A stretch of 64,000 nt of DNA, taken from NCBI GenBank assembly GCA_903905065.1, contig CAIVEW010000050.1:62001-126000 (forward strand). The letters are read 5' to 3'. The DNA is from an uncultured Bacteroidota bacterium. Lineage in GTDB: Bacteria; Bacteroidota; Bacteroidia; Chitinophagales; Chitinophagaceae. A program made the translations under genes and the position numbers. Shown piece after piece: positions 1 through 64,000 of this stretch (position 1 is the stretch's first letter; each line of letters starts with the position of its first letter). The notes beneath the pieces are model-generated. The model worked only from the letters and a program-made list of their open reading frames with translations. It did no database searches and was not told the origin of the DNA.

Positions 1-729
1 TCTGTGAAAAGACGTGTCGTAAACTTTATGGCCAACCATAAGATAGCTGCCATAGACCACCTTGCGAAAATGATCTTAAAGGACGAAAAGTTATTTGAAG
101 AGTTCGTACAGGAGTTGTCAGTTACCGTAACGGAAATGTTTCGGGATCCACCGTTCTACAAGAGCCTGCGCGAAAACGTGTTGAAGCGCCTTGCAACCTA
201 TCCTATCATAAAGATATGGGTGGCGGGTTGTGCAACCGGTGAGGAAGTATATTCGATCGCTATTCTGTTTAAGGAGGAAGGGCTGTTGAACCGCACTTTG
301 ATCTATGCAACGGACATTAATCAGAAGTCGCTGCAAACCGCAAAGGAAGGAATGTACCCGCTGGAGCATATGAAGCAGCATACGGCCAACTACCAGAAGG
401 CCGGCGGCATCCAGTCGTTTTCAGAATACTATACAGCGAAATACAATACTGTTATGTTTGACAAATCGCTTAAACAAAACATAGTATTTGCCCCGCACAA
501 CCTCGCTGTTGATAAGTCATTCAATGAATTTCAACTCGTCATCTGCAGGAATGTACTGATCTATTTTAATCAGAAACTCCAGAACCACGTCATCAACCTT
601 TTTTATGAGAGCTTGTGCCCGTTTGGTTTTTTTGGGATGGGGAATAAAGAGTCGTTGTTGTTCTCGGATAAAAAGCAATTCTTTGAAGATGTGGACAGGA
701 AACAAAAAATATTTATGAAAACTAAATGA
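1..729 (+). CDS. cheR: CheR-type protein-glutamate O-methyltransferase (5' partial)
   Basis: S-adenosylmethionine-dependent methyltransferase of the CheR family, which methylates glutamates on receptors or receptor-like signalling proteins. The SAM-binding motif GCATGEE lies near residue 75 and the family motif CRNVLIYF near residue 180. The reading frame is open to the first base and begins inside the usual N-terminal helical domain (KRRVVNFM), so about 30 residues probably lie outside the window; the GTG at 4 is not a convincing start. It overlaps the following cheB by 4 nt (ATGA), so the two are translationally coupled. No chemoreceptor or flagellar gene is nearby, so a non-chemotactic signalling role with the downstream kinase is likely. 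Confidence 0.9.
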   Translation, partial: SVKRRVVNFMANHKIAAIDHLAKMILKDEKLFEEFVQELSVTVTEMFRDPPFYKSLRENVLKRLATYPIIKIWVAGCATGEEVYSIAILFKEEGLLNRTLIYATDINQKSLQTAKEGMYPLEHMKQHTANYQKAGGIQSFSEYYTAKYNTVMFDKSLKQNIVFAPHNLAVDKSFNEFQLVICRNVLIYFNQKLQNHVINLFYESLCPFGFFGMGNKESLLFSDKKQFFEDVDRKQKIFMKTK

Positions 730-1298
730 TGCCCGCACAGAGAAAATATGAAGCCATAGTAATTGGGTCATCAGCCGGCGGACTGTCTGCGCTCACTGCA
801 CTGCTTGCAGCGCTCCCAGTAAATTATCCCTTACCGATAATGATCGTTCAGCACAGGTATCGCGACCAGATGAATCTTTTGGAAGAAATACTGCAGAATA
901 AATGTAAAATTCAAATCAGGCAAGTTGAAGAGAAGGAAAAAATAGAGCCCGGTATCGTTTATATAGCTCCTCCTGATTATCACTTGCTTGTTGAGGGTAA
1001 TCTGACATTCTCATTATCCAGTGACCCGCCGGTGTCGTTTAGCAGGCCTTCTATTGATGTGTTGTTTGAATCTGCAGCAGAGACCTATAAGCGGGCTCTT
1101 ATTGGCATAGTGCTGACCGGCGCAAATAAAGACGGAGCTGCCGGCTTGCTGGCAATAAAGAAAAACGGAGGGTTGACGATTGCCCAATCGCCGGCAGAGG
1201 CGGAATACCCGTATATGCCACAAGCTGCGATAGACAAAGGTGGTGCAGCACAGGTGCTGACGTTAACGGAGATCCACGCACGCATACTTAATATTTAA
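726..1298 (+). CDS. cheB: CheB-type protein-glutamate methylesterase, catalytic domain only
   Basis: A 190-residue stand-alone CheB methylesterase domain without the usual N-terminal receiver domain. The catalytic triad is visible: Ser16 in IGSSAGG, His43 in VQHRYRD and Asp136 in TGANKDGAAG. It would remove the methyl groups added by the CheR encoded directly upstream. Lacking a receiver, it cannot be switched on by its own phosphorylation; the receiver at the N-terminus of the next gene (19 nt downstream) may provide control, which is inference. Either of two adjacent ATG codons (726 or 729) could be the start. Confidence 0.9.
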   Translation: MMPAQRKYEAIVIGSSAGGLSALTALLAALPVNYPLPIMIVQHRYRDQMNLLEEILQNKCKIQIRQVEEKEKIEPGIVYIAPPDYHLLVEGNLTFSLSSDPPVSFSRPSIDVLFESAAETYKRALIGIVLTGANKDGAAGLLAIKKNGGLTIAQSPAEAEYPYMPQAAIDKGGAAQVLTLTEIHARILNI

Positions 1299-1316
1299 CG
1301 ACTTTTTTCTCCAGCG

Positions 1317-3173
1317 ATGAAGCAAATCAGTAAGGCAGTGATCCTGATCGTTGATGATAAGCCGGCAAACTTGTTTGCGCTGGAGCACCTGCTTGCAGGT
1401 AAAGACAGGGTGATACTACAGGCTGCGGATGGCAAAAGCGCGCTAAAGATAGCACTGACTAAAAATATCAACCTGATCATCCTGGATGTTCAAATGCCTG
1501 ATATGGATGGTTTTGAAGTGGCCCAGATACTACAGTCGAACAACAAAACGAAGGAGATACCGATCATCTTCGCGACTGCGGAGCGCACCGAGCACCAGTT
1601 TATGATGCAGGGTTTCGGCGAAGGTGCCATAGACTATTTGTTTAAGCCGCTGGATCCCGAAGTGGTTAAAGCGAAGGTGAATGTTCATTTAAAAATGCAG
1701 CTCCAGAGAAGGGAGCTTATCGACAAGAATATTTCGCTGCAAAAGAGCGAACTGCTGATCAATAATTCGGCCGATATAATTGGTATCATCGACACTGCAA
1801 CTTTTAAGATAGAAGAGATCAACCTCGCGTTTCATTCCATAGTTGGCTACACACTTGAAGAGACCAGGGGTGTAGCGATCACATTTTTTTTGAGTAATGA
1901 GGACAGAGTATTGTTCAGCGATATGGCCCGGCAAACGAAAGATCGTCTTTCGTTTGATACCAGGATATATTGCAAGAACCGGAGCATTAAGTGGCTGGAA
2001 TGGAAGGTGGTGGTGAAAAACAGGAAATGGTTTGTGAACGCCCGTGATATCACCGAGATCAAGGAGGTGGAACGGATAAGAAATTACCTGGCCACGGTGG
2101 TAAAGCAATCGAATGACGCTATATACATACACAATAATGAAGGGCAGATCATCTCGTGGAATGAGGGCGCTGAAAAAATATATGGCTATACAGAGAGTGA
2201 GGCCCTGAAAATGAAGATATGGAATATCATTCCTCACCACATGCAGGTGGAAATAGAAGAGATCGTGCACAAGATATTGCAGGGTGAGAAGATAGAACTC
2301 TTTGAAACAAAACGGATAACCAAGCATGGCAGGCTTGTAGATGTGCTCCTTTCCGCCGCGGTGATATCGGACCCCGGGAGCAACCAGCAGTCTATTGCAA
2401 TAACCGAACGCGATATTACGCAGCAGAAAATAGCGGATGGGCAGATCAGCCAGTTGAATAAAGACCTTGAAAATAATGTAGCTGAACTAAAAAACATGAA
2501 TAAGGAACTGGAGTCGTTTTCTTATTCTGTTTCGCATGACCTGCGCGCACCGTTGCGTGCGGTGAATGCCTATTCAAAGATATTTGAAGAAGACTATACG
2601 GCCATTTTAGATGATGACGCAAAAAAGCTCCTGGCAAAAATCAATTATAATGCTCAAAGAATGGGGACGCTCATTGACGATCTGCTTGCGTTTTCCAAAC
2701 TTGGACGAAAAGAGGTGCAGCGGTCACTGGTAAACACCAAGGAAATTGTTGAAGCTATATTGAGCGAGATCAACCTGGCGTCGCCATACAAAGCCGTTAT
2801 CAGGGTGAATGAATTGCCAACTGTATATGCCGACTCGTCTTTGATACGGCAAGTGTGGGTGAACCTGTTATCGAATGCGATAAAATACTCGGATAAGAAG
2901 GAGTCTCCCGAAGTGGAAGTAGGCGCAACGGAGACAGAGCACGAGACAACCTACTACGTGAAAGACAATGGGGCGGGCTTTGATATGAAGTATGCTGATA
3001 AATTATTTGGCGTATTCCAGCGGCTGCATGCCAACAGCGAGTTTGAAGGCACGGGCATTGGCCTGGCCATCGTGCAGCGCATCATCACCCGGCATGGTGG
3101 CAGGATATGGGCGGACGCAAAAGTAAACGAAGGGGCCACTTTTTATTTTACGCTGCCTAAAATGGAGGGATAA
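1317..3173 (+). CDS. Receiver-PAS-PAS-histidine kinase
   Basis: A 618-residue signalling protein, apparently cytoplasmic since no membrane segment is seen. Order: receiver domain (about 8-125, phospho-acceptor Asp57 in LDVQMPDMDG), a short coiled linker, two PAS domains (about 145-255 and 260-380), a HisKA dimerisation domain with phospho-acceptor His407 in SVSHDLRAPLR, and a HATPase domain with N-box NLLSNAIKYS, G1 box DNGAGFD and G2 box GTGIGLAI. The N-terminal receiver means it can be controlled by another kinase. It closes the cheR-cheB-kinase cluster, a combination common in Bacteroidota outside chemotaxis operons. The HDLRAPLR box resembles phytochrome-type kinases. Confidence 0.9.
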   Translation: MKQISKAVILIVDDKPANLFALEHLLAGKDRVILQAADGKSALKIALTKNINLIILDVQMPDMDGFEVAQILQSNNKTKEIPIIFATAERTEHQFMMQGFGEGAIDYLFKPLDPEVVKAKVNVHLKMQLQRRELIDKNISLQKSELLINNSADIIGIIDTATFKIEEINLAFHSIVGYTLEETRGVAITFFLSNEDRVLFSDMARQTKDRLSFDTRIYCKNRSIKWLEWKVVVKNRKWFVNARDITEIKEVERIRNYLATVVKQSNDAIYIHNNEGQIISWNEGAEKIYGYTESEALKMKIWNIIPHHMQVEIEEIVHKILQGEKIELFETKRITKHGRLVDVLLSAAVISDPGSNQQSIAITERDITQQKIADGQISQLNKDLENNVAELKNMNKELESFSYSVSHDLRAPLRAVNAYSKIFEEDYTAILDDDAKKLLAKINYNAQRMGTLIDDLLAFSKLGRKEVQRSLVNTKEIVEAILSEINLASPYKAVIRVNELPTVYADSSLIRQVWVNLLSNAIKYSDKKESPEVEVGATETEHETTYYVKDNGAGFDMKYADKLFGVFQRLHANSEFEGTGIGLAIVQRIITRHGGRIWADAKVNEGATFYFTLPKMEG

Positions 3174-3234
3174 AGGCCTCAACCCGCCCGATAAGATAGG
3201 GTCGAAAAAGATTTTCCTGAATAAATAGAATGAT

Positions 3235-3242
3235 TACCTTTG
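3235..3242 (+). promoter_or_regulatory. -7 promoter element of tRNA-Ser
   Basis: TACCTTTG matches the Bacteroidota sigma-A -7 consensus TAnnTTTG and ends 22 nt before the mature tRNA 5' end. No convincing -33 TTTG is seen. Confidence 0.6.
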
Positions 3243-3264
3243 CAGCCCCCTGATAAAGGGAAAC

Positions 3265-3353
3265 GGAGAGATGCTCGAGTGGTTGAAGAGGCACGCCTGG
3301 AAAGTGTGTATATCTGTCAAAGGGTATCCAGGGTTCGAATCCCTGTCTCTCCG
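3265..3353 (+). tRNA. tRNA-Ser (anticodon GGA)
   Basis: Folded by hand: acceptor stem GGAGAGA pairs with TCTCTCC (3346-3352). The anticodon stem CACGC/GTGTG encloses the loop CTGGAAA, giving anticodon GGA, which reads UCC and UCU. A long class II variable arm follows, as expected for serine, and the T arm CAGGG-TTCGAAT-CCCTG is perfect. The discriminator base is G and CCA is not encoded. A strong hairpin terminator follows 9 nt later. Confidence 0.95.
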
Positions 3354-3362
3354 CAGAAAATC

Positions 3363-3395
3363 AAAGCCCGCGCGTAGCGCGGGCTTTGTCGTTTT
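3363..3395 (+). terminator. Intrinsic terminator after tRNA-Ser
   Basis: A perfect 11-bp GC-rich stem (3363-3373 with 3377-3387) with a 3-nt loop, followed by a T-rich tract (GTCGTTTT). Confidence 0.8.
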
Positions 3396-3408
3396 AGTTA
3401 TTCGGAAA

Positions 3409-3456
3409 TGTGTCTATCTCTAAGGGTATTAAGACTCGAATCCCCGTCCTTTGTGC
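3409..3456 (+). pseudogene. Decayed copy of the 3' half of tRNA-Ser
   Basis: About 55 nt beyond the tRNA the sequence repeats, in order and with near-identical spacing, blocks of the tRNA 3' half: TGTGT-TATCT, AAGGGTAT and TCGAATCCC. The tRNA counterparts lie at about 3304-3354. Stems no longer pair and no 5' half is present, so it is not a functional tRNA. It could be the remnant of a second tRNA-Ser gene or of an attachment site left by an integrated element. Confidence 0.55.
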
Positions 3457-3541
3457 TACAACACATGTATCGTGCCCGTATTTTATTAGTAAATACAGTG
3501 TTATTTTTACTCTGAATAGTCTTCAATTTGCTAATTCTATT

Positions 3542-4075
3542 ATGGAACCAAGAGTATTTTATTATTCAAAAGGTGCGGCTATATTTTATTTTGTTGCACT
3601 TCTGCTAATGGCTGGAATATCTTTATACGCGCTCTTGTCGACGGATATAGTAGTTGGCAAAAGAGTATTTGCGGGAATATTACTGCCCATATTCATTTAT
3701 CTTAGTTTTCGCGTTTTCAAAGGAAGTGTCCGTTTGGCTATCAAGAGAACACCGGCACTTTTAATGGACGAAAAAGGCCTCTATGTGGAAAGCGAAGGCA
3801 TTGTTATTTCATGGGATAACATTGAGAAAGTGAAAATGGACTTCATTCCGCGGCAGGGAGATCAGATATACATATACTTAAAAGGCAAGAATGCGATCAG
3901 TGGTAATGAGGCAACAAATGCCGGTGTAGGGCCTATCAATATTTCGCCTTTTGACTATGCGCGTGGTCATGCGATTTTTGATTCACTTAAGGCGTTTTGC
4001 GGTGAATACTGTACTAATCCGAGCGCGGTGATTTTCACCCGTCCAACGCCGGAAACATGGCCTTCTGAGGGCTGA
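3542..4075 (+). CDS. Membrane protein of unknown function (STM3941-like)
   Basis: A 177-residue protein with two hydrophobic helices (about residues 12-32 and 44-62) followed by a soluble domain containing LLMDEKGLYVE and VISWDNIEKVKMD. This layout resembles STM3941-family or bacterial PH-like membrane proteins; that resemblance is an impression. The frame opens further upstream at 3410, but that part runs through the tRNA remnant, and ATG 3542 begins a natural N-terminus (MEPRVFYYSK). Its position just behind a tRNA and tRNA scar could mean it was acquired. Function unknown. Confidence 0.75.
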   Translation: MEPRVFYYSKGAAIFYFVALLLMAGISLYALLSTDIVVGKRVFAGILLPIFIYLSFRVFKGSVRLAIKRTPALLMDEKGLYVESEGIVISWDNIEKVKMDFIPRQGDQIYIYLKGKNAISGNEATNAGVGPINISPFDYARGHAIFDSLKAFCGEYCTNPSAVIFTRPTPETWPSEG

Positions 4076-4091
4076 GGCAAGTTCTTTTCTC

Positions 4092-4106
4092 TCCGTTGAA
4101 AACGGA
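4092..4106 (+). terminator. Small hairpin after the 3542 gene
   Basis: TCCGTT-GAA-AACGGA forms a 6-bp stem with a 3-nt loop followed by ATTT. A weak intrinsic terminator candidate. Confidence 0.35.
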
Positions 4107-4159
4107 ATTTCCACGTTTGCTGCTAACTTCCGGCATATCCCCTATATTCGCGACAACTT

Positions 4160-5473
4160 ATGCAGACCCTTGCACAATTACGGAGCGGAGCACTTAAAGG
4201 AGCGGTTTCATTGAAGCTTTCTGAGGGGCTTTCTGAGTTCCCGAAGGAGATATTTGAGCTTGCAGATACACTGGAGGTGCTTGACCTTTCGCATAATAAA
4301 TTAAAAGAGTTGCCGGCAGATCTTGGGAGGTTGACGAAATTGCGGATATTCTTTTGCTCGTATAACCTCTTTACGGTTTTGCCGGAAGTACTAGCGGATT
4401 GCCCGTTGCTGGACATTGTAGGGTTTAAAGCCAACCAGATAGAAACGGTGCCGCTGTTATCGCTCAACCCTAATATTCGCTGGCTGATCCTCACAGATAA
4501 TAATATAGCGGAGTTGCCCGGGGAGATAGGCCGCTGCGCCCGGATGCAAAAGCTAATGCTTGCCGGTAACAGGCTGAGCGAACTGCCGGAAGAACTGAGT
4601 AATTGCCGCAACCTGGCTCTTTTGCGTATTTCTGCCAACCGGTTGACGGAACTGCCCAAATGGCTGCTGTCGATGCCAAAACTTTCGTGGCTGGCTTTTT
4701 CGGGCAATTTATTTAGTGTTAGTCCTGATGCTGTACCCCTTCCTTTCGTTGGTTGGAATAAGTTGGAGATACTTAATGTGCTTGGCGAAGGTGCATCCGG
4801 AATTATTTATAAAGGGGTGAAGGGCACTGAAGATGTTAAAAGGGAAGTAGCGGTTAAGATTTTTAAAGGAGCTGTAACGAGTGATGGGTTCCCCGAGTGT
4901 GAAATGAATGCGTTCATCGCGGCAGGTGCTCACCCAGGATTGGTTGGGCTTGTAGGGCGGGTTGCCGGTCATCCGGACGGGAAACATGGGCTTGTTATGG
5001 AATTGATACCGGAGCATTTTCATAACCTGGGCCTGCCACCCAGTTTCGAAAGTTGTACGCGGGATGTTTTTGCAGATGATGTGAAACTTTCGGTGGAGCA
5101 AGCTTTGAAAATTGCTGCGACCATTGCTTCTGTAGCGGCCCAACTGCACCGCAAGGGAATTATGCATGGTGATCTATATACCCACAATACGTTGGTGGAT
5201 GATGAAGGTAATACTTTGTTTGGTGATTTTGGTGCGGCTGCTTTTTACGACAGAACGGACGCAACGACTGCTTTTGCCCTGGAGCGGATCGAAGTAAGTG
5301 CCTTTGGCCATTTGCTTGATGACCTACTTTTCTTAGCAGGCAAAACAGAAGAAAGCCCATCTTTAATGAAACTTGAAAAACTCAGGGATGCAGCTATTAC
5401 ACCTGATGTAATGTCCCGGCCCGGTTTTCAATATTTGAATGATGAGCTGATGAAACTTCAAGAGCATCAATAA
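4160..5473 (+). CDS. Leucine-rich-repeat protein kinase
   Basis: A 437-residue fusion. Residues about 15-190 form roughly seven leucine-rich repeats of the LxxLxLxxNxLxxLP type. Residues about 205-435 form a eukaryotic-like protein kinase: glycine loop GEGASGIIYKG, ATP-binding Lys233 in VAVKIFKG, catalytic loop HGDLYTHN (His336, Asp338, Asn343) replacing HRDLKxxN, and metal-binding Asp356 in GDFG. All core catalytic residues are present, so it is probably active, but HGD instead of HRD means it does not rely on the canonical activation-loop arginine switch. No signal peptide or membrane helix is seen. The LRR part would recognise a partner protein. Substrate unknown; no phosphatase gene is adjacent. 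Confidence 0.88.
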   Translation: MQTLAQLRSGALKGAVSLKLSEGLSEFPKEIFELADTLEVLDLSHNKLKELPADLGRLTKLRIFFCSYNLFTVLPEVLADCPLLDIVGFKANQIETVPLLSLNPNIRWLILTDNNIAELPGEIGRCARMQKLMLAGNRLSELPEELSNCRNLALLRISANRLTELPKWLLSMPKLSWLAFSGNLFSVSPDAVPLPFVGWNKLEILNVLGEGASGIIYKGVKGTEDVKREVAVKIFKGAVTSDGFPECEMNAFIAAGAHPGLVGLVGRVAGHPDGKHGLVMELIPEHFHNLGLPPSFESCTRDVFADDVKLSVEQALKIAATIASVAAQLHRKGIMHGDLYTHNTLVDDEGNTLFGDFGAAAFYDRTDATTAFALERIEVSAFGHLLDDLLFLAGKTEESPSLMKLEKLRDAAITPDVMSRPGFQYLNDELMKLQEHQ

Positions 5474-5558
5474 ACAGAAGTGATTTTTTATTGCAAATGA
5501 CGGCATTGGCATTGATTTATCCTGTTCAGACATTAAAACTACTCTTTTTGCACGGTTT

Positions 5559-5612
5559 CGGCTAAAGCCGTTTGATGTGATTGTCATTATCACCCCGCCC
5601 TGAAGTGCGGGG
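5559..5612. other. Two hairpins in the kinase-cyclase intergenic region
   Basis: CGGC-TAAA-GCCG (5559-5570) and CCCCGC-CCTGAAGT-GCGGGG (5593-5612) lie in the 261-nt gap between the kinase and the cyclase. They may end the kinase transcript, but no clear T-run follows. Confidence 0.35.
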
Positions 5613-5734
5613 CAATTGGATATGTTTTTCAAAAAAGTGCAATTTGTCTCACGCCGAAAATATATCTGCCATTGATTTAATTTAGTACTTTGTAACATGT
5701 CCCTGTTTAAATACGGCAAGCAAAGCGTTTTGCA

Positions 5735-6847
5735 ATGAGAAAATTGAGTTATGTTTCCGGATTTGGGGCTGCATTCTTTTTATCAATAAGCCTCTTGTTT
5801 CGCTACCACCACTGGCCCTGGAGATCTGCGCTATACCTGATAGGTATTGTTTGTCTTATTGTTGCTTCGACAACTGCCCTTATAACCGCCCGTAGGCATA
5901 TTTCACGGAAGCCTGTTTTGTACAAGGTCCGCATCATTACGGGTTATGTTGGATGTTTGTTCATTGTCTCTGGCTCAATTTTCAAGATGCTGCAATTCGT
6001 TCCGGCCAATATTCAATTGGTAGTAGGGACTTTCCTGCTCATTTTTGTCTTTTTGCCACTATACGTTTATGAGTTGTACTATGACAACATGGTATTGGAA
6101 CAGAAAGTAATGGAGCGCACAAAAGAACTTTCGGCTGCTCTGGACGACCTGACCTCTGCGCAAAGCCAACTGCTAATAGCTCATGAGCAGTCGGAACAGG
6201 CCCGGAAAAAATCGGACGAATTACTACTCAATATATTGCCTGCAGAGGTTGCAGAAGAACTTAAAACAAATGGTTCTTCGTCTGCACGACAGTTTGACAA
6301 TGTTACAGTGATGTTTACTGATTTTGTCAATTTTACTACGGCCGGGGAAACTATGGGGCCGTATGAGTTGATCAGGGAACTGGATATTTGCTTCAAAGCG
6401 TTCGACGAGATCATAGTCAAGCACAATATAGAAAAGATAAAGACTATAGGCGATGCGTACCTTGCTGTGTCTGGCCTGCCGATTCCAGGCGCCCATCACG
6501 CAACACAAATGATATCGGCCGCAATGGAAATAGCGGAATTTATGCGCCTACGACGAATAGACAAACGCGAGCAGACTTTCGATTTGCGTATTGGTGTTCA
6601 TAGCGGAGTTGTCATTGCCGGAATAGTAGGTATTAAGAAATTCGCCTACGACATTTGGGGTGATGCTGTAAATACGGCAGCGCGAATGGAACAAAGTGGA
6701 GTACCGGGGCGGATCAATATATCCCAAGCCACTTTCGACCTTGTATGCGATACATTTCAATGCACCTATAGGGGTGAAATATCCGCCAAGAATAAAGGAA
6801 ACCTGAAAATGTATTTGGTCGATAAAGCACTTACACCTTTATTGTAG
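5735..6847 (+). CDS. Membrane-anchored class III adenylate cyclase
   Basis: A 370-residue protein. About four membrane helices occupy residues 8-125, a coiled linker follows (about 127-165), then a class III cyclase domain (about 180-365). All key residues are visible: metal-binding Asp196 (MFTDFVNF) and Asp240 (TIGDAY), the adenine-selecting pair Lys236 (KTIGD) and Asp306 (YDIWGD), and the transition-state residues Asn313 and Arg317 (NTAAR). The Lys/Asp pair predicts ATP rather than GTP as substrate. The membrane half contains two similar segments (ISLLFRYHHWP and GSIFKMLQF, each followed by a helix) reminiscent of the GldL N-terminus; this is inference. It would make cAMP in response to a membrane or envelope signal. 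Confidence 0.9.
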   Translation: MRKLSYVSGFGAAFFLSISLLFRYHHWPWRSALYLIGIVCLIVASTTALITARRHISRKPVLYKVRIITGYVGCLFIVSGSIFKMLQFVPANIQLVVGTFLLIFVFLPLYVYELYYDNMVLEQKVMERTKELSAALDDLTSAQSQLLIAHEQSEQARKKSDELLLNILPAEVAEELKTNGSSSARQFDNVTVMFTDFVNFTTAGETMGPYELIRELDICFKAFDEIIVKHNIEKIKTIGDAYLAVSGLPIPGAHHATQMISAAMEIAEFMRLRRIDKREQTFDLRIGVHSGVVIAGIVGIKKFAYDIWGDAVNTAARMEQSGVPGRINISQATFDLVCDTFQCTYRGEISAKNKGNLKMYLVDKALTPLL

Positions 6848-6878
6848 TGACCTAATGGGACGTTACCTTAAATGAGTT

Positions 6879-6911
6879 TACCACCCCGGCCAGAAAACAG
6901 GCGGGGTGGTA
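6879..6911. terminator. Bidirectional terminator between cyclase and TatD genes
   Basis: A perfect 10-bp stem (6879-6888 with 6902-6911, core CCACCCCG) with a 13-nt loop lies between two convergent genes. There is no long T-run on either strand. Confidence 0.6.
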
Positions 6912-6950
6912 TCGTGCAGCTCATTCTGTTACAAATGCAAGTAGTGTAAT

Positions 6951-7721
6951 TTAATGCACCGGGAAAATCTTCTCCGCATTGGCAGTCGTAATTGCTGCAA
7001 CTTCCGATACAGCACAGTTCTTTAATTCAGCGATCTTCTCTGCGATTACGGGTATGAAACTGCTTTCGTTTTTTTGCTTGCCGCGGTAAGGAACGGGGGC
7101 GAGGTATGGCGCATCGGTTTCCAAAACGATGTGGTCAAGCGATACTTCTTTTACAACCTCCTGCAGGCCGCTGTTTTTATAGGTCACTACGCCGCCAATG
7201 CCGAGGTAGAGGCCAAGGCCTATTATTTGTTGTGCTTCATCGAGTGTTCCGCTAAAGCAGTGGAAGATACCCTTTAGCTTTCCGTTTTGCTTGTTGCGCA
7301 CTATATCTATACAATCCTGTGTGGATTCCCTGCTGTGGATGACAATGGGAAGGTCATGTTGCAGCGCCCAGTCTATCTGTGTTTCAAATGCTTCTTTCTG
7401 TTGGGCTTTGAAGGTCATGTCCCAGTAGTAATCGAGGCCGATCTCACCCACTGCGTAGAATTTTGTTTTTTGAAACCAGTCTGCAGCTATTGCCAGTTCT
7501 TCTTTGTAATTTTCTTTTACATAGCATGGGTGCAAGCCCATCATGGGCAGGCAATTTATGGGCCATTTATCGGCCAGCAGCAGCATATTTTCTATGGTGT
7601 TGCGGTCGCAATTGGGCATGTACATTTTTGTTACGCCGGCATCTATAGCACGTTGTATCTGGCCGTCATCGGCCATCAAGCGTTCATCGTACAAGTGAGT
7701 ATGGGTATCAGTATATCTCAT
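6951..7721 (-). CDS. TatD family metal-dependent hydrolase
   Basis: A 256-residue amidohydrolase-fold protein of the TatD/YcfH family, generally metal-dependent DNases or deaminase-like hydrolases acting in the cytoplasm. Metal and active-site motifs are in order: THTHLYD near the N-terminus, VGEIGLDYYWD (Glu), VIHSRES, IFHCFSG and LETDAPYLAP. Length is normal for the family. It is transcribed alone, facing the cyclase across a hairpin. A direct-repeat tract sits just upstream of the start. Confidence 0.92.
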   Translation of the reverse strand: MRYTDTHTHLYDERLMADDGQIQRAIDAGVTKMYMPNCDRNTIENMLLLADKWPINCLPMMGLHPCYVKENYKEELAIAADWFQKTKFYAVGEIGLDYYWDMTFKAQQKEAFETQIDWALQHDLPIVIHSRESTQDCIDIVRNKQNGKLKGIFHCFSGTLDEAQQIIGLGLYLGIGGVVTYKNSGLQEVVKEVSLDHIVLETDAPYLAPVPYRGKQKNESSFIPVIAEKIAELKNCAVSEVAAITTANAEKIFPVH

Positions 7722-7727
7722 TTTTTT

Positions 7728-7760
7728 AGTCGTAAGTCGTGAGTCATAAGTCGTAAGTCC
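7728..7760. repeat. Short tandem repeat upstream of the TatD gene
   Basis: About four copies of an AGTCGTA/AGTCATA heptamer-octamer unit lie directly upstream of the ATG at 7721. The tract separates the start from any promoter, so copy-number change could alter leader length; that is speculation. Confidence 0.5.
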
Positions 7761-7812
7761 GGGAATAAAGTTACAAGCAAGCGATTAATAGCAAGGGTTT
7801 GGAATTTGTTTT

Positions 7813-8463
7813 TTAGACTTTGGAGTTTTCACCTGGTAATGCCTTCATTTTCCAGTTTTGCTTTTGGCAGTATTCCAGTACCTCTGGTAGTGCATATTTC
7901 ATCCGTTCATAAGCTTTGTCGCTATCATGAAACACAATTATTGAGCCCGGGCATATGTTGGCAAGTACATTTTGCAGGCAGTCTTCAGGCGTGATGGCCT
8001 TATCGAAATCGGCACTCAGAATATCCCACATATAAATGCTCCATGAGGGATGCCGTTTCCTGATCTTTCTTATCTGTGAATACTTTATCCTGCCGTAGGG
8101 CGGCCTGAAAATAGTGCTGTGGATATACTTATCGGCACGCTCGATATTTTTCAGGTACCGGCTGCTGGTTGTTTTCCAGCCGTTAATGTGGTCGTGGGTG
8201 TGATTGCCCGTTCTGTGCCCGTCTGCAAGAATATGGGCATAAACTTCCGGGTAGCGAACTACATTGTTACCCACACAAAAAAAGGTAGCGGCAGCGTTGT
8301 ATTTTTCGAGTTGTTCCAGTACAAATGGTGTAGCGACGGGGTGGGGGCCATCATCGAATGTGATATATACCGCAGGTTCAGTGTCTGCGGGCATATCCCA
8401 TATCATTCGTTCGGGGAAGAACTTTTTTAACCATTGGGGGGTCTTTACCCAATATGTAACCAT
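7813..8463 (-). CDS. Polysaccharide deacetylase family protein (NodB fold)
   Basis: A 216-residue CE4 carbohydrate esterase that removes N-acetyl (or O-acetyl) groups from glycans such as peptidoglycan or chitin oligomers. NodB motifs are complete: FDDGPHP (catalytic base and metal Asp), GNHTHDH (metal His pair), RPPYGR, WDILSADF and FHDSDKA. The N-terminus has no clear signal peptide, although a short hydrophobic stretch (WVKTPQWLKKFF) precedes the domain, so location is uncertain. It ends 92 nt downstream of the TatD start and may share a transcript with it. Confidence 0.9.
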   Translation of the reverse strand: MVTYWVKTPQWLKKFFPERMIWDMPADTEPAVYITFDDGPHPVATPFVLEQLEKYNAAATFFCVGNNVVRYPEVYAHILADGHRTGNHTHDHINGWKTTSSRYLKNIERADKYIHSTIFRPPYGRIKYSQIRKIRKRHPSWSIYMWDILSADFDKAITPEDCLQNVLANICPGSIIVFHDSDKAYERMKYALPEVLEYCQKQNWKMKALPGENSKV

Positions 8464-8554
8464 AATGAAAACTACGAAAAAAAGCTGAGCCGTTATTTTA
8501 AAGATCAGAAGATGATATGCGTCTCGTCTCGTCGGTAATGCGAAAGGGGAAGCA

Positions 8555-9307
8555 TTAAACTTTGTTAACCAGGTTTTGCGCTAACCAACCGGTTCTGCCA
8601 TCTGGTAAGGTAACTTCGATCCAGTTACTTTTTTCGCTCACTATTTTCACCGTGGTGCCTTCCGGTACCAAGGCAAGAGGTTTGCCTTTTTGTTCGTTGT
8701 TCATGAGTGGCGCGTCGTTCTGCATCACAACCGCGGCGGTAACCTCATACGTTCGTTGCGAAGCGGCAAAAGCCAGGATAAGGAAACAGACACAAATAAA
8801 TCCGAGAATTCCCGGCAATTGCAACGGCAGTTTATCTCCGGATTTTACAAAACGCCTTACGGCAAGACAAACAATGATGAGGGTGAAGGTGATGATTGCT
8901 GCAATAGCCCAAAGACCGGCCTTTCGGGGGTGCGTAATATTTTGCCACCAGTCAATAAAGAAAATATCGCCGGTGCCTTGTATGCGATTGCTGATGCGAC
9001 TCTGCGTGAGGAGTAAGTTATCTTTTGCCTCTTTGTATCCGGGGTTTATCTGCAGTGCGCGTTCATAATTAAGAACCGCAAGCGCCACTTTGTTGAGCCG
9101 GTAGTAGGTGTTGCCCAGGTTGTAATACACCTCTGCATTCTTAGGCTTCAGTGCGGCAATCTGTTCGAAATACCATGCCGCGCTGTCGTATTTTGTTTGC
9201 TCATAACAGGCTGCGCCCTTTTGCCACTGGGCGCTATAATTTCCCGTGGCTAAGCCCTGAAAAGAACTTAGCATACAGAGTAAAGATATGAGTAATGGTC
9301 TGCTCAT
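8555..9307 (-). CDS. batE: BatE-like TPR and SH3 domain membrane protein
   Basis: A 250-residue envelope protein: signal peptide (MSRPLLISLLCMLSSFQGLA), TPR repeats (about 28-105, e.g. AEVYYNLGNTYYRLN), two membrane helices (about 130-150 and 165-185) and a C-terminal bacterial SH3 domain (VPEGTTVKIV...GWLAQNLV). This matches BatE of Bacteroidota aerotolerance operons. Its ATG overlaps the stop of batD (9304-9307), so the pair is translationally coupled. The usual batABC and moxR partners are absent here. Confidence 0.8.
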   Translation of the reverse strand: MSRPLLISLLCMLSSFQGLATGNYSAQWQKGAACYEQTKYDSAAWYFEQIAALKPKNAEVYYNLGNTYYRLNKVALAVLNYERALQINPGYKEAKDNLLLTQSRISNRIQGTGDIFFIDWWQNITHPRKAGLWAIAAIITFTLIIVCLAVRRFVKSGDKLPLQLPGILGFICVCFLILAFAASQRTYEVTAAVVMQNDAPLMNNEQKGKPLALVPEGTTVKIVSEKSNWIEVTLPDGRTGWLAQNLVNKV

Positions 9308-11301
9308 GCTTTAAATACATCCTCCAGGTCGCTGATAACCTTGATGGCTTCGTCGTAAATATAGGCCATTTTTTGAGACCCGCCAGAGGCATATAGGGCG
9401 GTCTCACATTCCCAGATCACATCTTCCAGGTGTTTTTGCACGGCATCAGGCACGTTTCGGGTGCTCATAGCCTCTGCTGCCGTCTCGCGTGAGAGCGCAG
9501 ACAGCGGAATATTTAATTTGTCGCTGAGGTACAGCCAGGTAGCCTTTGATATTTCTTCGTAAAAAGGCGTTTTATTATTCTCCTGCAGATATTTTTTTGC
9601 TGTTGCAAGTCGCTGGAGCGCTACTTTATTCGCGCGCTTGCTCTTCAGCAATACCGTATTCTTAGAGAGTTCCTCATCCCTGCGTTTCCAAACCACAAGG
9701 CCGATAAAGGCAAGCAGGGGGAATGCAAACATAGACCAATAGGTACCCGTAAACAGCATCGGCTTGCTGCGCAGCGCAATGCTTGCGAGCGGCATTTTGA
9801 CGATGTCATGAATATCCTTCAAAGCGATATTGCTGCCGGCCGTAACCGGTGTATACCGCTTGCCTGCCTTCACGCGCAGCTTCATAGGCTGGGTATGGGC
9901 GGTGATATAGGCTCCGGTCTGCGGATTGAAATAAGTAAAGGCGGTAGCGGGAATATCATAATCTCCGGGAGAATGAGGGGAAATCACATAATTAATGATC
10001 TTAGAACCGCTGATGGTAGTGCTGCGCCCTGTGATGGTATCCGTGATCTGCGGATCGAAGGAGTTTAAGCCATTGGGAAGATTCAGTTTTGGGGGCTCTA
10101 TCAGTTTCAGGTTCCCGCTGCCTGTTATGGTTAGCGTGAGGGTAGCTATATCGTCTGTGGTTAGTTCCTGCTTGTCTATTTTACTGCCAATGGTGAACTT
10201 TCCTACTGCACCGCCATAATCCGCGGGTTTGTCCTTTTCCGGTAAAGCTGTCACGGTTACTTTTACAGGAGTGCTTTCCAGCTTCCACTCCACGTCTTTG
10301 TAATCCATGGTGTTGTAATACGAGTTGTTGAACGCCGGATCGTTCATCATCAGCGTTCCCCGGAACATATCCGACATTTTATGCCGCACCTGTTTTACGA
10401 TGCGCGCCACCCCTTTTGCTTCTGCCGGATCCAGTTCCAGCGTTCCTGTCTGTTGCGGAAATAAAGCAGATTTTTTCAACAGAAAGACCTGGTATTTTTT
10501 TCCGTTCAGTTCTTCGATCTCGGGCTTGGGCTGGCGGGGGATCTCAAAATCCTGTGTCCAGAAACCATTGAGCGAAGGCAACTTAGAGATCTGCGCGTTC
10601 ATCGCCATCTCATGCACATAAAGTTTGTAGCTGGTGGTGATCTGCTCGCCGACATGGACCTTGGTTTTATCCACCTCCACCTTTATGAACATGTTTTTCT
10701 TGATCTCGGCCTCGTCCGAAGCGTCCGGTTGGTTTTGTTTCTGGGGCTGTTGTGGCTGCTGCGGCTGCGGCTGAGGCTGCGGCTGCATCATCTGCTGCTG
10801 CAATTGTTGCATCTGCTGGTTCATGCGCTGCATCATAGCAAATGCATCGTCGTCTTGCTGTGCGGGTGCGCGCCTTTGCTGCATCAATGTGCCTGGCACT
10901 ACCTGGATAACAACCGCATTGGACTGGTAAGTATGGCCTGCGGCGTCTTTTGCAATTACCGGCGGTATAGTTAGCGTACCTTCCCGCCTGGGATGAAGGA
11001 TGTAAGTGCGGGTGATGCTTTCAGATGTAACGTTGGTTCTGCCGTTAAAAGAACTATTTACGCTATGTGTTGTGAACGGGCCTTGCACTACATCGAAATC
11101 ATTGCTGGCAGGAGGGGTCATGGTTTGCACATTCTGTGCATCCCTGATAGTGTACTCCACCTGCACATTGTCTTTAGCACCCATCCTGTTGGCGCTCGCC
11201 TGAGCAGTAAATACCACATTCTGCGCATAAACGCAGGAGGCAGCCCCAATCATAAGAAGGGATGCCATGCCACTACGCCAGATGTTAGTTATGCCTTTCA
11301 T
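9304..11301 (-). CDS. batD: BatD family protein
   Basis: A 665-residue secreted or membrane-anchored protein: signal peptide (cleavage near VYAQ), beta-rich oxygen-tolerance (BatD) domains, a Gln/Pro-rich low-complexity stretch (about 150-190), a C-terminal membrane helix (about 525-545, FAFPLLAFIGLVVW) and a cytoplasmic helical tail. BatD is linked to aerotolerance and envelope integrity, but its biochemical role is not settled. A TAnnTTTG box lies 12 nt upstream of the ATG. It is normally part of moxR-DUF58-batABCDE operons; here only batD-batE remain together. Confidence 0.85.
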   Translation of the reverse strand: MKGITNIWRSGMASLLMIGAASCVYAQNVVFTAQASANRMGAKDNVQVEYTIRDAQNVQTMTPPASNDFDVVQGPFTTHSVNSSFNGRTNVTSESITRTYILHPRREGTLTIPPVIAKDAAGHTYQSNAVVIQVVPGTLMQQRRAPAQQDDDAFAMMQRMNQQMQQLQQQMMQPQPQPQPQQPQQPQKQNQPDASDEAEIKKNMFIKVEVDKTKVHVGEQITTSYKLYVHEMAMNAQISKLPSLNGFWTQDFEIPRQPKPEIEELNGKKYQVFLLKKSALFPQQTGTLELDPAEAKGVARIVKQVRHKMSDMFRGTLMMNDPAFNNSYYNTMDYKDVEWKLESTPVKVTVTALPEKDKPADYGGAVGKFTIGSKIDKQELTTDDIATLTLTITGSGNLKLIEPPKLNLPNGLNSFDPQITDTITGRSTTISGSKIINYVISPHSPGDYDIPATAFTYFNPQTGAYITAHTQPMKLRVKAGKRYTPVTAGSNIALKDIHDIVKMPLASIALRSKPMLFTGTYWSMFAFPLLAFIGLVVWKRRDEELSKNTVLLKSKRANKVALQRLATAKKYLQENNKTPFYEEISKATWLYLSDKLNIPLSALSRETAAEAMSTRNVPDAVQKHLEDVIWECETALYASGGSQKMAYIYDEAIKVISDLEDVFKA

Positions 11302-11313
11302 TTTGGGTGCTCA

Positions 11314-11321
11314 CAAAAATA
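11314..11321 (-). promoter_or_regulatory. -7 promoter element of batDE
   Basis: On the minus strand TATTTTTG matches TAnnTTTG, 12 nt from the batD ATG, so the predicted leader is under about 10 nt. Confidence 0.5.
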
Positions 11322-11357
11322 AAACAGGGAGGGTTAAAGCTACGTTAAAAACCTCCG

Positions 11358-12062
11358 TTATATATCTCCTTTAACAGGGCGCATAATGATGGTTTCCACG
11401 TCCGCTTGCGGAGATAAATTATAAGCGCTCCAGAGCATAGAAACGACATCTGCGGCCTCCATTATTCGGCCCGGGGCCACGTCGCTTCCCTCCCATGATG
11501 GTGTATAAGTAGCGCCGGGGCAGATGGCGGTAACTTTGATCCCATGTTCCTTGAGTTCTTCCCGCAGATTTTCCGAAAAACCCAACAGCGCATATTTGGA
11601 AATGCTGTAGGAGCCGCCATTGGGGTAGGCGCGCAGGCTGGCAATGGAACACATGTTAAAGATGTGCCCTGTTTTGCGAGCTTTCATTACCGGCAATATC
11701 TTCCTGGTCAGGTGATACGCACTGTACAGATTGATGCCGATCATCTGGTTCAGCATACCATCTGGTTCTTCGGCTATAGTGCCCGGTAAGTAATTTCCAG
11801 CATTATTTACCAGCAGGTCTATTTCGGGAAAAACAGATAAAACGGTATCTGCGAATGCAGCTACCTCTTCTTTATTTGTCAGGTCTGCACCATAAACAAT
11901 GATAGATGCCTCCGGAAATTTTTCATTCCATTGCGTTTCCAGAGCCGCCAGTTTTTCTTTGTTCCGGGCGCATACTGCTATAGAAAAACCCTCGTGGAGC
12001 AATTTTTCTGAAATAGCTTTTCCCATTCCCTGTGAAGCTCCGGTAACAATTGCGTATGGCAT
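11358..12062 (-). CDS. SDR family oxidoreductase
   Basis: A 234-residue short-chain dehydrogenase. It shows the nucleotide-binding motif TGASQGMG at the N-terminus, NNAG, the catalytic Ser in CSIAS and YSISK (Tyr and Lys). ATG 12062 places the Rossmann motif at residue 7, as usual. The frame extends upstream to 12164, but that extension overlaps the start region of the divergent Dph6-like gene and looks non-coding. Substrate cannot be told. Resembles 3-ketoacyl-ACP reductase-like SDRs. Confidence 0.9.
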   Translation of the reverse strand: MPYAIVTGASQGMGKAISEKLLHEGFSIAVCARNKEKLAALETQWNEKFPEASIIVYGADLTNKEEVAAFADTVLSVFPEIDLLVNNAGNYLPGTIAEEPDGMLNQMIGINLYSAYHLTRKILPVMKARKTGHIFNMCSIASLRAYPNGGSYSISKYALLGFSENLREELKEHGIKVTAICPGATYTPSWEGSDVAPGRIMEAADVVSMLWSAYNLSPQADVETIIMRPVKGDI

Positions 12063-12111
12063 AGAAATATTAGTTTGTTGTCGGAAAATTACATTGATTT
12101 GCTGAAAGGTA

Positions 12112-12822
12112 ATGTTAAGGAACGTCGGTGAAATAAAAGTAGTGCTAAACTGGAGCTCTGGCAAGGATGCTGCGCTGGCTTATCATATGCTTAAGGAGGG
12201 CGATTACAAGGTGGTGCAATTGCTTACTACGCTTAGCGAAGAACATGACCGTGTGTTTATGCATGGTGTGCGAGAAAAACTGCTGGATATGCAAGCTGAG
12301 CGCATGTCGCTCCCCTTGCTGAAAGTAAAGCTCCCTGCAAGCCCGGTCGACGATCTATACCGGCAAGCTATGCTGAGTAACCTTACCCGTCTTAAAGAGC
12401 AAGGCATAGCCGCGGCAGCTTACGGCGATATTTTTCTGGAGGACCTGAAAGTATATCGGGAGCAGCAACTGGCGCAAGTGGAGATGGAGGGCATATTTCC
12501 ACTGTGGAAGAGGGACACAAGGGAATTGGTAAAGCTGGTTGAGGACGCGGGTATAGAGGCAATAATTGTGTGCGTAAATGAAAAATACCTCGGGAAAGAG
12601 TTTTTAGGGATGAAAATAGGCAGGGATTTTTTAGACAAGCTACCCAAGAATGTTGATCCCTGCGGTGAGAAAGGCGAGTTTCACACCTTTGTTCATAATG
12701 CGCCGTATTTCAGTTCTCCTATTCCTATAGTAACGGGAGACATAGTACACAAAACATATAAAGCTCCGGAAGGGAGTATGTGGGATACCGGTTTTTATTT
12801 TTTAGATGTGGACATCATGTAG
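12112..12822 (+). CDS. Dph6-related ATP pyrophosphatase (adenine nucleotide alpha hydrolase)
   Basis: A 236-residue PP-loop ATPase with the motif NWSSGKDAALA near the N-terminus and the family block CGEKGEFHTFV near residue 185. Archaeal and eukaryotic relatives amidate diphthine on EF-2. Bacteria lack diphthamide, so the bacterial substrate is unknown; a tRNA or cofactor amidation role is possible. It is divergent from the SDR gene with a 49-nt gap and converges on ribF across a hairpin. Confidence 0.85.
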   Translation: MLRNVGEIKVVLNWSSGKDAALAYHMLKEGDYKVVQLLTTLSEEHDRVFMHGVREKLLDMQAERMSLPLLKVKLPASPVDDLYRQAMLSNLTRLKEQGIAAAAYGDIFLEDLKVYREQQLAQVEMEGIFPLWKRDTRELVKLVEDAGIEAIIVCVNEKYLGKEFLGMKIGRDFLDKLPKNVDPCGEKGEFHTFVHNAPYFSSPIPIVTGDIVHKTYKAPEGSMWDTGFYFLDVDIM

Positions 12823-12834
12823 AAATAGGGTTTC

Positions 12835-12858
12835 GTAGAGGCCATGCATGCCCTCTAC
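12835..12858. terminator. Palindromic hairpin between convergent Dph6-like gene and ribF
   Basis: A 24-nt near-perfect palindrome: GTAGAGG and CCTCTAC arms around an ATGCAT core. Probably ends transcription in both directions, although T-runs are weak. Confidence 0.5.
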
Positions 12859-12861
12859 ACC

Positions 12862-13803
12862 TCACATTTTAGAATTTGAACTGATGATTTTTAAGACATC
12901 TTCCTTGTCTTTATGCAGTTGCTGTTTCAAAGCCTCGATAGAATCGAATTTCTGCTCATCGCGGATTCTTTTGATAAACGATATTTCTAATTCAGCGCCG
13001 TACAGGTCTTCTTCGAGGTCAAACAGGTTGGCTTCAAGTTTTATGCTCTTCGTGTCCGTGACTGTAGGATTGTACCCAATGCTCATCATGCCGTTATACA
13101 TTGTTCCGTTGTATAAGGCCTGTATGGCGTAGATTCCGATCGCGGGAATTATTTGTTCGGGGTCTACCGGCTTGAGATTGGCTGTTGGATAGCCGATAGT
13201 TCTACCGAGCTTGTGCCCGTGCATTACCGTTCCTGTGAAAGAGTAATCACGGCCCAGCATATGGCTGGCATCATCCACGCGGCCATCGGTTATAGCGTGG
13301 CGTATTTTGGTGGAGCTTACGGCCGCGTCATCTATTAATTGTGCGGGTATCTCCATAAGTTCATATCCTCCTTGTTGTTCGCATTTTTCCAGCAATTTCA
13401 GGTCACCCATACGGTCGTGCCCGAAGCGATGGTCATAGCCGATAACAATGCTAGCAGGGTGAAAAATACCGACGAGGAACCGCTCTATATAATCCTGGGC
13501 CGAGAGGCGTGCAAACTCCCTGGTGAATGGCACGACAACAATATGTTCTATCCCTAAATCCGTTATCAGCTTTAGTTTTTGCCGGAGTGGAGTGATGATT
13601 CCTAACGGTTGATCAGGGAACAAAAGCTTCCGGGGGTGAGGCTCAAAAGTAAGCAGTATGCTTTCTCCGTGCACCTGGCGGGCGTGGTTTACAACTTGCT
13701 CGAGTATTGCCTTATGCCCCCGGTGCACGCCATCGAAGGTGCCAATGGTAAGTACTGCGTTTTTAAATTCCGGTAAGTGTTGTATGTCGAAGAAAACGGC
13801 CAT
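12862..13803 (-). CDS. ribF: Bifunctional riboflavin kinase / FAD synthetase
   Basis: A 313-residue cytoplasmic enzyme that phosphorylates riboflavin to FMN and adenylates FMN to FAD. The N-terminal FAD-synthetase half has the nucleotidyltransferase motifs TIGTFDGVHRGH and, later, SSTKIR. The C-terminal riboflavin kinase half has the GRTIGYPTANL motif and the LEANLFDLEEDLYG block. ATG 13803 is chosen because the conserved part begins right after it and a TAnnTTTG box sits 9 nt upstream; the frame's extension to 13902 would run through that promoter. Confidence 0.95.
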   Translation of the reverse strand: MAVFFDIQHLPEFKNAVLTIGTFDGVHRGHKAILEQVVNHARQVHGESILLTFEPHPRKLLFPDQPLGIITPLRQKLKLITDLGIEHIVVVPFTREFARLSAQDYIERFLVGIFHPASIVIGYDHRFGHDRMGDLKLLEKCEQQGGYELMEIPAQLIDDAAVSSTKIRHAITDGRVDDASHMLGRDYSFTGTVMHGHKLGRTIGYPTANLKPVDPEQIIPAIGIYAIQALYNGTMYNGMMSIGYNPTVTDTKSIKLEANLFDLEEDLYGAELEISFIKRIRDEQKFDSIEALKQQLHKDKEDVLKIISSNSKM

Positions 13804-13812
13804 TGAGTGCGG

Positions 13813-13820
13813 CAAAGGTA
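13813..13820 (-). promoter_or_regulatory. -7 promoter element of ribF
   Basis: On the minus strand TACCTTTG (TAnnTTTG) ends 9 nt before the ribF ATG. The predicted transcript has a leader of only about 5 nt. Confidence 0.55.
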
Positions 13821-13954
13821 GGGTAGCTATGGTTTGTTTACAAAAAGTATTGGATGTTGGGGTAAACACAGCAAATTTGCGTGGCGTAGTGACGCCATGC
13901 ACAGCGTCTTCACTAAAACCAGGAGTAATGCAGTACTAATCAGATAAGGTTCAC

Positions 13955-14887
13955 CTACTTCGCGTTTGTTTTCTTTATAATAATGATGGCTTTGTCTCCT
14001 TTTTTATTGAAGGCGGTGATCCGGTGGCTCGCGTTTCCATCATGCAGCGCTATTTCGGCGGTATTGGGTGGATTGACACCTTCATCCTCTGCTACAATAG
14101 TTATTGTGCTGGCATTTTTTGTTAACGGCAGCCTTAGCTGTTTCCGTGCTTTTGTGAGGGTGTATTTGTTCAGTACTGGGATATCATTGAGCAATATGCT
14201 GACTACATCGCCGTCAATGACGCCACCATCCCAGACCTCTATGATGCAGCTATCTGTACTCCACTCCAGTTGCTTTTGAACGCCTGCGGTTATCGTGTTG
14301 GCCGGTAAGGCGACGGTCGTTTCTTTAGGAACGAGGGTATCTTGCTTTGGAGCAGGCGGTGGCAGCGTTTTTTTCTCTTTTTGGAACATATTGCCCGGAG
14401 CGCCCTGGGTCTCAAATGTCATAGTTCCACTGGTGCAAGGTTCGTTGTTCAGGTCTCTACCCGTAAACGTACCGGTTACCTCGTATTTCGCGCCGAGCTT
14501 CTTATAAGTGAGCGTCGCATCAAAAAGACAAATGGTAAGTTCGCTGTGCTGGTCCTTGTCCAGTGACTTTGTTTCAGAGAATACAAGAGTATGGTCTTTG
14601 CGGTTGATATGGCCCTTTATTTCTGCTTTGAACTCTGCGCCGTTTGGCTGTTTGGTTACCGAGTAGCCAGAGACGGTGGTGCCCTTTGTTTCAAAAGACA
14701 CTGCATAAAGATAGGTAGTGCCAAGTCTTGCGCTTGCTGTCCCAACCAATTTGTAGCTCTTTTGTTGTGAAAACACCGAGAAGGGGAGTGTGATCAGGAG
14801 AATCGCTCCAAAACATAAGCCTCGCACCACACCAGCGCATATGGCACTGCCGGCGAATTTAAATCGGATGTTACAAAATGATCTCAT
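13955..14887 (-). CDS. Secreted protein of unknown function
   Basis: About 310 residues with an N-terminal hydrophobic segment ending near VFSQQ (signal peptide). Two beta-rich regions follow, separated by a proline-rich linker (LPPPAPKQD). The first (about 45-165) resembles a lipocalin-like or META-like barrel; the second (about 205-305, containing VEVWDGGVIDGDVVSILLND-type sequence) looks like an Ig-like or carbohydrate-binding fold. These fold guesses are weak. ATG 14887 is preferred over the upstream GTG at 14893. Exported role unknown. Confidence 0.7.
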   Translation of the reverse strand: MRSFCNIRFKFAGSAICAGVVRGLCFGAILLITLPFSVFSQQKSYKLVGTASARLGTTYLYAVSFETKGTTVSGYSVTKQPNGAEFKAEIKGHINRKDHTLVFSETKSLDKDQHSELTICLFDATLTYKKLGAKYEVTGTFTGRDLNNEPCTSGTMTFETQGAPGNMFQKEKKTLPPPAPKQDTLVPKETTVALPANTITAGVQKQLEWSTDSCIIEVWDGGVIDGDVVSILLNDIPVLNKYTLTKARKQLRLPLTKNASTITIVAEDEGVNPPNTAEIALHDGNASHRITAFNKKGDKAIIIIKKTNAK

Positions 14888-14971
14888 AGGCACACGTAGA
14901 GCACAGCTTCAAAATAATCATCTTGAAGATACTGAATGATCGGACAACCGCAAACCTTCTAGCTATGTTAA

Positions 14972-15352
14972 TTAGTATTTTAGGCTGTTGAAGTCGTCTT
15001 CGCGCGGTGGGCGGGCGTCATTGCGCGGAGGACGGGAATCGGTGCGTGGAAAGCGTGGTTTGAAAGGGCGTTTAAAGCCACCGCCGCTTTTATTTCCGCC
15101 GCCTTTGGTAGCATTGCCTTTCGCTTCTTTTACCGAGATCACAGTGCCTTCAAAAAAGATAGCATCCAGGTTGTCAATGGCATCATAAGAATGGAACTTG
15201 TCGGCCATCTCCACAAAGCCAAAACCACGCGACATACCGGTAGCGTTATCTATTATTACTTTCGAGGAAACGATCTCCCCAAATTCAGAAAACAATTTGC
15301 GCAAACTGGCAGCAGTTGTTTCCGGACTAAGATTACCAACAAAAAGATTCAT
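14972..15352 (-). CDS. RRM-domain RNA-binding protein
   Basis: A 126-residue protein with one RNA recognition motif (residues 1-80): RNP2 LFVGNL at residues 3-8 and RNP1 RGFGFVEM near residue 42. A Gly/Arg/Pro-rich tail contains repeated DSRPPRND/DARPPRED units. Such single-RRM proteins with RG-like tails are known in Bacteroidota and cyanobacteria and act as RNA chaperones or regulators, sometimes cold-induced. The 221-nt region upstream holds no other gene and may contain its leader. Confidence 0.92.
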   Translation of the reverse strand: MNLFVGNLSPETTAASLRKLFSEFGEIVSSKVIIDNATGMSRGFGFVEMADKFHSYDAIDNLDAIFFEGTVISVKEAKGNATKGGGNKSGGGFKRPFKPRFPRTDSRPPRNDARPPREDDFNSLKY

Positions 15353-15542
15353 AACAACCAGATAAATTTGATCAATTGCACACCCTAGGGTAGCAGGTAG
15401 TGCGATACAAGATAATCATTTCCTCGATTCTGCGGCATTTGAGTGTGATTTTTAAGAAAAAAATAAACTTTTGAGGATGTAATTTATTGTTACTCATTTG
15501 CGGCATGGTTAGAACGACTAAGGTGAAATGAGGCGCTTTCAG

Positions 15543-15550
15543 TAATTTTG
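15543..15550 (+). promoter_or_regulatory. -7 promoter element of the 15574 gene
   Basis: TAATTTTG matches TAnnTTTG and lies 23 nt upstream of the TTG start at 15574. Confidence 0.45.
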
Positions 15551-15573
15551 CATGTGATGAGCAGCATAAACAT

Positions 15574-16074
15574 TTGAATGTGCCTTCTGAATTGCAACGA
15601 TATACGGAGCCGCTGGAGCCAAGTGAGCTGGATTTTCTGCTGAGAAAGGAATCGAAAGAGCGGAAGATGTACTACAAGATATTCAGCATACTTATGGTCA
15701 TGAGCTTTGTATTGCCGTTTGCCGGTGCATGGTACCAGGCTTTCGATGGTGCGCCCAATGCGTTTTCTCCGACGAGGTACTTTGGTTCGGTCGTTTTGAT
15801 GTTGCTTATTTCAAGCACCGCAACTTATGGGAGTTACTATATCAATCAGCGTAGTTTGCAGCTCGATATCAAAGAAGGGACAAAAACCATAGATACCATC
15901 CGCATTACCCGGAAATTGTATATAACGGCCAAAAAAGCGTACTATTTTTATATCGACTCAAGAATAAAACTGAATATTGAGGTGTCTGCCAACGATTTTG
16001 AGCGGCTGAATGAAGGCGATGAAGTGAGTATAGAGTATACGACGCACTCACAGCAGTATTTGGGTTATTTTTGA
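15574..16074 (+). CDS. Two-helix membrane protein of unknown function
   Basis: A 166-residue protein: polar N-terminus (about 1-32), two membrane helices (about 36-54 and 72-92), then a basic, tyrosine-rich soluble domain. No recognised family. No in-frame ATG exists before residue 32; the frame is closed upstream by TGA at 15529. The start is therefore TTG 15574 or GTG 15580, both just downstream of a promoter box. ATG 15667 would remove the plausible N-terminal helix. Confidence 0.65.
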   Translation: MNVPSELQRYTEPLEPSELDFLLRKESKERKMYYKIFSILMVMSFVLPFAGAWYQAFDGAPNAFSPTRYFGSVVLMLLISSTATYGSYYINQRSLQLDIKEGTKTIDTIRITRKLYITAKKAYYFYIDSRIKLNIEVSANDFERLNEGDEVSIEYTTHSQQYLGYF

Positions 16075-16249
16075 GAAAAAGAAGTCTCTCGCAAAGGCGC
16101 AAAGCTCGCAATCCTCTTTTGTTGTTTTTAAGGGAGCCAGGTGCGAGGAAATTCTTCGGTCAATATAGGCGCAAAGCCCGTCTTGGAAATTCACTTTCAC
16201 GCATGATGTAGTATCAATACCTTTACGGCAAATAAAGAATTTTGGGCTA

Positions 16250-16900
16250 ATGATAAATTCGGTTTTATATGACATGGATGGCTTGCTGCTGGATACCGAG
16301 CCATTGTGGGGCGTAAGCATGTTGCGGGTGGCTAAGAAACACAATATCCCAATTACGAAGGAGCGTTTCAAAGACACAACCGGGCTGAGGATATATGAAG
16401 TTACCGACCACTGGGCTATACACTTTCCATGGGAAGGAAACACTCCAAGGGAAGTAGCCGACGAAATACTGGATGATATTATTGCCTCATCGAAAACGAG
16501 CGCCGGTGTGCTGAAGGGCGTGGTGAAATCTTTGAAACTGTTGAAAAAGCACAATTATAAGGTGGGCCTGGCATCATCGTCGCCCAAGCATATGATAGAT
16601 GCCCTTGTGGATCATTTTGAACTTACGAAATACTTTGATGTCATCACTTCCGCTGACGCCGTGGAACTCGGTAAGCCGCACCCTGTAGTGTTCCTGCACT
16701 GTGCAGAAACCCTTGGTTCAAAGCCGAATGAATGCCTGGTGCTGGAAGATTCCGTAAATGGTATGATAGCAGGCAAAGCTGCACGAATGAAGGTGATCGT
16801 AGTGCCTGATGAACTGCATTTTGATGACCCCCGCTTTGCATTAGCAGATGGAAAACTGAGAAGTTTGGAGGATTTTGATCTTGGGGTGATTGGAACCTAG
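16250..16900 (+). CDS. HAD family sugar-phosphate phosphatase (HxpB/YniC-like)
   Basis: A 216-residue HAD hydrolase of subfamily IA. Nucleophile Asp8 and acid Asp10 lie in LYDMDGLLLDTEP. Motif II is in LASSSPK, motif III Lys in GKPHP, and the acidic motif IV in LVLEDSVNGMIAG. The DGLLLDTEPLW start and overall length match hexitol phosphatase B / 2-deoxyglucose-6-phosphatase relatives that dephosphorylate small sugar phosphates. Transcribed alone; the 175-nt gap upstream holds two GGCGCAAAG motifs and nothing else recognised. Confidence 0.9.
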   Translation: MINSVLYDMDGLLLDTEPLWGVSMLRVAKKHNIPITKERFKDTTGLRIYEVTDHWAIHFPWEGNTPREVADEILDDIIASSKTSAGVLKGVVKSLKLLKKHNYKVGLASSSPKHMIDALVDHFELTKYFDVITSADAVELGKPHPVVFLHCAETLGSKPNECLVLEDSVNGMIAGKAARMKVIVVPDELHFDDPRFALADGKLRSLEDFDLGVIGT

Positions 16901-16916
16901 ATTTGCTTAATCACAG

Positions 16917-17423
16917 CTAAACCGTGCGATCAGCAATTTTTCTGCGCAGCAAAGTATCTAAAAACACCAGGCCAATAACGATATTTACGGCAATGATCAT
17001 CATCATTGTTCCGCTGCTGAAAATATTGTTGATATTGCCCAGATTCAGTTTAGGTAAAATGTTTTTGACCGTCGTGCCGTTACCGGGATGTGCAAATGCA
17101 TATCCAAGTATTGTACCTATCATACCGATAAATAATGCCGCAATACCGCGAATAATTCCCTTGTTAATGTACCTTTTAGTGGCGGGTGCGACATGTGTGG
17201 CTGCCACAGCATCCATTACATTTTGGGTGAAGCGCATAGAGGGTTGCTCTAATTCAAGGGTATTACCAATACTGGTATGCAATGCGGAGAGCTCCGCATA
17301 CTTAGCTTTCCATATCGGATCACGCTCTATGAGGATGGATATGCGTGGCATATCATCCATAGAGCAAGTACCATCAAGGTACTCCCACAACTGCATTTCT
17401 ATATCTTCTTCGTTCTGTCCCAT
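16917..17423 (-). CDS. Putative anti-sigma factor
   Basis: A 168-residue protein with an acidic N-terminal domain (WEYLDGTCSMDD...RDPIWKAKYAEL) typical of Bacteroidota anti-sigma-like proteins and two membrane helices (about 93-112 and 137-158). It lacks the His-Cys-Cys zinc motif of classic anti-sigma domains. It begins 30 nt downstream of the ECF sigma gene on the same strand, which supports the assignment. It would hold the sigma factor at the membrane. Confidence 0.7.
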   Translation of the reverse strand: MGQNEEDIEMQLWEYLDGTCSMDDMPRISILIERDPIWKAKYAELSALHTSIGNTLELEQPSMRFTQNVMDAVAATHVAPATKRYINKGIIRGIAALFIGMIGTILGYAFAHPGNGTTVKNILPKLNLGNINNIFSSGTMMMIIAVNIVIGLVFLDTLLRRKIADRTV

Positions 17424-17453
17424 TTCCTTAGTTTAAAGTTAAGTATAAATAAG

Positions 17454-18026
17454 CTAAACCAATTCCCTGCTGTACTTACTTTCCAATACTTCTTTCAATT
17501 TTTGCCTTGCCCTGAACAGTTTTACTTTTACGTTACTTGTGGTCAGTCCCATGATCACGCCTATTTCATCTACCGATTGTTCTCCCTGGTAAAACAGTGA
17601 TAACGCCTGCGCTTCTGATTCCGGCAAATGCTTCAAGGCATTGTTCAGCATTTGTTTTTGCGTTTTTTGTTCCAATCGCTCTGATGGCTTTTCTGCGTTA
17701 CTGTTGTCGGAAATAGAAATCATTTTTTCTTCCTCCAGCAGAATCGTTTCATCCTTTTTCTTTCTGAGGTGCGAGAGGCAAGTAGTATTTACAATTGTAT
17801 ATAGCCATGTGCTGAACTTGCTGTTGCCCTTGAAATCCGCCAGGCAACGGTATGCTTTTACAAAAACATCCTGGGCAAGTTCCTCAGCCAATTCGCGGTC
17901 TTTAACATAGCGCATAGCCAGGGTAAATACATACTGCTGGTAACGGTTTACCAAGGTTGCGTAGGCAGCCTGCTGCCCGCGTAGCACCAATTGAATAACC
18001 TCAGTATCGTCGGACTCCGTAAACAT
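17454..18026 (-). CDS. RNA polymerase sigma factor, ECF type
   Basis: A 190-residue sigma-70 family protein with region 2 (about 22-90, AEELAQDVFVKAYRCL and FSTWLYTIVNT) and region 4 (about 130-185, HLPESEAQALSLFYQGEQSVDEIG and TTSNVKVKLFRARQKL). It directs RNA polymerase to a stress or envelope regulon and is paired with the downstream anti-sigma gene. The divergent DUF6249 gene is a likely target; a GTAACC motif in the shared intergenic region may be its -35. Confidence 0.92.
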   Translation of the reverse strand: MFTESDDTEVIQLVLRGQQAAYATLVNRYQQYVFTLAMRYVKDRELAEELAQDVFVKAYRCLADFKGNSKFSTWLYTIVNTTCLSHLRKKKDETILLEEEKMISISDNSNAEKPSERLEQKTQKQMLNNALKHLPESEAQALSLFYQGEQSVDEIGVIMGLTTSNVKVKLFRARQKLKEVLESKYSRELV

Positions 18027-18185
18027 TTGTATTATTAAGACGCAGAAACCCAGGCAATGGTTACAACTAATTATTATTTTTCAGAAAAATAGTTCAAAAA
18101 TTCTGTAACCTGGTTTGAAAGTCGGTAGTCTTAGTTGTATCGGTTCATTCAGAAACCGGATTTTTAACTCTTAAAATTTAATATT

Positions 18186-18734
18186 ATGATCGGTGATTTA
18201 ATTCCAATGGTAATCATGACGGGCATGTTTGCTATGATATTCGGTATCACTTATATCCGCAGCCGGGAGAACATGGCTATGATAGAGAAGGGCCTGAACC
18301 CCAGAAACAAAGACCCAAGGCCTAGACCATTTATTAACCTGAAATGGGGACTTTTGCTGATTGGATCAGGCTTTGGGTTGTTGCTTGCGTTTATTATTGA
18401 TAATACCGTTTTGAAAGAGGATAAAACTTTGTCACAAACCAATATCGCTATTGGCGGCCACCATACTAAGCGTGGTAGTAAAATCAGTATGATAGATACC
18501 AGCCATGCTGCAACTGATACGTCTTTAGCTGCCCGCAGTGCTGCTGCTAAAAATAGTAATACTGCCGATGATGATGACGATGATGACGATCATAGCATAG
18601 TGGATGTAAGAAGTAATGATCCTAAAAATGTGCCTATCTACTTTGCCCTGATAGCAATAGGTGGCGGCCTGGGGCTGTTTTTCTCTTACCGCATCGAAAA
18701 GAAGGAGTGGGTAGACAAGAAAATTGATGGTTAA
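18186..18734 (+). CDS. DUF6249 family membrane protein
   Basis: A 182-residue protein with an N-terminal helix (about 5-24), a second helix (about 57-77) and a third near the C-terminus (about 150-168). A hydrophilic loop contains a run of aspartates (residues about 127-135). The RSRENMAMIEKGLNP block after the first helix is typical of the DUF6249 family found beside ECF sigma genes in Bacteroidota. Function unknown. Divergent from the ECF sigma gene, so probably part of its regulon. Confidence 0.8.
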   Translation: MIGDLIPMVIMTGMFAMIFGITYIRSRENMAMIEKGLNPRNKDPRPRPFINLKWGLLLIGSGFGLLLAFIIDNTVLKEDKTLSQTNIAIGGHHTKRGSKISMIDTSHAATDTSLAARSAAAKNSNTADDDDDDDDHSIVDVRSNDPKNVPIYFALIAIGGGLGLFFSYRIEKKEWVDKKIDG

Positions 18735-18759
18735 TAAGGGTTTAGTTTTTGTGCACAGT

Positions 18760-18792
18760 AGCCGCTCTTCGTGAGTGGCTTTTTTATTTTTT
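18760..18792 (+). terminator. Intrinsic terminator after the DUF6249 gene
   Basis: AGCCGCTC pairs with GAGTGGCT (18773-18780, one G-T pair) around a TTCGT loop, followed by TTTTTATTTTTT. The T-run overlaps the end of the convergent DUF1572 gene. Confidence 0.75.
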
Positions 18793-19347
18793 CTCAATCC
18801 AATCATCTGTAAAATGACGGACCTGTTTCTCCTGCGAGAATTTATCTGCATTGTATTCGTTCGATTTATTGCGGGGAATAGAGAGACTTTTCCATTCGTC
18901 TTTGCTGAGCAGTTTTGATATATATACGATCTGGCCAACGTGGTAGGAGTAGTGGGCTATCTGCCGGTTGATGGCTTCCAGGATGGTATGGCCTTCATTG
19001 CGGATGTATATGATACGCTCCAGGTCATTGTCAGTAATGCTATCCAGTGCATCGAACAAGCATTGCCAGCCTTCATCCCACTTTTTCATCAATTCTGAAC
19101 GGACGAGGGTTTCATTCTCAAATTCGGCATCACGTTTCCGGGTGGGCTTTTCGCCGTCAGTCGTCAGGAAGTCCGTCCAGCGGCTGAGCATATTGCCCCA
19201 CAGATGTTTAACAATAGTGACGATGCTGTTGCTGTCATCGTTTGCATGCCAGGACAGATCTTTGTCTTCGATCTGCGCCATTGCCTTTTCGCCAAGTTGC
19301 TTATACATTGCGAACTGGCGTTTCGCGCTTTCTAAGTAGGAAATCAT
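18784..19347 (-). CDS. DUF1572 / DinB-like protein
   Basis: A 187-residue helical-bundle protein of the DinB/DUF1572 superfamily, usually metal-binding; some relatives are thiol-dependent transferases. Putative metal ligands: His near residue 48 (TIVKHLWGNM) and the HYSYHVGQI motif near residue 140. ATG 19347 is used; the frame's extension to 19356 would need a TTG start. Specific function unknown. Confidence 0.82.
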   Translation of the reverse strand: MISYLESAKRQFAMYKQLGEKAMAQIEDKDLSWHANDDSNSIVTIVKHLWGNMLSRWTDFLTTDGEKPTRKRDAEFENETLVRSELMKKWDEGWQCLFDALDSITDNDLERIIYIRNEGHTILEAINRQIAHYSYHVGQIVYISKLLSKDEWKSLSIPRNKSNEYNADKFSQEKQVRHFTDDWIEKK

Positions 19348-19357
19348 AAACCCCAAA

Positions 19358-19369
19358 CCCCTAAAGGGG
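19358..19369. repeat. CCCCTAAAGGGG palindrome, copy 1
   Basis: Interspersed palindromic repeat between the DUF1572 and GNAT genes. It continues into GGCTTCC, similar to the copy at 55193. Confidence 0.6.
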
Positions 19370-19400
19370 CTTCCTCTTGTTTAGTATTCGTTAACCCCAA

Positions 19401-19412
19401 CCCCTAAAGGGG
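19401..19412. repeat. CCCCTAAAGGGG palindrome, copy 2
   Basis: Second copy 31 nt after the first, preceded by the same AACCCCAA-type flank (TTAACCCCAA). Confidence 0.6.
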
Positions 19413-19503
19413 CTATTCCCCTATTGATCGAATTGGCGTTTAAATAAAATTGCTTAATTATTTTTCAATGCTCAATGTTTTCAATGACCCTTAATTTATG
19501 GTT

Positions 19504-19515
19504 CCCCTTTAGGGG
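19504..19515. repeat. CCCCTTTAGGGG palindrome, copy 3 (inverted)
   Basis: The reverse-orientation form of the same repeat. It overlaps the last codons of the GNAT gene that ends at 19509. Confidence 0.6.
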
Positions 19516-19970
19516 ACAGGGGTGCTTTGGGTATAAATATCTGGCCTTGTCAGCTCCATTATTCGCTCGGGGTATTTACATTCTGTGAAGTCATATTTTC
19601 GGTAGAGCTCCTGAGCTCCCTTGGTGGCCAGCATTATGCGCCGCAGGCCCCTGACCCATTCCATGCCGAAGATGAGTTCCATCATCCTTTTGCTGATACC
19701 CTGGCCTCTGTGCACCTCAACTACGTATACATCGGCGAGGTAGGCAAATGTGGCATAATCGGTCACTAACCTTGCGTATGCTATTTGTTGCCCATTAAAC
19801 AATGCGGCGATACAGTAGGAATGTTCAAATGCCCTGTTTACGACGTCAAATGGGATATGGGGAGACCAATAGGATAACACTGAAAGCCACTTATGAATGT
19901 CGCGGACATCCATAAGCGACTTATCCGTAGTTATAATGTATCCTTTAAAGTTTTCTTTCACCGGCTCCAT
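19509..19970 (-). CDS. GNAT family N-acetyltransferase
   Basis: About 153 residues with the GNAT acetyl-CoA pyrophosphate motif RGQGISKRMM near residue 90 and the C-terminal ELYRKYDFTE block. Transfers an acetyl group from acetyl-CoA to an unknown amine. ATG 19970 starts one base after the ilvE stop (TGA-A-ATG), so it is translated by coupling or restart; an ATG at 20000 inside ilvE is an alternative. Its C-terminal end coincides with a CCCCTTTAGGGG repeat, which supplies the final residues. Confidence 0.85.
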   Translation of the reverse strand: MEPVKENFKGYIITTDKSLMDVRDIHKWLSVLSYWSPHIPFDVVNRAFEHSYCIAALFNGQQIAYARLVTDYATFAYLADVYVVEVHRGQGISKRMMELIFGMEWVRGLRRIMLATKGAQELYRKYDFTECKYPERIMELTRPDIYTQSTPVP

Positions 19971-19971
19971 T

Positions 19972-21021
19972 TCAGATAACGTAGTTCCATTTATTGACAT
20001 CTTCTGTGAGCCCACGGCGGATGTTGAACAGTTCTTTCTGTAATTGATACATCATTGCATCCGGTTCTATATAGCATTTGTACTCTTTGTGGCCAATGGC
20101 GATGATCTCAATAGGCGCGACTACTGCTGCAGTGCCAGCCCCGAACGCTTCCACGCGCTTGCCGTCTTCGAAAGCTGTAATTAGTTCTGCGTAGCTTATT
20201 TGTCTTTCTTCAATAGTAATTCCTTTTGCCTTTGCTATTGAAAGCAGCGAATCACGGGTTACGCCGTCAAGAATCGTCCCCGTTAACTGTGGCGTTACCA
20301 AAACATTGTCTATAAAGAACATAGCATTCATAGTGCCGGATTCTTCAATGAATTCGTTATGGATTGCGTCTGTCCAAAGGACCTGGTCATAGCCGGCTTC
20401 CCGCGCCAACTGTGTAGGGTAAAATGCGCCGCCGTAGTTGCCGCCGCATTTTGCATTGCCTGTACCACCCTCGGCAGCGCGCACAAAATTTGTTTCCACT
20501 TTTACTTTGAGCGGTTTGGCATAATACTGGAATGCCGGCGAACAAACTACCATAAACAGATACTCGTCGGAAATTTTTACACCTATCCTGTCCTCGGTAG
20601 CAATCATGAATGGACGGATGTATAGTGAACCATCCGCTTCTTTTGGCACCCAATCGGCATCAAGCTGTACCAAACTACGTATAGCGTCAATAAATAGTTT
20701 TTGGGGAACAGGCGGCATGCACATACGGTGCAGTGATTTTATGAAACGATCGTAGTGTTTGTCTGCACGGAAAATATTTATATGGCCGTCTTCCATCACA
20801 AACGCTTTCATGCCTTCAAATACTGTTTGCCCATAGTGCAGGCAAAGCGCCAGCGGGCTCAGGGTAAGATCGTGAAACGGCACTACTTGTGCATTCTGCC
20901 ATTCGCCGTTTTTGTATTCGGCGATGAACATATGCTCGGTCGGTATTTTACCGAAAGGGAGCGACTTGGTGTCCGTGACTTTTCTTTCGGCCTGCGAGGT
21001 AACTGAAATAGTGTGTTCCAT
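19972..21021 (-). CDS. ilvE: Branched-chain amino acid aminotransferase
   Basis: A 349-residue fold-type IV PLP aminotransferase (BCAT group II, as in eukaryotes and many bacteria). It interconverts Val, Leu and Ile with their 2-oxo acids using glutamate. Visible motifs: GQTVFEGMKAF, YIRPFMIATE, KCGGNYGGAFYP (PLP Lys in the GNAKCGGNY block), WTDAIHNEFIEESGTMN and GTILDGVTRDS. Length is standard. The downstream GNAT gene follows immediately; the EamA exporter lies 22 nt upstream on the same strand, so the three could be one transcript. Confidence 0.95.
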   Translation of the reverse strand: MEHTISVTSQAERKVTDTKSLPFGKIPTEHMFIAEYKNGEWQNAQVVPFHDLTLSPLALCLHYGQTVFEGMKAFVMEDGHINIFRADKHYDRFIKSLHRMCMPPVPQKLFIDAIRSLVQLDADWVPKEADGSLYIRPFMIATEDRIGVKISDEYLFMVVCSPAFQYYAKPLKVKVETNFVRAAEGGTGNAKCGGNYGGAFYPTQLAREAGYDQVLWTDAIHNEFIEESGTMNAMFFIDNVLVTPQLTGTILDGVTRDSLLSIAKAKGITIEERQISYAELITAFEDGKRVEAFGAGTAAVVAPIEIIAIGHKEYKCYIEPDAMMYQLQKELFNIRRGLTEDVNKWNYVI

Positions 21022-21042
21022 ACAGTTTCTGTTTTAGATTGT

Positions 21043-22002
21043 TTATGAATCAGCCTGCAGGGCCTCCGGAAAGGCTGCGGCCATTTTTGAAGTTAATTCT
21101 TTTTCTGCCTTATGTTGTTTCCTGTAGCCACGATTTACCAGGTATACACTGATAACGATGGTAACAAAAGCCATGCCCGTATATACATTTACATCCTCTT
21201 TCAAGAACAGGTAGCCCACGATTACGGCTATCAACGGGTTGATGTAGGCATATATTGTGGCAATGCCCACAGGCAAGGCGCTAAGTGCATACATGTATGC
21301 GGCATATGCCAGCACTGAGCCAAATGTGACGAGATAGAGCAGCGCCTCCATCCCTTCCTTGTTCCATAATTGAAAGCCTTGATAGCTATCAATCGCCGGG
21401 CTGAGCAACAGCATGAACAGACCGCCAAATAATAATTGCAGTCCAGAGTTAAAGAACGGGTTGACGGGGTTAACGTGCTTTTTATTTACAATGCTGCCCA
21501 ATGCCCAGCAGCAGGTGGCTAGCAGAACTGCGAGCATGCCGCCTATATATGCGGGCTTTGTGATGTCCGCAAGGTTGTGCCGGAAAATAAGTCCTACGCC
21601 ACAAACCCCGAGAATCATACCAAAACCAATTGCTGCATTGAAATGATCTTTTTTCGAAGACATGAGATTGAACATCACTGCAAAAAGCGGCATCATAGAA
21701 CACAGCAGCGCAGCAATGCCGCTAGGTATATATTTCTCGCCCCATGTCACACCGCCGTTACCCATAGTCAGCATCAGAAAACCTACCAGCATCTGGCGGA
21801 GTATGTTCTGTGACGACAGGTCTTTTTTCTTGCTTACCATCAATGCTATGAGCACCAATATGACGCCGGCAATTGTTTGCCGTGCGCCTGCAAATAATAA
21901 AGGCGGATAGTGTTCCACGCCTACCCATATAGCCATGTAGGTAGTTCCCCATACTATGCAGACGAAAATAAGCGCGATATATGCTTTGGTGTTCGATTTC
22001 AT
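21043..22002 (-). CDS. EamA/DMT family transporter
   Basis: A 319-residue inner-membrane protein with about ten hydrophobic helices and two EamA repeats, beginning IALIFVCIVWGTTYMAIWVGV. Members export amino acids or metabolites. ATG 22002 is used; the extension to 22149 runs into the divergent MocR gene. It lies upstream of ilvE on the same strand and divergent from a MocR regulator, an arrangement that suggests amine or amino-acid efflux under that regulator's control. Confidence 0.9.
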   Translation of the reverse strand: MKSNTKAYIALIFVCIVWGTTYMAIWVGVEHYPPLLFAGARQTIAGVILVLIALMVSKKKDLSSQNILRQMLVGFLMLTMGNGGVTWGEKYIPSGIAALLCSMMPLFAVMFNLMSSKKDHFNAAIGFGMILGVCGVGLIFRHNLADITKPAYIGGMLAVLLATCCWALGSIVNKKHVNPVNPFFNSGLQLLFGGLFMLLLSPAIDSYQGFQLWNKEGMEALLYLVTFGSVLAYAAYMYALSALPVGIATIYAYINPLIAVIVGYLFLKEDVNVYTGMAFVTIVISVYLVNRGYRKQHKAEKELTSKMAAAFPEALQADS

Positions 22003-22008
22003 TTCCGA

Positions 22009-22020
22009 CACAAAATTGTG
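22009..22020. promoter_or_regulatory. Candidate operator between EamA and MocR genes
   Basis: CACAA-AA-TTGTG, a short perfect inverted repeat 6 nt upstream of the EamA start codon, in the 78-nt divergent intergenic region. It may be the MocR binding site; this is inference from position and symmetry. Confidence 0.3.
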
Positions 22021-22054
22021 AAAAATAATTAAAACAAAACAGATACAATTTCCA

Positions 22055-22062
22055 TAATTTTG
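22055..22062 (+). promoter_or_regulatory. -7 promoter element of the MocR gene
   Basis: TAATTTTG matches TAnnTTTG, 18 nt upstream of ATG 22081. Confidence 0.5.
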
Positions 22063-22080
22063 ACCATAACAGTTTTTTTT

Positions 22081-23520
22081 ATGAAGACGATCAGCAACAG
22101 CAAGACCGAACATTTGTACCTGCGTATTGCGGAAACAATAGAGCAACAAATATTGGACCAGGTACTGAAAATAGGCGATAGATTGGCGTCTGTGCGGCTG
22201 CTAAGCAAGGAGCATGGAATTAGCGTAAGCACTATACTGCAGGCATACTATCATCTTGAGGGTAAAGGGCTTATAGAGTCACGCCCGCAGTCAGGATACT
22301 ATGTGCGGTTCAATCCATCCAGGTTTCCGCAGAAGATAGAAAAGAGCAACCCGCAGCAAATAGTAAAAACGAAGAATGTGGAGGCTATCATCGGTGAAGT
22401 GTATGACACTTTTTCGATGAGCGGTGTTACCCGGTTTTCTCTCAGCGTGCCGGCCCCCGAGATATTGCCGCTGGCAAAGCTGAATAAGGCGATGATGCAG
22501 GCCCTCCGCGACCTGCCGGCGAATGGCACCTCTTACGAGCAGGTGCAGGGGAACGACCTGCTGCGCAGGCAAGTAGCCCGTTGGTCTATGCACTGGGGCG
22601 GCCATCTTCAGGCAGATGACCTGGTTACAACCTCGGGCTGTATGAACGCCATTTCCTATTGCCTTATGGCGCTGACCAAGCCGGGAGATACTATTGCGGT
22701 AGAGAGTCCCGTGTATTTTGGCGTATTGCGATTTGCGCAGAGTATAGGCCTGAAAGTATTGGAGCTGCCAACTGATCCTGATACTGGCGTAGATCCGGAT
22801 GATGTGAAAAAAGCATTGCGCAAACACGCCATCAAGGCCTGTTTCTTCGTTACTAATTTCAGTAATCCGCTTGGCTATTGTATGCCCGATGAGCAAAAGG
22901 AAGCAATGGTAAAACTGCTTTCACGGCATGGTGTGCCGCTGATAGAAGATGATCTGTATGGAGATGTGTATTTTGGTAAGAGCCGGCCAAAGTCATGTAA
23001 GAGCTTTGACGAAGAAGGGAATGTACTTTGGTGCAGCTCGATCTCGAAGACCCTCGCGCCGGGGTACAGGGTGGGGTGGGCAGCCCCTGGTAAATACATG
23101 GATAAAGTGAAGCGGCTGAAATTGTACCACAGTATAACAAGTGCCACTGCACAACAAGCAGCTATCGCGAGCTTCCTGGCGACCGGCAGATATGAGTATC
23201 ACCTCCGCAAGTTGCGACAGACGCTTCATGCAAACAGCCTGCAATTTACCCGTGCGATAGGAGAGTATTTTCCAGGCGGCATTAAAATGTCAACCCCTAA
23301 GGGCGGATTTATATTATGGCTTGAATTGGACAAAAAGGTAGACACCTACCATCTTTACCAGGAGGCAATGCAGCATAAAATAAGCATAGCTCCGGGTACC
23401 ATGTTTACCCTTCAAGACCGTTACCAGAATTGTATGCGGCTCAGTTACGGGATGCCATGGACAAATGAGGTGGACCGGGCTTTGAGACGGCTTGGAAATC
23501 TTGTGCATGGGATGATGTAA
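22081..23520 (+). CDS. MocR-type transcriptional regulator (GntR HTH + aminotransferase domain)
   Basis: A 479-residue PLP-dependent regulator. The N-terminal GntR winged helix occupies about residues 5-75 (LYLRIAETIEQQIL, GDRLASVRLLSKEHGISVSTILQAYYHLEGKGLI). After a linker comes a fold-type I aminotransferase domain (about 115-475) with the PLP Lys in SISKTLAPGYRVGW and Asp-rich FSNPLGYCMPDEQ/LIEDDLYGDVYF blocks. MocR proteins sense PLP-linked amines or amino acids and often control a neighbouring transporter. ATG 22081 is preferred; a start at 22060 would lie within the promoter box. Confidence 0.93.
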   Translation: MKTISNSKTEHLYLRIAETIEQQILDQVLKIGDRLASVRLLSKEHGISVSTILQAYYHLEGKGLIESRPQSGYYVRFNPSRFPQKIEKSNPQQIVKTKNVEAIIGEVYDTFSMSGVTRFSLSVPAPEILPLAKLNKAMMQALRDLPANGTSYEQVQGNDLLRRQVARWSMHWGGHLQADDLVTTSGCMNAISYCLMALTKPGDTIAVESPVYFGVLRFAQSIGLKVLELPTDPDTGVDPDDVKKALRKHAIKACFFVTNFSNPLGYCMPDEQKEAMVKLLSRHGVPLIEDDLYGDVYFGKSRPKSCKSFDEEGNVLWCSSISKTLAPGYRVGWAAPGKYMDKVKRLKLYHSITSATAQQAAIASFLATGRYEYHLRKLRQTLHANSLQFTRAIGEYFPGGIKMSTPKGGFILWLELDKKVDTYHLYQEAMQHKISIAPGTMFTLQDRYQNCMRLSYGMPWTNEVDRALRRLGNLVHGMM

Positions 23521-23775
23521 CTTTTTTTGGAATTAGGAATTCGTACTTTGAACCGCCGGCCGGTTTGGATTGCTTCGTTAATACTCTATTTAAAAAGTAC
23601 CTGCTTCGTTTTTTGGCGATCCAATAAAAAAATTCATTTCTATAACTATTGATTAATCCTGTTGGATTAGCGGCAGGTATTTATTAACAATATTTGTTTT
23701 GTTTACCTTTATGTTATATTTTGCCAGATAATTTTCCATATAACTATTATATAGTAACAACTTTTTTCGCTCTTT

Positions 23776-26700
23776 ATGAGAAAGCTATTTATTCTATTTG
23801 TTTTACTGACGTTGGTAGGTGAGGATTTGTCCGCGCAATATAACACACCTCAAAACTATAACTGGGTCTTTGGAACACGTGCCGGGGTGAGTTTCAGTTC
23901 TGGTTCTCCAGTCAATATTTCTCCAACTATTGCAGGCGCAGCAACACCAATAGACCAGTACGAAGGCTCTGCGTCTGTAAGCAATCCTACTACGGGAGCG
24001 TTGCTGTTTTATACCGACGGTACCAGTATCTGGAACAGCGCGGGAAACATTATGCCGGGCTCTGCTGCCGGGCTCACACCATACAGCACCTGGAGTACAA
24101 CCCAGGCGGCGCTTATCGTGCCAGTGCTTTCCAATCCTAATCAATACTATGTATTTTCTATTGAAGAGGCGGAAGATTATTTATCAGGTGATATGGGGGC
24201 TATGCGTATGTATTACTGCATCGTCGACATGACACTTGCGGGCGGCCTGGGTAATGTGGTGCCGGGTACGCTGGGTACATTCTTTGCAAGCCCTGTGGCG
24301 GAAAAAATGATAGTTGTGCCTGGTAATAACTGCGATCTATGGCTGATCACACACGGGCGGGGAAATCAAAGCTTCTATGTTTATGATATAACTACTACGG
24401 GCATCAGCGCGACACCGGTTGTATCTACATTAGGCAACATGACAGGCGGCTTTGCATATGGCATCGGGGTGGTTAAGGCATCGCCGAACAGGCTGCACCT
24501 TGTGACTCAAAGCTGGAATGACCCCACGATCACAGATATTGCAGGGACGCATTTGAATGGTACGGAGCTATATGATTTTGACCCAAATACGGGGATAGTA
24601 TCTAACTGCAGGTTGCTGGATTCTCTTGACGAAGAGTATGGTGCGGAATTCTCACCTGATAATACCAAGCTGTACACTATGGAAGATTTTCCGGCGGCAG
24701 GGGTTTCGAAGATAGCCCAGTATGATATAACGGGCGCTACGGCGGCTGCGATAAGGGCCACCAAGTATACAGTGGTTACGAGCTCGGCTGCCGCAAACGA
24801 ACCCTATACCGATCCGAAGCTGGCGGTGAACAATAAAATCTACTTTGGTTCCATGACATCCTTACCTCAGTCCTACCTGAGTGTGATCAATAGTCCGAAC
24901 GCGTCGGGTGCAGCTTGTGGGTATGCGAACAATATAGTCACCTTATCGGGAGTAGGGTACAGTTATGCGCAAGAAGGTATGCCCAATGTAGTGCAGAATG
25001 TGGTGCACGATACTTCATTCCAGGAACATGATACGACGCTTTGCGTGATCGCATCATCCGGTATTATCCTGCATGCGCCTGCCGGCACATCTTATTATTG
25101 GTATGATGGCACTACTGCGGCCACTCATCTAGCGGTAGCGTCAGGTACCTATTGGGTCAATGTTTCAAATCTGTGCAGCGTAATCAGTGACACCTTCAAA
25201 GTGCATGTTGGCGCCACACCTATTTTGGGAACACTTACTATTTGCCCCGGAGGTAGCACAACCTTGACCAATACAACACCAGGTGGCACATGGACCAGTT
25301 CGCTTACTTCTGTAGCAACCATCGGCGCTTCCTCAGGAGTTGTAAACGGAATTGGAAGCGGGACAACAACTATTTCTTATACGACACCGGGTTCTTTGGG
25401 TATTACCGGTTGCACCTCAACTGCGGTAGTCACCGTAGATCCCTTATCATCTATTACGGGAACGCCGACGTTGTGTCTAGGAGGTACAACAATCCTCAGT
25501 AATACAACAGCAGGTGGTACCTGGAGCAGTGTAAATACTGCGGTTGCGACTATAGGCAGTGTAACTGGCGTGGTAAATGGAGTTTCAGCGGGAACCTCCA
25601 CTATTTCCTATTTCACTGCGGCAGGGTGTTCAACCTCTATCGTTGTTACGGTTAGTGCTACATCTCCTATCAGCGGCACCTTGACTGTATGCCAGGGAAA
25701 TACTATTACATTAACCGATGTCACTACCGGTGGTACCTGGCAAAGCGGCAATCCCGGTGTTGCAACTATTGGAGCCGGTACGGGCGTTGTAACCGGTGTG
25801 AGTGGTGGCACAGCCACTATCACGTACATTACTCCTGCCGGTTGCATGGCAAATGCTGTCGTTACCGTTAACCCGGTGGGCCCGATCAATGGTTCGCTGT
25901 CGGTATGTCTGGGATATACGACAACACTGACGGATAATGCCGCAGGTGGCACCTGGAGCAGTACCAACCCCGGCATAGCAACTATTGTTGCAGGTACTGG
26001 TTTAGTCACAGGAGTCGCTGTTGGGACGACGACTATAAGTTATTTGCTGCCATCTGGCTGTTTCGCAACCGCTGTGCTGACTGTTATTACGGTTGCGCCA
26101 ATAAATGGCACCCCAGAGATGTGTGTAGGCAGTACCACTACGCTTAGCAGCTCTTCAACTGGCGGCACATGGAGCAGCGGTAACCCAGGTGTTGCAACTA
26201 TTGGAGTTTCCTCGGGTGTTGTTAATGGTGTTTCTATTGGCACCGCAACCATTACCTACACCATAGGCGGTGGCTGCACAAATGCAATTGTGGTTACGGT
26301 AAACCCTTTGCCAGCGCCAATTTCTGGGACTACATCGGTATGCCAGGGCTTTACTGCGACTTTGACCGATGCGTCTGGCGGCGGTACCTGGAGCAGCAGC
26401 AATCCTGCGATCGCTTCGGTCGGTGCTTCTTCGGGGATTGTAAGTGGTGTTTCCGGAGGCACGGTGACTATTACGTACAAACTGCCAACCGGCTGTTTTG
26501 CGACGATCCCATTTATTGTGAATCCCACACCCCCAAATATTTCCGGGGCAGCAAATTTATGTATCGGATCATCAGTTACGTTAACCGATATTACTGCCGG
26601 AGGTACCTGGCTTAGCAGCAGCGCAGGCATTGCCAGTATCGGATTTTCAAGTGGCGTAGTGACAGGTATTTCGACCGGTTTTACCATAATCACCTATACG

Positions 26701-28047
26701 CTACCCACGGGTTGTATTATCACAACAACGGTAAATGTGGGAACGCTGCCTGCGGCGCCGCTTACCACAAATCTTAACTATTGCCAAAACGATCCTGCCG
26801 CGCCATTGACGGCGGTGGGTTCCGGGCTGGAATGGTATACGGTCGCCATAGGCGGATCACCGCTTGCTTCAGCCCCTGTTCCTTCAACTGCGGTTCCCGG
26901 GGTTACAACGTGGTATGTCAGCCAAACTATTGGCTGCGAAGGCCCGCGTGCGCCACTAACGGTCACAGTTCACATAAAAGTACCAAGGCCTTTCATTCTT
27001 CCGGAGAATTCGTCTACTTGTGCGTTCGCCCCGATCGGGTACAACTATAACGGCGTCACATTTACCGGTGAGACATTTGCATGGACGGTACCTTCAAATG
27101 CTGCGATAACGGGTGGCTCTGCCTCTGGTTCCGGTATAGTGGTGACGTTTGATACAACCGCTGGTGCGAATGTCGTGTTTCTAACTGTTGGCGACGGTTA
27201 TGTGCCCTGTAATGTCACCGACTCCGTGCCTATGATCGTAAATGTGGGCTCACCGGATGCTGCATTTTACATCAAACCCAATGTTTGTGTAGGTGATACA
27301 GTAACCGTCGCTTTAACTCATACAGACGTGGGCGTTTCAGATTATATATGGGATTTTGGTGCTCCGGGAACATATGACATGGTGGTTGCTTCGTCTAATC
27401 ACGGAGGCCCATTCGGGATCGTATGGCCAACGCCGGGTATTAAGATCGTTACGATGACCGCAATGTCGGGAGGGAATTGTCCGTCTAAACCCGTGTCGGA
27501 TACTTTTGATGTGCATGATCTGCCTGATGCCACTTTTAGCATGACACCTAAATCTACTGGTACGCTGTGTCTCGAGGATAGCCTGCTTTTCAGTGCGCAC
27601 TTGAAAGATGCTAACTGTTCTTATTTGTGGCAACCTGAGCATTGCTTTAATAATAACAACCAGCCAGACATATGGGGAAAAGTGGAGCAGGGCAGAACCG
27701 AGATCACGCTGACGGTTACGGATGCGTTTGGCTGCACCTCTTCTTCCAGCCAGCAGATCAGCCCTGATGCCTGCTGTACTGTATTGTTCCCTACGGCATT
27801 CACCCCTAATGGAGACGGGCTTAATGATTTCTATCGCCCGATCTTAAGTGGTTATCATAACTTCCACGAATTCCGTATAGTGAACCGTTGGGGTCAGACC
27901 GTTTTTGAAAGTGCTAACACTTTTCCATCATGGAATGGCAGCTTTAATGGCGTGCCACAGGATATGGGTGTTTACTACTACTATATCAAGTATGACTGTG
28001 GCGGAAACACCATAGAAGATAGGGGTGATGTTACGCTGGTAAGGTAA
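23776..28047 (+). CDS. Large secreted Ig-repeat protein with T9SS type B sorting domain
   Basis: A 1,423-residue secreted protein. Signal peptide ends near DLSAQ (residue 22). Residues about 28-420 look like a beta-propeller-like domain (NYNWVFGTRAGVSF, LLFYTDGTSIWN). Residues about 483-988 hold seven Ig-like (BIG-type) repeats of about 72 residues, each with a GTWSS...ATIG...G-V-GVS core and two conserved cysteines. Further Ig/PKD-like segments follow (about 1150-1330, YIWDFG). The C-terminus (about 1335-1423, FPTAFTPNGDGLND ... FRIVNRWGQTVFES) is the gliding-motility-type T9SS sorting domain. It is probably an adhesin or surface structural protein. Transcribed alone, with its own terminator. 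Confidence 0.92.
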   Translation: MRKLFILFVLLTLVGEDLSAQYNTPQNYNWVFGTRAGVSFSSGSPVNISPTIAGAATPIDQYEGSASVSNPTTGALLFYTDGTSIWNSAGNIMPGSAAGLTPYSTWSTTQAALIVPVLSNPNQYYVFSIEEAEDYLSGDMGAMRMYYCIVDMTLAGGLGNVVPGTLGTFFASPVAEKMIVVPGNNCDLWLITHGRGNQSFYVYDITTTGISATPVVSTLGNMTGGFAYGIGVVKASPNRLHLVTQSWNDPTITDIAGTHLNGTELYDFDPNTGIVSNCRLLDSLDEEYGAEFSPDNTKLYTMEDFPAAGVSKIAQYDITGATAAAIRATKYTVVTSSAAANEPYTDPKLAVNNKIYFGSMTSLPQSYLSVINSPNASGAACGYANNIVTLSGVGYSYAQEGMPNVVQNVVHDTSFQEHDTTLCVIASSGIILHAPAGTSYYWYDGTTAATHLAVASGTYWVNVSNLCSVISDTFKVHVGATPILGTLTICPGGSTTLTNTTPGGTWTSSLTSVATIGASSGVVNGIGSGTTTISYTTPGSLGITGCTSTAVVTVDPLSSITGTPTLCLGGTTILSNTTAGGTWSSVNTAVATIGSVTGVVNGVSAGTSTISYFTAAGCSTSIVVTVSATSPISGTLTVCQGNTITLTDVTTGGTWQSGNPGVATIGAGTGVVTGVSGGTATITYITPAGCMANAVVTVNPVGPINGSLSVCLGYTTTLTDNAAGGTWSSTNPGIATIVAGTGLVTGVAVGTTTISYLLPSGCFATAVLTVITVAPINGTPEMCVGSTTTLSSSSTGGTWSSGNPGVATIGVSSGVVNGVSIGTATITYTIGGGCTNAIVVTVNPLPAPISGTTSVCQGFTATLTDASGGGTWSSSNPAIASVGASSGIVSGVSGGTVTITYKLPTGCFATIPFIVNPTPPNISGAANLCIGSSVTLTDITAGGTWLSSSAGIASIGFSSGVVTGISTGFTIITYTLPTGCIITTTVNVGTLPAAPLTTNLNYCQNDPAAPLTAVGSGLEWYTVAIGGSPLASAPVPSTAVPGVTTWYVSQTIGCEGPRAPLTVTVHIKVPRPFILPENSSTCAFAPIGYNYNGVTFTGETFAWTVPSNAAITGGSASGSGIVVTFDTTAGANVVFLTVGDGYVPCNVTDSVPMIVNVGSPDAAFYIKPNVCVGDTVTVALTHTDVGVSDYIWDFGAPGTYDMVVASSNHGGPFGIVWPTPGIKIVTMTAMSGGNCPSKPVSDTFDVHDLPDATFSMTPKSTGTLCLEDSLLFSAHLKDANCSYLWQPEHCFNNNNQPDIWGKVEQGRTEITLTVTDAFGCTSSSSQQISPDACCTVLFPTAFTPNGDGLNDFYRPILSGYHNFHEFRIVNRWGQTVFESANTFPSWNGSFNGVPQDMGVYYYYIKYDCGGNTIEDRGDVTLVR
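25222..26739 (+). repeat. Seven tandem Ig-like coding repeats
   Basis: Seven in-frame units of about 217 nt in the large secreted protein. Each starts with an (I/L)xGTxxxC block and ends with xVTVNP. Units have diverged in sequence but keep the GTW and two-cysteine pattern. Confidence 0.85.
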
Positions 28048-28068
28048 TTCTTAAAAAAAGTAATTACA

Positions 28069-28102
28069 AAAATAGCCTGGGTCATGTTCCCCAGGCTATT
28101 TT
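28069..28102 (+). terminator. Terminator of the large secreted protein gene
   Basis: A perfect 13-bp stem (28069-28081 with 28090-28102) with an 8-nt loop, ending in TTTTGTTTTC. Confidence 0.85.
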
Positions 28103-28412
28103 GTTTTCATTTGCCTGATAACGGACAGAACATTCTGAAAAATCGCCAAAGGAGTTTTTTAAGCTTTTATATGAGAATAATACTTTTTGTGTAGTTATTT
28201 GCAAAACACCTGGCCGGTATCAGGAATTCACCTATTCAATAAGTGTTTTTTTACCACTAATAAAACTGTGAAAACGCTTGTGAATAGTGACTTATACGGG
28301 GTATTAACAAAGTTATTAACACCCTACATTTTAACAGCTTAAATACTTGCATTTCATCCGCCAAATGCCGCTTTAAAACTGTATATTTGCACATCTTATT
28401 TTAAAGCGAATT
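28103..28412. other. 310-nt AT-rich intergenic region upstream of gyrA
   Basis: No coding potential seen. Contains the gyrA promoter box near its end and two TATTAACA direct repeats (28302-28309 and 28314-28321) about 65 nt upstream of that box. The rest shows no recognised feature. Confidence 0.5.
28382..28389 (+). promoter_or_regulatory. -7 promoter element of gyrA
   Basis: TATATTTG, an exact TAnnTTTG match, 23 nt upstream of ATG 28413. Confidence 0.6.
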
Positions 28413-31076
28413 ATGGACCAAAATAACGAAGATAATTTACCACAGGAAGCGCCTGAAGAATCGAATAAAATAATACAAATCAATATTGAGGAGCAGATGA
28501 AAACGGCCTATATCGACTATTCTATGTCGGTAATAGTAGGCCGGGCACTGCCTGATGTTCGTGATGGGTTGAAACCTGTGCACCGCCGTGTACTTTTTGC
28601 GATGCACGAGCTGGGAAATACGTTTAATAAGCCGCATAAGAAATGTGCCCGTATTGTAGGGGAAGTGCTGGGTAAGTATCACCCGCATGGCGATGTATCT
28701 GTGTATGATGCTATGGTGCGTATGGCGCAGCCGTGGAGCATGAGGTATATGATGGTGGACGGCCAGGGAAACTTCGGCTCGCAGGACGGCGATAACCCGG
28801 CGGCTATGAGGTATACCGAAGCCCGTATGCTGAAGCTGGGCGAGGCCATGATGGAAGACATCGAGAAGGAGACCGTTGACTTTACACTCAACTTCGATGA
28901 TACGCTTGAAGAACCAACGGTATTGCCGACCCGCCTGCCGCAGTTACTGCTCAATGGGTCGTCGGGTATAGCTGTAGGTATGGCTACCAACATGATGCCG
29001 CACAACCTTACAGAAGTGATTGATGGTTGCCTGGCATACATCGACAATAACGACATTACTATAGACGAACTGATGAAGTATGTGAAGGCGCCTGATTTTC
29101 CTACAGGCGGCATCATATTCGGCATTGAGGGTATTAAGCAGGGTTTTCATACAGGCAGGGGCAGGGTAGTGCTTCGTGGAAGAGTGACCGTGGAAACTGC
29201 GAAATCCGGAAAGGAAACGATCATCATAACTGAAGTACCCTACCAGGTGAGCCGCGATGCGCTTGCCGAGAAAATAGGTGCATTGGTAAATAACAAGATC
29301 ATCGACGGTATTACCCATGTGGGCAATGAGTCGAACAAAGAAGGTACGCGTGTGGTTGTAGAACTGCGCAGGGATGCAGTAGCTCAGGTCGTGATCAACC
29401 AGCTTTATAAGTACAGTGAGCTGCAAACGTCTTACGGTATAAACAATGTGGCGCTGGTGAATGGCCGTCCACGCACACTGAACCTAAAGGACGTCATCTC
29501 TGAATTTATCATTTTCAGGCATGAAGTGATCGTGCGCCGTACGCAGTACGAACTCAAGGAAGCTAAGAAACGTGCGCATATATTGGAGGGCTACCTGATA
29601 GCCCTTGATCACCTCGATGAAGTGATCAGGCTCATACGCAATTCGGCTAACCCGGATATTGCCAAGGATGGCCTTATTACTTCGTTCGGAATGACGGAGA
29701 TACAGGCCAAGGCAGTGCTTGAGCTCCGCTTACAGCGACTTACCGGTATGGAGCGCGAGAAGATCCGCGAAGAGCATGCCGAGTTGATGAAACTTATTGC
29801 TCATCTGGAACTGATATTGGGCGACCAGGGTATGCGTTACCAGATCATAAAGGACGAACTGCTGGATGTGCAGAAAAAATTTGGCGATGAACGCAAGAGC
29901 GAGATACACTACATGGCCGACGAGATGAGCATTGAAGACCTCATAGAGAAGGAAGATGTGGTGATCACTATCTCTCACCTCGGCTATATCAAGCGCACAT
30001 CAAACGATGAGTATCGTTCGCAGCGCCGTGGCGGCCGTGGAGCAATGGGTGGCAAAACAAGGGATGCCGATTATATCGAGCATTTGTTTGTGGCCTCCAC
30101 GCACCATACGCTCATGTTCTTTACAGAAAAAGGAAGATGTTTCTGGCTTAAAGTGTACGAGATACCCGAAGCCGATAAGAACGGAAAGGGAAGGGCGATC
30201 CAGAACATGATACAGATACCTGCTGACGATAAGATACGCACGGTAATAGACGTGCCCAAGCTGGAAGATGAAGAGTTTATCAATTCGCATTTTGTAGTGT
30301 TATGTACCAAGAAGGGTATTATCAAGAAGACAAAACTCGCTGACTTCAGTCGTCCGCGTGCAAATGGCATAATCGCTATTACCATTGAAGAAGGTGACCA
30401 GTTGCTTGATGTATCACTGACGCAGGAAGATTACTACATTATGATGGCGGTGAAATCCGGACGTGCGATATGCTTTCCGCAAGAGAAAGTGCGGGCGACA
30501 GGCCGTGGCGCGATAGGCGTTTTTGGTATAGAACTGGATGAAAATAATGATGAGGTTATTGGTATGCTGTGTGTCGCTAAAACAGATGTGACCAAGCAGG
30601 TGCTGGTGGTTTCGGAAAAAGGCCTTGGTAAGCGTACTCCATTCTTAGAAAAGATCGACAAAGTGGATGGTGCCGAAGAAAGCAGTGGCGAAGATGAACC
30701 GCACAACCTTGTTCAGATAGGCGATGACAAATACCTGCTCTCTTACAGGGTTACTAACCGTGGCGGCAAAGGTGTGAAAACTATCAACGTTACCGAAAAG
30801 ACCGGAGCATTGATAGGGCTGGTAGGTGTAGCTGAGACAGACGATCTGATGATAACCTGCGAGTCGGGAGTTACTATCCGCATGAAGGTATCCGCCATCC
30901 GGGAAGCCGGAAGGGCAACGCAGGGTGTAAAGCTGATCAATATTGATGAAGGCGATAAGATAGCAGCCATAGCGCGCATAGCAGAGCAGGAAGAAGATGA
31001 GAATGGAAATGGAACAGATGAGCATACCGAGACAGCCAACGAGGCAGGTGATGAACCAGCCCCGGTCGCAGAATAG
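28413..31076 (+). CDS. gyrA: DNA gyrase subunit A
   Basis: An 887-residue type IIA topoisomerase A subunit that cuts and rejoins DNA to introduce negative supercoils with GyrB. The N-terminal breakage-reunion domain includes the quinolone-region block YHPHGDVSVYDAMVRMAQPW and the active-site tyrosine in AAMRYTEARM (near residue 133). The C-terminal part (about 520-850) carries the DNA-wrapping beta-pinwheel with the GyrA box QRRGGRG. The final about 40 residues are acidic, usual for GyrA. The first TPR gene starts 43 nt downstream. Confidence 0.97.
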   Translation: MDQNNEDNLPQEAPEESNKIIQINIEEQMKTAYIDYSMSVIVGRALPDVRDGLKPVHRRVLFAMHELGNTFNKPHKKCARIVGEVLGKYHPHGDVSVYDAMVRMAQPWSMRYMMVDGQGNFGSQDGDNPAAMRYTEARMLKLGEAMMEDIEKETVDFTLNFDDTLEEPTVLPTRLPQLLLNGSSGIAVGMATNMMPHNLTEVIDGCLAYIDNNDITIDELMKYVKAPDFPTGGIIFGIEGIKQGFHTGRGRVVLRGRVTVETAKSGKETIIITEVPYQVSRDALAEKIGALVNNKIIDGITHVGNESNKEGTRVVVELRRDAVAQVVINQLYKYSELQTSYGINNVALVNGRPRTLNLKDVISEFIIFRHEVIVRRTQYELKEAKKRAHILEGYLIALDHLDEVIRLIRNSANPDIAKDGLITSFGMTEIQAKAVLELRLQRLTGMEREKIREEHAELMKLIAHLELILGDQGMRYQIIKDELLDVQKKFGDERKSEIHYMADEMSIEDLIEKEDVVITISHLGYIKRTSNDEYRSQRRGGRGAMGGKTRDADYIEHLFVASTHHTLMFFTEKGRCFWLKVYEIPEADKNGKGRAIQNMIQIPADDKIRTVIDVPKLEDEEFINSHFVVLCTKKGIIKKTKLADFSRPRANGIIAITIEEGDQLLDVSLTQEDYYIMMAVKSGRAICFPQEKVRATGRGAIGVFGIELDENNDEVIGMLCVAKTDVTKQVLVVSEKGLGKRTPFLEKIDKVDGAEESSGEDEPHNLVQIGDDKYLLSYRVTNRGGKGVKTINVTEKTGALIGLVGVAETDDLMITCESGVTIRMKVSAIREAGRATQGVKLINIDEGDKIAAIARIAEQEEDENGNGTDEHTETANEAGDEPAPVAE

Positions 31077-31119
31077 TTATGAGGTAAAAAAACACAAACA
31101 GTAATCTTAACCGATATAA

Positions 31120-32394
31120 ATGAAAAAAGTAGTTCTGATCATCGCCTCCCTGAGCATTTCATGCGCGGCTTTCGCCCAGGAAAAATATGTTACCGCGGCC
31201 CGCACTGCCTTGACAAAGTCGAACGACCTTGAGGAAGCCAAGCAAGATATCGACAAAGCCATGGCCGGTCCGGCAATGCAGGAAAATCCCAAAGCGCTGC
31301 TGACCAAAGGTGAAATTTATGTTGGCCTTATGGGAGTGGAAAAATACAAAGCAACTAACCCTTACCGTGAAGGCGCACAGGCTTTGATAAAACTGGCAGA
31401 AATAAAACCAGACTATGAAAAAGAAGAAACAGACATGTTTTTATTAATGTCGGCCGGGCTTTATTATAACGAAGCTGTGACGAAATATGGCAATAAGAGC
31501 GACTCCGGCAGGTATACAGCTTCCGCCGAATTGTTCCGAAATGTTCTAAGGATCCGTGATCTCAATGGTGGTAAACGATTTGAAAAGTTTGCGGGTATAC
31601 AAAGATTGGATACTGCTGTTGCCAAAACAAAAATGTACCTGGCGTTTTGCAGTTATTTCACCGGGAAATATGCGGAGGCCATACCCATGTTGACTGCTGC
31701 GAAGGACAACCCGATAACTAAGTCCACATATATTTACGAAGACCTGATCGATGCTTATGAGAAGCAGAAGGATATGGACAAGGAGCTGGCAACCATACAG
31801 GAAGCACGCACGGCATATCCTGACGATCACGGCCTCAGGAACGATGAATTGAATTACTACATGATCACCGGCAAGCAAGACGAACTGGTAAAGAAACTGG
31901 AGGTTGAGGCTTCCAAAGATCCAAACAATGCGGAAATGCAGTTTAATATCGGTATTGTTTACAATGGGCTGGCCAACCCGAAAACCGGAAAGAAGCCCGA
32001 TAACCGGGCTGAGCTGATGACCAAGGCGGAAGGGGCATACCTAAATGCGTTAAAAATAGCTCCTGAAAATCCGGACTACAATTATAACCTTGGCGGTTTT
32101 TACAACAACAAGGCTAAGGAAATAAATGACCAGATGAATGCGATCACGGGAACGTCGGCGTCTGAGCAAAAGAAGTATGACGACCTGAAAGTGAAACGCG
32201 ATGAACTTTTCGAGAAGGCGCTCCCCTATGTGGAAAAGGCATACAATTCGTATGATGCTAAAGCAGGAACACTAAAAGCAGCCGAGAAGAATGCTTATTC
32301 CAGTTGCATACAAGTGCTGATGCAAATATATTCGATACAGAATAAGATGGATAAAGTGGACGTACTGAAAAAGAAATTGAATGCGATCAAATAA
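31120..32394 (+). CDS. TPR-repeat secreted protein, paralogue 1
   Basis: A 424-residue protein with a signal peptide (cleavage near AFAQ, residue 20) and helical TPR-like repeats. Recognisable shared blocks are EEAKQDIDKAM near the N-terminus, EAIPMLTAAKDNPITKS mid-way, and DQMNAITG...EQKKYDDLKVKRDELFEKALPYVEKAY near the C-terminus. Probably periplasmic. Lies 43 nt after gyrA and is followed by two paralogues. Function unknown. Confidence 0.85.
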   Translation: MKKVVLIIASLSISCAAFAQEKYVTAARTALTKSNDLEEAKQDIDKAMAGPAMQENPKALLTKGEIYVGLMGVEKYKATNPYREGAQALIKLAEIKPDYEKEETDMFLLMSAGLYYNEAVTKYGNKSDSGRYTASAELFRNVLRIRDLNGGKRFEKFAGIQRLDTAVAKTKMYLAFCSYFTGKYAEAIPMLTAAKDNPITKSTYIYEDLIDAYEKQKDMDKELATIQEARTAYPDDHGLRNDELNYYMITGKQDELVKKLEVEASKDPNNAEMQFNIGIVYNGLANPKTGKKPDNRAELMTKAEGAYLNALKIAPENPDYNYNLGGFYNNKAKEINDQMNAITGTSASEQKKYDDLKVKRDELFEKALPYVEKAYNSYDAKAGTLKAAEKNAYSSCIQVLMQIYSIQNKMDKVDVLKKKLNAIK

Positions 32395-32401
32395 ATTAGA
32401 A

Positions 32402-33697
32402 ATGACGAGCAGATCACGAAGTGTTATTTTATTTTTTCTTGGCACAGGGCTTGCAATAAATGCTTTTGCCCAGGCAAAACCGGCAAAGCCCAGCGGCGAT
32501 GATAAGTTTATTATTTCAGCGCTTACGGCTTTAAAGGCAAATAACCTTGACGATGCGAAACAGGAAATAGACAAGGCATTCACCCCTGAAACGAAGGATA
32601 AGACCAAGGCGCTGTTTGTAAAGGCAGAGATATACATTTCGCTTCAGGAGCAGGACAAGAATAAGGGCACAACACTATACCAGGACGCAGCTAAGTCGCT
32701 TTTCAAATTAATGGAATCAAAACCTGACTATGAGAAAGCGACGGTAAGCCAGTTATTGCTCTACTGTGGTTTTGCATACTATAACGACGGCGTGAAGGCC
32801 TATAGCGACCACAAGTATCCGGAAACTATAGAGTTGATGAAGAATGTGATAAAGGTACGCGATGTAGACGGAGGCAGTAAGAAATTTGAAAACCTGCCGC
32901 AAGCCAGGCAATTTGATACCATTTGCGCAACCGCTACGTTGAGCATGGCCAACAGTGCCTATACCTTACTGAAATACGACGAAGCGATCCCTTATCTTAC
33001 TACAGCCAAGGCTAATCCGATCACCAGATCTGCAGCTGTGTTTGAGTGTCTTATAGACGCCTATAATCACCAGAAAAATGCAAAAGATATTTTTTCGATC
33101 ATAGAGGAGGCTAGAGGTGCCTATCCTGATGATCTCATAATCAGGAACCAGGAATTGAATTACTATCTCAGCGCAGGCAAACACGAAGAGCTTGCAAAGA
33201 AACTTGAAGCTGCCGCGGCGAAGGAACCGAACAATTCCGAAATTCTGAACAACCTGGCTTTCGCTTATTTGTCGATGGCGAATGCGAAGGACGGCAAGAA
33301 GGGCGATGTTGCGCAACTGACAGCAAAGGCCGAAGATGCATTCAAGGCAGCTTTAAAGTTGTCTCCTGAAAATGGCTCCAGCAATTATAATTTCGGTGCA
33401 TTATACTTTAACCAGGGCATAGACCTTAATGAGCAAATGAATGCAATTGCCGCATCTGCTGCTCCGGACCAGAAAAAATACGATGACCTGAAATCAAAAC
33501 GGGATGCCCTGTTTTTGAAGTCTACCCCTTACCTCGAAAAGGCGTATAGTATCTACTCCGCAAATGAAACGAACCTGAGAGGCGAAGATCAGGCCAATTA
33601 TAAAGGTGCTGTAGCTGCTTTAGGGAAGGTATATGCTGCGCAAAACAAAGCAGATAAGGCCGCAGAAATGAACCGGAAGTATGATAGCCTGAAATAG
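32402..33697 (+). CDS. TPR-repeat secreted protein, paralogue 2
   Basis: A 431-residue paralogue of its neighbours. The signal peptide ends near NAFAQ. Shared blocks are DDAKQEIDKAF, DEAIPYLTTAKANPITRS and EQMNAIAAS...DQKKYDDLKSKRDALFLKSTPYLEKAY. ATG 32402 lies 7 nt after the previous stop; an in-frame ATG at 32381 would overlap the previous gene. Probably in the same transcript. Confidence 0.85.
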   Translation: MTSRSRSVILFFLGTGLAINAFAQAKPAKPSGDDKFIISALTALKANNLDDAKQEIDKAFTPETKDKTKALFVKAEIYISLQEQDKNKGTTLYQDAAKSLFKLMESKPDYEKATVSQLLLYCGFAYYNDGVKAYSDHKYPETIELMKNVIKVRDVDGGSKKFENLPQARQFDTICATATLSMANSAYTLLKYDEAIPYLTTAKANPITRSAAVFECLIDAYNHQKNAKDIFSIIEEARGAYPDDLIIRNQELNYYLSAGKHEELAKKLEAAAAKEPNNSEILNNLAFAYLSMANAKDGKKGDVAQLTAKAEDAFKAALKLSPENGSSNYNFGALYFNQGIDLNEQMNAIAASAAPDQKKYDDLKSKRDALFLKSTPYLEKAYSIYSANETNLRGEDQANYKGAVAALGKVYAAQNKADKAAEMNRKYDSLK

Positions 33698-33751
33698 TGG
33701 TTTGCGCAGCCTGATATGTATTATTGATTCTGTTGTAAAAAATTATGCAAT

Positions 33752-35092
33752 ATGAAACCAATCTGTTGGGCGATCTCTCTTATTCTTATTTTGCCTTTTA
33801 GTGCCGGCGCGCAGGCTGATACCAGCTCCTCCCAGGGAAAAAAGAAAATAACATTGGCGAACAGCGACGATAACCTGCTGGAAGTGGCTCCTGAAAAGTA
33901 TGTGACTTCTGCCAATGACGCGCTTAATGACAAACACATTGAAGAAGCAAAGCAGGATATAGACCGGGCAATGATGAGGCCTGAGGTAAATGAAAAGCCG
34001 AAAACCCTTTACGTAAAAGCGCAGATATACCTGTCTTTGCAGACGCTGGAAAAATATAAATCGATTAATCCTTATAGGGAAGCAGCGCAAACACTGCTGA
34101 AACTGGTGCAGGTAAAGCCGAGGTACGAAAAGGAGACTGTAGATATATCATTGTTGAATTGCGCATTCTTTTATTTCAACGACGGCGTACGGGCATTCAA
34201 CAGTAAACAATATCCGGAGGCAATTGATTACCTGAATAATGTGCTGAAGATATGCGGGCTGGATGATGGAAAACGTTTTAAAGAATCGCCATCAGCAAAA
34301 CAACTGGATACCGTGACTGCCAATGCGGTGTTGACAATAGCGAACAGCTACTATCTCTCCGGTAAGTATGCCGAGGCAATACCGATGCTGGTAAAATCGA
34401 AAGATAACCCGATTACCAAGAGCGCCATCGTTTATCAGTTTTTATGCTACTCCTACAATAAGCAGAACGACGGCAAGAATGAATTTGCTGCGCTCCAGGA
34501 AGGGGTTGCCGCTTATCCCCGCGATGTAGCTTTGCGAAATGACGAGTTGAATTATTATATTAAATCCGGACGGCAGGACGAAATACTCAAGAAGCTGGAG
34601 GAGACGGCTGTGTTGGATAGTAATGACGCGGATATTCAGTTTAATCTTGCGACCGCCTATCTTAGTGTCGCCCGTCCCAAAGCAGGTCAGAGGCCGGCAA
34701 ATGAAGCAGAATTTGTGGCCAAATCGGAAAACGCTTTCCTTCACGCACTTCGGCGGTCGCCGGACAATGCAGGGTATAATTACAACCTCGCCGCGCTGTA
34801 CTTCAATCTAGGGTTCGATGTGAACGACCAGATGAACGCGATAGGTGGCACATCGAAGGAAGAGCAAAAAAAATATGACGCACTGAAAGCAAAACGCGAT
34901 GATCTGCTCTTTAAGTCGATGCCCTATTTTGAGAAAGCCTGCGGCATTTTTTCGGCCAATGAAAAAGGCTTGAGTGGCGAAGATATGGTCAGCTACAAAG
35001 ATGCACTGACTGCACTCAACAAGATATATTCCCTCCAGAACAAAATGGATAAAGCCCAGGAAATAAAGAAGCGGCTGGACAGTCTTCAATAG
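33752..35092 (+). CDS. TPR-repeat secreted protein, paralogue 3
   Basis: A 446-residue third copy. The signal peptide ends near AGAQ, and about 25 extra polar residues follow before the shared KYVTSANDAL block. It keeps EEAKQDIDRAM, EAIPMLVKSKDNPITKS and DQMNAIGGT...EQKKYDALKAKRDDLLFKSMPYFEKA. It is closer to copy 1 than to copy 2 by these blocks. Starts 54 nt after copy 2. Confidence 0.85.
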   Translation: MKPICWAISLILILPFSAGAQADTSSSQGKKKITLANSDDNLLEVAPEKYVTSANDALNDKHIEEAKQDIDRAMMRPEVNEKPKTLYVKAQIYLSLQTLEKYKSINPYREAAQTLLKLVQVKPRYEKETVDISLLNCAFFYFNDGVRAFNSKQYPEAIDYLNNVLKICGLDDGKRFKESPSAKQLDTVTANAVLTIANSYYLSGKYAEAIPMLVKSKDNPITKSAIVYQFLCYSYNKQNDGKNEFAALQEGVAAYPRDVALRNDELNYYIKSGRQDEILKKLEETAVLDSNDADIQFNLATAYLSVARPKAGQRPANEAEFVAKSENAFLHALRRSPDNAGYNYNLAALYFNLGFDVNDQMNAIGGTSKEEQKKYDALKAKRDDLLFKSMPYFEKACGIFSANEKGLSGEDMVSYKDALTALNKIYSLQNKMDKAQEIKKRLDSLQ

Positions 35093-35142
35093 CCGTGCTT
35101 AATTATTAACATGAATGTTTAGATAGAATAGTTTTATAAGCG

Positions 35143-35150
35143 TATATTTG
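35143..35150 (+). promoter_or_regulatory. -7 promoter element of the desaturase
   Basis: TATATTTG, an exact TAnnTTTG match, 20 nt upstream of GTG 35171; a TTTAG motif about 21 nt further upstream may be the -33 element. Confidence 0.55.
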
Positions 35151-35170
35151 CATTCCTAAATCAATACAGG

Positions 35171-36265
35171 GTGAGTAAATTGAATATTGTGCGTTTCGCA
35201 CCAAAGAATGGAGAAGGGTTCTATGATACACTGAAGAAAAATATAGACGATTTTTTCAAACAAAATAATATCGCGCCTACCGGCAACAGGGCGCTCAGGT
35301 GGAAGACCGTTGCTATGTTGTGCCTCTTTTTTGTTCCTATTATTCTTATTATCACCGGTGTAGGCGCAATAAGCCCGTTTCTCTTTTTTGGGCTTTGGTT
35401 TTTAACTGGCCTTGGCATGGTTGGTATCGGTTGCTCGGTGCATCACGATTCTAATCACGGCTCTTATTCCGACAATAAAACGGTAAATAAAATAATAGGG
35501 GATATCGTAAACGTAGTGGGCGGTTATGACGTTACCTGGCGCATACAGCATAATATACTGCATCATACCTACACAAACATAGAAGGCCTGGATGAGGATA
35601 TTGAGGTAGGCGGACTGATGCGTTTTTCCCCGCACAGCAAGAGATACAAGCTGCACCGTTTTCAGCATATATATGCATGGTTCCTGTATTGCTTGCTTAC
35701 CCTGCAATGGGTAACTTATAAAGACTACCGCCTGCTGTTTCAATATGAGAAAAAAGGCCTGCTTAAAAAAGAGAAAATTTCCCTAAGGAAGGCGCTGATC
35801 GAATTGAGCATTTATAAGGTGATCTACTTTACTTACATTTTGGTGCTGCCTATCATTTTCTCAGGTATGTCCTGGCAGGCTGTTGTTCTGGGTTTCCTGA
35901 TATTGCATTTCACTGCGGGACTTGGCTTATCGCTTATCTTCCAGTTGGCACATGTATTGGAATCTTCGGAGTTCCCGCTGCCAACAGAAGACCGGAAAAT
36001 GGAAAATAGCTGGGCCATTCACCAGCTCCTCAATACCGCTGACTTTTCTCCACGCAGCCATTGGATGTTTTGGTTTGTTGGCGGGCTTAACTACCAGGTA
36101 GAGCACCACCTGTTCCCACACATTTCACACGTGCATTATCCCAAGATCGCTAAGATCGTAAAGAGTACGGCTGAACAATATGGCCTGCCTTATAAAGTGA
36201 TGCCTACGTTTGTAAACGCAATTGGTGAGCATGCCAAAATGCTGAGGAAGATGGGCCGGGAGTAG
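35171..36265 (+). CDS. Acyl-lipid/acyl-CoA fatty acid desaturase
   Basis: A 364-residue membrane di-iron desaturase. The three histidine boxes are HHDSNHGS (near residue 90), HNILHHTYTN (near residue 128) and QVEHHLFPHISH (near residue 315). Hydrophobic helices flank them. Introduces a double bond in fatty acyl chains, probably to maintain membrane fluidity. GTG is the start: it follows the promoter box, and no in-frame ATG precedes the first helix. Confidence 0.92.
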   Translation: MSKLNIVRFAPKNGEGFYDTLKKNIDDFFKQNNIAPTGNRALRWKTVAMLCLFFVPIILIITGVGAISPFLFFGLWFLTGLGMVGIGCSVHHDSNHGSYSDNKTVNKIIGDIVNVVGGYDVTWRIQHNILHHTYTNIEGLDEDIEVGGLMRFSPHSKRYKLHRFQHIYAWFLYCLLTLQWVTYKDYRLLFQYEKKGLLKKEKISLRKALIELSIYKVIYFTYILVLPIIFSGMSWQAVVLGFLILHFTAGLGLSLIFQLAHVLESSEFPLPTEDRKMENSWAIHQLLNTADFSPRSHWMFWFVGGLNYQVEHHLFPHISHVHYPKIAKIVKSTAEQYGLPYKVMPTFVNAIGEHAKMLRKMGRE

Positions 36266-36284
36266 CCTGTTACACCTTTTTAGC

Positions 36285-37148
36285 CTAACGGAACAATTCG
36301 CTCATAATGTCCAAACCAGGATAATGGGTGATCCGGATCTTTCTCTGCCGAAGGTCTACGGTAATCAGTTTTGAATTCAATTCTTCCGCGAAAGGGAAGT
36401 ACTCCATGTCGAAATGTTTGGATACATAAATGTATTTCCGGTTCCTTTTTTTCATCCGGAAGATTGCATTTTCATAACCGAACTTGTATAGAAAGGATAC
36501 CTGCTGCAGCCGGTTGTTATTAATGACCAAGCCTTTCCCAAATGGCTCCCTGGCACCATAGCCATCGTCGTCCTTGTTGGGTGTCGAGTCAACAACTTTG
36601 GTGTGATAAGCCGGGTAGCCATATTCCTCGATAAGGTAATTGTTTGTTCCACGGTTGAGGGTTTCTCCAGCCGTATAATTATAATTTTTAGGATTATCGG
36701 TCAAAGAATCGGTCGTTCTCGATTGATAGTTGGGATAGCCGTAATACACGATGACATAGTCATTGTCATTGCCAATCACGTCACTGGCAGCAGGTGTGCT
36801 ATCGGCTTTGAACAATATACCTTCAAACTTTCTTTTTTTGATCAAATCAACGTTTGTGTCGATATAATAGTAAACCGGGCAGAAGAACAGATGATCGCTG
36901 AAGTCAGCAATCATTTTTGCCCTGATGTAGGCAGCATCTGCCCCCACTAATTCCGCTTCGTTATAGCGCCTGGCTTTTGTGAGTGCTTCAATCCGGTTAT
37001 GCTCGGACCTTAATTGCACTAAAATTGCTTTCGGAAATTTAAAACTCGTATCGACGTTTTTGTCGGCTGCTGTATTTTGTGCTTCGCCGTGGTGACTCGT
37101 AAGCAGTAACAAAAAACCTAAAAGGACAGCTGGCAGTGTTTTAACCAT
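36285..37148 (-). CDS. Secreted protein of unknown function
   Basis: A 287-residue protein with a signal peptide (MVKTLPAVLLGFLLLL, cleavage near GEAQ). The body has two similar YYGYPNYQSRTTDS and EEYGYPAYHTKVVDS segments about 48 residues apart, suggesting an internal duplication. No family recognised. ATG 37148 is preferred; a TTG at 37169 would lie within a promoter-like box. Converges on the desaturase with only 19 nt between them. Confidence 0.7.
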   Translation of the reverse strand: MVKTLPAVLLGFLLLLTSHHGEAQNTAADKNVDTSFKFPKAILVQLRSEHNRIEALTKARRYNEAELVGADAAYIRAKMIADFSDHLFFCPVYYYIDTNVDLIKKRKFEGILFKADSTPAASDVIGNDNDYVIVYYGYPNYQSRTTDSLTDNPKNYNYTAGETLNRGTNNYLIEEYGYPAYHTKVVDSTPNKDDDGYGAREPFGKGLVINNNRLQQVSFLYKFGYENAIFRMKKRNRKYIYVSKHFDMEYFPFAEELNSKLITVDLRQRKIRITHYPGLDIMSELFR

Positions 37149-37166
37149 AAGAAAAATGAGTTGTTT

Positions 37167-37184
37167 CAAAGTTATTCAAAATTA
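37167..37184 (-). promoter_or_regulatory. Two overlapping-phase -7 boxes of the 36285-37148 gene
   Basis: On the minus strand TAATTTTG (37177-37184) and TAACTTTG (37167-37174) both match TAnnTTTG, 18-35 nt upstream of the ATG. Two closely spaced start sites are possible. Confidence 0.5.
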
Positions 37185-37286
37185 GTTCTGCTGGAAATCT
37201 CCGGTAAAAAACAATACTTTACTGAGTTGGGATCAATATTAAGAATGATTTGGCTGGGTTTGGCATACTAATTGATTTTACCGGGT

Positions 37287-37439
37287 ATGCTCAAGTATAA
37301 GGTGGCACTGGTGAATTTAGCTGCGCTGTATTTTCGTCTTGCTATCTTTTTTGTAGTCGGCTTTGTCTATTGCTCCGTCATGTTTGGCCGCTACATTCGC
37401 GCCAGCTACGCGGAGCGGTTCCAGGAGCGATCACTGTAA
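37287..37439 (+). CDS. Possible 50-residue single-helix membrane protein
   Basis: ATG 37287 to TAA 37437 encodes 50 residues: MLKYKVALVN, a hydrophobic segment (about residues 8-34, including FRLAIFFVVGFVYCSV) and a basic C-terminal tail (RASYAERFQERSL). The topology is that of small membrane proteins. No clear ribosome binding site or TAnnTTTG box precedes it, so it may be chance. It fills an otherwise empty 290-nt gap between divergently placed genes. Confidence 0.35.
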   Translation: MLKYKVALVNLAALYFRLAIFFVVGFVYCSVMFGRYIRASYAERFQERSL

Positions 37440-37458
37440 TGTGCATTTGAAAAAGGCC

Positions 37459-38559
37459 CTACTGGTTATCCAGTTTCTGCCTTAGTTGCCGCGTCATGCC
37501 GCCGGTATACGCCCGCCACTTTTCTATTACTTCCGCCATATCAGCAGGTATTTCCGAGTCGAATTGTATCCATTCACCGGTGGTGGGGTGGGTGAAGCCC
37601 AGTTCCTTGGCATGTAGCGCCTGGCGGGTGAGTATGCTGAAGCAGTTGTCAATAAACTGCTTGTACTTATTGAACACGGTGCCTTTCACAATTCTGTCGC
37701 CTCCGTAGGTTGCATCGTTGAATAGCGGATGGCCTATGTATTTCATATGCACCCGTATCTGGTGGGTGCGGCCCGTTTCCAGGCGCAACTCTACCAGTGT
37801 TACATAATTGAACCGCTCCAGCACTTTGTAGTGGGTTATGGCATCCTTGCCATAATCGCCATCGGGGAAGGCGTCCATTATCTTGCGGAAACGGAGGTTG
37901 CGGCCGATGTTCACATGCACTGTGCCTTCGTCTTCTGCGAGGTCGCCCCAAACCAATGCTATGTAGCGGCGATGAACGGTATGCTTTTTAAACTGTGCAG
38001 CCAGCCTCGTCATTGCCTCATCGGTCTTGCCAATTACCACCAGCCCGGAAGTATCCTTGTCGATGCGGTGCACAAGGCCCACACGAGTAAGCTCATCCAG
38101 TGGCACCTGGGTAGTGTGGAAGTAGTAGGAGAGGCCGTTTACCAAGGTGCCGGTATAGTTGCCGCAGCCGGGATGTACCACCATGCCCGCCGGCTTGTTT
38201 ATGATCATCAGGGCGTTGTCTTCGTAGGCAATATTCAGCGGCAAGTCTTCCGGTATGACTTCCTGGCTTTCCGGCTTGCGTGTTTCAAAAACTACGATCG
38301 TATCGTTTGGTCTTACCCGGTAATTCGATTTTACAGGTTGGTCGTTTACCAATACAAAACCACTCTCTATAGCCTGCTGCACCTTATTGCGCGTAGCGCC
38401 TTCCAGCCGGTTCATCACGAATTTATCTATGCGCAGCGGCTCCTGCCGGCTCGGCGTGACAAAGCGAAGTCGCTCCACCGGGGCGGCATCCGCTTCATTT
38501 AATTCTTCTTCCGGGTCTTCGTCATCCCATACATCTTCTATGTCTTGCTCATTGGCCAT
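37459..38559 (-). CDS. rluD: RluD/RluA family rRNA pseudouridine synthase
   Basis: A 366-residue protein with an acidic N-terminal tail (about 1-28), an S4 RNA-binding domain (about 38-100) and a pseudouridine synthase domain with the catalytic Asp in VHRIDKDTSGL (near residue 165) and RTHQIRVHM. Converts uridines of 23S rRNA to pseudouridine. The start codon lies directly beside its -7 box (4 nt between), suggesting a leaderless mRNA. Confidence 0.9.
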   Translation of the reverse strand: MANEQDIEDVWDDEDPEEELNEADAAPVERLRFVTPSRQEPLRIDKFVMNRLEGATRNKVQQAIESGFVLVNDQPVKSNYRVRPNDTIVVFETRKPESQEVIPEDLPLNIAYEDNALMIINKPAGMVVHPGCGNYTGTLVNGLSYYFHTTQVPLDELTRVGLVHRIDKDTSGLVVIGKTDEAMTRLAAQFKKHTVHRRYIALVWGDLAEDEGTVHVNIGRNLRFRKIMDAFPDGDYGKDAITHYKVLERFNYVTLVELRLETGRTHQIRVHMKYIGHPLFNDATYGGDRIVKGTVFNKYKQFIDNCFSILTRQALHAKELGFTHPTTGEWIQFDSEIPADMAEVIEKWRAYTGGMTRQLRQKLDNQ

Positions 38560-38563
38560 GGCG

Positions 38564-38571
38564 CAAAGATA
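38564..38571 (-). promoter_or_regulatory. -7 promoter element of rluD, leaderless configuration
   Basis: On the minus strand TATCTTTG (TAnnTTTG) ends 4 nt before the ATG (38559). With transcription starting about 4 nt after the box, the first transcribed base would be at or next to the A of the ATG. Confidence 0.55.
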
Positions 38572-38637
38572 ACCCGTATGGGTTGGAATTCGGATTTTTT
38601 GGAATTGGGAATCAGGATTGGTTTGTATATCCTTTTG

Positions 38638-39456
38638 TCACTTACTAATAATCCTCAGCTCTACTCTCCGGCTCAGTGCTTCATTCTCTCTGCCAGTTTC
38701 CTCGTCCCTTATGGGATTAATGTTTCCGAGGCCTATGGCGGCTTTTAGCCTTTCTTTGGCTATTCCGTTCTTAATGAGATAGTCGGCTACTTCCTGTGCC
38801 CGTTTTTGGGAAAGTGTACCTTCGTCATAAGGCTCATCTCTGCCGTCATTAATACCCAGGCAGCACACATGGCCTTCCAACTGAAAGATAATGGTACTGT
38901 TTTTCTGCAGGAAGTGGAGCAGCATTTCCAGCCGGGGTATAGACTCTGGTGTCATTCTCAGCGAGCCCTGGTAGAAGTCCACATTTTTTATCGGCAACGA
39001 TTCATCCACTTGCAGTTTTTCCAGATCGTACTGAAACCGCTGGTCGTCGGATGTGTCTTTCCGGGCGTCAAAAATAATATCCACTTTTCGGTCTTCTGAA
39101 AATCCTTTCCTGCCGTTTGTAATGGTGTGGGTTATTTTGCCTTTGCCCGTACACCGTTTTATATCATTGTTATCATAGCCCGAAATAACAAGGTAATCCT
39201 CCACGTTTTTTGCTCTCATTTCAGAGACCACTTTGTCGTAGCCATCCGTTCCCAGGTAGTCGGCATAACCCATTATGGTGATCTTTGTTTCGTGCATCAG
39301 TCTGTTGTCCTTTACTATGCTGTCTATCATCTGTATGCCGCGCTCGTTGATCTGCGTTTTGTCCAGGTCAAAATAGATATGCATTGTATCATGGGTCTGG
39401 CCGTATACCTTTACCAGGGCAAGGAAAAGCAGCAAGATAGATGTGAGACGTTTCAT
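38638..39456 (-). CDS. Protein with two OmpA-like peptidoglycan-binding domains
   Basis: A 272-residue periplasmic protein with a signal peptide (ending near VYGQ) and two OmpA-C-like domains in tandem: about 25-115 (IYFDLDKTQINERG...IMGYADYLGTDG) and about 155-270 (FQLEGHVCCLGIND...LSQKRAQEVADYLIKNG...ALSRRVELRI). No beta-barrel part. The second domain keeps the RRVEL C-terminal signature; the first is more diverged. Possibly links the cell wall to an unknown partner. Confidence 0.85.
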   Translation of the reverse strand: MKRLTSILLLFLALVKVYGQTHDTMHIYFDLDKTQINERGIQMIDSIVKDNRLMHETKITIMGYADYLGTDGYDKVVSEMRAKNVEDYLVISGYDNNDIKRCTGKGKITHTITNGRKGFSEDRKVDIIFDARKDTSDDQRFQYDLEKLQVDESLPIKNVDFYQGSLRMTPESIPRLEMLLHFLQKNSTIIFQLEGHVCCLGINDGRDEPYDEGTLSQKRAQEVADYLIKNGIAKERLKAAIGLGNINPIRDEETGRENEALSRRVELRIISK

Positions 39457-39588
39457 TAATTTAAAGATACAATTTCTTCATCTCTTCCTGCTATCATAGC
39501 TCTGCTATGATGACGTTAAACTAGCTGTGACCACAATGTCCCATATTGACGTTGCCGTTTACTAACTTCGCCCTCTAAAGGATTATCA

Positions 39589-40131
39589 ATGAGTATCAAG
39601 GAGCGGCAAAAGAAGGTGCTAGAGAAGGGCGCTGCCAATATTACTAAATGGGTAGGCTCTACAACTTCAGTGGTGCTGCATACTATTCTGTTTATCGTTT
39701 CATTTATTCTTCCTTATCTGGGTGTGGTAAGTTTTGAAAGGATGTTGTTATTCCTAACCACTATCGTATCGCTGGAAGCTATATATCTGTCCATATTTAT
39801 ACAGATGTCTATAAATATGAACAACCAAAACATTGAGATCATCCAGGAAGACATCGAAGAGCTTGGCGAAGACATCGAGGAAATAAGTGAAGACATTGAG
39901 GAGCTTGGTGAAGACATCGAAGAGATAGGCGAGGACATTGAAGAGATACAAAAAGACGTGGACGAGATACAAAAGGATGTGGACGAGATACAGGAAGACG
40001 TGGTAGAGATACAGGAAGAAACAACCGAAGACGAAAGCAAGGAAAACAAAGAATCAGAGATACTATTGTCCATTCAGGCTACACTGCTGCATTTGCAGAA
40101 AGAGATAGAGCAATTGAAGCATAAAAAGTAG
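39589..40131 (+). CDS. DUF1003-like membrane protein with a heptad coiled-coil tail
   Basis: A 180-residue protein: N-terminal part with two membrane helices (about 25-47 and 52-72; SLEAIYLSIFIQMS recalls DUF1003 or low-affinity iron permease proteins), followed by eight consecutive 7-residue units of the EDIEELG/KDVDEIQ type (residues 87-142) and a polar tail. The heptads predict a very acidic coiled coil that could drive oligomerisation. Function unknown. Confidence 0.75.
   Translation: MSIKERQKKVLEKGAANITKWVGSTTSVVLHTILFIVSFILPYLGVVSFERMLLFLTTIVSLEAIYLSIFIQMSINMNNQNIEIIQEDIEELGEDIEEISEDIEELGEDIEEIGEDIEEIQKDVDEIQKDVDEIQEDVVEIQEETTEDESKENKESEILLSIQATLLHLQKEIEQLKHKK
39847..40014 (+). repeat. 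Eight tandem 21-nt repeats encoding heptads
   Basis: Eight consecutive 21-nt units encode EDIEELG, EDIEEIS, EDIEELG, EDIEEIG, EDIEEIQ, KDVDEIQ, KDVDEIQ and EDVVEIQ. The first five are close copies and the last three form a second type, suggesting repeat expansion. Confidence 0.85.
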
Positions 40132-40151
40132 AGACCTTAACAACGCACTGT

Positions 40152-41213
40152 TTACTTCTTAAACCACTGCGCCATAAACTTCGGGTCCAATTGGTAGTAG
40201 GCGTAGGTGCTTTTGTATTCCACGTTTCCATTATTTATCCAAATTATAGACGGTACGCTGGGGCCGGCCATTGCCATGAACTCTGGCGTATGATGGAAGT
40301 ATAGATGGGGGACATCTTCTGCATGGGTCTCGTCGAAGAATTTTTTCAGGAAGGTTTCTGAGCCATCAAGTACGATGTACATAGGGTAATCAGGATGCTC
40401 GTGATGAATGATCTGCAGCAGATATGCGGCCTTTTTACAGTGTGGGCAAGTGAGACTCATAAAGGCCAGGATATGCTTGCCCTTTCTCAGGTCCACGGTA
40501 GGTGCGGGGTCAAAGCGATACAGCGGGTCCAGATTGATGGTTGTTGCTGTCTTTGGCGCTTCCGGGTCTGTACCGACGTACATGAACCGCAGCAGGAAGG
40601 GTGTGCTTATTGCAATCGCCGCCACAAAAAGGCATATGTATTCCTGGTACTTGTAAGGTTTAACGTCATATATTTTCCACAAGACGATGGTTGCGGCGAT
40701 CATAGCGAGGTTCTTCCACACAGCCTGCAGTGGCGTCATGCTCACCTGATTGCCGAAACAGCCGCAGTTGCCGGTATTGCCCTGCTTCATGATCACGATG
40801 AGCAGATAAATAATGAATACCCCAAGTATGGCAATAACCGCCTTGTAAGTGAAAGACCTGAGAAAAATGTGGCAAACCAAGAACAGGCCGAGCAACACTT
40901 CCAGCCCTATCATCACCCGCGCCAGGATACCAGTGAGCAATATGCTGCTTATTCCCAGGTCGAAAAAAGTCCACTGAAAACTGTCGAACGTATTATCGTC
41001 CTGGTATATGGTGATTGGGAAAGAGGTGTGATCAGAGGGTATACTCCATCGAACGAAAACGCCCAGCTTGCTATAGGCAGAATAAAAGAACACCCCTGCA
41101 AGGACCAATAGTAGCAGAAGACCTATAGTGCGCTTTACGTAAAACGAAGCGCTTTTGCGTGGCTTTGGCGTTACTTCCGGTGCGGCAGGGTCTGTTTGTA
41201 AAACTGCATCCAT
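40152..41213 (-). CDS. MauE/DoxX-like membrane protein fused to a thioredoxin-like domain
   Basis: A 353-residue protein with about five membrane helices (about 28-220) including a GNCGCFG motif typical of MauE/DoxX-like redox membrane proteins. A C-terminal thioredoxin-like domain follows (about 240-350), with the CPHC active site in SLTCPHCKKA. It probably passes electrons through the membrane to a periplasmic thiol system. ATG 41213 is used: the TTG at 41231 would lie within the promoter box. Confidence 0.82.
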   Translation of the reverse strand: MDAVLQTDPAAPEVTPKPRKSASFYVKRTIGLLLLLVLAGVFFYSAYSKLGVFVRWSIPSDHTSFPITIYQDDNTFDSFQWTFFDLGISSILLTGILARVMIGLEVLLGLFLVCHIFLRSFTYKAVIAILGVFIIYLLIVIMKQGNTGNCGCFGNQVSMTPLQAVWKNLAMIAATIVLWKIYDVKPYKYQEYICLFVAAIAISTPFLLRFMYVGTDPEAPKTATTINLDPLYRFDPAPTVDLRKGKHILAFMSLTCPHCKKAAYLLQIIHHEHPDYPMYIVLDGSETFLKKFFDETHAEDVPHLYFHHTPEFMAMAGPSVPSIIWINNGNVEYKSTYAYYQLDPKFMAQWFKK

Positions 41214-41228
41214 ATTGAGAATATGGCT

Positions 41229-41236
41229 CAAAATTA
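41229..41236 (-). promoter_or_regulatory. -7 promoter element of the MauE-like gene
   Basis: On the minus strand TAATTTTG matches TAnnTTTG, 15 nt from ATG 41213. It also argues against the longer TTG-initiated form. Confidence 0.5.
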
Positions 41237-41270
41237 GCCCATTACCGCTTATTGGGATGGTAAAATTTTA

Positions 41271-41519
41271 TTAATAAAGGTAGCAGGTCTCTACTGTGGT
41301 AATGTTGTTGTTCACGTAAGTTCCTGATTGGGCGTTACAATTGCTCTGCGCGCCGGACTTGTTATTAATAATGCTGAATTCCGTTGAAGAGCTATCGGGG
41401 AGGCCGGGTGTGCCACTATACTTGATATTGCAATGACAGGTATATTTCTTGCCACATGAGGTCATTATTACGGTTCCTGCAACTGCGATGGCAAGTAGTA
41501 TAGTGGTTATGAATTTCAT
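41271..41519 (-). CDS. Small lipoprotein of unknown function
   Basis: An 82-residue protein with a lipoprotein signal (MKFITTILLAIAVAG, lipobox MTSC). The mature part is short and polar with further cysteines (TCHCNIK, SNCNA, ETCYLY) that may pair. No family recognised. ATG 41519 is the natural start; the frame's upstream extension lacks signal character. It lies just upstream of the MauE/thioredoxin gene on the same strand, so a redox partner role is possible. Confidence 0.65.
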   Translation of the reverse strand: MKFITTILLAIAVAGTVIMTSCGKKYTCHCNIKYSGTPGLPDSSSTEFSIINNKSGAQSNCNAQSGTYVNNNITTVETCYLY

Positions 41520-41678
41520 GTATCCTGTTATTTGGTGTGAAGATACTGATTGAGATTTAATATTCAAAAAATGAATGACAGATGGGTCTCATATTTCCGG
41601 CAGGAGTCCGGTTGATAAAGTGTTATGATAAAGTCTGATTTTCGCCTTATAATTGCAAAAATATAGATTCATTTACCT

Positions 41679-42197
41679 ATTACACGTATCGGCCTCATAT
41701 CAGACACGCACAACTACCTTGATGAGGCCGTATTCAAGCACTTTGAAAATTGCGATGAGATATGGCATGCCGGCGATTTTGGCACATCGGCGATAGCAGA
41801 CAAACTGAAAGCGTTCAAGCCGCTGAGGGGAGTTTATGGGAACATAGATGGTTACGACATCAGGAGTGAGTTCCCCGAAAAACTAAGGTTCAAATGTGAG
41901 GGCGTAGATGTGTTCGTGGTACACATTGGCGGCTATCCCGGACACTATGCACCTGCGATCAGGACGGAGTTATTTGCCAATCCTCCAAAACTATTCATCA
42001 GTGGCCACTCCCATATCCTCAAAGTAATCTACGACGACAAACTGAAGTGCCTGCATATGAACCCAGGTGCCGCTGGTAATCATGGCTGGCACAAAGTGCG
42101 TACCCTTATTCGCTTTGTTATTGATGGCAGCGATATGAAAAATTGTGAGGTAATAGAACTTGGTAAAAGGACCGGGAAAGCGCAGACCGAAATATAG
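41679..42197 (+). CDS. YfcE-type metallophosphoesterase with ATT start
   Basis: A 172-residue calcineurin-like phosphoesterase of the YfcE/MJ0936 type, acting on phosphodiesters. Metal ligands are in order: ISDTH, HAGDFG, GNIDG, VVHIGG and SGHSH, then NPGAAG. The conserved start (TRIGLISDTH) is preceded in frame by TAG at 41664, and no ATG, GTG or TTG lies between it and the domain. ATT 41679 is therefore the best start; an in-frame ATG at 41625 lies before the TAG. Either a genuine rare start, or a start-codon mutation. Confidence 0.82.
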   Translation: MTRIGLISDTHNYLDEAVFKHFENCDEIWHAGDFGTSAIADKLKAFKPLRGVYGNIDGYDIRSEFPEKLRFKCEGVDVFVVHIGGYPGHYAPAIRTELFANPPKLFISGHSHILKVIYDDKLKCLHMNPGAAGNHGWHKVRTLIRFVIDGSDMKNCEVIELGKRTGKAQTEI

Positions 42198-42238
42198 GCG
42201 TCTGGCGCGTTTCAGACGTTCGTGATCCAATCTGCATT

Positions 42239-42325
42239 CAACCACTATCGTGGTTGCGTACATCCAGCTTTTTAATCCCCGGATTTCATCCGGGGCTATT
42301 AACGGTTAAGCCCTCCGGGCTTTTT
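42239..42325. terminator. Three hairpins between phosphoesterase and amtB
   Basis: CAACCAC-TATC-GTGGTTG (42239-42256), CCCCGGA-TTTCA-TCCGGGG (42277-42295), and AAGCCC-TCC-GGGCTT (42308-42322) followed by TTTC. The last is a good intrinsic terminator. The rest of the 254-nt gap is AT-rich and holds the amtB leader with a TATATTTTG near-promoter motif. Confidence 0.6.
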
Positions 42326-42451
42326 CGCCGCGTTTTTTATCGTTTTATCTATGAGCAGTGAATTGATTGCGATCTAAGCGCTTGCTTTTTAATTCTTTTC
42401 TTTATATTTTGTTGGTCACCTTCTATTTTTTAACTTTTAAAACGTTTACTT

Positions 42452-43681
42452 ATGGCTGCTTTTGATACCGGCTCCACGGGCTTTATGCTCCTCGCCACTA
42501 GTCTGGTAATGTTAATGACCCCGGGCCTCGCGTTCTTTTACGGCGGTCTTGCGGGCAAACGAAATATACTGGGTATAATGATCCAGAGTTTTGTATCCAT
42601 GGGAATTACTACCATCTTGTGGTGGGCCTTTGGCTATTCACTTTGCTTTAGTGGCAATGCCATGGGAGGCATCATAGGTGATTTCCATAAAGCCTTTATG
42701 CACGGGGTGAACCTGAATACCGCCTATTCCGGTAATCCTAAAATGCCCGAATTTGTATTCTTCGCTTACCAGATGATGTTTGCTATTATTACGCCAGCAC
42801 TGATAACCGGAGCGTTCATTAACCGGGTTACTTTCAAAGCCTATCTCATTTTCCTTATCCTTTGGCAGGTGCTGGTTTATTATCCATTTGTGCACATGGT
42901 GTGGGGCAATGGACTTCTGGCAGCCTGGGGTGTTCGTGATTTTGCCGGTGGTATTGTAGTTCATGCCACTGCTGGCTTTGCAGCCCTCGCGTCTGTGATA
43001 TATGTAGGCAAGCGCCGGGATAGGGAGTCGCCACCCAACAGCATACCGCTTATAGCTATTGGTACAGGCCTGCTGTGGTTTGGCTGGTATGGCTTTAATG
43101 CGGGCAGCGAACTGGATGTGGATGCGATTACCGGGCAAGCGTTTATTAATACAGATGTCGCAGCCTCCTTTGCCGCTATCACCTGGCTTGTCATCGAATG
43201 GAGCCTGGTGAAGAAACCAAAGTTTGTGGGCTTGCTTACCGGTGCCGTAGCCGGCCTGGCCACTATTACGCCTGCGGCAGGTTACGTATCGCTCAATTCT
43301 GCAGTAACAATTGGTATTGCGGCAGGTGGTGTTTGTTACCTTGCGGTTCACCTGAAAAATAAAATGGGCTGGGACGATGCGCTTGATGTTTGGGGCGTAC
43401 ATGGTATTGGCGGTTGCCTCGGTACAATATTACTGGGCGTTTTTGCAGCACATTCTATTAATCCCGGTACAGCAGATGGCCTTAAATATGGCGGCACAAC
43501 CTTCTTCATGCACCAGTTGATCGCAGTTGTAGGAACCTGCATTTATGCGTTTGTGTTTACTTATGTGATGCTGGCCGTTATTAATGTTGTAACCAAAGTA
43601 AAGGTGAACGAAGCAGAAGAAGTAAAAGGCCTGGATGATGCCATACATGGTGAGCAAGCCTATGATGCGGGTGTAGTTTGA
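42452..43681 (+). CDS. amtB: Ammonium transporter
   Basis: A 409-residue Amt/MEP/Rh channel with about eleven helices, importing ammonium. Motifs: PGLAFFYGGLAGKRN near the N-terminus, WGNGLLAAWGVRDFAGGIVVHATAG, and DDALDVWGVHGIGGCLGTI. The paired pore histidines lie in HATAG and VHGIGG. No glnK gene accompanies it, so PII control, if present, comes from elsewhere. Confidence 0.96.
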   Translation: MAAFDTGSTGFMLLATSLVMLMTPGLAFFYGGLAGKRNILGIMIQSFVSMGITTILWWAFGYSLCFSGNAMGGIIGDFHKAFMHGVNLNTAYSGNPKMPEFVFFAYQMMFAIITPALITGAFINRVTFKAYLIFLILWQVLVYYPFVHMVWGNGLLAAWGVRDFAGGIVVHATAGFAALASVIYVGKRRDRESPPNSIPLIAIGTGLLWFGWYGFNAGSELDVDAITGQAFINTDVAASFAAITWLVIEWSLVKKPKFVGLLTGAVAGLATITPAAGYVSLNSAVTIGIAAGGVCYLAVHLKNKMGWDDALDVWGVHGIGGCLGTILLGVFAAHSINPGTADGLKYGGTTFFMHQLIAVVGTCIYAFVFTYVMLAVINVVTKVKVNEAEEVKGLDDAIHGEQAYDAGVV

Positions 43682-43710
43682 TAACAATTTCATATTTCGT
43701 TGAATATTTT

Positions 43711-43738
43711 ATAGGGCCCGCTGCGGCCCTATATTCGT
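43711..43738 (+). terminator. Terminator of amtB
   Basis: ATAGGGCC (43711-43718) pairs with GGCCCTAT (43725-43732) around CGCTGC, followed by ATTCGTTT. Confidence 0.65.
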
Positions 43739-43904
43739 TTATATAGCTACCTAAATTAAAATCACCTTGGTATGGTTTTTATGTGGAAAAAAGAATAGGC
43801 CGCCGGCATTGTCACGAATTAATTGAGATTCAAAAGATTATTGATGTGCAAGACTAAAAATGACCGCAGCCTTCAATTTAAATGAAAAAAATTATTTCAA
43901 TAAG

Positions 43905-45641
43905 ATGGCCACAAAGAAGGAAAAAACACCGCCAAAATTAACTTTGGAGAAAACGCCCACAGGCATTGTGGGGCTTGATGAGTTGACCGGTGGCGGCATA
44001 CCACAAGGCAGGCCAACATTGGTTTGCGGAGAACCAGGATGCGGCAAAACATTGCTATCGTTAGAATTTATTGTCCGTGGTGCTACAGAATTTAACGAGC
44101 CGGGTGTGTTTATTGCATTTGAAGAAAAATCTGAGGAACTTGCCATTAATGCTGCTTCCCTTGGATTTGACCTTGGCAAACTACAAAACGACGGCTTACT
44201 GAAAATAGATCACATTTACATAGAACGCAGCGAGATCGAAGAAACCGGGGAGTATGACCTCGAGGGATTATTTATCCGGTTGGATCATGCCATTAACGTG
44301 ATTGGAGCTAAAAGGGTTGTGCTGGATACTATTGAAAATCTTTTTTCCGGCTTATCGAACCAGGCAATCCTACGTTCAGAGTTAAGACGGCTTTTTCAGT
44401 GGCTAAAAGACAAGAACGTAACAGCAATTATAACCGGTGAAAAGGGAGATGGGCTGCTCACGAGGCAGGGTCTTGAAGAATATGTGTCTGACTGCGTGAT
44501 ATTATTGGAACACCGCGTAGTTAACAAGATATCCACCCGCTTCCTTCGGATAGTTAAATATCGCGGCTCGGTGCATGGTACTAATGAGTATCCTTTTTTG
44601 ATCGATAGTGAAGGCATCTCTGTTTTGCCGGTTACCTCCCTTCTTTTAGCACACGAAGTTTCGACCGACCGCATCTCGTCGGGTATTCCGGTGCTGGATG
44701 ACATGCTGGGTGGCAAAGGTTTTTACAGAGGTAGCAGTATATTGGTGTCCGGCACAGCAGGTACTGGTAAAACCAGCATAGCTGCGTATTTTGCCGATAG
44801 TACCTGTAAGCGAAAGGAACGGTGTGTCTATTTTGCCTTTGAGGAATCGCCGCAGCAGATCATCCGTAATATGAAGTCTATAGGTGTGGATCTTGACACG
44901 CATATAAAAAAGGGATTACTGCAGTTTCACGCTTCGCGGCCTACTTTGTTCGGCCTGGAGATGCACCTGGTGAGCATTTACAAAACCATAAAGAAATTCA
45001 AGCCGCAGACCGTTATTCTTGACCCCATTACAAATCTCATCACCGTAGGTTCTGTAAGTGAAGTAAAATCTATGCTGATCAGGCTAATAGATTTTTTGCA
45101 GGCGGAGCAGATCACTGTGATGTTCACGGCGCTAACGCTCAACACTATTGTCAGCGAGCAAACCGATGAGGGGGTGTCTTCGCTTGTTGATGCGTGGTTA
45201 CTGGTGCGAGATATTGAGACAAACGGAGAACGCAACAGGGGGATGTACATTATGAAATCGCGGGGTATGAAGCATTCTAACCAGGTTAGGGAGTTTGTAA
45301 TTAGAGACTCCGGGCTTGACCTGGTAGATGTTTTCCTGGGCCCTGAAGGTGTGCTTACGGGCTCTGCACGGGAAGCAGAGCAATTGAAACTGCAGGCGGG
45401 GCATGTGTTGCGTGATTTCGCCGTGGGAAGAAAGGATAAGGAAATTCAAAGAAAGAGAACGGTGCTAGAGGCGAAAATAACCAGCCTGAAAGAGGAATTT
45501 GAATCAGTAGCAGATGAACTGAATAAATCCTATCAGGAAGAGGATTTGCGTAACAGTGTTATGGAGAAAAATCGCGCTGCGCTTACCAATATTAGAAATA
45601 ACAAGGAAGCGGCAACCGGAAAAAACAGAAAAGCAAATTGA
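43905..45641 (+). CDS. kaiC: KaiC family clock-type ATPase
   Basis: A 578-residue double RecA-like ATPase (KaiC). First domain: Walker A GEPGCGKT (Lys48) and catalytic Glu pair 73-74 (FEEKS). Second domain: Walker [10 protein letters not shown] (Lys289) and Glu pair 313-314 (FEESP). Ser425-Ser426 (VSSLVD) align with the Ser431/Thr432 phosphosites of cyanobacterial KaiC, by reading the surrounding motif. A long basic coiled tail (about 485-578) follows. An in-frame ATG at 43860 is possible, but the family N-terminus fits 43905. First gene of a five-gene operon. Confidence 0.92.
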
Positions 45642-45646
45642 GGATC

Positions 45647-45934
45647 ATGGAAGAACAAACTTGGGAACTCCGGCTTTATGTAGCCGGTAAAACCGCAAAA
45701 TCCGTTACTGCGCTTGCCAACCTGAAAAAATATTGTGAAGAGCATTTGAAGGGCAAGTATGTCATCGAAATAATAGACTTGCTGCTACAGCCGCAACTGG
45801 CCGAGGGGGATCAGATACTTGCCATTCCTACACTCGTTAGAAAGGTTCCCGAGCCGATCAGGAAGATCATCGGGGATCTCTCCAATGAAGAAAAAGTGTT
45901 AGTAGGATTAAACATTCGCCCGGTAAATAAATAG
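45647..45934 (+). CDS. kaiB: KaiB family protein, copy 1
   Basis: A 95-residue KaiB protein with thioredoxin-like fold ([54 protein letters not shown]). KaiB binds the first KaiC domain and, in cyanobacteria, switches fold on binding. Begins 5 nt after kaiC and ends 1 nt before the second kaiB. ATG 45647 is preferred to the ATG at 45638, which overlaps kaiC. Confidence 0.92.
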
Positions 45935-45935
45935 C

Positions 45936-46262
45936 ATGAGCAGGAAAAAAAATAGTGATGTAGAGGAAACTGAAGGCGAAAATGTGCAAGGTAAATTTGT
46001 ACTTCGTTTATTTATTACTGGCGCTTCGCCAAATTCCTCCCGTGCGATAACTAATCTGAAAAATATCTGTGAGGCAAATATTCCAGGTAGCTATTCCCTG
46101 GAGATTATCGATGTTTATCAGTCAAACGATATTGCGGAATCGGAAGGGCTCATAGCGTTACCGATGCTAGTAAAGAAATACCCGTTACCGGAGCGGCGAA
46201 TGATCGGAGATATGTCGAATACAAGAAAAGTTTTAACAGGTTTAGGCTTGGTACCTCAATGA
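45936..46262 (+). CDS. kaiB: KaiB family protein, copy 2
   Basis: A 108-residue second KaiB with a charged about 20-residue N-terminal extension (MSRKKNSDVEETEGE), then the same fold: LRLFITGASPNSSRAITNLK, YSLEIIDVYQS, ALPMLVKKYPLPERRMIGDMS. It has diverged strongly from copy 1, so the two are not a recent duplication. One nt separates it from copy 1 and 6 nt from the kinase. Confidence 0.9.
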   Translation: MSRKKNSDVEETEGENVQGKFVLRLFITGASPNSSRAITNLKNICEANIPGSYSLEIIDVYQSNDIAESEGLIALPMLVKKYPLPERRMIGDMSNTRKVLTGLGLVPQ

Positions 46263-46268
46263 TGACGG

Positions 46269-47555
46269 ATGGAAGCAACGGCGCGGACATATGAAGAGTT
46301 ACTGACACAAGTTACAGAGCTGCAGTGGCAACTGGAAGAGGCTAATGATACTATTGAAGCCATACGAACAGGCCAGGTAGATGCCCTTGTGTTGGAAAGT
46401 GAGAACGGGCACCAGTTATATACACTAAAAAGTGCGGATCAGACTTACCGTGTATTCATCGAAAAGATGAACGAAGGCGCGGTTACGCTGAATAAGGATG
46501 GCATCATTCTATATTGCAATTCACAGTTTGCAACATTGGTTAATACTTCCCGTTCCAGTGTGGTGGGCGCGCCATTCGATCACTTTATTTCATTGGGATA
46601 TAAAAACCAATTTAAGCTTTTAATGGAGCGGGGTTGGAAAGAGGACTGTAAAGGCGAGGTCGTTTTGAAGGCCAGAAAGCATCCCGTTGTACGGCTGTCA
46701 TTAACCACCCTGGAACTTGACGAAGGCTTTTCGTTGAGTATAATTGTCACTGATCTCACTGCGGAAAAAGACGCACAGAAAGATCTTAAGAACAAGAACG
46801 AAGAATTAGAAAGAATCAACCACGCGTTAGAAACAAGTAATAATGATTTGCTTCAATTTGCCTCAGTGGCATCTCACGACCTGCAGGAGCCGTTAAGGAA
46901 AATAGCCGTCTTTTCGGGCCTGCTGAAGGACAGAGATACAAATAATTTATCGGAAAATGCGCAGGTGTTCATTGATAAAATACTTTCGTCGGCCGAACGG
47001 ATGAAGCAATTAATAATCGATGTGCTCAACTATTCCCGGCTCTCCGCCAACGATCAAAAGCCGGAACACGTGGAGCTGACGGAAATAGTAAAGGACTGGA
47101 TGACCGATTATGAGATCCTGATCCGCGAAAAGAGGGCGAAAATTTATTTTGATCAGCTTCCTGTTATTGAAGCGAATAAGGGGCAGGTAAGACAGGTTTT
47201 TCAGAATATTTTGAGTAATTCTTTAAAATTCAGTAAAAACTATGTGCCGCCTGTGATCACTATCACCGCTACAAGGATAAAAGATAAGAATTTTGATGCG
47301 GCCCCAGGCAACAATGGGAAATATTTTCGCATCAGCATAAAAGACAATGGGATAGGCTTTGACCAGAAATACGTGGCCAATGTTTTCTCATTGTTTGAGC
47401 GACTAAATACCAAGGATAAGTATGAAGGGACAGGGATAGGGTTAGCTGTGGCGAAGAAGATCGTTGAAAAACACAACGGCCTTATTACCGCTCGAAGTAC
47501 TGCGGGAGTTGGGTCGGAGTTTATTATTTTGCTGCCGGTAGCGCAGTTTTATTGA
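46269..47555 (+). CDS. PAS-histidine kinase of the Kai operon
   Basis: A 428-residue soluble histidine kinase. A short coiled N-terminus (about 1-50) and a PAS domain (about 55-165) are followed by a coiled linker, HisKA with His203 in VASHDLQEPLRK, and HATPase with NILSNSLKFS, DNGIGFD and GTGIGLAV. It lacks the KaiB-like domain by which cyanobacterial SasA docks to KaiC; instead separate KaiB proteins are encoded upstream. It probably reads KaiC or KaiB state and phosphorylates the receiver encoded 13 nt downstream. Confidence 0.9.
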   Translation: MEATARTYEELLTQVTELQWQLEEANDTIEAIRTGQVDALVLESENGHQLYTLKSADQTYRVFIEKMNEGAVTLNKDGIILYCNSQFATLVNTSRSSVVGAPFDHFISLGYKNQFKLLMERGWKEDCKGEVVLKARKHPVVRLSLTTLELDEGFSLSIIVTDLTAEKDAQKDLKNKNEELERINHALETSNNDLLQFASVASHDLQEPLRKIAVFSGLLKDRDTNNLSENAQVFIDKILSSAERMKQLIIDVLNYSRLSANDQKPEHVELTEIVKDWMTDYEILIREKRAKIYFDQLPVIEANKGQVRQVFQNILSNSLKFSKNYVPPVITITATRIKDKNFDAAPGNNGKYFRISIKDNGIGFDQKYVANVFSLFERLNTKDKYEGTGIGLAVAKKIVEKHNGLITARSTAGVGSEFIILLPVAQFY

Positions 47556-47568
47556 AATTGGCCTGGAT

Positions 47569-47976
47569 ATGGTGAAAAAGAAAGTTTTGCTTGCAGAAGA
47601 TGATGGTGACGATAATTTCTTTTTTGTGTACTTCCTGGAAGAGCGTGTGGATATATCCATTCTAAACTGCGTAGAAAATGGCCTTGAGGTAATACAGTTT
47701 CTGGACGCTCTTGCAAATAATGAGGATTTGCCGGATTTTATTTTATTGGATCAGAACATGCCGAAAATGAACGGTCTCGAAACTTTGAAGTATTTGAAAG
47801 GCAACGCTCGGTATGCAAGCATCCCTGTTTTTGTGTACTCAACTTATGCTGATCAGAATCTTGCAGAAAAATGCGGGTTATTCGGCGCGGCGCTGGTTCA
47901 TCAGAAGCCAACTGATAAAGAAGGTTATAACAAGATGATAGATGCCTGCATTGAAATGATCGATAACATCGCGTAA
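47569..47976 (+). CDS. Single-domain response regulator of the Kai operon
   Basis: A 135-residue receiver without an output domain. Acidic pocket EDDGDD (residues 10-15), phospho-acceptor Asp61 in LLDQNMPKMNG, Ser/Thr switch in FVYSTYAD and Lys in HQKPTDKEG. It belongs to the Rcp1-like family that usually pairs with phytochrome-like kinases. Output must be through protein binding or phosphotransfer. Last gene of the Kai operon. Confidence 0.9.
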   Translation: MVKKKVLLAEDDGDDNFFFVYFLEERVDISILNCVENGLEVIQFLDALANNEDLPDFILLDQNMPKMNGLETLKYLKGNARYASIPVFVYSTYADQNLAEKCGLFGAALVHQKPTDKEGYNKMIDACIEMIDNIA

Positions 47977-48037
47977 CTACTTAGCGGCAAAAAGAAATTA
48001 TATTTTCCTGCTTTCCGATATCGGAGGTTAAACTTTC

Positions 48038-48045
48038 TATTTTTG
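48038..48045 (+). promoter_or_regulatory. -7 promoter element of the MFS gene
   Basis: TATTTTTG matches TAnnTTTG, 31 nt upstream of ATG 48077, so the transporter is probably not in the Kai transcript. Confidence 0.5.
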
Positions 48046-48076
48046 TCCGGCGGCCATGGCCAAAGAATAGTTGCTG

Positions 48077-49291
48077 ATGATAACACGTGTTACCAACTTA
48101 TATAGAAGTGCTTACAGGGGGTTGTCTCCTGCTACATGGTGGCTTTCGCTTGTGATGCTCATAAACAGGGCCGGTACAATGGTTGTACCGTTCATGACGT
48201 TGTATCTCACAGAATCTAAACATTATGCAATAGGCAAGGCAGGGTTCGTGATGTCGGTCTTTGGCGCCGGTGCCATTTGTGGCGGCATGTTGGGGGGAAA
48301 ACTCACCGACAAGTTTGGGTTTTACAATGTACAGTTGGGCGCATTGACCTGCGGTGGTATTATGTTCGTTTTCCTGGGGCAGTTAGACAGTTATCTGGCT
48401 ATCTGCACCTGTGTATTTTTATTGGCAACACTTAATGATTCGTTTCGTCCAGCCAATGCTACGGCCATCGCTCAATATAGCAAGGAGGAAAACCGTACCC
48501 GCTCCTATTCGCTAAACCGGCTGTCGATAAATCTAGGGTGGGCAGTGGGTGGAGCTGTCGGTGGTTTCATTGCGTCGAGAAATTACCATTTGCTCTTCTG
48601 GATAGACGGCCTCACTAATATAGGTGCAGCTATATTACTTCGCGTGGTGTTGCATCCATCGCGGAATAAGCAGACGCCATCGCATAAAGACCGTCCGAAA
48701 ATGGAAAAAAAGCGTTCTGCATTTTCAGACAGACTCTACTTTGTTTTTATTGTGCTTACTATATTGTTTGGTTTTTGTTTCTTCCAGCTTTTTGCGACCA
48801 TTCCAGTATTTTTCAAACAGAAGTTACTACTAACTCCATTCTTCATCGGCTGCATCATGGCGCTGAATGGGCTCATCATAGCGTTATTTGAAATGGCAAT
48901 TGTTTTTACACTGGAGCCGAGGCGGAAAAACATGCGGTACATCATTATGGGAACATTGCTTATAGGGCTTTCATTTGTTGTATTCAACATTGTGCCGGGT
49001 ACTAAATGGCTGGCGATATTATCCACCTTCATAGTTACCGCCGGGGAAATGCTCTCCATGCCTTTCATGAACTCTTTTTGGATAAACCGAACGGACCATA
49101 ACAACCGAGGGCAGTATGCGGGTCTCTATACTGCCGCATGGTCTATAGCGCAAGTGCTGGGGCCTTTTGCCGGTTCCCAGATCGCTGAGCGTTTCGGCTT
49201 TGTTGCTCTTTGGTGGACAATAGGTTTGATCAGTTTGATTGGTGCTGCGGGTTTTAAGTGGTTACAGGTTCGGGAGGCCAAGACTGCCTGA
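48077..49291 (+). CDS. MFS transporter
   Basis: A 404-residue transporter with about twelve hydrophobic helices and the MFS motif GGKLTDKFGFYNVQ between helices 2 and 3 (near residue 75). It resembles multidrug or sugar-efflux MFS proteins (MdtH/YdhL-like), but the substrate cannot be told. ATG 48077 is used; a TTG at 48071 is in frame. It follows the Kai operon by 100 nt with its own promoter box. Confidence 0.9.
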   Translation: MITRVTNLYRSAYRGLSPATWWLSLVMLINRAGTMVVPFMTLYLTESKHYAIGKAGFVMSVFGAGAICGGMLGGKLTDKFGFYNVQLGALTCGGIMFVFLGQLDSYLAICTCVFLLATLNDSFRPANATAIAQYSKEENRTRSYSLNRLSINLGWAVGGAVGGFIASRNYHLLFWIDGLTNIGAAILLRVVLHPSRNKQTPSHKDRPKMEKKRSAFSDRLYFVFIVLTILFGFCFFQLFATIPVFFKQKLLLTPFFIGCIMALNGLIIALFEMAIVFTLEPRRKNMRYIIMGTLLIGLSFVVFNIVPGTKWLAILSTFIVTAGEMLSMPFMNSFWINRTDHNNRGQYAGLYTAAWSIAQVLGPFAGSQIAERFGFVALWWTIGLISLIGAAGFKWLQVREAKTA

Positions 49292-49434
49292 TCAAACATT
49301 GCAATCGAAGGCGATTGCCTTGACGGTATGCCTAATAGGGATCAGCAGGTGGATTTTTTTTGAGATTTCTCGGTATATTAGCGGGCCTTTGATCGCACAG
49401 GAAGCAGAGCTTTAGTGTTCCTCAAAATTTCAAT

Positions 49435-50949
49435 ATGCCTCATAAACCTGGTTTTAAGTTGTTCGCCGTTTGGGATAAGATCATAGCGCTTTTTTTTGCT
49501 GCAACTCTGGTCGTACTTAATGTTCTCCGCATTGTTAATATATCTATTACCTGCGATGAAAATGGGTATGGATGGAATGGCAGACTGGATAGCTACCGGG
49601 AGCTGTGGGAAGACAAATTCGGAAGTGCAAATAACCATATTTTACATTCACTTTTAAGGAAATTTTTTGTTGATAATTTCGGGAACACACTTTTTACTTT
49701 AAGGCTCGACAGCCTGCTTGCCCAGGTGTCGTTTCTTATTTTTTCTTACCTGATATGCAGATTGATATTTAAGAACAGATGGTGGCAGCTCGGGGGCTAC
49801 ATCGTTCTCAATCTTGTAAGTCCGTTGATATTTGAATTCTGGGGGCTGAGCCGCGGTTATGGGCTTGCTTTGAGTTTTATGACGCTTAGTATCTTTTTTC
49901 TGTTGAAGTATAGTACTGATAAGAAAGCCGCTTTTCTGAGCTGGTCTTTTTTTTGTGCGATCTTGTCGGTGTACAGCAATTTTGGGTACATAAATTATTA
50001 CGTTACCCTTTGCATTGTCGTTTTACTCCTGTTCCTGTTGTTCCCAGATAATAAACAGAAAGTGCGCTTCGTACAGGAATTATTGATAGTACTTGTTTCA
50101 TCCGGAGTTCTGGCGCTACTAATTGTTGGGCCACTACAATATGTTTACCATAATGGAGAACTGGCATTCATGGGCAATGCCGGATTCTTGCAGGATACGG
50201 TGAGGTCTTTAGTGACATGGGGCCTGGCACTACCTGGCCCTGCTCGCGAGAAAGAGGTAAACGTTATTGTCTTGTCTGTCGTTGCATTGACTTTTTTTTT
50301 CGGGGTTTTTTGGTGCTACGTGTACTTGAAAAAATATCGTCACAAATCAGCAGCCGACCAGCGAATCGTTTATGGAGTGACGTTTTTTGCATTACTTATC
50401 CTGCCGGTGATACTACTTATTGGGCAACACCTTCTTTTCAACATCAATTATCTTACGGACAGGGCCGCGTTATTTTTTATAATACTGTTTACGCTGAATA
50501 TTAGTTACATACTTTATCACATTAGTAGTATGGCTAAAGTGCCTGCGGTTGCAGCGTTTTTGAGTATCTTTTTGCTAACTGGGTACAATTATTGTTCGTG
50601 GGCAAACATAAATACTACTATACTTTGGTATTTCAACGCTGGCGACCTGGCTGTGCTGAGAAGAATGAGTAACGCTACAAAAGGCAGAAACGAGAAACTG
50701 AAAGTGGGCATTTCGTGGTATTCAGAAACTGCATTCATCTATGATATAAAATATTACTTTCCCGATAAGTTTTATCCGGCTGTTGTCATTTCTCATCTAC
50801 CGAAGGTTGACAGTTCTTTCGATTATTTCTATGTGGATCTAGAGGATCTTCAGAAGGTGCCCGGATGTTATGAACGCGATACAAGTTGTATTGGCGGCGG
50901 TTATGTGTTACTGAAACGAATAGCAAATTTACCCGCGGCTACCAAATAA
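49435..50949 (+). CDS. Multi-spanning membrane protein, GT-C glycosyltransferase-like
   Basis: A 504-residue protein with about ten membrane helices and a C-terminal soluble domain (about 410-500). An acidic pair after the first helix (ITCDENGYGW) and an ANNHILHSLL motif recall GT-C (family 39/83-like) mannosyltransferases that use lipid-linked sugars in the periplasm. No exact family recognised; the assignment is by topology and the acidic motif. The 3' end overlaps the convergent YggS gene by 21 nt. Confidence 0.65.
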   Translation: MPHKPGFKLFAVWDKIIALFFAATLVVLNVLRIVNISITCDENGYGWNGRLDSYRELWEDKFGSANNHILHSLLRKFFVDNFGNTLFTLRLDSLLAQVSFLIFSYLICRLIFKNRWWQLGGYIVLNLVSPLIFEFWGLSRGYGLALSFMTLSIFFLLKYSTDKKAAFLSWSFFCAILSVYSNFGYINYYVTLCIVVLLLFLLFPDNKQKVRFVQELLIVLVSSGVLALLIVGPLQYVYHNGELAFMGNAGFLQDTVRSLVTWGLALPGPAREKEVNVIVLSVVALTFFFGVFWCYVYLKKYRHKSAADQRIVYGVTFFALLILPVILLIGQHLLFNINYLTDRAALFFIILFTLNISYILYHISSMAKVPAVAAFLSIFLLTGYNYCSWANINTTILWYFNAGDLAVLRRMSNATKGRNEKLKVGISWYSETAFIYDIKYYFPDKFYPAVVISHLPKVDSSFDYFYVDLEDLQKVPGCYERDTSCIGGGYVLLKRIANLPAATK

Positions 50950-51600
50950 CATTCTCCCGATGCGAACCAATGTGCTGCCTTCCTCAATAGCTAATTGATA
51001 GTCGGCGCTCATGCCCATGGAGCAAATAGCGAACTGCGGCTGCCCGAGGAAGGAGGTGCCTGCAAGTAGATTGAAAAAATTCCGCATCCTAATAAATTCC
51101 GCACGTACTTTTTCCTGATCATCGGTAAATGTGGACATGCCCATGAGGCCGCATATGCGCACATTTTTCAACGATTCCTTTTGGGCTTCGTAATAATCCA
51201 GCAGGGATAGAATCTCCTTTTCATCCATGCCGAATTTTGTCTCTTCATCGGCAATGTGCAGTTGCAGCAGAACATCTATCGTCCGGTTATTTTTTAGCGC
51301 CTGTTTGTTGATCTCTACCAGTAGCTTGAAGCTGTCCACTGCGTGAATGAGATACACAAACGAGGCTATTTCTTTTACCTTATTGCTTTGTAAATGGCCG
51401 ATATAGTGCCAGCGGATATCTTGCGGTAAAACCGCCTGTTTCTCCACTAATTCCTGGACATAGTTCTCCCCAAAATGTCTTTGCCCCAAATCGTAGAGTT
51501 CCTTTATATCACTGGCTGGTTTTTTTTTGGATACCGCCACCAGGGTTACACCTTTACCAGCTAGTTCTTCGTGCAATTTTTCCCACGCTTGTTTATTCAT
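50929..51600 (-). CDS. YggS family PLP-binding protein
   Basis: A 223-residue PLP homeostasis protein (PLPBP/YggS). The PLP Lys lies in VAVSKKKPAS, and family blocks GQRHFGENYVQEL, WHYIGHLQSNK, FGMDEKE and CSMGMSADYQLAIEEGSTLVRIG are intact. It controls free PLP and amino-acid metabolism. Convergent overlap of 21 nt with the preceding plus-strand gene. Confidence 0.93.
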   Translation of the reverse strand: MNKQAWEKLHEELAGKGVTLVAVSKKKPASDIKELYDLGQRHFGENYVQELVEKQAVLPQDIRWHYIGHLQSNKVKEIASFVYLIHAVDSFKLLVEINKQALKNNRTIDVLLQLHIADEETKFGMDEKEILSLLDYYEAQKESLKNVRICGLMGMSTFTDDQEKVRAEFIRMRNFFNLLAGTSFLGQPQFAICSMGMSADYQLAIEEGSTLVRIGRMLFGSRG

Positions 51601-51692
51601 TGAGGCAGAACTATATTTTTATATTAAGTGTCTTCTCGAGATGAAGCCATTATTTCTCTGAGCAGCGAAATGCCGACTGTAACTGCCAGCCT

Positions 51693-52511
51693 CTAATATT
51701 GCTCCTTCTCGTTCGGGAAATCCCTGCTCTTAATGTCCTTTATATATTGCTTTGTAGCGCCGGATATTTCCTCATAAAGATTCAAATACCGACGAAGGAA
51801 GCGCGGAGAGAAATTTTTTGTAATGCCCAGCATATCATGCATTACCAGCACCTGCCCGTCTACACCACCGCCGGCACCTATGCCTATGACGGGTATTTTC
51901 AGCAGAGCAGACACTTCGGCGCCAAGTGCAGCCGGTATCTTTTCCAGCACAACAGAAAAACAACCGGCCTCTTGCAGCAATCGTGCATTTTTGAGCAACG
52001 TTTCTGCTTCTTCTTCTTCTTTCGCCCTTACCGTATAAGTGCCGAATTTATAAATAGATTGCGGAGTAAGCCCGAGATGCCCCATCACCGGTACACCTGC
52101 CCCAACTATGCGCTTGATAGACTCGCACACTTCTTCGCCACCTTCCAGTTTAATGCCATGCGCCCCTGCTTCCTTCATGATACGTATGGCGGAGTGTAGC
52201 GCCTCTTTGCTGTTGCCCTGGTATGAACCGAATGGCAGATCCACGATCACCAGGCAGCGCTGGCAGGCACGCACCACACTTTGGGCATGGTATATCATCT
52301 GGTCAAGCGTGATGGGCAGGGTAGTCTCATGCCCCGCCATAACGTTGGAGGCCGAATCACCTACCAGTATCACATCAATACCCGCGTCGTCAAAAATGCG
52401 GGCCATAGAAAAGTCGTATGCCGTGAGCATGCTGATCTTTTCGCCATGCAGTTTCATTGATTGCAGCGTGTGTGTAGTAACGCGCTTTATTTCTCCCTGT
52501 GCTGTTGACAT
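51693..52511 (-). CDS. panB: 3-methyl-2-oxobutanoate hydroxymethyltransferase
   Basis: A 272-residue ketopantoate synthase: it adds a hydroxymethyl group from methylene-tetrahydrofolate to 2-oxoisovalerate for pantothenate and CoA synthesis. Family blocks: [59 protein letters not shown] and [22 protein letters not shown]. Length is standard. A 20-bp perfect palindrome lies just upstream of the start. Confidence 0.96.
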
Positions 52512-52533
52512 AAATAAATTCCAATCCCCCTAA

Positions 52534-52553
52534 CCTGCCTGCCGGCAGGCAGG
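52534..52553. repeat. 20-bp perfect palindrome upstream of panB
   Basis: CCTGCCTGCC and its exact reverse complement abut to form a 20-bp palindrome, 22 nt upstream of the panB start. A half-site of it occurs at 62506-62517. Confidence 0.65.
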
Positions 52554-52703
52554 AGTGGCTTTCCATGTTACTCAAATATGGTAAGCCTCTTGTGAGGGGA
52601 TTTTTTTATTGAAATGTAAAAGTAGTATTAGAATTTGAGTTTTGAGCTATGCCGGGATAAGAGTAGTCTATAGCCAATGCGAATTCTTATCAAGTATAAC
52701 GGG

Positions 52704-53090
52704 TTATTCGGAATAATAAGCTCTCGACGTCACTCTGTCATTTTTCACCCAGCTAAGGGTAATGAAATCGGCTCCGTTTGATGTTTTCGAAAAGACAACC
52801 GTATATTCAATATCTCCTATTCTTATTAAAATATTGTCATCATGAGTGGTGGCGCCGCTGATGAGTTGCCATGTGGTTGTCACCGTTTTTTTATGGGAGT
52901 TTACGGGTATTATGTCTGCCTTATGGTTTGTGTGGAAAACGAGGTTTGTGCTTTTCAGCCCATTCAATGTGCTTGTTTTTTCCACCCCGATCCACTTTTT
53001 TTCACTGGTGTGGGTCAAAGTGAAAGAAATGTCCTGTGCTTTAACCGCAATCGAAAAACAGATAAGTATTAAAGTTTGTATTAATTTCAT
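52704..53090 (-). CDS. Small secreted protein of unknown function
   Basis: A 128-residue protein with a signal peptide (MKLIQTLILICFSIAVKAQ). The mature part is beta-rich with WIGVEKTS and TTTWQLISG. No family recognised. ATG 53090 begins the signal peptide; the longer frame to 53204 overlaps the kup promoter region and is unlikely. Divergent from kup. Confidence 0.7.
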   Translation of the reverse strand: MKLIQTLILICFSIAVKAQDISFTLTHTSEKKWIGVEKTSTLNGLKSTNLVFHTNHKADIIPVNSHKKTVTTTWQLISGATTHDDNILIRIGDIEYTVVFSKTSNGADFITLSWVKNDRVTSRAYYSE

Positions 53091-53168
53091 GAGGCGCGCT
53101 TTTTTGCGAATATACTTTGCAATTACGTAATAAATAACAGAATTTGATTTTTGGTCTGCGTTTTGGCC

Positions 53169-53176
53169 TAATTTTG
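53169..53176 (+). promoter_or_regulatory. -7 promoter element of kup
   Basis: TAATTTTG matches TAnnTTTG, 34 nt upstream of TTG 53211. Confidence 0.5.
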
Positions 53177-53210
53177 TAATTCCTTCCACAACTAATGACA
53201 ACACAGGGTT

Positions 53211-55175
53211 TTGGCAAAAAATTTTAATAAGGCGACGGCGGCTGGTATTTTAATTGCGCTCGGTATTATTTACGGAGATATAGGCACCTCACCACTATAT
53301 GTGATGAACGCCATCTGTAACGGCAAGGAAATAAACGAGTTCCTGATCACGGGCGCCTTATCGTGCATCATATGGACGCTTACCCTGCAGACCACTGTCA
53401 AGTATGTGATACTCACGCTGAGGGCAGATAATAAAGACGAAGGCGGTATTTTCTCGCTGTTTGCCTTAGTGCGCAGGCATGGCAAATGGACGGTATTCCC
53501 AGCAATGATAGGTGGAGCAGCGCTGCTGGCAGATGGCATGATAACGCCGCCCATTTCCGTCACTTCCGCGATCGAAGGTCTGCGAAATATTCCGATTTTT
53601 GAACACATCACAACACTGCACATCGTTTACATAGTTCTGGCGATCATCACGATATTGTTCTTCTTCCAGCAGTTTGGCACTACGTCCATTGGTAATGCTT
53701 TCGGTCCTATCATGCTGGTTTGGTTCACAATGCTGGCTGTGCTTGGCCTGCACCAATTGGCTGTTGCGAACGACTGGCGGATATTCCGGGCACTCAATCC
53801 CTGGTGGGCCATAAAAGTGCTTACCATGTATCCCAAGGGGTTCTGGATATTGGGCGCCGTCTTTCTCTGTACCACCGGAGCGGAGGCACTGTACTCGGAT
53901 CTGGGCCACTGCGGGCGGGGCAATATCCGTGTATCGTGGGTGTTTGTTAAGACCTGCCTAATCCTTAATTACCTGGGGCAGGGGGCGTTCTTGCTGACCA
54001 TAAAGCATGAAGTATGGAACTCTGCGGTGAAGAACCCCTTTTATGAGCTTATGCCCAACTGGTTCATACTCCCGGGCATTATCATAGCTACTGTAGCAGC
54101 CATCATCGCCAGCCAGGCGCTTATATCGGGGTCGTTCACGCTGATCAGTGAGGCTATGAAGCTGAATTTATGGCCGAAGATGAAGATCAACTATCCTACT
54201 ATAGAGCGCGGCCAGTCATTCATTCCGGGTATCAATCTACTGCTTTGGGTAGGGTGCAGCGCTATTACGATCTACTTCCAGAAGTCGTCCAACATGGAGG
54301 CTGCTTACGGCTTGTCCATTACTATCTGCATGATCATGACTTCGTGCCTGTTTTCGTATTACCTGTTTGTGAGAAGGGTACCTATTATCTGGATAGCCAC
54401 TTATCTTGCTGTATATCTTACAATAGAATTCTCGTTTTTGTGGGCCAACCTGATCGAGAAGTTTGTGGAGGGTGGGGTAGTGACGCTGGTAGTGGCTGGA
54501 GGACTCTTTATGACCATGATCGTCTGGTACAAATCGCGGAAGATCAAGAACCGCTATGTGGAGTTTGTGCGCCTTGATAACTATGTGCCCATTATCCAGG
54601 AACTAAGCAACGACAGTAGCATTACCAAGTATGCCACCCACCTAGTATACCTCACCAGCGCCAACAACCCCAAAGAAATAGAACACAAAGTTATCTACTC
54701 CATTCTGTACCGGAAACCCAAGCGAGCCGACTTATACTGGTTTGTGCATGTGGACGTGCTGGACGACCCCTATACCACCGAGTACTCAGTTCACACCATT
54801 GTACCTAATGAGATCATTCGCGTGGAATTCCGTCTTGGCTTCCGCGTAGACCACAGGATACAATATATGTTCCGAAAAGTAGTGGAGGAGATGGTGCAGA
54901 ACAAGGAGGTGAATGTGGTGAGCCGCTACGAATCGCTGAGCAAGAACAATGTAGTGGGTGATTTCCGTTTTATTGTGATGGAGAAATTTCTTTCACGAGA
55001 TAATGCCTTGCCTATGTGGGAGCGCCTCATGATGCGTGGCTACTTTATTCTCAAAAAAATAAGCCTTTCTGAAGAACGTGGTTTCGGGCTTGACCCATCT
55101 GATGTTACCCTTGAAAAATATCCGATCATCGTTTCGGCGATACCGGATTATAATTTGAAGAGGATAGAGGAATAG
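53211..55175 (+). CDS. kup: KUP family potassium transporter
   Basis: A 654-residue K+ uptake permease with about twelve helices in the first 455 residues, starting ALGIIYGDIGTSPLYVM, then FALVRRHGKW, TTGAEALYSDLGHCGR and LNYLGQGAFLL. The C-terminal about 190 residues are cytoplasmic. The start is TTG: the nearby ATG at 53195 is out of frame and closed by a stop after ten codons. Couples K+ with H+ import. Confidence 0.95.
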   Translation: MAKNFNKATAAGILIALGIIYGDIGTSPLYVMNAICNGKEINEFLITGALSCIIWTLTLQTTVKYVILTLRADNKDEGGIFSLFALVRRHGKWTVFPAMIGGAALLADGMITPPISVTSAIEGLRNIPIFEHITTLHIVYIVLAIITILFFFQQFGTTSIGNAFGPIMLVWFTMLAVLGLHQLAVANDWRIFRALNPWWAIKVLTMYPKGFWILGAVFLCTTGAEALYSDLGHCGRGNIRVSWVFVKTCLILNYLGQGAFLLTIKHEVWNSAVKNPFYELMPNWFILPGIIIATVAAIIASQALISGSFTLISEAMKLNLWPKMKINYPTIERGQSFIPGINLLLWVGCSAITIYFQKSSNMEAAYGLSITICMIMTSCLFSYYLFVRRVPIIWIATYLAVYLTIEFSFLWANLIEKFVEGGVVTLVVAGGLFMTMIVWYKSRKIKNRYVEFVRLDNYVPIIQELSNDSSITKYATHLVYLTSANNPKEIEHKVIYSILYRKPKRADLYWFVHVDVLDDPYTTEYSVHTIVPNEIIRVEFRLGFRVDHRIQYMFRKVVEEMVQNKEVNVVSRYESLSKNNVVGDFRFIVMEKFLSRDNALPMWERLMMRGYFILKKISLSEERGFGLDPSDVTLEKYPIIVSAIPDYNLKRIEE

Positions 55176-55192
55176 TCCCGACCTCACCCCTG

Positions 55193-55204
55193 CCCCTAAA
55201 GGGG
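55193..55204. repeat. CCCCTAAAGGGG palindrome, copy 4
   Basis: Same palindrome as at 19358, with the matching flank GGGGCTTC. Lies just after kup. Confidence 0.6.
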
Positions 55205-55356
55205 CTTCGCTTGCTAACATACTTTCGGTTTTACGATAAGATCATCCATTACTTAATTACCGCCAGCAAGAGAGAACTTTCCCTCATTTTGAGGAAGTAA
55301 AATAGCTGAAATGCATTCCTCGCTAATGTCATTCCAAAAGCCAAATAGATGGTACT

Positions 55357-55377
55357 CCTCCTGCCTACTGCAGGAGG
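55357..55377. terminator. Hairpin at the end of the TrmH-like gene
   Basis: CCTCCTG pairs with CAGGAGG around a 7-nt loop, directly after the stop codon at 55378. No T-run, so function is uncertain. Confidence 0.35.
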
Positions 55378-55908
55378 TTAGGGGGCAGAGGTTCTCACCA
55401 TTTCCCAAAGCACAACTCCCACACTTACCGAAATATTCAGTGAGTGTTTTGCTCCCCATTGTGGTATCTCTATGCAGCCATCGGCTGCTGCAAGCACTTC
55501 GTCATTTACTCCCGTCACTTCATTTCCAAAAACCAACGCGATTTTCTCCCGTTGCACATTCAGCTTTTCCAGCATGATGCTTTCATGAGCCTGCTCTACG
55601 GCAAGAATTTTGTAGCCAGCTTCGCGCGCATCGGCCACGGCATCCATGGTGGTCGTAAAATTTTTCCATTTCACCGTCTCGGTTGCGCCAAGTGCAGTTT
55701 TTTGAATGTCGCGGTGGGGAGGGGCAGGCGTGTAGCCACAGAGGTACAGGGCTTCCACAGCAAATGCATCGCAGGTGCGGAAGATCGATCCAACGTTGTG
55801 CATGCTGCGTACATCGTCAAGTATCACTATTATGGAGTGTTTGCCGGAAGCGAGCATTTCTTCGGGGCTTTTACGGCCCAAGTCTTCCATTGTCTTTCGC
55901 TGAACCAA
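55378..55908 (-). CDS. TrmH family RNA 2'-O-methyltransferase (SPOUT)
   Basis: A 176-residue SpoU/TrmH methyltransferase with a knotted SAM-binding fold. Motif 1 is DDVRSMHNVGSIFRTCDAF (Asn and Arg), motif 2 VFGNEVTGV and motif 3 IEIPQWGAKHSLNISVSVGV. Methylates the ribose 2'-OH of a tRNA or rRNA nucleotide. The frame starts with TTG 55908, and the next ATG is 55890; the residues before the ATG fit the family N-terminus, so either is possible. Confidence 0.9.
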   Translation of the reverse strand: MVQRKTMEDLGRKSPEEMLASGKHSIIVILDDVRSMHNVGSIFRTCDAFAVEALYLCGYTPAPPHRDIQKTALGATETVKWKNFTTTMDAVADAREAGYKILAVEQAHESIMLEKLNVQREKIALVFGNEVTGVNDEVLAAADGCIEIPQWGAKHSLNISVSVGVVLWEMVRTSAP

Positions 55909-55954
55909 ATCTTTAGTGGATTTATGTATCCCGTGAATCCGGGGGGAGAAAAAA

Positions 55955-56731
55955 CTACATAGTTGAAGTTTTCAAGTCGGCTACTTTTTTCTTTATAATA
56001 TCAGGGTTCTTTCCGAAGGGAGCTGTGAACCCTATACTGAATAACATAAGGTGAACTGTTTTGCCCTCGTTTCCGCTCTTACTGTAATCCGGGTTTATAT
56101 AATTATCCGGGTAGTACTGGAACTTAAAAGATATGCCGTGTGGTATGGCAAAGCCTGCAAACACATATGCCATTACGGATGGAGTGGCCTTGCTGAACCA
56201 TTCATTAAATTTCGTTTTCTGGTTCCTGATCATAAATGATTTTTCTTTGTAGTTAATAGGCACATCCGCTCCGCCGCCGAAGAAAAAATACTCCCGCTTG
56301 TCTGCCATATTGCCTATTTTAATACCTATCGGCGCGCCTAGATTATAAGTGCGCTGCTTTATGGTTTCGTTGTTGTACGGTTTCTCGATAAAGCCAATGT
56401 TCTTAAGGTCCACTCCTGTATAAACGCCAAAGTGCCTGCCGAAGTTGAAATTGAATGTCAGCCCGAAGTTGATGATATAGGAAAACCGGAGCGTACCATA
56501 AGTCGTTTTAGAACCGATGGGAGCCCCAAGGACATTCGTATAGTCTTGTTGAATAGTAGCTGTCGAAAATATACCGGCATCAAGTGCAGTCCCAATGAAG
56601 AATTTACGTACGTAGGGGCGTGTTTTTACGGCTATACTGTCCTTTTCGGGCGCTGCAGAAATTCTTGCAGATGCCAAAGAAGCAATAAAGAATAAAATAA
56701 ATAACTTGCTGATAAATAAATATCTTGTCAT
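55955..56731 (-). CDS. Outer-membrane beta-barrel protein, paralogue A
   Basis: A 258-residue protein with a signal peptide (MTRYLFISKLFILFFIASLASA) and alternating beta-strand pattern of a small outer-membrane barrel (PorT/OmpW-like), ending near SIGFTAPFGK. Shared blocks with its neighbour: GVYTGVDLKNIGF, APIGIKIGNM, INYKEKSFMIRNQKT, FNEWFSKATPSVMAYVFAGF and FKFQYYPDNYINPDY. Substrate unknown. A TAnnTTTG box lies 14 nt upstream. Confidence 0.8.
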   Translation of the reverse strand: MTRYLFISKLFILFFIASLASARISAAPEKDSIAVKTRPYVRKFFIGTALDAGIFSTATIQQDYTNVLGAPIGSKTTYGTLRFSYIINFGLTFNFNFGRHFGVYTGVDLKNIGFIEKPYNNETIKQRTYNLGAPIGIKIGNMADKREYFFFGGGADVPINYKEKSFMIRNQKTKFNEWFSKATPSVMAYVFAGFAIPHGISFKFQYYPDNYINPDYSKSGNEGKTVHLMLFSIGFTAPFGKNPDIIKKKVADLKTSTM

Positions 56732-56745
56732 CGGTTTAATTTTGC

Positions 56746-56753
56746 CAAAGATA
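56746..56753 (-). promoter_or_regulatory. -7 promoter element of barrel paralogue A
   Basis: On the minus strand TATCTTTG matches TAnnTTTG, 14 nt from ATG 56731. Confidence 0.5.
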
Positions 56754-56820
56754 GGGAACAATACTTAAGCAATAATCGCGCCATCAAAGGCTTTGACAGC
56801 ATCATGCCGCATCTAAGGCA

Positions 56821-57639
56821 CTAATTCAGCTTTCTTTGCCCGTTTGCTGTGGTCGTAGTGCCGGGAATCTGATGTCGCCGCCCTATTGGTATCCAATAAC
56901 CCACGCTCAACACCAGCACATGTACGTCGTATCCGTAATTTGGCTCTAATCCTTGGTTGTCTTTGTAATTGGGGTTCAGAAAATTACCGGGATAGTACTG
57001 TAGTTTGAAAACCGCGCCGTCCTTCAGTGCTGCACCAATAAAGACATAGGGCATCAAAACCGGCGTGCGGTCGCTGAACCACTCATTGAAGCGCACTGTC
57101 TTCTGGTTCCTGACCAGGTATTGTTTCTGCTTGTAATTGATGGGCTTGTCAAGACCGCCGCCTATAAAGCCAAAGGGCTTTTTATCATCCATATTGCCGA
57201 TCTTAATACCAAGCGGGATTCCCACATTGTAGGAGCGGCGTTTTATCGTACTGTCGCCATAAGTAAAGTCATTGAATCCAATGTTCTTGATATCAATTCC
57301 AGTGAAGACACCTACCGTTTGCGTAAGATTGAAGTTGAACGTAAGGCCGGTATTCAGAAACAGGGAAAAACGCACAGTGCCGACTGTATTAGTAGGCAGC
57401 TGACGGGTAAGATAAGAATAGGAGTGGTGGATAAATGCCGTGGAGAACATTGCGCCATCTACGTCTGTACCAATAAAAAATCTGCGCGCCGTAAAGGGTC
57501 TCTTTTTTTTGTGTTTTTTGTGCTTCTTCTTCTTTACGTTTTCCTTCCCGGTTTTATCACCTGCTTTCTCTTGCGCACCGGCAGTCATAGCTGCCACGCA
57601 GGAAAGAAATAATAGTACCAGGAATAACCTTTTTCTCAT
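56821..57639 (-). CDS. Outer-membrane beta-barrel protein, paralogue B
   Basis: A 272-residue paralogue of the neighbouring barrel. It carries a signal peptide (ending near AGAQ) and an added Lys/His-rich stretch (KKKKHKKHKKKRP) before the barrel, absent in paralogue A. Shared blocks: GVFTGIDIKNIGF, VGIPLGIKIGNM, INYKQKQYLVRNQKT, FNEWFSDRTPVLMPYVFIGAA and FKLQYYPGNFLNPNY. Each copy has its own promoter box. Confidence 0.8.
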   Translation of the reverse strand: MRKRLFLVLLFLSCVAAMTAGAQEKAGDKTGKENVKKKKHKKHKKKRPFTARRFFIGTDVDGAMFSTAFIHHSYSYLTRQLPTNTVGTVRFSLFLNTGLTFNFNLTQTVGVFTGIDIKNIGFNDFTYGDSTIKRRSYNVGIPLGIKIGNMDDKKPFGFIGGGLDKPINYKQKQYLVRNQKTVRFNEWFSDRTPVLMPYVFIGAALKDGAVFKLQYYPGNFLNPNYKDNQGLEPNYGYDVHVLVLSVGYWIPIGRRHQIPGTTTTANGQRKLN

Positions 57640-57652
57640 CGTATATTTTAAC

Positions 57653-57660
57653 CAAAGATA
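57653..57660 (-). promoter_or_regulatory. -7 promoter element of barrel paralogue B
   Basis: On the minus strand TATCTTTG matches TAnnTTTG, 13 nt from ATG 57639. Confidence 0.5.
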
Positions 57661-57809
57661 AAAATTATGGGCAGAAATCAATAAGATAGTGCATGTTGCT
57701 TGCGTTATCGTTTAAAGTCGACACAGTAAAACGGATGGAATCCAGATAAGAAAGATATTTATTACTGCAAAAATTGCCGGATATATGTTTTGGCATAAGT
57801 ATTGACCAT

Positions 57810-57817
57810 TATCTTTG
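57810..57817 (+). promoter_or_regulatory. -7 promoter element of lon
   Basis: TATCTTTG matches TAnnTTTG; a TTTTGG motif at 57788-57793 lies about 17 nt upstream and fits the -33 TTTG element. ATG is at 57859. Confidence 0.6.
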
Positions 57818-57858
57818 CACCCCTTTGTTTAATATTAAATAGAGGTAACTTTGACATA

Positions 57859-60282
57859 ATGTCCGAAATTAGATCAATGTTTGATATGTTTTTAGGCCAA
57901 ACTGAGCAGGAAGTGGAATTTATGCCTATCGTTCCGTTAGGCGAAGATGAAATGGACGAGCACGAGCGCGGGTCACTCCCGATGGAACTGCCAGTGATAG
58001 CCCTGCGAAATACTGTGTTGTTTCCCAATGTTGTTTTGCCCATAACTGTTGCCCGCGAAAAGTCAGTAAAGGCGATCGCCGCTGCCCAGAAAGGGGATAA
58101 ATGGATAGGCGTTATTGCCCAGAAAGACAGCAGTAATGAAGACCCCATGCCCGATGATATTTATTCGGTAGGCACATTGGCGAAAGTGGTGAAACAGATA
58201 AAAATGCCAGATGGAAACATCACCATATTCATCATGGGCCGCATGCGGTTCAAAATAGATGCATACACCCAAGTAGATCCTTATTATACAGCCCAGGTAC
58301 GATACCTGGAAGACGTATATCCTCAAAAGGACGAATCATTTGATGCCCTGATATCTTCGATAAAGGAATATTCTGAGCGAATAGCGCAGCAGTCGATGAA
58401 TATGCCCAACGAGGCCAGCATTGTGCTACGGAATATCGAACAGCAATCTTTCCTTATGCATTTCGTGGCTTCGAACATTTCTGCGAAGCTGCAGGATAAG
58501 CAAGCCATGCTGGAGGAAGATGATATAAGGACCCGCGCAGAAAAACTGCTGAATCTCCTGCAGACCGAATTGCAGTTGGTAGAGCTGAAGAACGAGATCA
58601 CCAATAAGACCCGTGCAGATATTGACCGACAACAGCGAGAGTACTTCCTGCAGCAGCAATTAAAATCTATACGTGAAGAGCTGGGCGGTGACCCGAATGA
58701 ACGTGAAATAAAAGATCTGCAGAAGCGCGCTGAGGAAATGAAGTGGACGGATGCGGCGAAGGAACTCTTTAAGAAAAATATTGAAAAGCTGGAGCGTATG
58801 CATCCCAGCACACCTGACTATTCGGTGATCTATAACCATCTTGACCTGATGCTGGACCTGCCGTGGGGTGTGTATACTGAGGACAGCTATGACCTCAAAA
58901 AGGCGCAAAAGGTGCTGGATGATGACCACTACGGTATGGATAAAATAAAGGACCGTATAGTGGAGTACCTCGCTGTGCTGAAACTAAAGGGAGATATGAA
59001 GTCTCCTATCCTGTGCTTTGTAGGGCCTCCTGGTATTGGTAAAACTTCTCTGGGCCGCAGCATAGCTAATGCAATAAGCCGTAAGTACGTGCGGCTGAGC
59101 CTCGGAGGGCTGCATGATGAGAGTGAACTGCGCGGGCATCGCAAAACATATATAGGCGCAATGCCGGGCCGTATCATTCAGTCTTTGAGGAAAATCAAAT
59201 CGGCCAACCCTGTATTTATTCTTGATGAGATAGATAAACTAGGCAAAGATTTCCGGGGTGACCCAAGTTCTGCGCTGCTGGAAATACTGGACCCCGAACA
59301 GAATAATTCATTTTACGACAACTATCTCGAGCTGGAATTCGATCTATCAAAGGTGTTGTTCATCGCCACGGCCAACAGCCTGAGCGATATACAGCCAGCA
59401 CTTCGCGACCGCCTTGAGATCATCCAGCTTTCGGGTTATTCGCCGGAAGAGAAAACAGAGATAGCCAAGCGACACTTGCTGCCTAAGCAAAGGGAGCTGC
59501 ATGGCCTCAGTAAAGTACCCCTGCGTTTTCCTGATAAAGTAATTGGTAAAATAATACAGGAATATACCCGCGAAAGCGGTGTGCGTGAACTGGACCGCCT
59601 GCTTGCAGGGATTATGCGCTCGGTAGCCAAGGATGTGGCCATGGATGAAAAAGTGGCGCCATTGGTTACTACGGAATTGGTAGAACATGCGCTTGGCAAG
59701 CCGCGTTTCAGCAACGACATATACACTAAGGGCCATCCCTCCGGTGTTGTGGTAGGCCTGGCGTGGACTGCTGCGGGGGGTGATATACTTTTTATTGAAA
59801 CCTCGTTATCCAAAGGCAAGGGTAATCTCACACTCACGGGAAACCTGGGTAATGTGATGAAAGAAAGCGTAAGTACGGCACTCTCGTATTTGCAGGCGCA
59901 TGCGGCAGAATATGACATTCCGAATGAGCAATTTGAAAACACCAATATACACGTGCATGTGCCGGAAGGTGCTACCCCTAAGGACGGGCCTAGCGCCGGG
60001 ATCACTATGCTTACCTCTTTGGCGTCAGCATTTACCGGCAAAAAAGTGAAGCCATATTATGCCATGACCGGTGAGATCACGCTTCGTGGGCAGGTGCTGC
60101 CTGTTGGCGGTATCAAGGAAAAAATGCTGGCGGCCAAGCGCGCCGGTATCCGCGAGATCATTATGCCTAAAGCCAATGAAAAAGACGTTGAGGAAATAAA
60201 CAAAGAATACGTCAAGGGATTGACCTTTCACTATGTATCGGACGTGGCAGATGTGCTGGGTCTGGCCTTGGGGAAGAAGTAA
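57859..60282 (+). CDS. lon: Lon ATP-dependent protease
   Basis: An 807-residue LonA protease that degrades misfolded and regulatory proteins. N-terminal substrate-binding domain (about 30-240, [18 protein letters not shown]), a coiled region, AAA+ module with Walker [10 protein letters not shown] (near residue 390) and Walker B FILDEIDK, and the protease domain with Ser712 in KDGPSAG and Lys755 in GGIKEKM. ATG 57859 is used; the frame's extension to 57802 would overlap the promoter. Confidence 0.97.
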
Positions 60283-60305
60283 AATTAATACTAGATAGCA
60301 TAATA

Positions 60306-60338
60306 AGAGCGCCGGACATTAGTCTGGCGCTCTTTGTT
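60306..60338 (+). terminator. Terminator of lon
   Basis: An 11-bp stem with one G-T pair (60306-60316 with 60323-60333, core AGAGCGCC/GGCGCTCT), followed by TTGTT. It lies before the convergent cytochrome operon. Confidence 0.7.
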
Positions 60339-60356
60339 ATAAACTTATTGACCTTA

Positions 60357-60647
60357 TTAATTTCTGCTGCCAGCTTGTAAAAATGCAACTACCTTATCAC
60401 GTTCGGTTGTTGTCAGCAGGGCCCTTGTTTGCATATGCATGCCAATGGTTTTCCATTGATCCGCAGAAAATGAGGTGGCTGATGGTGTATTGTGGCAGCG
60501 CTGGCAGTTTTCGGCCCATAATTCAACCCCGCTTTTTGCGGCAACTTTCTTGCTTTCGGCGCAACCATTGGTAACTAAAACTACTGCAAGGCAAAAGCAC
60601 GCAATTAATACCGTCAGGAGATATTTTGATCTGAATATTTTTTTCAT
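60357..60647 (-). CDS. Monoheme cytochrome c lipoprotein
   Basis: A 96-residue protein with a lipoprotein signal (lipobox near VTNGC, residue 29) and a single heme c site CQRCH (near residue 50). An axial Met is likely in IGMHMQTR. Anchored in the membrane facing the periplasm. Third gene of a three-gene operon; 31 nt after the porin gene. Confidence 0.85.
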   Translation of the reverse strand: MKKIFRSKYLLTVLIACFCLAVVLVTNGCAESKKVAAKSGVELWAENCQRCHNTPSATSFSADQWKTIGMHMQTRALLTTTERDKVVAFLQAGSRN

Positions 60648-60678
60648 AAAAAATGTTTTAAAAATGGGTTATGTTTTT

Positions 60679-61881
60679 TTAGAATTCTGTTGAAAACTGG
60701 ATAATAACACGGCTGATAGCTGTGGTGCCTTGTGGGCCGGCAATGCTCACGGACGATGTGCCATCCGACTTGATATTCTCATAGGCAACTTTCAGCACCG
60801 TTCTCCAGCTGAGCCAGTAGTCAAGGGCAACATCTTCTTCATTATAATTTTGTCCCCAGGTTGAATTTTGCGGCGCGGTATAACCTGTATAGCGGAAGGC
60901 AAGCTCGAGGTTTTTCAGCACCTTATTTTTTGAGGCTACCGGCCTTACCGAAACCTGTCCGAAGGCCGCCGTGGTGGTGTTTGTAAATGTGTAGGTCTGC
61001 GTCGAGTCAACCGGGCTCAGATAGTTCTGGCTGTTTACCATAGAGACACTATACTGTGCCTTTACATTAAGCTGGATGGGACTTAAGTTTTTCACGTAGT
61101 TAAGATCCACAGCATACATAGAAGCAATTGGGCCTTTTCTGTCCGTGGGGTTTATGTTGCTGAACGTTGCTCCCTGCGGTGTCGCGATGGCACCATATAA
61201 CCCGGATACGCCTAATTCCAGGCTGGAATTAGAAAATGGTAGTAACGCAAGCCTGCCGCAGACCGTTTTCCCGTTGTTAATGGCACTGATGCCCACGCCG
61301 GAAATCGTGCCGTCATTGTTTAGCTGAAACCCATTAGTTAAGCTTATGTCATAACTCCATTTCATATTACCAAGCGGAAGGCCGCCTGCAACTTCCACGC
61401 CGAAATCTGTTCCCGCAATATCCGTCCCGACAGGGTCGGATGCCAGTTTGTTGATCCATCCCGCCGCCAGGCGCTTGTTATAAGACCCGAATGGCAATAC
61501 CAGGTATCCGCCTCTTACTATGAGCCCGGGACCTACAATATACGATACGTCGGCCCAGTTAACCCCGATTGTATTACCATCAAACGACGGTTCAAACTCC
61601 AGCAGCAGCTTATCTCCATGTCTCCACAATAGCATTGGGCTAAATTCAAACCGGTCTGCATCACCAAGGCTATTATATTTATCGGTACTTTTTACCCCAC
61701 CTATAGTGTTGGTAGTATTTTGGTTAACAAAACCGAACGTCAGGAGCCCCGCCACCATGAACTGGCTTTCAGGTGAAGATTGCTGTGCTGGAGGTGTTAC
61801 CTCTTGCGCATTTACGGCATAACCCTTGCCAAAAAGAATAGCGCAAAGCATTAAAAGAAAGGTTGTATTTCTGAGTTTCAT
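60679..61881 (-). CDS. Outer-membrane porin-like protein of the cytochrome operon
   Basis: A 400-residue protein with a signal peptide (ending near VNAQ) and alternating strands with a final aromatic residue (IIQFSTEF), as in beta-barrel porins; it resembles phosphate-selective porin-like (OprP/O) proteins. It lies between two monoheme cytochrome c genes, which suggests a role linked to respiration, electron transfer or uptake of an electron acceptor. Substrate unknown. Confidence 0.8.
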   Translation of the reverse strand: MKLRNTTFLLMLCAILFGKGYAVNAQEVTPPAQQSSPESQFMVAGLLTFGFVNQNTTNTIGGVKSTDKYNSLGDADRFEFSPMLLWRHGDKLLLEFEPSFDGNTIGVNWADVSYIVGPGLIVRGGYLVLPFGSYNKRLAAGWINKLASDPVGTDIAGTDFGVEVAGGLPLGNMKWSYDISLTNGFQLNNDGTISGVGISAINNGKTVCGRLALLPFSNSSLELGVSGLYGAIATPQGATFSNINPTDRKGPIASMYAVDLNYVKNLSPIQLNVKAQYSVSMVNSQNYLSPVDSTQTYTFTNTTTAAFGQVSVRPVASKNKVLKNLELAFRYTGYTAPQNSTWGQNYNEEDVALDYWLSWRTVLKVAYENIKSDGTSSVSIAGPQGTTAISRVIIQFSTEF

Positions 61882-61927
61882 AAAATGGTTTTGTGTGATT
61901 AATATTTTTTGTTTGCTTCTCGCCTAA

Positions 61928-62332
61928 CTATTTTTTTAATGTCCTTATATAACAGATGAGCCCCCAGCGCTGCTTATCGGTTAGTTGGCCCTTATAGGCC
62001 TGCATAGCACCTCTCCCTTCGCTTAGTTTCCAGAATAGCGAGCCATCGGATTCCTGTTGAATTGCCTTAGATGAATGGTCCGCCGGTTTGGGGTTGAGTG
62101 CCGCTGCCGCCGGTCCGTCGCCCCTGCCTTTTGCTCCATGGCATGGTGCGCAGGTAGATGTATAAATTGCTTTTGCATCTTTCACCGTTGCAGCATCACA
62201 GGTGCCTGGGTTTTTTAAGTTGTTGGCGGATGCCGGGGCAACCCAAGCTGTTTGGGCTGAAGCAGACATGTTCGCAAATACAATCCCGCAAAAAGCGAGC
62301 GAAATGCTGGTTAAATACTTTGACGTTTTCAT
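61928..62332 (-). CDS. Monoheme periplasmic cytochrome c
   Basis: A 134-residue protein with a cleavable signal (ending near ASAQ), the heme site CAPCHGAKGRGDGPAA (near residue 68) and a likely axial Met in GAMQAYK. A class I, cbb3-III-like cytochrome c. First gene of the operon; the porin gene starts 46 nt downstream. Confidence 0.9.
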   Translation of the reverse strand: MKTSKYLTSISLAFCGIVFANMSASAQTAWVAPASANNLKNPGTCDAATVKDAKAIYTSTCAPCHGAKGRGDGPAAAALNPKPADHSSKAIQQESDGSLFWKLSEGRGAMQAYKGQLTDKQRWGLICYIRTLKK

Positions 62333-62365
62333 TGTTTGTTCTTTTGATTAATGGTGATCTAATAA

Positions 62366-62384
62366 TGTATCAAATGTAGATACA
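62366..62384. promoter_or_regulatory. Inverted repeat over the promoter of the cytochrome operon
   Basis: TGTATC (62366-62371) and GATACA (62379-62384) form a perfect 6-bp inverted repeat with a 7-nt spacer. It overlaps the minus-strand -7 box TACATTTG at 62371-62378, so a bound regulator would block transcription. Regulator unknown. Confidence 0.4.
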
Positions 62385-62640
62385 CGTAAATGACAGTTTT
62401 ATGACGATGGTCAAAGGAAAACATGATTGGCGTCAGGTTTTGAAAATGATTTGCGCCGGAAATGACTTGTAATAGTTTGGGAGGTGCATAACGGCTCCCG
62501 CCCATCGGCAGGCAGGACTTCTATGTTTTAGTGTGTGTACTTTTACGGTGTAATAGCCGTGCCATAATGCTGTTAAATATTTTGCCGGGATAAATGGTGG
62601 CCGTCAATCATCTTTTCGAATTTCGTAATTTTGCACCCTC
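62385..62640. other. Intergenic region between the cytochrome operon and ispH
   Basis: About 256 nt with no coding region seen. Holds a half-copy of the CCTGCC/GGCAGG palindrome (62506-62517) and the ispH promoter box at its end. Confidence 0.5.
62626..62633 (+). promoter_or_regulatory. -7 promoter element of ispH, near-leaderless
   Basis: TAATTTTG matches TAnnTTTG and ends 7 nt before ATG 62641; the predicted leader is about 3 nt. Confidence 0.5.
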
Positions 62641-63870
62641 ATGAAGTCATTTGATGTCCCCGTGCATTATCGGAGCCCGCTTGTTACGGCTATTAAGCTG
62701 AAGCGCAAAGCCGATGATAAAATGAAGAGAGACTATACGCCTACGGTGCTCCAGTTGGGCTCCTTGCAGGTGTTGCTGGCGCGGCATTTCGGGTTTTGTT
62801 ATGGTGTTGAAAATGCCATAGAGATCGCTTTTCGTGCTGTGGCGGAGAACCCAGGCAAACGCATATTCCTGCTCAGTGAGATGATCCACAACCCCGGTGT
62901 AAACGCTGACCTGCAGGCATTGGGCATAAAATTCATCATGGATACGAAGGGCAATATGCTCATAGAATGGGATAAGTTGAAAAGTGATGACGTGGTGATT
63001 ATACCTGCCTTCGGCACAACACTTGAACTGGAAGAGAAATTGAGGAGCATAGGTATTGATCCCACCCATTACGAGACCACGTGCCCGTTTGTAGAAAAAG
63101 TGTGGAACCGCGCCGGAAAAATAGGTGACGATGGCTATACTGTAGTAGTGCATGGCAAGCCCGGCCACGAAGAAACACGAGCGACCTTTTCACACAGCAA
63201 TGCCCATACGCCGACAATAATTGTAAAAGATATGACACAGGCGCAACTGCTAGGTAGCTATATCAATGGGCAACGACCTCTCGGACAATTCTATTACGAC
63301 TTTAAAGGGCAGTATTCTGAGGGATTTGATCCACAAAAAGACCTGCAAAGAATAGGCGTGGTAAACCAAACCACCATGCTCGCCAGTGAGACCCAGGCTA
63401 TCGCCGACTACCTGAAACATCTCATTGTAACTCACTATCAGGCTGCGCCGGACACGGCAAGCGAGCGTTTTGCTGATACCCGGGATACCCTGTGCTATGC
63501 CACTAACGACAATCAAACTGCTGTGACGGGTATGCTGGAGCAGCCAGCAGATATAGCCCTGGTGATAGGCGGCTACAATAGCTCCAATACTTCTCACCTA
63601 GCAGAATTATGCGACCAAAAGCTGCCCACTTATTTTATCAATGATGAGCATTGTCTTATTTCGGCAAGGACGGTTCGCCATTTTGACCTGCATGACCATT
63701 CTGAAAAAGAAACGAACAACTTTCTTCCGGCTCACAGGCCATTGCGCGTCATGATCACATCCGGGGCGTCCTGTCCGGATGCGCTGGTGGAGCGGGTGAT
63801 AGAACGACTTGCTGTTATTACCGGAAATGAACAGGCTGCAACAGTTATTAAAGAAAAATGGGAAATATGA
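62641..63870 (+). CDS. ispH: 4-hydroxy-3-methylbut-2-enyl diphosphate reductase
   Basis: A 409-residue iron-sulfur enzyme, last step of the MEP isoprenoid pathway, making IPP and DMAPP. Three conserved cysteines hold the cluster: FGFCYGVENA (near residue 51), TTCPFVEKVW (near residue 147) and SGASCPDALVE (near residue 378). Longer than the E. coli enzyme (about 316) by an N-terminal extension and an insertion, as is usual in Bacteroidota. Its stop is 1 nt from the converging gene. Confidence 0.95.
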   Translation: MKSFDVPVHYRSPLVTAIKLKRKADDKMKRDYTPTVLQLGSLQVLLARHFGFCYGVENAIEIAFRAVAENPGKRIFLLSEMIHNPGVNADLQALGIKFIMDTKGNMLIEWDKLKSDDVVIIPAFGTTLELEEKLRSIGIDPTHYETTCPFVEKVWNRAGKIGDDGYTVVVHGKPGHEETRATFSHSNAHTPTIIVKDMTQAQLLGSYINGQRPLGQFYYDFKGQYSEGFDPQKDLQRIGVVNQTTMLASETQAIADYLKHLIVTHYQAAPDTASERFADTRDTLCYATNDNQTAVTGMLEQPADIALVIGGYNSSNTSHLAELCDQKLPTYFINDEHCLISARTVRHFDLHDHSEKETNNFLPAHRPLRVMITSGASCPDALVERVIERLAVITGNEQAATVIKEKWEI

Positions 63871-63871
63871 T

Positions 63872-64000
63872 CTATTTCAGTACCTCCACTTTGTAGTAGC
63901 TGTAGATAGTAATTAACTCCTTGTTATTTATTGGATCCAAAATGATAACAGAGTCAGAGCGTACAATTTGGTTCCGGTATTCTTTCAGGTTGGCAACTTT
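63872..64000 (-). CDS. 3' end of an unidentified gene (partial)
   Basis: The minus strand is open from the window edge (64000) to TAG at 63872-63874, giving the last 42 residues of a protein (KVANLKEYRNQ ... YYKVEVLK). The composition looks coding but is too short to identify. It stops 1 nt from the end of ispH. Confidence 0.5.
   Translation of the reverse strand, partial: KVANLKEYRNQIVRSDSVIILDPINNKELITIYSYYKVEVLK

Follow-up and report, generated by a model that had tools for sequence, protein, structure and literature searches.

The window, a 64,000-nucleotide stretch of DNA from an uncultured Bacteroidota bacterium, contains a kai locus whose genes make up a KaiA-less KaiBC timer of the class known from Rhodobacter sphaeroides. 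Comparison of gene orders indicates that the conserved core of such loci consists of four genes, namely kaiC, two kaiB genes and an output gene that opens with a Kai-restricted N-terminal segment and a PAS domain (Nt-PAS), and that a separate receiver is a lineage-specific feature. With neither KaiA nor a SasA-type kinase present, the route by which KaiC timers outside cyanobacteria pass on time calls for an explanation.

The genes for KaiC, KaiB1, KaiB2, a PAS histidine kinase and a receiver occupy positions 43905–47976 (Table 1), with all five open reading frames on the + strand and gaps of 5, 1, 6 and 13 nt from kaiC to the receiver gene. Pfam domains agree with the five identities given in an initial annotation, which had put the gaps at 1–13 nt. 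Searches of the genome found exactly two KaiBs, both in this locus, and one full-length KaiC besides one weak partial match. That annotation had also noted the absence of kaiA; our search of the whole genome found none either, and among 14 controls the same search was positive for S. elongatus alone. Promoter-like sites numbered 9, versus 8.6 expected. We regard the grouping of the kai genes as beyond chance because their order is conserved in many genomes. A restriction of the arrangement to Bacteroidota is not supported: we collected 118 distinct loci with tandem KaiBs from ten named phyla. That all five genes belong to the unit, as had been proposed, is not supported either: kaiC-kaiB-kaiB-Nt-PAS is conserved, but of the 66 loci with tandem KaiBs in the window's phylum 22 have a separate receiver gene next, and elsewhere the receiver is in many cases part of the kinase or was not detected.

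Table 1. Features of the kai locus and its upstream flank (positions in the window).
Feature	Position	Strand	Remarks
Terminator-like hairpin	43710..43733	+	9 pairs with a T-rich tail; identified by consensus match only
kaiC	43905..45641	+	578 aa; CI and CII ATPase domains
KaiC C-terminal extension	45372..45638	+	residues ~490–578
kaiB1	45647..45934	+	95 aa; clade B1; predicted ground-state, metamorphic-type KaiB
kaiB2	45936..46262	+	108 aa; clade B2; predicted fold-switched, thioredoxin-like KaiB
PAS histidine kinase	46269..47555	+	428 aa; His203; PAS, HisKA and HATPase_c (Pfam)
Kai-associated N-terminal segment	46296..46484	+	kinase residues 10–72; proposed docking element
PAS domain of kinase	46455..46769	+	Pfam
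Single-domain receiver	47569..47976	+	135 aa; Asp61; Response_reg (Pfam)

The assignment to the R. sphaeroides class follows from KaiC. This protein matches PF06745 in two stretches (E 1.2e-109), and both RecA-like domains, annotated as intact ATPases, carry a Walker A motif (residues 42 and 283) and a catalytic Glu pair (FEE at 72 and 312). Its closest PDB match is KaiC-RS (8DBA, 640 bits over residues 14–544). The annotated Ser-Ser pair of CII, S425-S426, aligns with that of KaiC-RS and provides two adjacent phosphorylatable residues. The C-terminal extension aligns with the coiled-coil tail of dodecameric KaiC-RS up to residue 544, and KaiC is probably a coiled-coil dodecamer as well. A GEYDL motif at residue 115 marks what we take to be the start of the KaiB-binding loop region. 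Starting from another in-frame ATG, at 43860, would lengthen KaiC by 15 residues; we placed the start at 43905 because this position suits the family alignment.

The kaiC-kaiB-HWE kinase operon of R. (Cereibacter) sphaeroides resembles the locus in its KaiC class (coiled-coil tail, Ser-Ser), its B1-type KaiB and, downstream, a PAS kinase that carries this Nt segment too. In contrast, this operon has a single KaiB on record, an HWE-type kinase and no separate receiver listed adjacent. A gene order with two KaiBs is already known from Methylobacterium extorquens: the AM1 cluster, kaiC1-kaiB2-kaiB1-kaiR1, shares the four-gene logic, and the parts of its account covered here give no separate roles or folds for its KaiBs (PMC8069551). 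The Methylobacterium loci that we examined, the AM1 locus not among them, read kaiC-kaiB-kaiB-kinase; the one kinase scanned (L115) carries a fused receiver, whereas that of the window is separate. The cyanobacterial KaiABC and SasA-RpaA system also combines KaiC, a fold-switching KaiB (here predicted) and kinase/receiver logic. Unlike that system, the window's organism lacks KaiA, its receiver has no further domain, and its kinase lacks the hallmark of SasA, an N-terminal KaiB-like thioredoxin domain. The open-access literature covered here describes neither separate roles or folds for the members of a tandem KaiB pair nor the Nt segment.

There is a substantial, though short of even, chance that the module is a stress-response switch that reports energy state or UV/heat stress, and not a timekeeper. 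In the source passages covered here, loss of kaiC1 renders M. extorquens AM1 sensitive to UV (PMC8069551) and the kai genes of Legionella are linked to stress; KaiC-RS, on the other hand, is described as an ATP/ADP-driven hourglass. A stress role would not conflict with the molecular mechanism proposed below, in which we treat the module as a timer.

The kinase opens with an unnamed segment of about 60 residues, followed by PAS. Consistent with the annotation of a kinase without a KaiB-like domain, Pfam detected none. We rejected the idea that the Nt segment is a hidden KaiB domain, as profile comparison with KaiB2 returned a probability of 0.3%. His203 of the kinase and Asp61 of the receiver are present as annotated, in intact domains. 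In every genome where the search found it, the Nt segment occurs a single time, and its gene comes immediately after kaiB. All 25 genomes with a KaiB pair contained it, versus 0 of 27 KaiB-negative genomes. Among 395 genomes of the window's phylum it was present in 28, all of them within the 37 that bear KaiB, and these include all 20 with a KaiB pair. This distribution bears out the earlier reading of a KaiC signalling unit with a dedicated kinase, and we are confident that the KaiBC timer is linked to this kinase. Since Nt-PAS genes also follow a single B1 KaiB (11 loci) or a single B2 KaiB (9 loci), KaiB2 is not required for this link.

In which direction the signal runs is a question on which the same genes bear. 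For both R. sphaeroides and R. rubrum, the parts of two reports covered here (PMC5520375, PMC10931921) propose an input role of the kinase in the operon. In the window's locus, PAS would then sense redox, oxygen or another cue, docking of the Nt segment to KaiC or KaiB would set or reset the timer, and KaiB2 would modify KaiB1. The presence of Nt-PAS even beside a lone KaiB fits this proposal, as does the finding that Nt-segment distances correlate most with those of KaiC (partial r 0.41). However, the domains that follow Nt-PAS vary. Among 19 proteins read by Pfam we found kinases, HD domains (L071, L154), a sigma-54 activator with a Fis HTH (L170) or no domain at all; the activator and the HD domains look like outputs. 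Receivers, moreover, are part of the same protein or encoded next to it in 64 of 117. We consider the input role unlikely and infer that the kinase serves as output.

The distance comparisons (108 loci; partial r, Mantel test) point to a weak preference of this output gene for KaiB2. Once KaiC and KaiB1 are accounted for, Nt-segment distances still follow those of KaiB2 (partial r 0.27–0.35, Mantel p 0.003), and they show no tracking of KaiB1 (partial r −0.01 and 0.05, p 0.59 and 0.15). The preference appears overall and, for the Nt segment, in Pseudomonadota and is absent within Bacteroidota, where this segment follows each of the KaiBs (0.43 and 0.37) and KaiC is tracked by KaiB2 as well as by KaiB1 (0.62 vs 0.57). 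The PAS part tracks both KaiBs across all loci (0.30 and 0.17) and neither clearly in Pseudomonadota.

Both KaiBs pass the Pfam model PF07689 (95.5 and 74.7 bits, cut-off 27), and neither reaches the NCBIfam KaiB equivalog cut-offs. As annotated, they are distinct, with 44% identity over 87 residues; KaiB1 has KaiB-RS (8fwj) as its top match. In a 281-row tree, a branch with SH-aLRT 100 sets 116 of the 118 first KaiBs apart from 116 of the 118 second KaiBs. Both exceptions are artefacts of open reading frame starts, and the separation is 118 of 118 once the true order is used. In an 86-row tree (support 98/91), 42 first KaiBs group with R. sphaeroides KaiB, opposite 42 second KaiBs with S. elongatus KaiB. 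By these trees, built without cyanobacterial KaiB2/KaiB3 and without Legionella KaiB, KaiB1 and KaiB2 are anciently separate paralogues that stem from one old duplication with gene order kept. We rejected descent of KaiB2 from the N-domain of SasA, that is, a split SasA: the two KaiBs scored 103.9 and 81.5 bits on a KaiB profile, versus 23.4 and 22.5 bits on a SasA-type kinase profile. Therefore, we keep the likeness between KaiB2 and SasA as a functional analogy only.

The two paralogues are predicted to adopt different folds. AlphaFold2 modelled KaiB1 in the ground state (E-H-E-H-H-E); the top 17 PDB matches of this model are all ground-state KaiB crystals (TM 0.79–0.93), and fold-switched entries reach TM 0.50 or less. 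In contrast, KaiB2 was modelled as fold-switched and thioredoxin-like (E-H-E-H-E-E-H). Its top 11 matches are all fold-switched or KaiC-bound KaiBs, the N-domain of cyanobacterial SasA comes next (1t4y, 6x61), and no ground-state KaiB is among the best 50 matches listed. Each model comes from a single run with pLDDT near 73, and the differing diversity of the input alignments (82% vs 63% mean column identity) may have biased the choice of fold. The predicted state of KaiB2 is also that of the fold-switched Legionella KaiB (4kun) and KaiB-TV4 (8ubh), but unlike these, KaiB2 is encoded in tandem with, and behind, a KaiB of the ground-state type. The sites I68 and V83 of KaiB-RS are two of three mutated to flip its fold, according to the part of the report covered here (PMC10808063). 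A charged residue occupies one or both of these positions in 69 of the 118 second KaiBs but in only 1 of the 118 first KaiBs, a contrast for which a paired test overstates significance because the loci share ancestry. In KaiB2 of the window, the position of I68 is taken by Glu and that of V83 by Thr. We lean towards a KaiB2 that is mainly fold-switched in the window's organism. The initial annotation had the two KaiBs compete for KaiC and report to the kinase; our evidence suggests unequal roles, with a putatively fold-switching KaiB1 and a KaiB2 that seems locked in the fold that binds KaiC.

If instead both KaiBs switch folds, KaiB2 would act mainly in mixed oligomers or by tuning the pool of free KaiB1, and the kinase would read KaiC directly. 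Retention of G88 (S. elongatus numbering) in 64% of second KaiBs, including that of the window, is consistent with this idea. So is the uneven spread of the charged signature (54 of 65 loci in the window's phylum, 12 of 33 in Pseudomonadota, 0 in 5 loci of Methanobacteriota), with aliphatic residues at both sites in 23 of the 118 second KaiBs. The predicted fold of KaiB2 and its Glu at the I68 site argue against it, as do the roughly two-fold longer path lengths within second KaiBs (median 3.50 vs 1.84 for firsts), and we judge it improbable. Finally, that KaiB2 is a redundant, decaying duplicate is very hard to reconcile with an order kept in 118 distinct loci, with lineages that retain the B2 type alone and with residues conserved in second KaiBs (Y47 78%, Q48 78%, P62 100%, D45 99%), even though KaiB2 diverges faster and some lineages hold one KaiB only.

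Returning to a KaiB2 fixed in its fold, we propose a KaiA-less KaiBC timer with built-in output, a model to which, taken whole, we give slightly less than even confidence. KaiC would autophosphorylate S425/S426 according to ATP/ADP. KaiB1 would rest in the ground state, switch slowly and bind the CI ring of phosphorylated KaiC; its binding would speed ATP hydrolysis and dephosphorylation and thereby reset the timer. KaiB2, held thioredoxin-like and thus corresponding, as a separate protein, to the domain by which SasA binds KaiC, would occupy KaiC while KaiB1 is absent and join it to the Nt-PAS of the neighbouring kinase, which would then phosphorylate the receiver (His203 to Asp61). The binding, competition and phosphotransfer steps are all inferred, and we assign the coupling of KaiC to the kinase to KaiB2 only tentatively. 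The two KaiBs and the kinase fragment are of small size, and the carriers include several isolates from the environment that are in culture, so experiments can address the idea directly.

If right, the model would show the route of signal output in clock-like timers outside cyanobacteria, with the Kai-restricted Nt-PAS as candidate missing link and as a sequence tag for locating timer outputs. More speculatively, KaiBC timers of bacteria and methane-oxidising archaea might share an output design that the literature searched here does not describe, in which a fold-locked second KaiB is a detached SasA-type sensor and Nt-PAS connects the timer to exchangeable effectors such as kinases, HD hydrolases and sigma-54 activators; the closely studied system of R. 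sphaeroides, with its one KaiB, would then be a reduced version. A predicted metamorphic KaiB and a predicted fixed one, separated by an ancient duplication, would represent a natural experiment in splitting the roles of a fold-switcher over two genes.

Upstream of kaiC lies a gene that, read by eye from its sequence, is putatively ammonium-transporter-like. The terminator-like hairpin may separate the kaiC unit from this gene.

The five genes of the module were found where the initial annotation had placed them, all on the + strand and with intergenic gaps of 5, 1, 6, and 13 nt. Pfam recognized KaiC as two stretches, a KaiB domain in each of the small proteins, a PAS-HisKA-HATPase_c kinase, and one receiver. 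KaiC contains Walker A motifs at residues 42 and 283, FEE at 72 and 312, and Ser-Ser at 425–426; His203 of the kinase and Asp61 of the receiver are also present. A search of the same genome returned one full-length KaiC, one weak partial KaiC match, no further KaiB beyond the module pair, and no KaiA. A terminator-like hairpin sits between kaiC and its upstream neighbor gene. Two other open reading frames of the window are listed in the table.

Coordinates of features in the window and in kai loci of other genomes (L-numbers)
Location	Strand	Size	Description
window 43905-47976	+		kaiC, kaiB1, kaiB2, PAS histidine kinase, receiver
window 1317-3173		618 aa	ORF matching the module kinase (132 bits), far from the module
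window 39589-40131		180 aa	ORF with hydrophobic start and repeated EDIEELGEDIEE-like heptads; candidate membrane-anchored coiled coil
L170:2408-4387			Nt-PAS-PAS fused to sigma-54 activator and Fis HTH, directly 3' of kaiC-kaiB (Myxococcota-labelled MAG)
L071:5327-6505			HD_5 in place of the kinase behind Nt-PAS, after a B2-side KaiB
L154:8003-9784			HD_5 in place of the kinase behind Nt-PAS, after a B2-side KaiB

The module is real, conserved across genomes, and more widely spread than the initial annotation had supposed. KaiB scored over the cutoff in 37 of 294 genomes of the same family, and coordinates revealed two adjacent matches in 34 of these 37 (own genome counted). Adjacent pairs occur in 20 of the 37 KaiB carriers among 395 sampled genomes of the same phylum (own genome counted), and in a minority of carriers in the other groups sampled: 4 of 13 in the class of a Methylobacterium (337 genomes) and 4 of 15 in the phylum of a planctomycete (246 genomes), the center genome being counted in both. 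Three further planctomycetes contain several nonadjacent KaiB copies. A KaiC-alignment scan gave at least 560 relatives; among the best 80 of these, 70 have at least two KaiB genes after kaiC, a biased proportion, since the query alignment was headed by a KaiC from a locus with two KaiBs. Contig ends truncate at least L103 and L161 among the other 10 loci. The 70 loci are labelled Pseudomonadota, Bacteroidota, Methanobacteriota (Methanoperedens), Planctomycetota, Myxococcota, Nitrospirota, Chloroflexota, Verrucomicrobiota, Thermodesulfobacteriota, Balneolota, and Rokuibacteriota. Metagenome-assembled genomes (MAGs) are numerous among them, and they also include isolates such as Spirosoma validum, Pedobacter panaciterrae, Dyadobacter alkalitolerans, Taibaiella lutea, and Methylobacterium species. 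One locus (L042, genome G285) has an in-frame TGA in the second KaiB and a fragmented next gene, from either decay or assembly error.

The first and second KaiBs after kaiC belong to two clades, B1 and B2. The 121 tandem loci reduce to 118 distinct ones, with two loci containing three or four KaiBs excluded. In a tree of 281 KaiB domains, one branch with SH-aLRT 100 parts 116 of 118 firsts from 116 of 118 seconds. The exceptions, L134 and L165, are artefacts, sorted wrongly because the second reading frame is open far upstream; order by end position agrees with the clades for all 118 firsts and all 118 seconds. A bootstrap tree of 86 rows from 42 loci, which like the larger tree rests on few alignment columns, separates the 42 firsts and R. 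sphaeroides KaiB from the 42 seconds and S. elongatus KaiB (98/91), and the 42 seconds by themselves form one side of a branch (78/92). The placement of S. elongatus KaiB is unsettled, since it falls on the B1 side in the 281-row tree and on the opposite side in the 86-row tree. Divergence has been faster among the seconds: their median path is 3.50, that of the firsts 1.84, and the seconds have the longer path in 97.6% of 1500 sampled pairs from 116 loci. Lone KaiBs occur on both sides, and two Hymenobacter plasmids (L060, L061) have a solitary B2-side KaiB with no kaiC within the fetched flanks. In a planctomycete MAG with four tandem KaiBs (L118) and an archaeal MAG with three (L119), the last copy lies on the B2 side and the rest on the B1 side.

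The two KaiBs also differ in predicted fold. Following the approach of AF-Cluster (excerpt of PMC10808063), we modelled each with AF2 from a 13-row alignment. The KaiB1 model has the order E-H-E-H-H-E (pLDDT 72.3, one strand unformed) and the KaiB2 model E-H-E-H-E-E-H (pLDDT 73.5), orders that correspond to the ground state and the fold-switched state, respectively, in a comparison possibly confounded by the unequal diversity of the two alignments. The top 17 Foldseek matches of KaiB1 are the KaiB crystals 1wwj, 1vgl, 2qke, 1r5p, and 4kso, of which we take 1wwj, 1vgl, 1r5p, and 4kso to be ground state; its TM scores to fold-switched entries are at most 0.50. The top 11 matches of KaiB2 are fold-switched or KaiC-bound KaiBs (4kun, 8fwj, 5jyt, 5jwr, 5n8y, 5jwo, 5jwq, 8ubh), followed by SasA N-domain entries (1t4y, 6x61). 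According to the excerpted AF-Cluster text, 2qke is a ground-state structure, pockets of fold-switched KaiBs exist within the family, and R. sphaeroides KaiB (KaiB-RS) is flipped by I68R, V83D, and a substitution at N84, given once as N84R and elsewhere as N84A (PMC10808063). At the I68, V83, and N84 sites, KaiB1 has I, V, and G, and KaiB2 has E, T, and G. A charged residue at the I68/V83 positions occurs in 1 of 118 first KaiBs and 69 of 118 second KaiBs. This signature is strong in the phylum of the window (54/65; 8/14 named and 46/51 unnamed loci) but not universal (Pseudomonadota 12/33, Methanobacteriota 0/5).

Downstream of the KaiBs lies a recurrent output gene, whose product begins with a segment of about 60 residues ahead of PAS (Nt segment; with PAS, Nt-PAS). 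The kinase profile flagged a gene within 400 nt downstream in 142 of 160 KaiB loci and none in the other 18. All 142 match the Nt-PAS profile and 137 cover its start, a count with some circularity, since this region was part of the kinase profile. To test the link independently, we searched whole genomes with only the 63-residue segment (A4). Each of 25 KaiB-pair genomes has a single match, located immediately behind the pair, and 27 genomes without KaiB have none. In the 395-genome phylum sample, apparently the same draw as that used for the KaiB count, A4 occurs in 28 genomes, once per genome and in every case no more than 300 nt downstream of a kaiB. All 28 are among the 37 KaiB carriers (20/20 with a pair, 8/17 others); the remaining 358 genomes gave no match, in a search that scored only 15 first-look candidates in some genomes and could thus miss a weak copy. 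Six of 203 genomes from the class of a Pseudomonas contain A4, and in these six, the ones in which KaiB was looked for, it lies directly upstream. Three A4 matches in the fetched loci are not directly after kaiB, all within Kai loci (L148, L175, and, weakly, L113). A4 has no significant match in Pfam (best E 0.01), NCBIfam (0.016), or PDB chains (0.067), and no similarity to KaiB.

The domains after Nt-PAS differ among 20 proteins scanned: a HisKA kinase (window, L064, L068, L081, L087), a hybrid kinase with receiver (L056, L100, L115, L130, L133, L174, L118), HWE (L059, L147), HisKA_3 (L146, L172), HD (L071, L154), a sigma-54 activator with Fis HTH (L170), or nothing recognized (L125). The L170 timer may drive transcription directly, and the HD_5 genes suggest second-messenger output. 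Of 117 tandem loci with an Nt-PAS gene, 37 have a fused receiver and 27 a separate one next to the gene; a search found no receiver in 47, and 6 are undecided at contig ends.

Distance comparisons over 108 loci weakly favor a link between KaiB2 and the Nt segment. With KaiC and KaiB1 removed, Nt-segment distances track KaiB2 (partial r 0.27, ranks 0.35, Mantel p 0.003) and do not track KaiB1 (−0.01 and 0.05, p 0.59 and 0.15). The segment tracks KaiC most strongly (0.41), and KaiC is tracked more by KaiB1 (0.57) than by KaiB2 (0.36–0.44). Within Pseudomonadota, the segment gives 0.24 for KaiB2 (p 0.03) vs 0.02 for KaiB1. Other results speak against a KaiB2 preference: within Bacteroidota, the segment tracks both KaiBs (0.43 and 0.37), and KaiB2 is as close to KaiC as KaiB1 is (0.62 and 0.57, respectively). 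For the PAS part, the full set of loci shows tracking of both KaiBs (0.30 and 0.17), and Pseudomonadota show no clear tracking of either (0.11, p 0.15; 0.20, p 0.06). Together with the predicted KaiB2 fold and its resemblance to the SasA domain, this weak coevolution makes it conceivable, if somewhat doubtful, that KaiB2 couples KaiC to the kinase; the idea is weakened by Nt-PAS genes that adjoin a B1 KaiB standing alone, R. sphaeroides being an example.

The gene arrangement itself is not new, because the M. extorquens AM1 cluster kaiC1-kaiB2-kaiB1-kaiR1 already has two KaiBs; its KaiC1 is phosphorylated on serines and required for normal UV resistance (excerpt of PMC8069551). Operons of the kaiC-kaiB-PAS/HK type are also known, from R. 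sphaeroides and R. palustris (PMC4794148), and a 2011 paper noted that kaiC, kaiB, and kinase genes cluster (PMC3164672). A Bacteroidetes group is said to have only KaiB2/KaiC2-type proteins (PMC5520375), names that come from Synechocystis and do not denote the B1 and B2 clades. In the literature searched, we found no description of the ancient two-clade KaiB split, the predicted fold division between tandem KaiBs, or the Kai-restricted Nt segment.

The nearest solved structure to the KaiC of the window is R. sphaeroides KaiC (8dba, 640 bits), aligned over residues 14–544, a span that takes in much of the coiled-coil tail; lower scores go to the next distinct KaiC (8zn5, 371 bits) and to that of S. 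elongatus (1tf7, 322 bits). KaiB1 is nearest to KaiB-RS (97.8 bits), and KaiB2 scores 79.5 bits against S. elongatus KaiB and 75.3 bits against KaiB-RS. The R. sphaeroides KaiC, a dodecamer held together by its coiled-coil tail, has been described as an ATP/ADP-driven hourglass (excerpt of PMC10076222). Among 117 tandem loci with KaiC, Ser-Ser was recognized in 104, and 96 of the 101 KaiCs with a locatable CII end extend at least 90 residues beyond it. Five short KaiCs from the phylum of the window (474–500 aa; L024, L025, L032, L036, L093) apparently have no coiled-coil tail, and their loci keep both KaiBs.
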